The notes beneath the pieces are model-generated. The model searched no databases and was not told the origin of the DNA. It saw only the letters and a list, made by a program, of their open reading frames with translations. 20,748 bases of DNA, taken from IMG/VR virus record IMGVR_UViG_3300007734_000447, positions 1 to 20,748 of that record, one strand, 5' to 3'. The number at the start of each line of letters is the position of its first letter. Within the stretch, counting starts at the first letter, position 1. Positions 1 through 20,748 of this stretch are shown here, one piece after another. Position numbers and translations under genes: made by a program. The stretch comes from a virus.

Positions 1-637
1 TAACCCCACCCTTTTTCATGGGCGCTGGCATTGGCGCAGTTCCCATCGGGGGGCGTGGTTTACCCATTGGAGGACGCGCAGCAGTCGGCATCGGAGTGCG
101 CATACCAGCAGGCATCTGGGGCCGGGGGCCAGAAGGACGAGCAGCCATCAAAGCGGATACTCGGGGATCAACACCGCCGCTAGCCAGCTTCAAGGATGTA
201 CCTGTTCCACCCTTGTGTTCTTGCATGTCGTGCTGCTTGAACGCTTTCTTAATCATAGCCTTGTCTTGAGTTTTATCCGACATGCCACCTTCGGCCATGC
301 CACCCATATTCATCTTCTTCATAGCAGAGTCTTTCATCATCTTGCCATCGGGCATCTTGTGCATACCGTCTTTTTTCTTAGCCATCATTGCCATAAAACC
401 GGGGTTCATCGTAGCCATATCACCACCCCTTGCAAATAGTGCCATCTGACCGTGGTTGGTCTTTGGCTTGTTAATCTTCTGAGCATCGGGCCTGCCACCA
501 GAACCAAACTTACGCCCTTTATCTGCCTTGACAAAATCTTCCCCAACCGATTGCGCTATGCCAGCCTTCTTAGCAAACGCCGGGTTATTAGCTATTGCCG
601 CCATGAAATTATGTTGCTTCTTGCTGCTTGAGGGCAT
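1..637 (-). CDS. Lys/Met/Gly-rich phage protein, 3' end cut by window edge
   Basis: The frame is open from ATG at 637 to the window edge (212 codons visible), so the C-terminus is missing. The N-terminus (MPSSSKKQHNFMAAIANNPA) recalls small phage proteins with an SKxQxxFM start, such as DUF3008, and continues with an AKKxGIxxSVGEDF stretch. The rest is low complexity: many KM, GGM and PPMG units, a FARGG element at residues 68-72, and a Met/Pro-rich tail very like that of the protein at 1345-1992. The start shares its A with the stop of the previous gene (TAATG), and GGTGGAGC lies 5-6 bases upstream, so translation is probably coupled. The function is unknown. Its place at the end of the head module suggests a virion or assembly accessory role, which is inference. 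Confidence 0.75.
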   Translation of the reverse strand, partial: MPSSSKKQHNFMAAIANNPAFAKKAGIAQSVGEDFVKADKGRKFGSGGRPDAQKINKPKTNHGQMALFARGGDMATMNPGFMAMMAKKKDGMHKMPDGKMMKDSAMKKMNMGGMAEGGMSDKTQDKAMIKKAFKQHDMQEHKGGTGTSLKLASGGVDPRVSALMAARPSGPRPQMPAGMRTPMPTAARPPMGKPRPPMGTAPMPAPMKKGGV

Positions 638-876
638 TACTTGCTCCACCAATGAAAGACTTGGGCCAGACCAGCGCCTACCACACTACTTACGCCGCCT
701 AACAGCATCATAGCCCTCCAGCCCCCCTTGGCCTCGGACAGCGTGGATTGGATATCTATCAGCGTTTTCTTGATGTCGTTCATATCCGACATCAGCTTGT
801 CCATGTCCTTTTGCAGATGGTCTATATCTGCGGCATGGGTAGCAAGTTCTCTCGCAGTGGCAACTTCATTAGTCAT
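637..876 (-). CDS. Small coiled-coil protein with C-terminal membrane helix (XhlA/holin-accessory-like architecture)
   Basis: A 79-aa protein. Residues about 5-50 form an amphipathic, heptad-like helix rich in Asp, Lys, Met and Leu. A hydrophobic segment follows at about 54-74 (WRAMMLLGGVSSVVGAGLAQ), ending in an aromatic and basic tail (FHWWSK). A soluble coiled coil followed by one C-terminal transmembrane helix is the layout of XhlA-type lysis accessory proteins and of some small phage membrane proteins. There is no sequence motif that proves a lysis role. It starts 2 bases after the previous stop, and its own stop overlaps the next ATG, so the three genes at 1298-1 look like one translated unit. 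Lysis accessory is the best guess; a membrane-anchored ejection protein is the alternative. Confidence 0.7.
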   Translation of the reverse strand: MTNEVATARELATHAADIDHLQKDMDKLMSDMNDIKKTLIDIQSTLSEAKGGWRAMMLLGGVSSVVGAGLAQVFHWWSK

Positions 877-878
877 GC

Positions 879-1298
879 TTAACCCAAAGGATTAACATAA
901 TGTTTTTGCATTTCAAGAATTACAGTGTACGCATCTCCAGCAGTGCCGTCAAAAGTCGTGAAAGTAATAACGCCGTCTTTGCCAGTACTAGCGTTGTTCC
1001 ACAGCCCGCCAAAACTTGAGTAATCTTGCGTGTAATTAGTATTGGGTGGGATGATTTGAATAGGTACTGGTGTGCTTGCCTTCCAATTCATTTGAACTTC
1101 CAAGCCGTGCGTCATTGCCGTGCATTTCAAAATAGTCACAGCATCGCAAGCGCCCCCAGCCGCTGAAGGTGTGAGCGCCGAGGGTGTAACTTTTGCAACG
1201 GCAGACTCATTTTCAGTCGTACTCATTGATGCATAGAACTTCATAATGGCGACCCGTTCGCCATCGAATAATGTTTGAGATGTGGCCGTGATAGTCAT
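879..1298 (-). CDS. Unknown beta-rich phage protein, possibly virion-associated
   Basis: A 139-aa protein with no family I recognise. The C-terminal half alternates short hydrophobic and Thr/Ser/Asn-rich stretches (GVITFTTFDGTAGDAYTVIL), typical of a beta sandwich. There is no signal peptide or membrane helix. The ATG at 1298 has GGAG 6 bases upstream, and this ribosome site abuts the T-tract of the terminator at 1309-1338. The gene is therefore expressed by read-through or from a promoter I cannot see. It lies between head genes and a membrane protein gene, which fits a small decoration or fibre-like protein, but nothing in the sequence proves this. Confidence 0.65.
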   Translation of the reverse strand: MTITATSQTLFDGERVAIMKFYASMSTTENESAVAKVTPSALTPSAAGGACDAVTILKCTAMTHGLEVQMNWKASTPVPIQIIPPNTNYTQDYSSFGGLWNNASTGKDGVITFTTFDGTAGDAYTVILEMQKHYVNPLG

Positions 1299-1308
1299 TC
1301 ATTTCTCC

Positions 1309-1338
1309 AAAAAATAAAAGCAGGGGTCGAAGCCCCTA
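1309..1338 (-). terminator. Intrinsic terminator between the Gly/Lys/Met-rich protein gene and the 139-aa protein gene
   Basis: On the minus strand, AGGGG-CTTCGA-CCCCT is followed by GC and then TTTTATTTTTT. The 5-bp GC stem has a compact loop and an 11-base T-rich tract, which meets the intrinsic terminator pattern. It starts about 6 bases after the stop codon at 1345. The stem is short, so partial termination, giving stepped-down expression of the next genes, is likely. Confidence 0.65.
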
Positions 1339-1344
1339 CCTTAA

Positions 1345-1992
1345 TTAGCAGACTTCGCCGCCCCGTTTAAAAGTCCCGGCAAGACGGTCGATAGCTACCG
1401 GGGCAGAAGGAGCTTTCTTCGGCATCGCTACGGCGCGGCCAGTGTCGTTAACACTGCCCCCCGTAGCGAAGGCTTTTTTTGACGAACCACCCTTCTTGAA
1501 TCCGCCGTCATTACCAAGAGCTACGCCCCCGGTTTTCAATCCCTTGTGCGCCTTTGATGCTGCCATACCAGCGTGTTTAGATAGCTTCTTGTCTACCCCT
1601 GTGATCGCTTTCATCTCGGATTTATGCATAGCAGGGGTCTCTACCTCGCCGCCTTTTTTCATCATCGGGCGACCCATCGGGGGAGCTGCCATTGGCGGGC
1701 GACCCATCATAGCAGAAGGGGCGGTGCCACGGACCGGAGGAACCACAGGCCTAGCCATGCGCCTTGCAGCCATAGCACGAGCAGCAGCCGGATTACCCAT
1801 GGGGGTTACCGGAGGAGGAGAACCAGCCATCGCACCCATTGCGCCGCCGTCCATCTTCTTGACTGGCTTGAACCCTTCGTTAGCGCCCTCCCTGTGGAGT
1901 CGTGCATGAGAAGCGGAGCCACCCCTCTTGAGCTTCAGTTCAACTGAAGGCTCAGTGGTCTCCATTTTCACCATTGGCTTGAATTGGCCCAT
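1345..1992 (-). CDS. Gly/Lys/Met/Ala-rich low-complexity phage protein with repeated GG motifs
   Basis: A 215-aa protein from ATG 1992. This start is chosen over an in-frame ATG at 2058 because AAGGAGA (1998-2004) lies 5 bases upstream and the longer form would overlap the previous gene by 56 bases. The centre (residues about 55-115) is Pro/Met/Ala-rich and the C-terminal third is basic. FKKGG (165-169), FATGG (175-179) and FKRGG (208-212) repeat, and the protein ends GGEVC. It looks like a paralogue in style, not in alignment, of the protein at 1-637. The composition suggests an intrinsically disordered, positively charged protein, possibly packed in the virion or binding DNA or scaffold. 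The function is unknown. Confidence 0.75.
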   Translation of the reverse strand: MGQFKPMVKMETTEPSVELKLKRGGSASHARLHREGANEGFKPVKKMDGGAMGAMAGSPPPVTPMGNPAAARAMAARRMARPVVPPVRGTAPSAMMGRPPMAAPPMGRPMMKKGGEVETPAMHKSEMKAITGVDKKLSKHAGMAASKAHKGLKTGGVALGNDGGFKKGGSSKKAFATGGSVNDTGRAVAMPKKAPSAPVAIDRLAGTFKRGGEVC

Positions 1993-2002
1993 GTCGTTCT
2001 CC

Positions 2003-2980
2003 TTATGCTTGTGTGACGCCAAGAGCGCCAATACGGGTTGCATTCGGGCCTGCCGCAATTGCTGGCAGGGCTATTCCCATCACAAGACGCTTGATACCGT
2101 CTGCCGCCGAAGAAGGCGTGTACGTTCCGCGCACATCACCCGTAGTGGTAGTTGCTGTAGCGGTAGCAGCGACAGTCATAGTGCCAGCGTCTTCAGCCAA
2201 GGTGTTATCCCAGCCGGCACGGGTGACGTAGCCCCGATCAGTGATACGCAATGGCGCACCCAATATGTCGGTTGTACCTACCGCAACGGTTACCACGCTT
2301 GCACCAGAAGAGACAACGCTGGAAATTTGGTAAAACGCTTTTTTACCATTGACAGTTGTTGATGCCACCGTTCCTGTTGCAATTACTTCGCTCATGGCTT
2401 GACCGTAGTAGTCGTACCCTGAAACCGTAATATTGACAGTGGTTGGAGAACCAGCGCCTGTGGTTGTAGAAACACCGCGAGGGCAGTCGAGTTGCAAGCC
2501 TGTTGCACCGCCTGTAATCGTAGCTGACGTAACACCAGCACCTGCGGCCAGCGTGAGCGTGGTAGCAGTGGTGATGACAGCGGCAACAATGTTAGTCGTC
2601 AGTTTCGCTTGTGGTACAGCGTCCCAAACATAAACGCGACCCAATGGGCCAACACCTACGCTCATGGTAGATGGGTTTTGCAACAGTGCATTACCAGAGC
2701 CGATGATTGTGGCGCTTGCTACGGTTTGAGAGGCGCTTACGGTGTAAGTACCTGTGCCGCCCGTACCCGTACCGAGAGCGGTAATGTAGGTGCCATTGGT
2801 GAGTGACGTTGAACTGTCAATGAACATACCCACGGCAATATTGTCACCAGAAAGCATTGCGGTGACGGTAAGCACGGTGGTAGTGATTGACCCAGTAAAA
2901 GTTGAAACAGCAGGATAGGCATCCCCACCTTGATAGGTAATAGCGGAACCTAGAAAAAGATCATCCGAAAACTGAGGCAT
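2003..2980 (-). CDS. Putative virion structural protein with beta-rich Thr/Gly insertion module
   Basis: A 325-aa protein from ATG 2980, preferred to an in-frame start at 3007 because AAGGAG ends 6 bases upstream. Residues about 29-93 form a Thr/Ser/Gly-rich module containing [13 protein letters not shown], a pattern seen in many phage tail and head surface proteins. The rest alternates beta-like segments ([25 protein letters not shown]). Almost no Cys and much Thr, Ala, Gly and Val fit a secreted or virion surface protein. It follows the major capsid gene across a terminator, with 10 bases to the next gene. A decoration, head-fibre or head-completion role is likely by position; the exact role is unknown. 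Confidence 0.75.
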
Positions 2981-3010
2981 GGTCTGCTCCTTGAAAAGTT
3001 TGACCAAACA

Positions 3011-3044
3011 TTAAAAAAAGGGGCTGGGTTTTATTCCAGCCCCT
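3011..3044 (-). terminator. Strong intrinsic terminator after the major capsid gene
   Basis: On the minus strand, GGGGCTGG (3043-3036) pairs perfectly with CCAGCCCC (3027-3020) around an 8-base loop and is followed directly by seven T residues. An 8-bp GC-rich stem plus a T-tract is a textbook rho-independent terminator. It begins 8 bases after the capsid stop codon. It would cap the abundant capsid transcript and reduce expression of the genes to its left. Confidence 0.9.
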
Positions 3045-3051
3045 GCTTACT

Positions 3052-3966
3052 TTAGACTCCAGCGGTGCCGTACACACCACGCGGGTCAGTCCAACCCACG
3101 GTGTAGCGCTCGGTGGCCTTGTAACGCATGGAATCGGTTTCGAAATCACCTTCCATCGTTTTCTCTAGCGCACGACGCATCATCAGCTTTAGGCCTTCTG
3201 GCGCATCGGTCTGCACCCACCATGCGTTAGCATTAGTGAGACGAGACAGGACAGCTGCGCCTTCGTCCATCAGTCCGATGGATTTCACCGGATTGATGTC
3301 GTTGTTCGCAGTGCCAGCCCGCAAAACCGACTTCAGCAAGACTTCCGCTTGGAACACATTGCCGGGAGCGACAATAAGTTGCCTTGGGACCAGACGAATT
3401 TTCTTCTGGTTGTTGTCCACTGCTTGACGGATCTGGATTAACATCTGCTCTAGCGACGTCTGCGACAAATTAGCGGACGTGGTCAGCAAGTTGCTGAAAG
3501 TTCCGCTAACGACCGGGTGTGCTGAGCTGTTAAGCGCCACACCATCACCACCCGTATAAGACGAATTGAAAGCGCGATTCAGCACGTTGGCCGATAGCGT
3601 TTCTTTTGTCTCAATTAGGGATTGAGCCAAATGCTTGGCATATACCTGACCAATACGGATGTGGTCGCCGTCTTCAACCAGCACTTTGGTCAATGCGAAG
3701 GCAAGGCCGTACACATTGTAGACATAGCGTTGGAGGAAGAGTACACCACCCTGCTGATAGGTAACCGGAGTTCCATCAGGCAGTTGCGGTGCAGCGCCAA
3801 ATCCGTACAGGACTGGTTCTTCGTGGTAATTTCGAGGGATACCCTGTTCCTCACGGAACACCCTTGACCATTCGTCTTTACGTTGGTCATAGACTCCATC
3901 GAAGCATTCATTGAGAATAGGCTCAACGATGCTTCTAAAGTCCGTACTGCGCATTGGTGCGGCCAT
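3052..3966 (-). CDS. Major capsid protein (HK97-fold-like, Mu gpT-like length)
   Basis: A 304-aa protein that probably forms the icosahedral shell. It has the order expected of a gpT/HK97-type coat: an N-terminal helical arm (1-45), an extended region, and a long helix with EDGDHIRIG and ETLSANVLNRAFN. A P-domain-like core follows (PRQLIVAPGNVFQAEVLLKS, about 193-212). The C-terminus carries DAWW-type beta strands and ends ERYTVGWTDPRGVYGT, similar to the TVGxxDPR endings of phage coats. ATG 3966 has AAAGGAG 8 bases upstream. The gene lies just after the putative capsid-associated gene and is followed by the strongest terminator in the window, as expected for the most expressed virion gene. 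Assignment is by position and motif feel, not alignment; another shell protein is possible but less likely. Confidence 0.8.
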   Translation of the reverse strand: MAAPMRSTDFRSIVEPILNECFDGVYDQRKDEWSRVFREEQGIPRNYHEEPVLYGFGAAPQLPDGTPVTYQQGGVLFLQRYVYNVYGLAFALTKVLVEDGDHIRIGQVYAKHLAQSLIETKETLSANVLNRAFNSSYTGGDGVALNSSAHPVVSGTFSNLLTTSANLSQTSLEQMLIQIRQAVDNNQKKIRLVPRQLIVAPGNVFQAEVLLKSVLRAGTANNDINPVKSIGLMDEGAAVLSRLTNANAWWVQTDAPEGLKLMMRRALEKTMEGDFETDSMRYKATERYTVGWTDPRGVYGTAGV

Positions 3967-3978
3967 GATTGGACTCCT

Positions 3979-4548
3979 TTAAATGGCGACGATGTTAGCT
4001 GTGTACTGGTGGCGGCTGATTTGCACGCGCACTATCACATACGAGTCTCCCCATGCATTGTCTGCATAGGGGGCGATGTCGATGATTCGGAAATCACCTT
4101 GACTTGATGCACCTACCACGGTTCCAAGCATAGCCGCCGACAAGCCAGTAGTTGTACTACCCGCCGTTGCTGAAGACATATTGCATTGGTCACCAATAGA
4201 GGTTTGCGCCAGCGTCGCAGTGGATTGCACTTCATACACTATCGTTTGTTCTTGATAGTAGTACGCAATGCATGAGCCAGTTTGATACGCCGTATTCGCA
4301 GGCCACTGGTTGTTGATCTGGCGACGTCCAGAAGCATCAGTGTATTCCACACCAGCAAACGTACCAATAAAGGCACTGCCTGCGGTGGCAATAACGATGT
4401 TTCCGTTCGTATCCAGTGCTACTGGCTGATTCTTGAGAATGCCAGTGGAATAACCACTAGCTATACCGCCAGCCAGCGCAACTGCTCGATCCAACCCAGT
4501 GGGGTGGTAAACAGGGCGAAAGCCAAACGGAGCAGATGTTGAAGACAT
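3979..4548 (-). CDS. Putative capsid-associated (decoration/head-stabilising) protein
   Basis: A 189-aa protein starting MSSTSAPFGFRPVYHPTG, a start type common in uncharacterised genes next to phage capsid genes. The body is beta-rich, with turns such as ALDTNGNIVIATAGSAFIGT and a C-terminal FRIIDIAPYADNAWGDSYVI segment. There is no membrane segment. AGGAGT lies 6 bases before ATG 4548, and the capsid gene starts 12 bases after the stop, so both are probably on one transcript. A TGATAGAAT extended -10 element lies just upstream. A structural role in the capsid is inferred from position; the family name is unknown to me. Confidence 0.75.
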   Translation of the reverse strand: MSSTSAPFGFRPVYHPTGLDRAVALAGGIASGYSTGILKNQPVALDTNGNIVIATAGSAFIGTFAGVEYTDASGRRQINNQWPANTAYQTGSCIAYYYQEQTIVYEVQSTATLAQTSIGDQCNMSSATAGSTTTGLSAAMLGTVVGASSQGDFRIIDIAPYADNAWGDSYVIVRVQISRHQYTANIVAI

Positions 4549-4572
4549 TGTCTTACTCCTAATTTAGTTCGA

Positions 4573-4581
4573 ATTCTATCA
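4573..4581 (-). promoter_or_regulatory. Possible extended -10 promoter for capsid genes
   Basis: The minus strand reads CAGTGATAGAAT, an extended -10 (TGnTAGAAT) resembling the CAGTGGTATAAT of the promoter before the DUF932 gene. It overlaps the stop codon of the 179-aa protein gene. No good -35 box is visible 16-18 bases upstream. It would give extra transcription of the capsid-associated and capsid genes. Confidence 0.35.
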
Positions 4582-5118
4582 CTGAAAAACAGGGATAGGC
4601 ATGGGTTTATCGAGTTCACTAATACCTTCGCCTTCGATTTGTCCAAGACGCTTGCCATTGCTGTCCCGCCCAATTTGCTGCTCGGCTTGAACGCGGATTT
4701 TGTCCGCTTCGTCCTGAGGAGCAAAATGATGCAGTTCCTCCATAATCTGCTGGTACACTTCCTGTGGCAGTTTATAGAGTAACATCTCATTGCAAGCGAC
4801 GAATCCAGTATGCTCACCGGCTTTTACTTTGTAGTTCTCAAAGCCCGGAACATCTTCAATTTTCACTGGTTCGTAACCCATACGCATCCGCTTGTGGATA
4901 GGGTCATACCCATTGGTCGTCGAAAGCCAACATACGTGAAATCCCGGGATCGCCGGGGGGGTCGGAAGAGATTCTTGAATCCACTCCGATCGGAACATTC
5001 TACGACGTTCCTGCGCACTCGCCAACTCATCCGATGCCGAACCACGTTTACTATCCTGCGTTGCGCGGGACTCACGGCCACCACCAGTAAGATCTTTTTT
5101 AAGACGTTCATCTCTCAT
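4579..5118 (-). CDS. Conserved-looking head-module protein of unknown function
   Basis: A 179-aa soluble protein. Residues 1-45 are charged and helical (KKDLTGGGRESRATQDSKRG). A compact domain follows with WIQESLPTPPAIPGFHVCWL (46-65) and DPIHKRMRMGYEPV, and the C-terminal helix (about 118-150) is acidic. ATG 5118 lies 2 bases after the scaffold stop, and AGGAG is inside the end of the scaffold gene, so translation is coupled. Its position between the scaffold candidate and the capsid genes suggests a role in head assembly. I recognise no enzyme motif and cannot name the family. Confidence 0.75.
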   Translation of the reverse strand: MRDERLKKDLTGGGRESRATQDSKRGSASDELASAQERRRMFRSEWIQESLPTPPAIPGFHVCWLSTTNGYDPIHKRMRMGYEPVKIEDVPGFENYKVKAGEHTGFVACNEMLLYKLPQEVYQQIMEELHHFAPQDEADKIRVQAEQQIGRDSNGKRLGQIEGEGISELDKPMPIPVFQ

Positions 5119-5120
5119 GT

Positions 5121-6113
5121 TCAGCTCCTGTTCGTATTCATGCGGTCATATTCTGCGTACTTGCGAATCATTTTATTGCGGTCGGTGATGTTATCCCACC
5201 TACCCGCATCTTTGATCGCCCTTACGCGCTCGGGGGAAACCCGGAATTCGCCAGCGCGATTCCCAGATGTTGCTTCCCTGCCTGAGCTTGTAACCACGGA
5301 ACGAGGCCTCCTAGAGGATGATTTGTCTTCACTACCCCCATTATAATGGTGTGGTAGGTACTTTGTCAATCTATTATCCAACTCCTCCCAGTAATCGGAG
5401 GTCGTCGGATCCCAGCCTTCGGCTACGAGCGCTTCGTCGACTTTTGTCGCCACTTGGCTGTCCATGTCTTTCCCGTTGGGGTCGTACCAGCCATTTCGCG
5501 CCATCCAGTCACCCGCGTGGCGTTTTAGAAGGGGGTCTTGAGCTTTCGGAACCGACGAGCGGGTAGGCTCGCTGACCGCCTTCTTTTTCAGAGCCTCCAA
5601 CGCCTCCACCTGACGCCTCGCGTCGTACCAAGACTCATTCGCCTCGGCCAACGCCGCCCCGTCAGCCATTTCCGTGGCCTCTTTGAGCTTCATCTTGGAG
5701 TATTGGAGTCGCAAATGACCATCTTCAATAGCCTTGTCCAATCGAGCGAGGTCCGAACCCGCCGTTCGCTTCTCCAAGACGGATAAGCGCTCGGCCATCT
5801 GTTCATTCTGACGCTTCAAATTGGTGATCAGATGGGTCGACTCGTTCTGCTTAGCCCTCGAAAGCTTTTTCTTAAGCTGTCGCTCCTCTCGACGGGCTAA
5901 TCGGAGTGATTCTCGGGCTGGATCGGCATGTGGAATATTGTCGGAGTTATCCTCCGGATCATCCGAATCATCCGAGTTGGCTCGACCACCCGTTTTGAAA
6001 CCCTCTTGACCCCCGCCGTCATCCTGCGGGGACTCTCCCTCGGGTAGGGAAACCACGGCAGAACCATCCGGCTCCTCCGCGAGTTGCAAATCTATCTTTT
6101 CAGTCGGATTCAT
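5121..6113 (-). CDS. Probable head scaffolding protein
   Basis: A 330-aa, highly charged protein. An acidic disordered N-terminus (1-65, with SDDSDDPEDNSDN) is followed by long heptad-rich coiled-coil helices (about 66-118 and 120-178). A small folded part contains RNGWYDPNGKDMDSQV, and the C-terminal 65 residues are basic and helical. A helical rod with a basic C-terminus that can bind coat protein is the layout of P22-type scaffolds. Its position between portal and capsid genes agrees. PDGSAVV (15-21) recurs in the portal N-terminus, and FKTGG (39-43) matches a motif in other virion genes. The start overlaps the stop of the GroES-like gene (ATGA). No protease signature is visible. Scaffold is inferred from architecture and synteny. 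Confidence 0.75.
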   Translation of the reverse strand: MNPTEKIDLQLAEEPDGSAVVSLPEGESPQDDGGGQEGFKTGGRANSDDSDDPEDNSDNIPHADPARESLRLARREERQLKKKLSRAKQNESTHLITNLKRQNEQMAERLSVLEKRTAGSDLARLDKAIEDGHLRLQYSKMKLKEATEMADGAALAEANESWYDARRQVEALEALKKKAVSEPTRSSVPKAQDPLLKRHAGDWMARNGWYDPNGKDMDSQVATKVDEALVAEGWDPTTSDYWEELDNRLTKYLPHHYNGGSEDKSSSRRPRSVVTSSGREATSGNRAGEFRVSPERVRAIKDAGRWDNITDRNKMIRKYAEYDRMNTNRS

Positions 6114-6544
6114 AGGAATGCCTTTACTTTCAATGGGTCACCCGTAACTTTTGCAATTACTTCGTGATCGTTAAAAACGCTAAAGAGTGCGGTTTCGCCC
6201 AATGTCTTGTCACCATAGATGACTTCCCATCGGTCTCCACCCCATTTCGGCATACGAACGTAGTCGCCGATTTCCACCCAATTACCCTCGGGCCATGGCT
6301 CGAGTGTGTCGCGCTTCTTGAAAGCTAGCGGGCCAATCGCGATGATTTTTGCCACCTGATTGTTCCACTTTTCGGTTTCCTTAGTCTCCTCGACGAGTAC
6401 AATTCCTGAGCTAGTGACAGTCTTTCGGGTCTGTCTCCACTGGACGAGAATCCGTCCACCTACAGGTAAAGCACCGGGATTAACGTCAGGAAATGCTTCC
6501 CGCAGCGCAGCTTCATTCGAAGCTTCCGGTTTATTATCGCTCAT
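6110..6544 (-). CDS. GroES-like (Cpn10) co-chaperonin
   Basis: A 144-aa protein expected to cap the host GroEL ring and help fold virion proteins, as gp31 does in phage T4. Diagnostic features are PVGGRILVQWRQT (27-39) and a flexible loop ending SGIVL (46-50), equal to the GroEL-binding mobile loop with its hydrophobic tripeptide IVL (48-50). The strand AKIIAIGP (65-72), the segment WVEIGDYVRMPKWGG (89-103) and a C-terminal FSVFNDHEVIAKV strand complete the Cpn10 pattern. It is longer than bacterial GroES (about 95 aa) because of an N-terminal extension and an inserted LEPWPEGN turn. No GroEL gene is present in the window. The stop overlaps the scaffold start, and the N-terminus overlaps the preceding 62-aa gene by 11 bases. 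Confidence 0.85.
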   Translation of the reverse strand: MSDNKPEASNEAALREAFPDVNPGALPVGGRILVQWRQTRKTVTSSGIVLVEETKETEKWNNQVAKIIAIGPLAFKKRDTLEPWPEGNWVEIGDYVRMPKWGGDRWEVIYGDKTLGETALFSVFNDHEVIAKVTGDPLKVKAFL

Positions 6545-6722
6545 CTATTTCATCTTCCTTTAGAAGGTTATTGAGAATTACCAGAGCTTCTGCAAGCCCT
6601 TGGTGCTGTCCTACCAGCCTCTGGTAGGTTTCGAAGTTGACGGCATTACCATCAACTAACGACTGAGCGATCGTCTTCTGGCGGGCTTCAACAGCACCGA
6701 TGAAGTCGCCAACGTATCGCAC
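6534..6722 (-). CDS. Small helical protein of unknown function (GTG start)
   Basis: A 62-aa, almost entirely helical protein with the pattern RQKTIAQSLVDGNAVNFETY, then QHQGLAEALVILNNLLKEDE. No other start exists in frame, so the GTG at 6722 is the only choice. It shares a base with the TAG of the preceding gene (TAGTG), which indicates translational coupling. The 3' end overlaps the GroES-like gene by 11 bases. Tiny helical proteins of this type lie between portal and capsid genes in many uncharacterised phages. The function is unknown. Confidence 0.7.
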   Translation of the reverse strand: MRYVGDFIGAVEARQKTIAQSLVDGNAVNFETYQRLVGQHQGLAEALVILNNLLKEDEIDER

Positions 6723-6889
6723 TATTTCTTCTTGGCCTGAGCCAATGCGCCGCCACCCTTTTTAGCTGGTGCAGCGGTTTTCGTTGGCTCTTTCGAACCA
6801 AGCGAAGTACCATCGAGCTTCACGCCCATGGCGATCCGCTTGTGGTAGGGTACATCTTGACCCATTTGGGCCGAATCGTTTTGTGCCAT
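6722..6889 (-). CDS. Very small Lys/Gly-rich protein, 55 aa
   Basis: A short protein starting MAQNDSAQMGQDVPYHKRIA and ending in a basic APAKKGGGALAQAKKK tail. It is supported by AGGAG 6 bases before ATG 6889, inside the end of the portal gene, by a one-base gap after the portal stop, and by overlap of its TAG with the next GTG. The ordered head and basic tail might bind DNA or an acidic virion protein. No family is recognised. Confidence 0.7.
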   Translation of the reverse strand: MAQNDSAQMGQDVPYHKRIAMGVKLDGTSLGSKEPTKTAAPAKKGGGALAQAKKK

Positions 6890-6890
6890 G

Positions 6891-9389
6891 TTACACTCCT
6901 AAAGTACGTTGTGCGCTTTCTTGCGCGGCCAGTGCAGTTTGTTGCTGCTCGTGCTGCAGCACTGCCGCGTCTTGCGTCAATTCCGCAGTCTTGATTCGTT
7001 CTTCGGTCAGATTGTCCGACGCGTTGAGTGCGATCTTGATCTGCTGCGCCCGGTTCTTGTCCAGTATGTCGGCTTGGAGCTTTTGCTTCGACAGCTCCGC
7101 GTCCATCTGATCCTTCGTCTTGCGCCTTTCCGTCTCGGCCATCGACGTTTGCATGATCACCTGATCGCCCCCGTCCATTTGAGGCTGGGGTTTCATCTTC
7201 TGCAGCATCTCGGTTAGCTGCTGGATAGCGGGCATCACCTTCTCAAATGCATCTTTCACGTCTATTTGCACGTGCTGGGACGCAAGCGCGTACAGCTTGT
7301 CCACCTCTCCGGTGATCCCTGCAATGTCGTAGTCCTTCACGGGTTTCCCCAATGATGTCTCCACATACCCATTCATGTGCCCCAAGTACCAGAGCATTAG
7401 GTGCTGTTTCAAATGCTCAAGGCATTGTGGCAGGAACTGGGTGGCAATGATCGGGTTGGACCCCAGCACGGGGTTAAGTGCGAAATCCAAGTGCGCCTGA
7501 ATATGCGCCAGCTGATTCTGGTGTGGGTACGCAAATGCGGCACGACCAATCGCCATCGACGCGTTCTCCTCCGCCGCGTTAATCTCGGTTGGCTCCGCCG
7601 TTGCGGGCATCAACTCGGTCACATTCGGGATCTTCATCTGCTTCAACGCCCGGGAGACAACGGCTCGGCGATCAAACAGATCCGGGTATTTATCCATGTA
7701 GGCCATTACCGCTTGGGTCTGGGCCATCCGTTGGGATTCGGAGAATATGTGCGGGTCACTCACCGGGAGCACATCGGTGTTGCGGTTGAAATCCTCACGC
7801 CTTATGTCTAGCTCTTGGACTATGTCGCCCTTGCGCATATCGTCCAGATACCAACGGTTGATGCGTTGCAGCACCTTGAGCACCCGGCTTTGGCTGTCGT
7901 GCAACCGGGCGTGAATAGCGGAGAATACCTTCGACCCTTGCTCAATCAGCGCTTGAGTCGTCCCAACTGGCGCATTTGCGTTGATTTCAGCTATCTTCTC
8001 CTCGCTTGTCGTCACCACGCCTTTTGCAGCGTCGGTCAGGAACCCAACGAGCTTGAATAACACCTCGCTCGGCGGATTAAACGGCATCGGCATCGCGATC
8101 TTGCGGATGTCATCCACTCCCGGTGCGCCTTCGATTTCGGTCACCTGCGTAACATCCACGCTCTGCGATTGGCCTGAGATCTTCGCGCCCTTGAGCTTCA
8201 GCATCGTGGCCGCATTGTTGATATGCGCCGTGTCCATTAACGCCCGCAGCGCCCCGGTGATCGCAGCGGACAGTCCACCGATTAGGTGTGGCAACCCGAT
8301 CGCGTAGGCACCCCGCCACGGGATGAATTTGAACTCAATCAGCCAGTCGAGCTTTTGCATCGCCTCGTCGCCCTGCTCCCAATTGCGATACAGTCCGAGC
8401 ACCTCGGTGTTTAGCTCGTCAATCATCAGAATGTACGGGGCCAGCTCCCCCTTACTGTGCGAATCCTCATCCTCAGCCAGATGCGTGTAGATGTGGTACA
8501 CCCGGCGCAGCCCGTCCTCATTGTCTTGGAACTGCTTGCCTTCGATCTTTTCGTTCGCCTTTTGCGTCTGCGTCTGGTCCGGCTCTGCAGTCGCCCTAAT
8601 AATGTCGACATCGCGGTAAAGACCGCTGGCCACACGACTTTCGAATTCTTGCTGCGTTATGTCCTGCACCTCGCTCACGCGCTGTGCCGTGTAAAAATTT
8701 GCAGCCGAGAACGGCAGCAGGATGTTGTCGATCGCCACAAATTCGGCACAGGGTCGACGTTTGCGCTCGTCGTACCACATCTTCATGAACTGCGACCCGC
8801 CCAGCGGCAATTGCGTCAAAAGCTGCTCTTGCTCGTCTCGGAACTCCTCGATTTGCTCGGTAAGCTGCCAATTCATGAAGTCGCGTTTGCGCTCCGCCCG
8901 TTTCGTCTGCTCCCCGTTCACCCCCCCGATTATGTTGGTCCGCACCGGACCATCGGGTGGGAACAGCTCTTTGATCGCTCGCGATTCGAAATCGATGCAA
9001 GCCTCAGCCATCACTGGGTGCACCACCTTGCTCGCCCCTTGGAACTGCGCTCCGCCCGGGGCATCGTTCCCGAGTCCAGTCCGGCGCAGTCCCTCTTCGT
9101 ATTGCTTATCCCGCTCTTTGCGCGCATCCTTATCCGTGTCGATCAGGTCCAAGTAGCGCATCGCCAGCTTGTCGAGCTTCCACGAATCGACCTCCTCGGC
9201 CAAATTTGCGTAAAAATCCTGATCCTCCGTCGGGCCTTTGAACTCATCCATTCGGACTATCGCGGACCCGTCCGGCTGTTCATCCACCTCGGCGAACTCG
9301 TCATCCATGTCCAAGTCGAACACCATCCCCTGATCGTCCTCCGGACCTGCGGGCGCTTCCTGCTGCTGCTGTGGAAATTCGGTGGCCAT
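6891..9389 (-). CDS. Portal protein (P22-like head-to-tail connector)
   Basis: An 832-aa protein, expected as a dodecamer at one capsid vertex through which DNA enters and leaves. Recognisable parts are an acidic N-terminus (1-65), RKERDKQYEEGLRRTGLG and GASKVVHPVMAEACIDFESR (about 116-135). Further on are a DERKRRPCAEFVAIDNILLP segment, typical of P22-type portals, and the helical WRGAYAIGLPHLIGG region. A long Gln/Ala-rich C-terminal helical barrel (about 735-832) closes the protein. The length is similar to or greater than P22 gp1 (about 725 aa). The N-terminus carries PDGSAIV (39-45), shared with the scaffold candidate. ATG 9389 is preceded by AAGGAT and a promoter. P22-like portals usually occur in podoviruses, so a short-tailed virion is suggested but not shown. 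Confidence 0.85.
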   Translation of the reverse strand: MATEFPQQQQEAPAGPEDDQGMVFDLDMDDEFAEVDEQPDGSAIVRMDEFKGPTEDQDFYANLAEEVDSWKLDKLAMRYLDLIDTDKDARKERDKQYEEGLRRTGLGNDAPGGAQFQGASKVVHPVMAEACIDFESRAIKELFPPDGPVRTNIIGGVNGEQTKRAERKRDFMNWQLTEQIEEFRDEQEQLLTQLPLGGSQFMKMWYDERKRRPCAEFVAIDNILLPFSAANFYTAQRVSEVQDITQQEFESRVASGLYRDVDIIRATAEPDQTQTQKANEKIEGKQFQDNEDGLRRVYHIYTHLAEDEDSHSKGELAPYILMIDELNTEVLGLYRNWEQGDEAMQKLDWLIEFKFIPWRGAYAIGLPHLIGGLSAAITGALRALMDTAHINNAATMLKLKGAKISGQSQSVDVTQVTEIEGAPGVDDIRKIAMPMPFNPPSEVLFKLVGFLTDAAKGVVTTSEEKIAEINANAPVGTTQALIEQGSKVFSAIHARLHDSQSRVLKVLQRINRWYLDDMRKGDIVQELDIRREDFNRNTDVLPVSDPHIFSESQRMAQTQAVMAYMDKYPDLFDRRAVVSRALKQMKIPNVTELMPATAEPTEINAAEENASMAIGRAAFAYPHQNQLAHIQAHLDFALNPVLGSNPIIATQFLPQCLEHLKQHLMLWYLGHMNGYVETSLGKPVKDYDIAGITGEVDKLYALASQHVQIDVKDAFEKVMPAIQQLTEMLQKMKPQPQMDGGDQVIMQTSMAETERRKTKDQMDAELSKQKLQADILDKNRAQQIKIALNASDNLTEERIKTAELTQDAAVLQHEQQQTALAAQESAQRTLGV

Positions 9390-9408
9390 TAATTATCCTT
9401 TACGTGCG

Positions 9409-9437
9409 ATTGTAACACGGCTCAATCCTTGTGACCA
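9409..9437 (-). promoter_or_regulatory. Promoter for the portal/head operon
   Basis: Minus strand: TGGTCA (9437-9432), 17 bp, then TACAAT (9414-9409), preceded by CCGTGT, the same extended -10 context as the promoters at 15324 and 16241. It lies in the 51-base gap between the 405-aa protein gene and the portal gene. The -35 is 4/6 and the -10 is 5/6. Confidence 0.55.
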
Positions 9438-9440
9438 TCC

Positions 9441-10658
9441 CTATTCGAAGCCGTACTCGCTGATATCGCGTGCTGTCCGCATCATTTCTCTGTACTTATT
9501 GGGGTCTACGTTGCGGATCTCGCGCAATGGGTCACGCAATGATTGCACCGAACCTTCACCTTCGTGCCTCATCATTTGGCGCAATACCTCGGACGACGGC
9601 AAGCCCTCGCCCTCAATCTCAATAGACGCGGGGTCTTTCATGTGGCGTGCGATTGACTCAATGTCGTACGGCTCGGGCTTTCCACCACGGGTAGACATGG
9701 TGCGCACAAAGTCAATGGCTTCGTCCACACTCATGCCCTTGGACAACGCTAACGCCATGAGGCCTTGCGCGGTAGAAGGTAGCGCGGCGGTTGGGGCAAC
9801 GGCTTTGACCACCTCTCCCACGTTCGGTATCAACCCGGTGGGCAATGCGCCTTGCAACGCTTGACTGACGGCACCCTTGAGCACGGTTCGGCGCGACGTC
9901 GGGGTGGCAGCTACCGATTTCAACGTGGACGCCACTTTACCCGCACCCGGGTCCACCGTCGTCGTTTTCTCCGTCACCGCTGGTGCACCCCGCAGCCCTT
10001 TGTCCATCTCCTGCAGTGCTTTATCGTCGATTTTCGCTAGCGGGAAGTCCATCGGTGGCTGGGCTTTAAGTCCAAACAGCGAGCGGCGGCTCATGTTCGG
10101 GGTCTCGACTTTCACCCCTTTGGCCATTAACTCCGCTGCCATCTGGTCCAACGTCTTCTTCACCCCGCCACCACCCGCGTACAATTGATCGGGTATTAGC
10201 TGCCCGCCGTCGCTCATGTCCGGGGTCGTGTGGTCAACCACCACCCCGCCCTCCGCATAACGTTGGGGCGCTGCCCGCATCTCGTGCCTCGCCGTCGATT
10301 CTGGTGCGAAATCCGCCCGACGCGTGGCAGTCGCCGGGTCGTGCGATTTGCCGCTGCGCTGCTTGAGCATCTCCTGCACCACAAGCCTTCGCAGCACCGG
10401 GTCCGGGAATCGGGACTCGAAATCCTCGACTGCCCTTGCCCTATCGAACTCCGGGTACTCGGTTGGCGGCTCGGCAAAAGCCCGCTGCTTGGCCGATGCT
10501 GCATTGCGCTGCTCGAAGTCCATCTGTGGCCCGGCGTTTGTCTCCCCCGAGTACGCCGCCATTGCGAGCGGTACGGAACTGCGAAACCCCGCGAATAGCG
10601 TGGTCGCGTCGATTGGGTCCATGCCACTCAGGATTTCATCGATCGGGTTACTGGGCAT
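9441..10658 (-). CDS. Unknown 405-aa phage protein with two internal twin-arginine-like motifs
   Basis: A protein of unknown function between large terminase and portal. The N-terminal 120 residues are helical and charged. A Gly-rich stretch follows with RYAEGGVVV (133-141) and LYAGGGGVK (159-167). Two motifs resemble Tat signal cores, SRRSLFGLK (190-198) and SRRTVLKGA (255-263). The second is followed by a mildly hydrophobic Ala/Leu/Gly/Val stretch (264-290). The C-terminus (300-405) is acidic and helical. True Tat signals are N-terminal, so these may mean something else. The start overlaps the terminase stop by 11 bases, so translation is coupled. A virion-internal or ejection protein, or an assembly factor, is possible; no homologue is recognised. 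Confidence 0.75.
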   Translation of the reverse strand: MPSNPIDEILSGMDPIDATTLFAGFRSSVPLAMAAYSGETNAGPQMDFEQRNAASAKQRAFAEPPTEYPEFDRARAVEDFESRFPDPVLRRLVVQEMLKQRSGKSHDPATATRRADFAPESTARHEMRAAPQRYAEGGVVVDHTTPDMSDGGQLIPDQLYAGGGGVKKTLDQMAAELMAKGVKVETPNMSRRSLFGLKAQPPMDFPLAKIDDKALQEMDKGLRGAPAVTEKTTTVDPGAGKVASTLKSVAATPTSRRTVLKGAVSQALQGALPTGLIPNVGEVVKAVAPTAALPSTAQGLMALALSKGMSVDEAIDFVRTMSTRGGKPEPYDIESIARHMKDPASIEIEGEGLPSSEVLRQMMRHEGEGSVQSLRDPLREIRNVDPNKYREMMRTARDISEYGFE

Positions 10659-12081
10659 ACGGATTTCCTCGATTTGGTCTGTACTCGTCGTCCACGTAGT
10701 CGTTGTCCAGCGGCTCCGGGTCGATGTCGAGGAAGGACATATCTTTTAGCAGCCGCAGTGCTTGGCTTAGCGTATCGGTCAGGTCGTCCCGCTCGGATTC
10801 GGGGAATGAGCACACCTGACTGACCAGCGCCTCTGCCCAATCCCTCGGCTGGCCCCGGTGCACGAGCGATTCGGGGACGTAGACCCGGCCATGTGCGATG
10901 ATGTTGGCCACCAAATGCAACCGTTGCACTTTATCGGCTCGCCCCGGGTTGTAGGCGCGGCACGGCACCCCAGCGCGTTGCAGGTCTTGCAGGATGCTAA
11001 TACCCGAGGCTTTGTCCTCGACGAGCACCAGATCCACCTTTTTACCCGGCTCGCCGTAGATCGATTTGTACTCCTCAATGATCTTGGGTCGCAAATCCGG
11101 GTACGCGAGGAAATCCTCCCAGCAGTCGATGAGCATGGCGCACAGCTTGCTGTCGTCGTTCGGGCGGAAAATACCCCAGACACTACAAGCAGTCGGATCG
11201 TTCTGCGTCTTCTCGGTGTACGCGCAGTCGTAGGACTGGAGCACGTAGATGAACTCGGGCAGTGCACGGTCCGCGTCCCAGAGCTTAAACCAGTCACGCT
11301 TCACGATGCCATAATCTTCGGGGTCGATCACCTCGGCGTACAGCTCCTGCCGCCCGATTCGTGTGCCCTCGTACTGCGAAATTATCTCGTCCCTGAATGT
11401 GGGTGCGAGGTTATTGAAATTCTCGTGCGTCGTGCCCGTGGTCACTAGCACCCGCTCCTCGCTAATCAGCCGTCGCACGATCGGGATCGGCTTGGGCGTC
11501 GTCGTGATGCACACTCGCGGGCGTTGCCCCAGTCGCAGCCCAAACATCAGGTTGGACCACATGCTTTCCGCGTTGCGGAATTTCGCCAACTCGTCCACCC
11601 ATGCCAGATCGTGCTGGGGTCCGCGCAGCGTCTCGGGGTCGTTGTCCGAGTAGATCGTAGCGATCGCCCCGTTTGGCCACTCCACCCGGCGTTTCGATGG
11701 GACGAATATCGGCTTGCACTTGGGGTGCGAAATAGCGAGCAGCCCGCTTTCGCCCTCGATCATCACGTCGCGAGCGTCGCCCGCATCCTCAGCAATCAGC
11801 GCGATTCGACCCGCCAGTTTGTTCTCGACGTGATACCGGACAAATTCGGCACCACACCGGGTTTTGCCCCACCCACGACCCGCGAGGATGAGCCAAATCG
11901 TCCATTTCTCCCCGTCCGGGATCGTCTGATTGTACCTCGCCCACGTCGGCCAGTCGTAGTAAAGCTCGAGCGTCTCCCGATCCGACAACTCCGACACGAA
12001 CTCGTGCCAGTTGTCGGGGTCAAGCGGCGGCTTACTCTTCCGCCTTTGACTTCGAGTTGAGCCGTTGGGCGAGACGATCAC
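10648..12081 (-). CDS. Terminase large subunit (Terminase_6-like ATPase-nuclease)
   Basis: A 477-aa motor that cuts concatemeric DNA and pumps it through the portal. Walker A is AGRGWGKT (67-74), Walker B is DLAWVDE (158-164), and TTTPKP (193-198) fits the coupling motif. The RNase H-like nuclease part has SYDCAYTEKTQNDPTA with Asp 285, LVLVEDKASG with Glu 355, and DLTDTLSQAL with Asp 436, so the acidic triad looks intact. The length is normal for the family. The GTG at 12081, with GAGG 6 bases upstream, is the best start; it overlaps the small terminase gene by 50 bases. The next in-frame ATG lies after Walker A and would destroy the ATPase. It lies directly after the small terminase gene, as in most tailed phages. 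Confidence 0.93.
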   Translation of the reverse strand: MIVSPNGSTRSQRRKSKPPLDPDNWHEFVSELSDRETLELYYDWPTWARYNQTIPDGEKWTIWLILAGRGWGKTRCGAEFVRYHVENKLAGRIALIAEDAGDARDVMIEGESGLLAISHPKCKPIFVPSKRRVEWPNGAIATIYSDNDPETLRGPQHDLAWVDELAKFRNAESMWSNLMFGLRLGQRPRVCITTTPKPIPIVRRLISEERVLVTTGTTHENFNNLAPTFRDEIISQYEGTRIGRQELYAEVIDPEDYGIVKRDWFKLWDADRALPEFIYVLQSYDCAYTEKTQNDPTACSVWGIFRPNDDSKLCAMLIDCWEDFLAYPDLRPKIIEEYKSIYGEPGKKVDLVLVEDKASGISILQDLQRAGVPCRAYNPGRADKVQRLHLVANIIAHGRVYVPESLVHRGQPRDWAEALVSQVCSFPESERDDLTDTLSQALRLLKDMSFLDIDPEPLDNDYVDDEYRPNRGNPYAQ

Positions 12082-12703
12082 GGAGACCCTCGATATTGAT
12101 GGTTGAATCCAACGAGCCGGACACGTTCATGTTTACTTCTTTTGACCGGAATTTAGCGTCGTACCCCATGAGCGTGAACTGCAGCAGCCCGTCGCTGAAT
12201 TTCTTCACCGTGTCGCCCGTGCGTAGCCCTTGGTGCGTCAACGGCTCGTCGTGTCCGACCACGGATCGCCGGTACGCCTCAGCCCGCATCGTGTCGACCA
12301 TCTCCTCTTGGATCATCTCCATGAGCGAGTCGAACATTTTGTGATCCCCTCGCCACGCGATAATCGTAGCACGGACAATGCCCGCCGTCGTATACGCGTG
12401 CCTCATGCTAAATTTCGAGTCATCGGGTCCGTCCCGGAACTCGGCAAGCATGATCACCATTTTGTACGCTTTGGTCTCCTCGTGCTTCTTCAACTCGCCT
12501 TTCGCGGCGATCGTCGGGTCGTTGCACGTCAGCGAGTGCGAGAGATTTGAAGAGCCACTGGGCGGGAGTCGGATCCGATCACGGATGATAGCGTCGAGCA
12601 GCGTTTGCGCTGAGACCCCGGCGCGTCGCTCGTAGTCAGCGAGCGTCTCCTTGCCGATTTGGTCGAGCGTCGTTAGATCATCTTGGAAAGCCATAGAATG
12701 CAT
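12032..12703 (-). CDS. Probable terminase small subunit
   Basis: A 223-aa protein. The N-terminus (about 20-42, LADYERRAGVSAQTLLDAII) fits a helix-turn-helix for recognising the packaging site. The long central helices fit an oligomerisation domain. The C-terminal DEPLTHQGLRTGDTVKKFSD, then LLQFTLMGYDAKFRSK, matches the small-terminase pattern of EP(x)nG ... SDxLLxxxLxxxxPxxYR. The length is at the upper end of the family. Two starts are close, ATG 12703 and ATG 12694; neither has a clear Shine-Dalgarno, so the start is uncertain by 3 codons. It overlaps the large subunit by 50 bases and follows the repeat-rich region that may hold its binding site. Confidence 0.75.
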   Translation of the reverse strand: MHSMAFQDDLTTLDQIGKETLADYERRAGVSAQTLLDAIIRDRIRLPPSGSSNLSHSLTCNDPTIAAKGELKKHEETKAYKMVIMLAEFRDGPDDSKFSMRHAYTTAGIVRATIIAWRGDHKMFDSLMEMIQEEMVDTMRAEAYRRSVVGHDEPLTHQGLRTGDTVKKFSDGLLQFTLMGYDAKFRSKEVNMNVSGSLDSTINIEGLRDRLAQRLNSKSKAEE

Positions 12704-12786
12704 TAAAACACGAACGACGCGATTGGCACAACCCTTGTGTTTGTACGCGGAATCGATGCAGAGAAGCTATGGCCAAGCCACACCCA

Positions 12787-12838
12787 ATAGTCGGGAGCTA
12801 TAAACTATCGGCAGGTTCTAGTCGATAGTCGGGGACTA
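12787..12838. repeat. Pair of ATAGTCGGG direct repeats
   Basis: ATAGTCGGGAGCTA (12787-12800) and ATAGTCGGGGACTA (12825-12838) agree at 12 of 14 positions with starts 38 bases apart. The second is itself an inverted repeat (ATAGTC/GACTAT around GG), and a degenerate inverted ACTATCGG lies between them (12804-12811). Such paired sites usually bind a dimeric protein. They lie 84-135 bases upstream of the small terminase start. Confidence 0.6.
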
Positions 12839-12920
12839 TTGCAGTCGTGCGCGTACACGAGGCATCTAAGATGAAGCCCCATGTGGTGGTTTAATAATTC
12901 TTGCTGTCTGAAGCTTGAGA

Positions 12921-13168
12921 TGGAACGCTCTTTCCATTCGAGAATCTTCGTCCTGTTCCATCGCCGATCGGAGTGATGGAACAGCCTCTTCCATTCGAAG
13001 ATCGGTACTTTTGTACCATTGTTCCACCGTTCCATTACTTCTCGTTCAATCGTAATCTCGTAACCTCGACCTCACCCCCGTGTGCATGTGTAACAATGGT
13101 ACAGAGCCTCTTTTTTCGAATGGGGAGTGCGTTCCATTGGTTGTTCCATCTTGATGGAACAGTGGAAC
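12921..13168. repeat. TGGAAC/GTTCCA repeat cluster with alternative hairpins
   Basis: TGGAAC or its complement GTTCCA occurs at 12921, 12955, 12977, 13021, 13029, 13131, 13143, 13155 and 13163, with a variant TGGTAC at 13097. GTTCCATC/GATGGAAC forms perfect 8-bp inverted repeats at 12955-12982 (12-base loop) and 13143-13160 (2-base loop). TGGAA/TTCCA arms pair at 12921-12936 and 12977-12993. A longer imperfect unit, TGGAAC-(n)-CTCTTCCATTCGA, starts at 12921 and 12977, with a degenerate copy from 13097 whose end carries the complement TCGAATGG (13116-13123). Confidence 0.8.
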
Positions 13169-13199
13169 GCTTTGTGGGTTCCGTTGGGTGTGATCACCC

Positions 13200-13220
13200 C
13201 GGAGTGCGTTGCACACTCCG
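13200..13220 (-). promoter_or_regulatory. 5'-terminal hairpin of the terminase leader transcript
   Basis: A CGGAGTG/CACTCCG perfect 7-bp stem with a 7-base loop, beginning about one base after the predicted transcription start of the promoter at 13228-13257. There is no T-tract, so it is not a terminator. It may stabilise the 5' end of the RNA or bind a regulator. Confidence 0.5.
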
Positions 13221-13227
13221 AATCCGT

Positions 13228-13257
13228 ATTAAACCATAGCCTCCCGCAGTGCGTCAA
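13228..13257 (-). promoter_or_regulatory. Probable promoter for the packaging/head operon
   Basis: Minus strand: TTGACG (13257-13252; 5/6), 18 bp, then TTTAAT (13233-13228; 5/6), with an extended -10 TGG in front. It lies inside the 3' end of the nuclease gene, whose stop codon overlaps the -10 box. Transcription would start near 13221 and produce a leader of about 515 bases before the small terminase gene. Confidence 0.6.
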
Positions 13258-13657
13258 TTAACCCGTCCGTGGTACAGTCACGCTTCACCAGCATGACCCC
13301 TTCGCGCCTCCATCGGGCTTGGTCCCACGTGTCGATCGCCCCACCGACCCGGGCGGCGTTGAACACTGCAATTTCCCCGTCGATTTGCACGATGAGCCAC
13401 CCGCTCGCTCCCGCTGCGTTGAGTCTTTGCATCCAGTGGCGTTGCCCGACGGTCCAACCCGGCAATCGGACCGGGGTGGTGGCTCGCCGGGGCCAGCCCT
13501 CGAGTGCTTTTAACTCCACCCACCCGTGCTGCCCGGGCAGCGCGATGTACAGGTCCGGGGTGTCCCGTTTCACCTCGTTCTCGACCCTTTCGAGCATTCC
13601 CCGGTGCCCCAGCCGCTGGTTCAGCCAGTCCCACAGCCGCTGCTCGGGGTGCCTCAT
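13229..13657 (-). CDS. PD-(D/E)XK-type nuclease (VRR-NUC / resolvase-like)
   Basis: A 142-aa protein with the compact nuclease core: helix with Glu 27 (MLERVENEV), strand with Pro-Asp 34-35 (TPDLYIALPG), and strand with Glu 48-Leu-Lys 50 (GWVELKALEG). The motif E...PD...ELK fits VRR-NUC and Holliday-junction-resolvase-like enzymes that cut branched or flap DNA using magnesium ions. A Trp/Arg-rich middle follows, then a QIDGEIAVFNAARVG strand. The length suits a stand-alone single-domain enzyme. The start overlaps the preceding stop (ATGA). Debranching replicated DNA before packaging is the likely role, as with T4 gp49 or T7 gp3, inferred from family and from its position just before the terminase genes. 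Confidence 0.75.
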   Translation of the reverse strand: MRHPEQRLWDWLNQRLGHRGMLERVENEVKRDTPDLYIALPGQHGWVELKALEGWPRRATTPVRLPGWTVGQRHWMQRLNAAGASGWLIVQIDGEIAVFNAARVGGAIDTWDQARWRREGVMLVKRDCTTDGLIDALREAMV

Positions 13658-13863
13658 GCCCCAGACGACCCCGCCCGGGTATCTCCCGGGGCTTCGGTGG
13701 GGCTTGGGGATATAGTATCGGTACTACCATAGCCCGGAGCATTCTGAGCGCCTCCGGAGGCCTCCCGTTCGACCACTCGGAGCGCGTCCAGCGCCATCTC
13801 GTAGGATCCGTCCCCGAATTGCTTCCAGAAGTGGCACTTGGCTCGCATTTCGCATTCGGTCAT
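13654..13863 (-). CDS. Small protein of unknown function, 69 aa
   Basis: It starts MTECEMRAKCHFWKQFGDGS. The N-terminal half is a helix with Cys 4 and Cys 10, and the C-terminal half is Ser/Gly/Pro-rich and probably disordered. The longer frame reaching to 14238 is rejected, because ATG 13863 sits on the ATGA overlap with the gene before and the extension has shadow-like composition. No family is recognised. Confidence 0.65.
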   Translation of the reverse strand: MTECEMRAKCHFWKQFGDGSYEMALDALRVVEREASGGAQNAPGYGSTDTISPSPTEAPGDTRAGSSGA

Positions 13864-14303
13864 CCGATCGCCCTCCGCAGTGCATTTGCCAGCCGCATCG
13901 CCCCGACTCCCGGGTTCGGTGCTCCGGTGATGATTGCCGGGTCCACCCCGTATTTCGCGCACAGCGCCAGCCGTGCAGCGGGTGTTCGGTGCACCTGCAG
14001 CAGCTCCCGCACCGGGTCCGGGGGTCCTTCTGCCCGCGATGGGGTCGTCCGGGCCTTCCCCGGGCGCTCGGTGACCTTCTGGACCGAGGGTTGGGGTGTA
14101 CATACCGGCGACCCCTCCGGAACGCTCCGAGGCCCGCCCGTCCCACGCACTAGGACCCGCCCCGCCTCGATCGTCGTGCCATCGGCAAGCGTGTATTTCG
14201 TCCGCTTCTGCTCGGCGTACGGGCCTTTGGCCCACCAAGGCACGTACATCGGATCGTCCACACCCCGGGGGGCGTGTTCCAGCAGGACCGCGTCGATGGT
14301 CAT
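13860..14303 (-). CDS. Protein of unknown function, 147 aa
   Basis: It starts MTIDAVLLEHAPRGVDDPMY at ATG 14303, on the ATGA overlap with the previous gene. A longer frame to 14399 would lie inside that gene and is rejected. The N-terminal 50 residues are compact with PWWAKGPYAEQK. The middle (55-105) is Pro/Arg/Ser-rich and probably disordered. The C-terminus (AARLALCAKYGVDPAIITGA, then PNPGVGAMRLANALRR) is helical and looks like a small DNA- or protein-binding domain. The short basic ending suggests nucleic acid binding, which is inference. Confidence 0.65.
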   Translation of the reverse strand: MTIDAVLLEHAPRGVDDPMYVPWWAKGPYAEQKRTKYTLADGTTIEAGRVLVRGTGGPRSVPEGSPVCTPQPSVQKVTERPGKARTTPSRAEGPPDPVRELLQVHRTPAARLALCAKYGVDPAIITGAPNPGVGAMRLANALRRAIG

Positions 14304-14647
14304 ACGCTGCTGCGCGTGAACCGATCGATCCACGCCTCCCGGTTCTCGACCGACCCCCAGCACTGGCTCGGGATTTCGAAGTACATGTACTGCACCCAAC
14401 GCGGGAGCAGTGGCAGGTTGATCGAATCGGCTCGCCCCACGGCTTCAGCCAGATTATTTGCCAGCAGCGCTGACATGAAATGCCCCGGGCGTTGCCCTCG
14501 GGCGACGTACTCGCGCATCGGCTCCAGCAGCCGCTCGGGGATCCCGTAATCCGGCGTCCGGATCGAAGGTGGTAGGTCGCGAAGCGCGATCGTTGGTGCC
14601 TCCGGGATCGACTCCGGACTAACGTTCAAGGTCTTGATTTTGCTCAT
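14300..14647 (-). CDS. Protein of unknown function, 115 aa
   Basis: It starts MSKIKTLNVSPESIPEAPTI with GGGAGA 5 bases before ATG 14647, and that ATG overlaps the previous stop (ATGA). A longer frame to 14848 is rejected for that reason. The core has GIPERLLEPMREYVARGQRP, HFMSALLANNLAEAVGRAD and a Trp/Tyr-rich end (RWVQYMYFEIPSQCWGSVEN). This helical domain with conserved-looking aromatic residues resembles small phage proteins of no known function. It is soluble. Confidence 0.65.
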   Translation of the reverse strand: MSKIKTLNVSPESIPEAPTIALRDLPPSIRTPDYGIPERLLEPMREYVARGQRPGHFMSALLANNLAEAVGRADSINLPLLPRWVQYMYFEIPSQCWGSVENREAWIDRFTRSSV

Positions 14648-14877
14648 ACTGTCTCCCTTATTGCTAGTTGCTCCACCCGCCGCAGTTGTTCCACTGGCAG
14701 CAGCCCGATGATGTCGACCCCGCCCGCCCGGACTGCGATCACGCTGACCGATGGCGGGTACCCGGGTTCCTCCCACGTCCGCGCTTCCCCCGCCCGGTAC
14801 TCGCAGGTGCACTGTAGTGACGCGTCGACCAGCCCGCACGTCGTCCACTCGAATTCGAAGGTGTAGTCATGGTTCAT
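14644..14877 (-). CDS. Small protein of unknown function, 77 aa
   Basis: It starts MNHDYTFEFEWTTCGLVDAS. Alternating strands (TCEYRAGEARTW, VSVIAVRAGGVDIIGLLP) suggest a small beta fold followed by a C-terminal helix. There is a Cys pair (CTC) but no clear zinc site. It has ATGA overlaps at both ends of the gene. The function is unknown. Confidence 0.65.
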   Translation of the reverse strand: MNHDYTFEFEWTTCGLVDASLQCTCEYRAGEARTWEEPGYPPSVSVIAVRAGGVDIIGLLPVEQLRRVEQLAIRETV

Positions 14878-15149
14878 TGTGCCATCGCCTCGCGTACCTC
14901 GTCCAGCGCTGCCTCAGTGTCTTCCAACGCTGATTGCAGCGTCGCGATCGCCGACTCCAGCATGGTCGCGCACTCCTCGATGCGCTGCCCGTTGTCGCTG
15001 GCTTGCAGACCCTCGGGCATGTTGTCGAAACACTCTTGCTCGGCAGCTTGGAGCGCCTCCAGCTCCGAGATTTCGTCCACGATCGATGCCCGATGCGAAT
15101 CGATCGAGATCAGGATCTTTTCGATGGCGTTGCGGCGTTTTGCGTTCAT
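14874..15149 (-). CDS. Small coiled-coil protein of unknown function, 91 aa
   Basis: It starts MNAKRRNAIEKILISIDSHR; GAGGTGG lies upstream and the ATG overlaps the previous stop (ATGA), so the longer frame to 15200 is rejected. Nearly all of it is helix with heptads (IVDEISELEALQAAEQE; LESAIATLQSALEDTEAALD), separated by a FDNMPEGLQASDNGQ linker that looks conserved in type among small phage proteins. It probably forms a helical hairpin oligomer. The role is unknown. Confidence 0.65.
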   Translation of the reverse strand: MNAKRRNAIEKILISIDSHRASIVDEISELEALQAAEQECFDNMPEGLQASDNGQRIEECATMLESAIATLQSALEDTEAALDEVREAMAQ

Positions 15150-15292
15150 TGTCCCACCACCTCGCACAGGACCGACCGGCAAAGCTGCCAGACGAGCCAC
15201 GTGAATTCTGTGCCGCTTGCGATGGCGGCATCCAGCGTGCGCTCCATCTCCGCTTGGGTGCCCGCTGGGGAGATTGATTGGAAATCTATCAT
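15146..15292 (-). CDS. Short protein of 48 aa heading the overlapping operon
   Basis: It starts MIDFQSISPAGTQAEMERTL and ends WLVWQLCRSVLCEVVGQ, an amphipathic or membrane-associating helix. It is supported by a strong promoter (15324-15352), an ATAGAGGAC ribosome site (15305-15297) 4 bases before ATG 15292, and an ATGA junction to the next gene. It may act partly as a leader cistron that feeds ribosomes into the coupled operon. Confidence 0.7.
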   Translation of the reverse strand: MIDFQSISPAGTQAEMERTLDAAIASGTEFTWLVWQLCRSVLCEVVGQ

Positions 15293-15323
15293 TTTAGTCC
15301 TCTATTGGTTGATTGAAATGCTA

Positions 15324-15352
15324 ATTATAACACGGGCGGTACAGGTTTGTAA
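15324..15352 (-). promoter_or_regulatory. Promoter of the seven-gene overlapping operon
   Basis: Minus strand: TTACAA (15352-15347), 17 bp, TATAAT (15329-15324), with an extended TGT before the -10. It is almost identical to the promoter at 16241-16269 (one mismatch over 33 bases). Confidence 0.8.
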
Positions 15353-15369
15353 TTACCCCCCCCTTAATT

Positions 15370-15585
15370 TCACACGGAGTAGGGTTCGCCGCCGGACAGC
15401 GCGATGTCGTAGGGCGAGAAAATGGGGATGAAACGACCCGGGCTGCTGCTGTTCACGGTCCCGTTCACCGCGTTGTCGTAGAAGTCCTCGCGCAGGGTGT
15501 CGAGGCGCTTGTCACCCATCTCGACCAGTGGCATGTTAGCCTTTGTCAACAGGACATTGCGGGTGGGTAATTTGCGATAGATCAT
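15370..15585 (-). CDS. Small protein of unknown function, 71 aa
   Basis: It starts MIYRKLPTRNVLLTKANMPL, with AAGGAA 7 bases before ATG 15585. It is rich in turns with a Ser/Gly/Pro-rich end (SSSPGRFIPIFSPYDIALSG). No membrane segment or catalytic motif is seen. It is the second gene of the two-gene cassette flanked by near-identical promoters; an 8-base G run lies just downstream, before the next promoter. The function is unknown. Confidence 0.65.
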   Translation of the reverse strand: MIYRKLPTRNVLLTKANMPLVEMGDKRLDTLREDFYDNAVNGTVNSSSPGRFIPIFSPYDIALSGGEPYSV

Positions 15586-15616
15586 GGTGTGTTCCTTTGT
15601 GTATGTGTTATTGGGT

Positions 15617-15632
15617 CGGGGCCGCAGCCCCG
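15617..15632 (-). other. GC hairpin between two cassette genes
   Basis: A CGGGGC/GCCCCG perfect 6-bp stem with a 4-base loop, ten bases after the stop of the 179-aa protein gene. There is no T-tract follows, so it is not an intrinsic terminator. It may separate message stability or translation of the two genes. Confidence 0.4.
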
Positions 15633-15641
15633 GGTGGTGGG

Positions 15642-16181
15642 TTATACGCTCGCTGCCTCTTGCTTCAGGGCGCGACGCAGCATGTTGCCCAGATTCATGC
15701 GCTGCATACCGGGGTTCAGCCGCTCGAAGCGTTGGCGCAGACCCGCCACCGAGGTGCCCGTGGCACCCGATGCCGTCTGGTACACCGCATCGAGGGTCAG
15801 GCTGCGCAGCAGCAGCGCCACGCGGTCGCCCTTGTCTATCGACCGCTTGGTGGTGCCATCGGGCAGCTGCGTCGCGTAGCTGCTGTAGAATTGCAGGTAC
15901 AGCGGGTCGACCCGGCCATTTTTGCGATCTTCGATCGCCATCTTCACCCGGGGTGCCGGGGCTGCACGGTCCGCCTTCACCGTGGTGCGGGTCGATTTCG
16001 CTGCCTCGGCCAGCGCGTATTCGCGGACCGTCTCGCTCACCACCTCGGTGAATTTCGACAGTGCGCCATTGCGCACCTTGCGGCAGCTGCTCTGGCCCGG
16101 GCTGCGGATGGTGGTCCAGCCGCCGTTGACGGAGACAATAACGACTTGCTGGCCGGTGGTAGCGTCTGTAGCGATTTGCAT
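15642..16181 (-). CDS. Protein of unknown function, 179 aa
   Basis: It starts MQIATDATTGQQVVIVSVNG with ATAGAGGAAA (16195-16186) 4 bases before ATG 16181. The N-terminal 25 residues look like a small strand-turn-strand. The middle is basic (SCRKVRNGALSKF; KSTRTTVKADRAAP). The C-terminal half is helical, with RVDPLYLQFYSSYATQLPDG and RFERLNPGMQRMNLGNMLRR. The basic linker and paired helices could bind nucleic acid, but I recognise no fold. It is first in the cassette behind the promoter at 16241-16269, whose transcript starts with a hairpin. This would suit strong early expression, which is inference. Confidence 0.7.
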   Translation of the reverse strand: MQIATDATTGQQVVIVSVNGGWTTIRSPGQSSCRKVRNGALSKFTEVVSETVREYALAEAAKSTRTTVKADRAAPAPRVKMAIEDRKNGRVDPLYLQFYSSYATQLPDGTTKRSIDKGDRVALLLRSLTLDAVYQTASGATGTSVAGLRQRFERLNPGMQRMNLGNMLRRALKQEAASV

Positions 16182-16209
16182 GGTGATTTCCTCTATGGTG
16201 GTTGGTGGG

Positions 16210-16235
16210 TTCTGGATCGTTTCATCAATCCAGAA
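16210..16235 (-). promoter_or_regulatory. 5'-terminal leader hairpin of the 179-aa gene
   Basis: TTCTGGAT/ATCCAGAA, a perfect 8-bp stem with a 10-base loop, starts at the predicted transcription start of the promoter at 16241-16269. There is no T-tract. A stem at the extreme 5' end would protect the RNA from degradation. Confidence 0.6.
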
Positions 16236-16240
16236 TCTGA

Positions 16241-16269
16241 ATTATAACACGGGCGATACAGGTTTGTAA
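16241..16269 (-). promoter_or_regulatory. Promoter of the two-gene cassette
   Basis: Minus strand: TTACAA (16269-16264), 17 bp, TATAAT (16246-16241), with TGT before the -10. It lies wholly within the last codons of the 85-aa gene, whose TAA stop is part of the -10 box. Confidence 0.8.
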
Positions 16270-16499
16270 TTATCCCCATGCAAGTGCGTTGCTTTTACGC
16301 AACGTTTCGAATGGAAAAGCTGGCGCTCGCGCAGCGCGTCGATCTCCGCCCAGAGCTTGATGTAATACGCGTCGTCTGTGGCCAGATCTTTGTGCAGCGC
16401 CAGCGTGTCGTGGCAGTCAAGCATGGCTCGACGGCAGGTGTACCAATCGTACGCTTTGACCTTGTTCGTGAAGATCTGGTGCCACTGACCGTAGTTCAT
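16242..16499 (-). CDS. Small aromatic-rich protein of unknown function, 85 aa
   Basis: It starts MNYGQWHQIFTNKVKAYDWY, with ATAGAGGAC (16513-16505) 5 bases before ATG 16499. It is helical, rich in Trp, Tyr, His and Cys (TCRRAMLDCHDTLALHKD), with a basic C-terminal part (FHSKRCVKATHLHGDNYKP). Two Cys and several His might bind metal, but the spacing fits no motif I know. The last nine codons double as the next promoter, so its C-terminus is constrained. It is separated from the DUF932 gene by a terminator, so expression probably depends on read-through. Confidence 0.65.
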   Translation of the reverse strand: MNYGQWHQIFTNKVKAYDWYTCRRAMLDCHDTLALHKDLATDDAYYIKLWAEIDALRERQLFHSKRCVKATHLHGDNYKPVSPVL

Positions 16500-16520
16500 G
16501 ATGTGTCCTCTATATTTGCG

Positions 16521-16553
16521 TTAAAAAACGGGGGCCAGCCCCTGCCGACCCCC
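16521..16553 (-). terminator. Intrinsic terminator after the DUF932 gene
   Basis: On the minus strand, GGGGCTGGCCCC (4-bp stem; alternative pairing with the GGGGG upstream gives a longer one) is followed by CG and TTTTTT. It is placed 26-58 bases after the stop at 16579. The stem is short, so leakage to the 85-aa gene is plausible. Confidence 0.6.
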
Positions 16554-16578
16554 TAAGGCAACTGCCTTGCGGCAACCC

Positions 16579-17556
16579 CTATTGTACCATATCCAGCGCT
16601 AGACTGAGTGCGTCCCGTTTGAGCCTAGCGCCCGCCCCGAACCATGCGCTTTGCATCCGCGTGTCATTCGAGCTGGCTTTGCGCTCGTGGTCCGCGAATC
16701 GGGTGACCGCATTGACCAGTCCCCAAGCGGTGCCGGTCGCCGTGCGGGTCTGCTGCCCGATCCCGTCGAGGTAAATCCGCGTCACCATTTCCAGCATCGG
16801 GCGTTTCACCTCCAGATCCACCACCTTCTGCTCGCCGTAGAACACATCGAGGAAATATTTCGCCGCTTCCTCCTTGGAGACCTTGCGCTTGGACAGCGTG
16901 ACCGAATCTTTCTTGAACCGATCCCATGCCCCGCCGACCAGCCCCAGCTCGGTCTTGAATCGCTCGGGGTTGAATTTGGTGCTGTGCGGCACCCGGATCT
17001 GCCCGCTCTTGCTATCCACGGCAATCGATAGTGTGTTGTTGCACACCACCCGGACCGTGGTGAATTGCGCCAGATTCGAAAGCGTTCCGTCGCAGGACGT
17101 GGCGAGCAGCAAGTAGGGCAGGACCGTGTCACCCCCGCCTACGTCGAACGAATCGTCCGCTTTGGCCAGCGCCCAATAGGTCGCCCCATCGCGCAGCATC
17201 CCGGCTGTCTCCATCTTGAACCCGCCCACCTCGGTCAGGTCCCGGAAGAATTCGATAACGTCCCGGGGTTGTGTGATACAATAATTGCTCGACATCACGC
17301 TCAGCGGCTTTCCCGTGTCCGAACGGTACAGCGCCCAACGCTTGGGCACCGTTTCCATACGCACCGGATTATTCTCCTCGTCGCGCACCTCATAGGCGAT
17401 CGCCCCGCGCTTGACCTCCCAATCGAACCCCGCCTCGCGGGTCCAAACGTCCAGCGGCGCATCCGGCGTCAGGGTCTGCCCCAGCCCGTGCCATGGGGTC
17501 TCCCCGACGTAGGCCATCGCTGCTTTGCCGTCGACAATGTTGAGTTCGTGTGCCAT
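16579..17556 (-). CDS. DUF932 / phage-plasmid-like protein (TIGR03299 type)
   Basis: A 325-aa protein with the family signature AYVGETPWHGLG (15-26), then KRWALYRSDTGKPLSVMSS and EFFRDLTEVGGFKMETAGML. A VRVVCNNTLSIAV strand and the C-terminal AWGLVNAVTRFADH helix follow, all in the order typical of DUF932. The length is normal. The family is common in phages and plasmids and its biochemical role is not settled. It has its own near-consensus promoter (17591-17619) and an ATAGAGGAC ribosome site (17572-17564), and is followed by a terminator, so it is a single-gene transcription unit. That arrangement suggests a highly expressed early protein. Family call is firm, function open. Confidence 0.88.
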   Translation of the reverse strand: MAHELNIVDGKAAMAYVGETPWHGLGQTLTPDAPLDVWTREAGFDWEVKRGAIAYEVRDEENNPVRMETVPKRWALYRSDTGKPLSVMSSNYCITQPRDVIEFFRDLTEVGGFKMETAGMLRDGATYWALAKADDSFDVGGGDTVLPYLLLATSCDGTLSNLAQFTTVRVVCNNTLSIAVDSKSGQIRVPHSTKFNPERFKTELGLVGGAWDRFKKDSVTLSKRKVSKEEAAKYFLDVFYGEQKVVDLEVKRPMLEMVTRIYLDGIGQQTRTATGTAWGLVNAVTRFADHERKASSNDTRMQSAWFGAGARLKRDALSLALDMVQ

Positions 17557-17590
17557 TTTGCAAGTCCTCTATTGAGTTGATGAAGTATCA

Positions 17591-17619
17591 ATTATACCAC
17601 TGGTGCTATACCGTGTCAA
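17591..17619 (-). promoter_or_regulatory. Consensus promoter of the DUF932 gene
   Basis: Minus strand: TTGACA (17619-17614; 6/6), 17 bp, TATAAT (17596-17591; 6/6), plus extended TGG before the -10. This is a perfect sigma-70 consensus. An inverted repeat TTGAT/ATCAA (17577-17591) spans the predicted start, a possible operator. Confidence 0.9.
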
Positions 17620-17630
17620 GCATTCGTGTT

Positions 17631-17870
17631 TCACACACCTTGGCTTTTAATCCGAAATGCGTCATCCGCCCCGGGGCGTGCCGATGCCTCCCATTTGGGC
17701 TGGTAGACCTCGGGATTTTTCAGATGGCTGAACGTCGCGGGTGGTGTCTCCCCCTCCAGTGGTTCCCGCCGCTCCCAGACCCCGCGAAAGATCGCCCGCT
17801 TCGCCCGACCCGATAGCGTCATCGATGCCAGCGTGAATGAATGCACAGGGGTCGTCTTGTTTACTTTCAT
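17631..17870 (-). CDS. Small protein of unknown function, 79 aa
   Basis: It starts MKVNKTTPVHSFTLASMTLS at ATG 17870 on an ATGA overlap with the previous gene; a longer frame to 17930 lies inside that gene and is rejected. It has a basic middle (GRAKRAIFRGVWERREP) and ends DDAFRIKSQGV. There is no membrane helix. It is last of the three-gene unit and stops 12 bases before the DUF932 promoter. The function is unknown. Confidence 0.65.
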   Translation of the reverse strand: MKVNKTTPVHSFTLASMTLSGRAKRAIFRGVWERREPLEGETPPATFSHLKNPEVYQPKWEASARPGADDAFRIKSQGV

Positions 17871-18100
17871 GGGAACAGGTTCCATCCGATCATGAACATC
17901 CCGGTGGTGATCACGAAGCTCAGCATCCACAGAAATCCGTCCACCACCTGCATCCAGTTGAATGGGAGCAGCTGCACCCCGGAGCCGATCAGCGCCTCCT
18001 GCAGCCGTTCCATGTGGGCATCGGGTGGGTACACCCGGGACGGCTCGTACAAGAGTCCGATCTGGACCCCCGCCTTTGTCGTGTAGGGGGTCTGGGTCAC
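17867..18100 (-). CDS. Small membrane protein of unknown function, 77 aa (GTG start)
   Basis: It starts at GTG 18100, which overlaps the previous TGA (GTGA), with GGAG 5 bases upstream; a longer frame to 18160 lies inside the previous gene. The soluble part (1-50) carries PPDAHMERLQEALIGSG. A single hydrophobic helix at the C-terminus (VVDGFLWMLSFVITTGMFMI) ends FP. This tail-anchored form suits a membrane-targeted early protein or a lysis or superinfection factor, with no motif to decide. Confidence 0.65.
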   Translation of the reverse strand: MTQTPYTTKAGVQIGLLYEPSRVYPPDAHMERLQEALIGSGVQLLPFNWMQVVDGFLWMLSFVITTGMFMIGWNLFP

Positions 18101-18387
18101 ACCAGCTCCATCTGCTTGATGTTCATCACCTCTACCGCCCCCGTGTGCTCCAGCATCCATTTCGCCGTGAGCTTCCCGCGCACCGCTTCCATGTCGAGCT
18201 GAGCGCGTGAGCTGAACCCGATCTCGATCTGGTAATGATCGCCCTTGTAGATCCCGGCACCATTCTCGCGGAACACCTTCTTCAGGTACGTCTCCCGGGC
18301 CACCAGCGCCCGCAGCTTGTCGCGCACCTGCGCCAATTCGTCCACCATGTCGACGGTCACATCAATACGGGTCGGGGTCTTTTGCAT
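18097..18387 (-). CDS. Helical phage protein, 96 aa, loosely Gp157-like
   Basis: It starts MQKTPTRIDVTVDMVDELAQ at ATG 18387, with ATAGAGGAC (18399-18391) upstream; a longer frame to 18642 is rejected. An N-terminal helix (VDELAQVRDKLRALVARETY) is followed by KKVFRENGAGIYKGDHYQIE and a strand-turn-helix with Arg, Asp-Met-Glu-Ala-Val-Arg. The pattern of a heptad helix then a GxxxxxGxxYxxEI strand recalls siphovirus Gp157-type and exonuclease-associated proteins, but the match is weak. First gene of a promoter-driven unit with two overlapping genes after it. Confidence 0.65.
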   Translation of the reverse strand: MQKTPTRIDVTVDMVDELAQVRDKLRALVARETYLKKVFRENGAGIYKGDHYQIEIGFSSRAQLDMEAVRGKLTAKWMLEHTGAVEVMNIKQMELV

Positions 18388-18407
18388 ATTGTCCTCTATG
18401 TTTATAT

Positions 18408-18424
18408 TACTGGGAAATCCAGTA
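18408..18424 (-). promoter_or_regulatory. 5'-terminal leader hairpin of the 96-aa gene
   Basis: TACTGG/CCAGTA, a 6-bp stem with a 5-base loop, starts at the predicted transcription start (near 18423) of the promoter at 18430-18458. No T-tract follows it. Confidence 0.55.
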
Positions 18425-18429
18425 CCTGT

Positions 18430-18458
18430 ATTATACCACGGGTAGGTCAATCTGTCAA
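18430..18458 (-). promoter_or_regulatory. Consensus promoter of the three-gene unit
   Basis: Minus strand: TTGACA (18458-18453; 6/6), 17 bp, TATAAT (18435-18430; 6/6), plus extended TGG. The -35 box lies in the last codons of the DUF6378-like gene (Leu-Thr). Confidence 0.9.
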
Positions 18459-18734
18459 TCCCCCTCCTATATCGAACGGCTCCGTGTCTTTCACCCGGTC
18501 CGCCACCAGTTGGGCATACCCGGCTATATCGACCCATGAATCCATGTGGTCCGGATTCCCGTTCAGTATCCGGGACACTTTGTGCATTATCATCTCCAGC
18601 GATTCCCGCTGGTGGGCGTTCAGCCGGGACCAGCCAGCACACCCGCGCACGTACTGCTTCAGCCCCTGCGCTATCTCCCCCTGTGTGGTGAAGTCCCCGT
18701 ACTGCTCGCCCCTCGCGTCGAGGATCTCACGCAT
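18447..18734 (-). CDS. DUF6378-like phage protein
   Basis: It starts MREILDARGEQYGDFTTQGE at ATG 18734, inside the 3' end of the preceding gene (8-base overlap). A longer frame to 18794 is rejected. The patterns AQGLKQYVRGCAGWSRLNAH, QRESLEMIMHKVSRILNGNP and DSWVDIAGYAQLVADRVK are typical of DUF6378, an all-helical family linked to MazG-like nucleotide pyrophosphohydrolases by its helical motifs. Here the acidic catalytic EExxE site is not obvious, so enzyme activity is uncertain. The stop lies within the next promoter region. The function is unknown; a nucleotide-metabolism role is speculative. Confidence 0.75.
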   Translation of the reverse strand: MREILDARGEQYGDFTTQGEIAQGLKQYVRGCAGWSRLNAHQRESLEMIMHKVSRILNGNPDHMDSWVDIAGYAQLVADRVKDTEPFDIGGGLTD

Positions 18735-19962
18735 TTGCAGCCACCAGCCCGCCCGCCTTGTACCGACCCTTGTACCCCTCGGGTGGAGCGCCACGCACCA
18801 TGCTATCGGCTATCTCCTCCGGGGTCTCCCCTTGCAACATCCTCCAAACCGTTTCCTCCGTCGTTAACTGCCGCCCCAAAGTTTGCGGACCAAATGCCCC
18901 TTCGAGCCGACCCGGGTTGGCAATTATCGACGGCTCGGCCACTTGCTGCAGCATCGCCCGATTCGTGGCATCCATATCCCCAAATCTTGGTGAAGCCCGC
19001 GCTCCGGACATTTTGGCGGGACCGTATACCCCAGCGAGTTGGGCCTCTCTCAGCATTAGGTACCCAAGTTGCTGTTCGGGTGTCATATTTAGCACGTCCA
19101 ATGGTCGTGTGTCGACCGCCATCATTCGCATCACCTCCGGACCTGTGTAGCCTCGCATTAAAACGGGTGATCTTGCGCCGGAAAACACCTTCTCCAGATA
19201 ATCAATCTCCGGGTCGGCATCCCTGACTGGTACGCTGAATGCTTGGCTTGAATACCCGCCGCCCGATTCGCTAATTGGTGCGACAAATTTGAGATCCCCA
19301 TGTCCTATACCATGCGAGGCTACATTCCCAAGGCGACGTGGTATATTAACATCGGTCAGTATGTCCGCTGCGTTTCCCGACCCGCTCGCCCGCAGCATAT
19401 CGTACATCGCGGCGTACATCTCTTTCCCTTTGGCGGGTAATCTGTCGTACCATGTCGCTTGTATTGCGCCGCCCCGGGGCTTGACGGACATTGCATCTAT
19501 CCCGTACATACTGGGGAGATTGCCCGTGAATGGCCCATTCACGGCTGCTTGACGCATCCGGTTCTGAATCTCTGCGTTCATTTTCTGGCTAGCCGGAATC
19601 TGTTCCGAGTAAAATCCTAGTCGCGGGCCATAATCACCGGGGTGTAGATTCGTCGGATTTGCTGGAATTTTGCTCTCCGGGTCTAACCTGAGCATTCCCC
19701 TCTGTGGCATTACCCCCGGCCTAGCGCGATCGCCGACAAGTGTACCACGGATTGGCTCGCCCGTTTCCGTCTTGCCGAAGAGCTGGTTGCGGTTGTACTG
19801 GTCAAGCACTTCGTCCCGCGTCATATTGCGTTGTGCTGATCGCAACGCGGGGTCTATGCGCTGCGCACCCGGCAAAGCTGCGATCTCGGTGTGTACCCCG
19901 CCTATACCGCCCAACAGGTCGTTGAATGATACGGGTTTCTTACCTTTAAACCATGCTGGCAT
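18727..19962 (-). CDS. Large unknown phage protein with YKAGG tail
   Basis: A 411-aa protein with no domain I recognise. It is rich in Met, Gly, Pro and Arg (GGVHTEIAALPGAQRIDPAL; NRMRQAAVNGPFTGNLPSMY), with no membrane helix. The DYLEKVFSGARSPVLMRGYT, NMTPEQQLGYLMLREAQLAG and LTTEETVWRMLQGETPEEIA segments look like short helices. It ends YKAGGLVAANA, matching a [FY][KA]xGG motif in four proteins of the head module. ATG 19962 overlaps the deacetylase gene by 17 bases, and GAGGTG lies 5 bases upstream. Size, composition and shared tail suggest a virion or ejected protein, though it lies outside the head module. No confident role. Confidence 0.7.
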   Translation of the reverse strand: MPAWFKGKKPVSFNDLLGGIGGVHTEIAALPGAQRIDPALRSAQRNMTRDEVLDQYNRNQLFGKTETGEPIRGTLVGDRARPGVMPQRGMLRLDPESKIPANPTNLHPGDYGPRLGFYSEQIPASQKMNAEIQNRMRQAAVNGPFTGNLPSMYGIDAMSVKPRGGAIQATWYDRLPAKGKEMYAAMYDMLRASGSGNAADILTDVNIPRRLGNVASHGIGHGDLKFVAPISESGGGYSSQAFSVPVRDADPEIDYLEKVFSGARSPVLMRGYTGPEVMRMMAVDTRPLDVLNMTPEQQLGYLMLREAQLAGVYGPAKMSGARASPRFGDMDATNRAMLQQVAEPSIIANPGRLEGAFGPQTLGRQLTTEETVWRMLQGETPEEIADSMVRGAPPEGYKGRYKAGGLVAANA

Positions 19963-20748
19963 CGTACACCTCGTCTGATATCTTCAGTGTCTGCACATGT
20001 ATATCCACCGTGTCTTGCATTGGATCCGCGTAGCCCCCCGCCAGATTCCACACCACCGGGATCCCTGCCCCCCGTGCCGCAGTGAATATTCCCCTGTCCC
20101 GTGCCGCGAGTCCCTCAAGTGTCAAATATCCCGCCCCGTATGGGTCTTTCTCCCACGCGTCCGCTCCGGCCTGATAGAATATTATACCCGGTTTGTGGTA
20201 CCGAATCAAGCTACGCGCAAATACTTCCCACATCTCGACGTTCCAGCTCGACTGGATGCCCCGCCCCAGACTGGGTCGGGTGATATTGGACACTCGATCT
20301 TGCAGCTCGGCGTAGTGCCTAATTATTTCGTTGGTCCCGTCCCCCTCGTGCCCATCCCCGTCGATGATTACCACCCGACCTATATCGTGTGCCCTCAGCA
20401 CCTTAGCCGCTGCGATCGCCAGCCCGTTGAATGTGCAGTACCCATACCCCTGATCCCAGCTCGCATGGTGGAATCCTTGGGAGGCTGAGCAAGCCACGCC
20501 ACCGTAAACTAGGACGTGCTGCACTGCCGCCCAGAACGACCCGTTCGAGTACCTAAGCGAGTCGTTCAACTGCGCATCGGTATTGCCGAACCCGTTCTGG
20601 GTCGTGCCCTTGAACACCCGATCGACGTACCCCCGGTCGTGCGCTAAGTAGAAATCCTCAATCTCGTAGGGCTTGAACAGGTGCGGGAGCCTGTTGCTCT
20701 GGCGTACGAATTCGGGGATCTTGTTCACCGATATAAAATCGTACTGAA
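19946..20748 (-). CDS. Histone-deacetylase-family amidohydrolase (HDAC / acetylpolyamine amidohydrolase), 5' end cut
   Basis: A zinc amidohydrolase that removes acetyl groups from amines such as acetyl-lysine or acetylpolyamines. Frame is open to the right edge; a GTG at 20728 occurs in frame, but codons before it stay open and fit the fold, so the start is probably outside. Numbering from that GTG: GFHHA (His 87, His 88), DGDGHEGDG with zinc ligands Asp 125 and His 127, QAGAD with zinc ligand Asp 190, and AGGY with the catalytic Tyr 233. All six key residues are present, so it should be active. His 127 is followed by Glu where most HDACs have a second His. The stop overlaps the next gene. 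Substrate cannot be read from sequence; the family is unusual in phages. Confidence 0.88.
   Translation of the reverse strand, partial: QYDFISVNKIPEFVRQSNRLPHLFKPYEIEDFYLAHDRGYVDRVFKGTTQNGFGNTDAQLNDSLRYSNGSFWAAVQHVLVYGGVACSASQGFHHASWDQGYGYCTFNGLAIAAAKVLRAHDIGRVVIIDGDGHEGDGTNEIIRHYAELQDRVSNITRPSLGRGIQSSWNVEMWEVFARSLIRYHKPGIIFYQAGADAWEKDPYGAGYLTLEGLAARDRGIFTAARGAGIPVVWNLAGGYADPMQDTVDIHVQTLKISDEVYDASMV

Follow-up and report, generated by a model that had tools for sequence, protein, structure and literature searches.

In the satellite phage P4, the alpha primase-helicase binds type I iterons at two loci, ori1 and the distant crr. In phage lambda the iterons are confined to a single place within the initiator gene, and classical iterons are spaced by roughly 21 bp. 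In the core origins of SV40 and the papillomaviruses, short sites are paired in direct and inverted orientation, and loading is by double hexamers. Lambdoid phage origins with O-protein iterons are also described, for example for Shiga-toxin-converting phages (PMC7466680).

The locus considered here is a dense cluster of TGGAAC/GTTCCA sites in a 20,748-bp IMG/VR fragment (the whole stretch analysed, hereafter the window) from a parent phage of roughly 57 kb. Its phage family resembles P4 in having one short site arrayed at two separate places, a single replication protein as their putative reader, and primase-centred replication. It differs in site, spacing and symmetry, in its AEP primase with no helicase domain found, and in its second array, which is inverted and about 21 kb away; a P4-alpha-type primase-helicase as initiator, as at ori1/crr, was not found for this array family. 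With lambdoid origins it shares clustered candidate initiator sites in a phage replication region, but here there are two intergenic arrays, two-fold symmetric and with a direct spacing of 8 bp, which is also unlike that of classical iterons. Two of its blocks (A and D) recall the SV40/papillomavirus origins, since in each of them two short sites in direct and two in inverted orientation surround a dyad; however, no SF3 helicase was found, several such blocks are present, the motif is another one and the virus is bacterial. Finally, the Bradleyvirinae (DLP4, phiH1, Donnerlittchen, DoCa5) have a comparable long gene-free gap, from a P4-like primase to a related TerS, and some of the repeats in it (TCAGACgcTCAGAC, TTAGATgcTTAGAT) are spaced by 8 bp, but their core is TYAGAY, their primase is different, and any relation to the arrays described below is conjectural. 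The TYAGAY repeat lies before TerS (L159:2245-2420; L183:2590-3160, DLP4) and recurs about 21.7 kb away in DLP4.

Architecture of the repeat array

The initial annotation had drawn attention to nine exact copies of the site, far above chance, to two perfect hairpin-forming inverted pairs among them, and to their position directly before the small terminase (TerS), and all of this was borne out. The copies start at 12921, 12955, 12977, 13021, 13029, 13131, 13143, 13155 and 13163, where 0.18 are expected per 248 bp of the same composition (maximum of 2 across 3000 simulations); in 100 simulations of the whole window, the best 250-bp count was 4. The perfect pairs are 12953-12962 with 12975-12984, and GTTCCATC at 13143-13150 with GATGGAAC at 13153-13160. 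The description was nonetheless incomplete, as it omitted the near-copies TGGTAC, at 13097-13102 (plus strand) and 13013-13018 (minus strand), and TGTAAC, at 13089-13094, and the gene-free stretch extends from 12704 to 13228. Once these variants are counted, the array in the window (array 1) has twelve sites. Read in the TerS direction (large genes are read here on the minus strand), the order is block A, element x, block B, core, block C, element y and a degenerate block D, as follows (basis in brackets):

13229-13657, minus: VRR-NUC-type gene (PHROG 2165)
12704-13228 (525 bp), no strand: gene-free stretch holding array 1, between the VRR-NUC and TerS open reading frames
13163-13168, minus: site A1, GTTCCA in the TerS direction (exact copy; position conserved in relatives)
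13155-13160, minus: site A2, direct, 8 bp from A1 (exact copy; relatives)
13143-13148, minus: site A3, TGGAAC, inverted to A2 with a 6-bp spacer (exact copy; relatives)
13131-13136, minus: site A4, TGGAAC (exact copy; relatives)
13110-13125, minus: element x, CCCATTCGAAAAAAG, between blocks A and B (kept in most array-1 relatives)
13097-13102, minus: site B1, variant GTACCA (sequence; relatives)
13089-13094, minus: site B2, variant GTTACA, 8 bp from B1 (sequence; relatives)
13035-13088, no strand: core between B and C, a TGCACACGGGGG-type element, then an AT-richer stretch (spacing and GC)
13029-13034, minus: site C1, TGGAAC (exact copy; relatives)
13021-13026, minus: site C2, TGGAAC, 8 bp from C1 (exact copy; relatives)
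13013-13018, minus: site C3, variant TGGTAC, 8 bp from C2 (sequence)
12987-13003, minus: element y, TTCGAATGGAAG, mirror of x (direct repeat in window; relatives)
12977-12982, minus: site D1, GTTCCA (exact copy; relatives)
12955-12960, minus: block D site, TGGAAC; block D is degenerate in the window (exact copy; relatives)
12921-12926, minus: outermost block D site, GTTCCA (exact copy)
12032-12703, minus: TerS (PHROG 4044, E 2e-16)
10648-12081, minus: TerL

The AT-richness of the core is modest (47% GC vs 56-70% in its surroundings), and a long AT tract is not present in every array member. Among aligned relatives, elements x and y are, depending on the lineage, either CCCATTCGAA or a CCCCGtnnGACGSGG palindrome, and the latter type also occurs in both arrays of Acinetobacter phages. 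No covariance-model match was obtained for the window in Rfam at the gathering threshold, no tRNA was found in it, and a similarity search of the gap DNA against phage records gave no match.

Between the array and TerS, a smaller inverted-repeat set (ATAGTCGGGAGCTAT / GATAGTCGGGGACTAT, 12785-12848), which has TTATAAC or CTATCG versions at the same position in relatives, is perhaps an operator of the TerS operon. Elsewhere in the window, a 179-aa protein (15642-16181) has as its homologue a 229-aa protein of Acinetobacter phage SH-Ab 15497 and its relatives, which is annotated as an integrase in Bhz20 and has a conserved GMQRMNLGN end. In one relative (G002), the counterpart of the 19946-20728 protein has a histone-deacetylase domain and is encoded close to datZ and purZ, and a GroES-like co-chaperonin (6110-6544, PHROG 3188) lies inside the structural operon.

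Conservation of the layout and a second array

Searches of viral contigs with TerS and TerL yielded about 130 loci, and the array was present in nearly all of those having enough upstream DNA. Comparison with related phages, a check proposed in the initial annotation, found the repeats kept in the same gap in most of some 75 relatives, in a fixed 12-site layout that is two-fold symmetric about the AT-richer core, with 8-bp direct spacing. Where best preserved, this layout reads A >2>6<6<, B >2>, C <2<, D >6>6<2< (numbers are spacer lengths), so that A mirrors D and B mirrors C. It is kept upstream of TerS in relatives whose TerS is 56-79% identical, and 58 of 60 relatives keep B and C 69-72 bp apart. 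When 25 diverse members were aligned, nearly all invariant columns fell within sites, and the spacers were highly variable. Helical phasing is not claimed, because among the block distances only B-C is constant and the others are mixed.

Each whole relative examined contains two such arrays, which the initial annotation had not foreseen. In five whole relatives (G001, G002, G006, G010, G014), the two lie 20.7-21.7 kb apart in the shorter direction, alongside a few loose groups of three sites; a sixth (G012) likewise has two arrays, with TGTAAC sites. Array 1 precedes TerS, and array 2 occupies the gap upstream of the AEP primase that heads the replication operon. The arrays are mutually inverted, as the A-B-core-C-D strand of array 1 is directed to TerS and that of array 2 leads away from the primase, and their spacer sequences have diverged. 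The two-array status is based on about a dozen cultured genomes in addition to the six whole relatives.

A blind scan of 2.9 million viral contigs with one third of the layout (GTTCCA-N2-GTTCCA-N6-TGGAAC) placed the match at most 900 bp from TerS/VRR-NUC, or from the primase or its other neighbour, in 100 of 101 newly fetched loci; these loci are not all independent, because many come from contigs already found via TerS, but matches elsewhere would have shown. The sole exception (L305) was a lone match in an unrelated phage. In the six whole relatives, GC and AT skew had no consistent turning point or extreme at either array. Around array 2, a perfect TTGACA-17-TATAAT promoter-like site (L144:16836-16864) reads into the array, away from the primase, and a TTGATG-17-TATAAT site pointing to the primase (L161:2919-2974) is overlapped by one reading into the array.

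Association with the replication module

The primase of the window's relatives is a 517-520 aa AEP protein (Pfam AEP-TOTE; PHROG 21866, primase) with an AEP and a PriCT-1-like domain. Its AlphaFold model (mean pLDDT 68) supports the AEP domain, which matches those of CAPP and the S-2L PrimPol; the element order in the model, with no structural match, may be read as a winged-helix-like end at 436-499. The primase is accompanied by an SF2 helicase, Pam3 gp33- and gp34-like proteins, a UvrD-like helicase and PolA, and the same module includes a PurZ-like adenylosuccinate synthetase, a dATP/dGTP pyrophosphohydrolase and a DatZ homologue. An Acb2/Tad1 hairpin domain protein, of the anti-defence sponge type, also lies inside the replication operon of G002 (L142:9243-9572).

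The window-family primase is 41-45% identical to the primases of Klebsiella, Providencia and Salmonella phages and of SH-Ab 15497, in which biosynthesis of a Z-genome (2-aminoadenine replacing adenine) is established (PMC12884076). Two arrays were found in each cultured genome read, one just before the primase and the other about half a genome away, with sparser sites in Barton and JeffCo. Enterobacterial phages have the TGGAAC motif at 8-bp spacing, like the window, and Acinetobacter phages have GCAAC, GTAAC/GGAAC or GAAAC/GTAAC. The common core is GNAAC, with an N that varies by lineage and agrees in kind between the two arrays of one genome, as expected of one trans-acting reader.

The array follows this module independently of the terminase. 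The TerS and TerL of the cultured array-bearing phages were unrelated to those of the window by BLAST and profile comparison, whereas their primase, at 44% identity, and their helicases, PolA, SSB, PurZ and other proteins do match those of the window's relatives. Conversely, GNAAC arrays were absent from Bradleyvirinae with a window-related TerS and from a phage with a 47%-identical TerL, all of which have a different replication module. On this evidence, the array goes with replication and not with packaging.

To name the binder, residues were compared with motif in ten Acinetobacter phages forming three motif groups. Residues separating the groups were found in the primase (58, 77, 205, 458) and in the SF2 helicase (256, 485, 558), and none in TerS, gp33, gp34, UvrD, PolA or VRR-NUC; the association is weak, because TerL, h113, SSB, PurZ and others separate the groups too. 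The primase and the SF2 helicase would be the first candidates.

Putative paired origins and the alternatives

On balance, the cluster is probably the first of two paired, putative iteron-type replication origins or initiator-binding loci, and the origin with iterons is the best supported of the three ideas offered in the initial annotation. We infer that a phage-encoded DNA-binding initiator would recognise GNAAC-type sites (TGGAAC here, as well as TGTAAC and TGGTAC), arranged as inverted pairs and as direct pairs spaced by 8 bp, with about six sites to either side of the two-fold axis. Bound to both mirror halves, it would melt the AT-richer core between blocks B and C and recruit the AEP-type phage primase, the helicases and PolA. 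Array 2, which lies inverted some 21 kb away and heads the replication operon, would be read by the same protein, and the two loci may act as two origins, or as an origin and a distant accessory site. Counting against an origin are the skew, which gives no support, the modest AT-richness of the core, the site spacing that departs from classical iterons, the weak association of N with residues of any protein, the location of array 1 beside packaging genes in the window group and the fact that both arrays also precede operons.

This last point leads to the strongest rival, gene regulation, in which the arrays would be operator or enhancer regions through which a phage regulator controls both the late packaging/structural operon and the replication operon. 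It keeps this rank because promoter-like sites lie near the arrays, sigma-70-like promoters being found between array 2 and the primase (the TTGATG-17-TATAAT site) and before TerS in SH-Ab 15497, and 6-6-6 palindromes are typical of dimeric regulators. We nevertheless regard it as unlikely: the inverted arrays present different ends to the promoters, at differing distances, no promoter match was found in the window gap, and a set of ten to fourteen sites, held at a rigid core spacing of 69-72 bp, goes beyond what common operators need.

A packaging site, cos or pac, at which TerS would bind the array and the terminase would cut in or near it, had also been suggested, and is now very unlikely. 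Like such a site, array 1 has repeats in both orientations and immediately precedes TerS, both in SH-Ab 15497 and in the window group; moreover, the TerS model has a predicted helix-turn-helix-like helix pair at 100-120, and a pac site must exist somewhere in PMBT28, reported as a pac-type phage without defined ends (PMC6025938). Unlike a packaging site, however, the array does not co-occur with the terminase family, and its second copy lies beside the primase. Array 1 is adjacent to neither TerS nor TerL in K21lambda1, PMBT28 and Kokobel2, and contigs that end near the array do so at scattered positions, from 49 to 486 bp before TerS, with whole contigs running through it. These scattered ends, the pac-type report for PMBT28 and the distance from array 1 to the terminase in three phages are consistent with a link to replication rather than packaging.

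Two inverted copies about 21 kb apart that share their N base could also serve in partition, segregation or recombination, as homologous loci for pairing or genome inversion. This is highly improbable, as no partition gene lies next to the arrays among the families searched, the diverged spacers leave no long homology, and the relatives read all share one gene order.

Finally, a structured leader RNA, as the initial annotation had also considered, or DNA hairpins or a cruciform, working through folding of the inverted pairs, is hardly credible: the window strand does fold far better than shuffles (z -4.75), but a strong fold is expected of any inverted-repeat array, the covariation term is only -0.98 of -21.2 kcal/mol, the arms are nearly invariant, with compensatory change only at base N and, once or twice, at an outer base, mismatches at N are about as frequent as matched changes (few independent patterns, low power), and x/y pairing is lost where a lineage has y replaced. 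Arms without compensation point to a protein that recognises individual sites in DNA.

Returning to the putative paired origins, iteron origins as such are already known. The novelty here lies in the pairing of two conserved arrays, each two-fold symmetric, with sites spaced by 8 bp and a base specific to the lineage, among relatives of Z-genome phages. Since purZ lies outside the window, we infer production of Z-DNA by the window's own phage from the order of genes in its relatives. A bolder and rather unlikely proposal is that Z-genome phages start replication at these paired, inverted arrays, which the AEP primase, alone or with its SF2 helicase, would open by assembling symmetrically as six plus six, where Z:T pairs hinder melting, and that the N of GNAAC is a lineage-specific origin code keeping co-infecting phages from firing each other's origins. 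No replication origin of any Z-DNA phage was described in the literature searched, in which the opening of Z-DNA at an origin has been raised as a difficulty (PMC8342488). In cultured phages, SH-Ab 15497 and PMBT28 among them, the arrays provide precise, testable origin candidates, and the natural series of site variants (GGAAC, GTAAC, GCAAC and GAAAC) is useful for finding the protein that reads them.

Follow-up and report, generated by a model that had tools for sequence, protein, structure and literature searches.

The 20,748-base stretch of viral DNA analysed here, referred to as the window, ends in a gene of the histone deacetylase (HDAC) family. The best explanation of this gene, which has roughly even chances of being right, is a phage-borne cassette for reversible acylation. 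The cassette would combine a class IV lysine deacylase with a GNAT-like partner and would be dispensable for the 2-aminoadenine pathway.

In this model, the product of the HDAC-family gene would be a class IV (HDAC11/cluster 5) lysine deacylase, intact and zinc-dependent, which works with the GNAT-like product of the overlapping downstream gene. The partner would move an acyl group from acyl-CoA onto amino groups of a protein, either the host's or the phage's, from which the HDAC-family enzyme would strip it again. During infection, the phage would thereby control both the addition and the removal of an acyl mark. Both proteins would be catalysts, they would share a protein substrate, and their role would lie in host takeover or counter-defence. 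Precedents for phage GNATs that act on host proteins are Rac (PMC7552054) and the GNATs of polyvalent proteins (PMC5512222).

The main clues to the role of the HDAC gene are the predicted GNAT-like fold of the overlapping gene's product and the 2-aminoadenine genome setting. The HDAC gene is an unexplained addition to the gene region of 2-aminoadenine phages, and the pairing suggests that these phages put acyl groups on and take them off during infection. A conserved putative deacylase that is under selection, is tied to a GNAT-like gene and has a natural relative without both makes a directly testable pair.

Features of the putative cassette and its border, in window coordinates
Feature	Position	Strand	Remarks
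HDAC-family zinc amidohydrolase (class IV-like)	19946–20748	minus	266 aa present; PF00850; class IV structures nearest; invariant catalytic residues
Partner gene	18727–19962	minus	411 aa; predicted GNAT acetyltransferase-like fold at residues about 45–240; C-terminal KAGGLV tail
GAGG, Shine-Dalgarno-like	19969–19972	minus	within the final HDAC codons; 6 nt ahead of the partner ATG; read from sequence
Next conserved downstream gene	18447–18794	minus	hits PHROG families labelled phosphofructokinase; flanks the cassette

Catalytic site and enzyme type

Counting from the right-hand end of the window, the HDAC gene comes first. Its frame is open from 19946 to 20746, and the contig edge is reached before any start codon. 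Since the window is the whole IMG/VR record, coordinate 20748 marks the edge of the contig and not the start of the gene. About 13–15 N-terminal codons are missing, as seen from full-length relatives (e.g. MTSTPVFYHPAQEV ahead of SYDFISV).

The window protein matches the Pfam family Hist_deacetyl (PF00850) with an E-value of 1.1e-29 and 104 bits, against a cut-off of 27.9. Searches of NCBIfam and PHROGs with the same protein gave no match. In window numbering, the tandem histidines H93 and H94 belong to the motif GFHHA. The motif DGDGHEGDG holds D129, D131, H133, E134 and D136, while D196 is found in QAGAD and Y239 in AGGY. The zinc ligands (Asp/His/Asp) are D131, H133 and D196, and Y239 is the catalytic tyrosine. 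The preliminary description had proposed a phage-borne deacetylase with a complete catalytic site; the Pfam match above the cut-off and the full set of motifs bear this out.

Conservation was read from an alignment of the window and its phage relatives, comprising 61 distinct sequences and one further row that is a fragment. H93/H94, D129/D131/H133, D196 and Y239 are invariant in all 61, far beyond chance. The dN/dS of the HDAC gene is 0.06–0.26 (Nei-Gojobori, closest pairs). The gene is intact and under purifying selection, and a decayed host gene is excluded on both counts, as had been proposed from the sequence.

The residue after the ligand histidine behaves differently. Position 134 is Tyr in 37 sequences, His in 14, Glu in four and another residue in six. 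Glutamate is found in the window, L052, L059 and L060, which lie on separate branches where they are placed in the tree. Because this residue varies across the family and the Glu sequences are scattered, the earlier idea that HE marks a subgroup had to be given up.

For the enzyme type, a structure model was made on a full-length relative, L009, which is 66% identical to the window protein in the alignment. The alignment used for the model left out sequences from annotated phage records, and the model has a pLDDT of 93.4. Its nearest solved structures are VcHdaH with decanoate (Z 33.7 over 271 residues, 2.3 A), the SAHA complex of VcHdaH (Z 33.6) and Leptospira HDAC11 with dodecenoate (Z 31.6). 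The next enzyme follows at 27.8, and acetylpolyamine amidohydrolase chains reach Z 26.9 at most. Foldseek and a sequence profile both place VcHdaH first (profile against 9gkv, E 3.8e-36).

A second indication comes from the loop before the histidine pair. In nearly all phage relatives it reads SATQGFHH, SASQGFHH or SPTSGFHH, and an RPPxHH-type loop is absent. The RPPxHH-type loop is present in cluster 4, the acetylpolyamine amidohydrolases. Robust deacetylases carry the RPPxHH loop, which narrows the foot pocket; the RPP motif is kept without exception in cluster 1, and every robust deacetylase shown has it (PMC11532494). In cluster 5 enzymes the loop is replaced (SGGYHH in VcHdaH, GGGFHH in HDAC11), and long acyl chains are removed (PMC11532494). 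By sequence and model, the phage clade appears to be of the class IV (HDAC11/cluster 5) type, without the RPP foot-pocket motif. With a SATQGFHH-type loop in place of RPPxHH, a de-fatty-acylase or broad lysine deacylase is likelier than a polyamine deacetylase.

Distribution, genome setting and linkage

HDAC-family matches occur in 9 of 50,697 sequenced phage records. One of them is gp202 of Rhodococcus phage E3, which is already annotated as a putative histone deacetylase. Three weak matches were seen in Staphylococcus phage records, possibly from host DNA in the assembly. Among metagenomic phages, a profile built from four phage sequences finds relatives on at least 282 IMG/VR contigs. This profile was needed, since direct IMG/VR searches with the window's HDAC protein or its partner protein gave no close relative. 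The family had been called rare in phages; this holds for sequenced phages, and it is less rare in metagenomic ones. The best 80 of the contigs were retained for analysis. About 71 of these 80 encode proteins with 51–65% identity to the window's HDAC protein, and nine, some of them from large phages (115–260 kb), have 38–41% identity.

In a quick tree, the window's group, the large-phage group and two huge-phage sequences form one branch (SH-aLRT 98). Bacterial HDACs fall outside this branch, except for one betaproteobacterial MAG contig (L089, 3544 bp) that is nested within it. This contig holds the sole close cellular relative, with 59% identity to L009, adjoining a WYL-domain regulator. Further HDAC relatives of the betaproteobacterial class have 29–37% identity. 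Because L089 is nested in the phage clade, the gene has likely moved between phage and bacterium. A bacterial donor was considered and set aside, as this single near relative lies inside the phage clade.

The window has terminase, portal and capsid genes on the minus strand and is a fragment of a phage lineage of about 57 kb. In relatives with enough sequence, the HDAC gene is preceded by a UvrD-like helicase, a DNA polymerase A of the DpoZ type, PurZ, a MazZ-like pyrophosphohydrolase and a DatZ-like HD phosphohydrolase. This pathway cluster was identified by PHROG and Pfam. The Ser-bearing loop of PurZ reads GSTGKG in all 37 loci matched by the search pattern, which did not catch 21 further PurZ loci. 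A serine in the catalytic loop, in place of the Asp of PurA, has been described for phage PurZ (PMC12884076). In the DNA of this lineage, 2-aminoadenine probably takes the place of adenine.

In many relatives, a small zinc-ribbon protein with an NrdR-like N-terminal domain is found between DatZ and HDAC (e.g. L014:1044-1286). It is possibly a regulator.

The contig ends before the genes upstream of HDAC, so the window is assigned through its terminase. The window terminase is 80–91% identical to those of 15 HDAC-bearing lineage records, 14 of which are 54–59 kb long, and the HDAC-bearing records with a window-like terminase carry PurZ in the loci read. This identity makes a 2-aminoadenine phage the most likely source of the window. 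PurZ was also sought in the large-phage HDAC carriers and rejected there: three have the PurA-type loop GDEGKG, and the search of the others gave no match.

Linkage between the HDAC gene and its partner was counted in those PurZ loci of the lineage in which 2.4 kb or more of sequence follows DatZ. Both genes are present in 48 loci, neither in two, and one alone in none. Likewise, ten loci from other PurZ lineages have neither gene. One of the relatives without the pair is G304 (56,368 bp). Its capsid protein and portal are 91% and 80% identical to those of the window, and a profile search of its whole record found neither the HDAC nor the partner gene. As a control, the partner profile does match records with the partner gene, although sequences used to build the profile are among them.

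The two lineage members without the pair retain DatZ and PurZ. In the G304 locus (L139), DatZ is soon followed by the equivalent of the window's next conserved downstream gene, which normally comes after the pair. Since the pair is gained or lost together and G304 keeps DatZ and PurZ without it, the HDAC and partner genes act like a single cassette that is not required for the 2-aminoadenine pathway. An essential part for the HDAC gene in 2-aminoadenine synthesis is rejected because the other PurZ lineages and G304 are without the gene. Adjacent genes can also be lost together, which counts against reading the linkage as joint function. In phages related more distantly, the HDAC gene occurs with no partner, and therefore the enzyme does not depend on the partner everywhere.

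Between the window and another genome, G275, the two proteins of the pair are 62% and 47% identical, compared with 92% and 84% for capsid and portal. The lower conservation of the pair would fit a role in conflict with hosts.

The partner gene and its fold

The first 17 nt of the partner gene overlap the end of the HDAC gene. Overlaps of 11–119 nt, with start sites as called by script, recur across the lineage. The partner gene has a dN/dS of 0.04–0.25 in the closest pairs.

A GNAT-like pattern was spotted in the partner alignment before the structure result. The AlphaFold2 model has a pLDDT of 87.7 and a pTM of 0.90. Foldseek returned nothing under E 0.001 for it; kinase-like Foldseek rows were discarded, having TM-scores under 0.2 and no counterpart among the VIA rows. 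In a second look with VIA at 650 chains, the 13 best rows are all GNAT-fold chains, with Z 3.0–6.6. They include the ICL2 C-terminal domain (6.6), GNA1 (6.3), GNPNAT1 (6.0), glyphosate acetyltransferase (5.2), HAT1 (4.8) and others.

Searches of Pfam, PHROGs and PDB sequences gave no GNAT match for the partner, and a search of sequenced phages with its protein gave no match. The strict acyl-CoA loop R/Q-x-x-G-x-G/A does not occur in it; only G179 and Y183 are invariant there. Because the best Z of 6.6 is below 8 and the strict motif is absent, a GNAT-like fold is no more than probable, and the case for an active acyltransferase is evenly balanced. The partner may lack activity or be something other than an acyltransferase. 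It resembles a large polyvalent protein distantly (BFVD, E 0.01) and matches Pfam LPD37 weakly (best E 0.007). It may be a virion protein, given this similarity and a KAGG tail that is common to other phage proteins.

Several related observations concern this tail and the partner's length. Relatives' partner proteins end in a similar way, for example in RYKKGGLAHAA. Near the capsid gene, two Lys/Gly-rich proteins (window 2-652 and 1345-1998, minus) have KKGG-type motifs, five of them in the second, and such a motif is also present in a cassette-less relative. This motif might serve as a common docking tag or as a substrate for acylation. Between the terminase and portal genes, window 9441-10658 (minus) encodes a 405-aa protein that resembles the C-terminal part of unusually long partners, those of L074 (882 aa) and L075 (634 aa), which suggests fusions or modular exchange. 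Finally, L036:6791-9608 has two tandem, diverged partner copies after one HDAC gene.

Alternative readings and known systems

The HDAC-family enzyme might instead work on its own, removing acyl or fatty-acyl groups from lysines of host proteins such as RNA polymerase, nucleoid proteins or metabolic enzymes. The partner, a virion or polyvalent-type protein, would then have nothing but the transcript in common with it. Deacylation of host proteins is possible, and the class IV-like placement, the foot pocket and the large-phage relatives with an HDAC gene but no partner are all consistent with an enzyme acting alone. So are the partner's likeness to polyvalent proteins and a KAGG tail like those of other window proteins. 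This reading is nevertheless rather unlikely, since the gene overlap, the joint absence in two relatives and the lack of any discordant lineage locus favour a joint function. The overlapping pair, inherited as a unit, would also suit a toxin–antitoxin-like arrangement, with the GNAT-like protein as poison and the deacylase as enzymatic antidote. GNAT toxins that acetylate aminoacyl-tRNA are known (PMC9177977). Against this, the partner is long and matches no GNAT toxin family in sequence. An enzymatic antitoxin from the HDAC family is not known, and this is the least probable of the readings.

Two further readings give the enzyme a small substrate. An acetylpolyamine amidohydrolase could free polyamines for DNA packaging, as the preliminary description had suggested. 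Functional enzymes of this kind exist in giant viruses (PMC9992855), and the fold is common to both types, as the Z-scores of their chains indicate. But among bacterial enzymes, polyamine deacetylases were confined to cluster 4 (PMC11532494), and the phage family has S-x-[TS]-[QS]-G-F-H-H in place of the RPPxHH loop. Because the nearest solved enzymes are class IV de-fatty-acylases, closer by 5–7 Z units, and RPP is absent, the polyamine reading is disfavoured and judged very unlikely. Still less probable is a small-molecule or nucleotide amidohydrolase within the 2-aminoadenine nucleotide pathway. In the lineage, the gene does follow PurZ, MazZ and DatZ in the same direction. However, the ten PurZ loci from other lineages and the two lineage members that keep DatZ and PurZ are without it, and a 2026 study on 2-aminoadenine phage enzymes (PMC12884076) leaves it unmentioned.

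Phage genes of the deacetylase family have already been annotated; the phage clade, the pairing and the genome location appear to be unreported. In mainly open-access literature, no paper was found that describes a phage deacylase in a pair with a GNAT or in 2-aminoadenine phages. Nor did the literature searched describe a phage system for both placing an acyl mark and taking it off. Rac of phiKMV-like phages and the polyvalent-protein GNATs are thought to modify host proteins, and the papers on them mention no deacylase partner. The partner here differs in being a divergent GNAT-like protein without sequence support.

The nearest solved structures have the same catalytic site as the phage enzyme. 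They are VcHdaH of Vibrio cholerae (cluster 5b, PDB 9GKV/9GKY) and the Leptospira HDAC11-type enzyme (9GZ5), both bacterial, to which the phage enzyme is about 28% and 21% identical. The foot-pocket loop lacks RPP in VcHdaH (SGGYHH) as in the phage enzyme (SASQGFHH). VcHdaH is a measured lysine de-decanoylase.

Other viral members of the superfamily are more distant in setting. Rhodococcus phage E3 gp202 belongs to the same Pfam family, with 36% identity, but its 142 kb genome has other neighbours, no PurA/PurZ-family match and no partner gene found. The acetylpolyamine amidohydrolases of Tupanvirus and Klosneuvirus, whose activity has been shown (PMC9992855), come from viruses of eukaryotes and were found by similarity to a bacterial acetylpolyamine amidohydrolase. 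Unlike them, the phage HDAC family apparently falls closest to class IV, and its loop is without RPP.

The PurZ/MazZ/DatZ/DpoZ phages phiVC8, SH-Ab 15497 and S-2L have pathway genes in common with the window's relatives, including the PurZ serine (GSTGKG). None of the PurZ-bearing isolates listed is among the HDAC-family matches in the same sequenced-phage collection, and the window's lineage is separate from phages of these types. Elsewhere in the window, a GroES-like co-chaperonin (6110-6544, minus) adjoins the head genes; Caulobacter phage RW and MW202545 have one annotated at the corresponding position.
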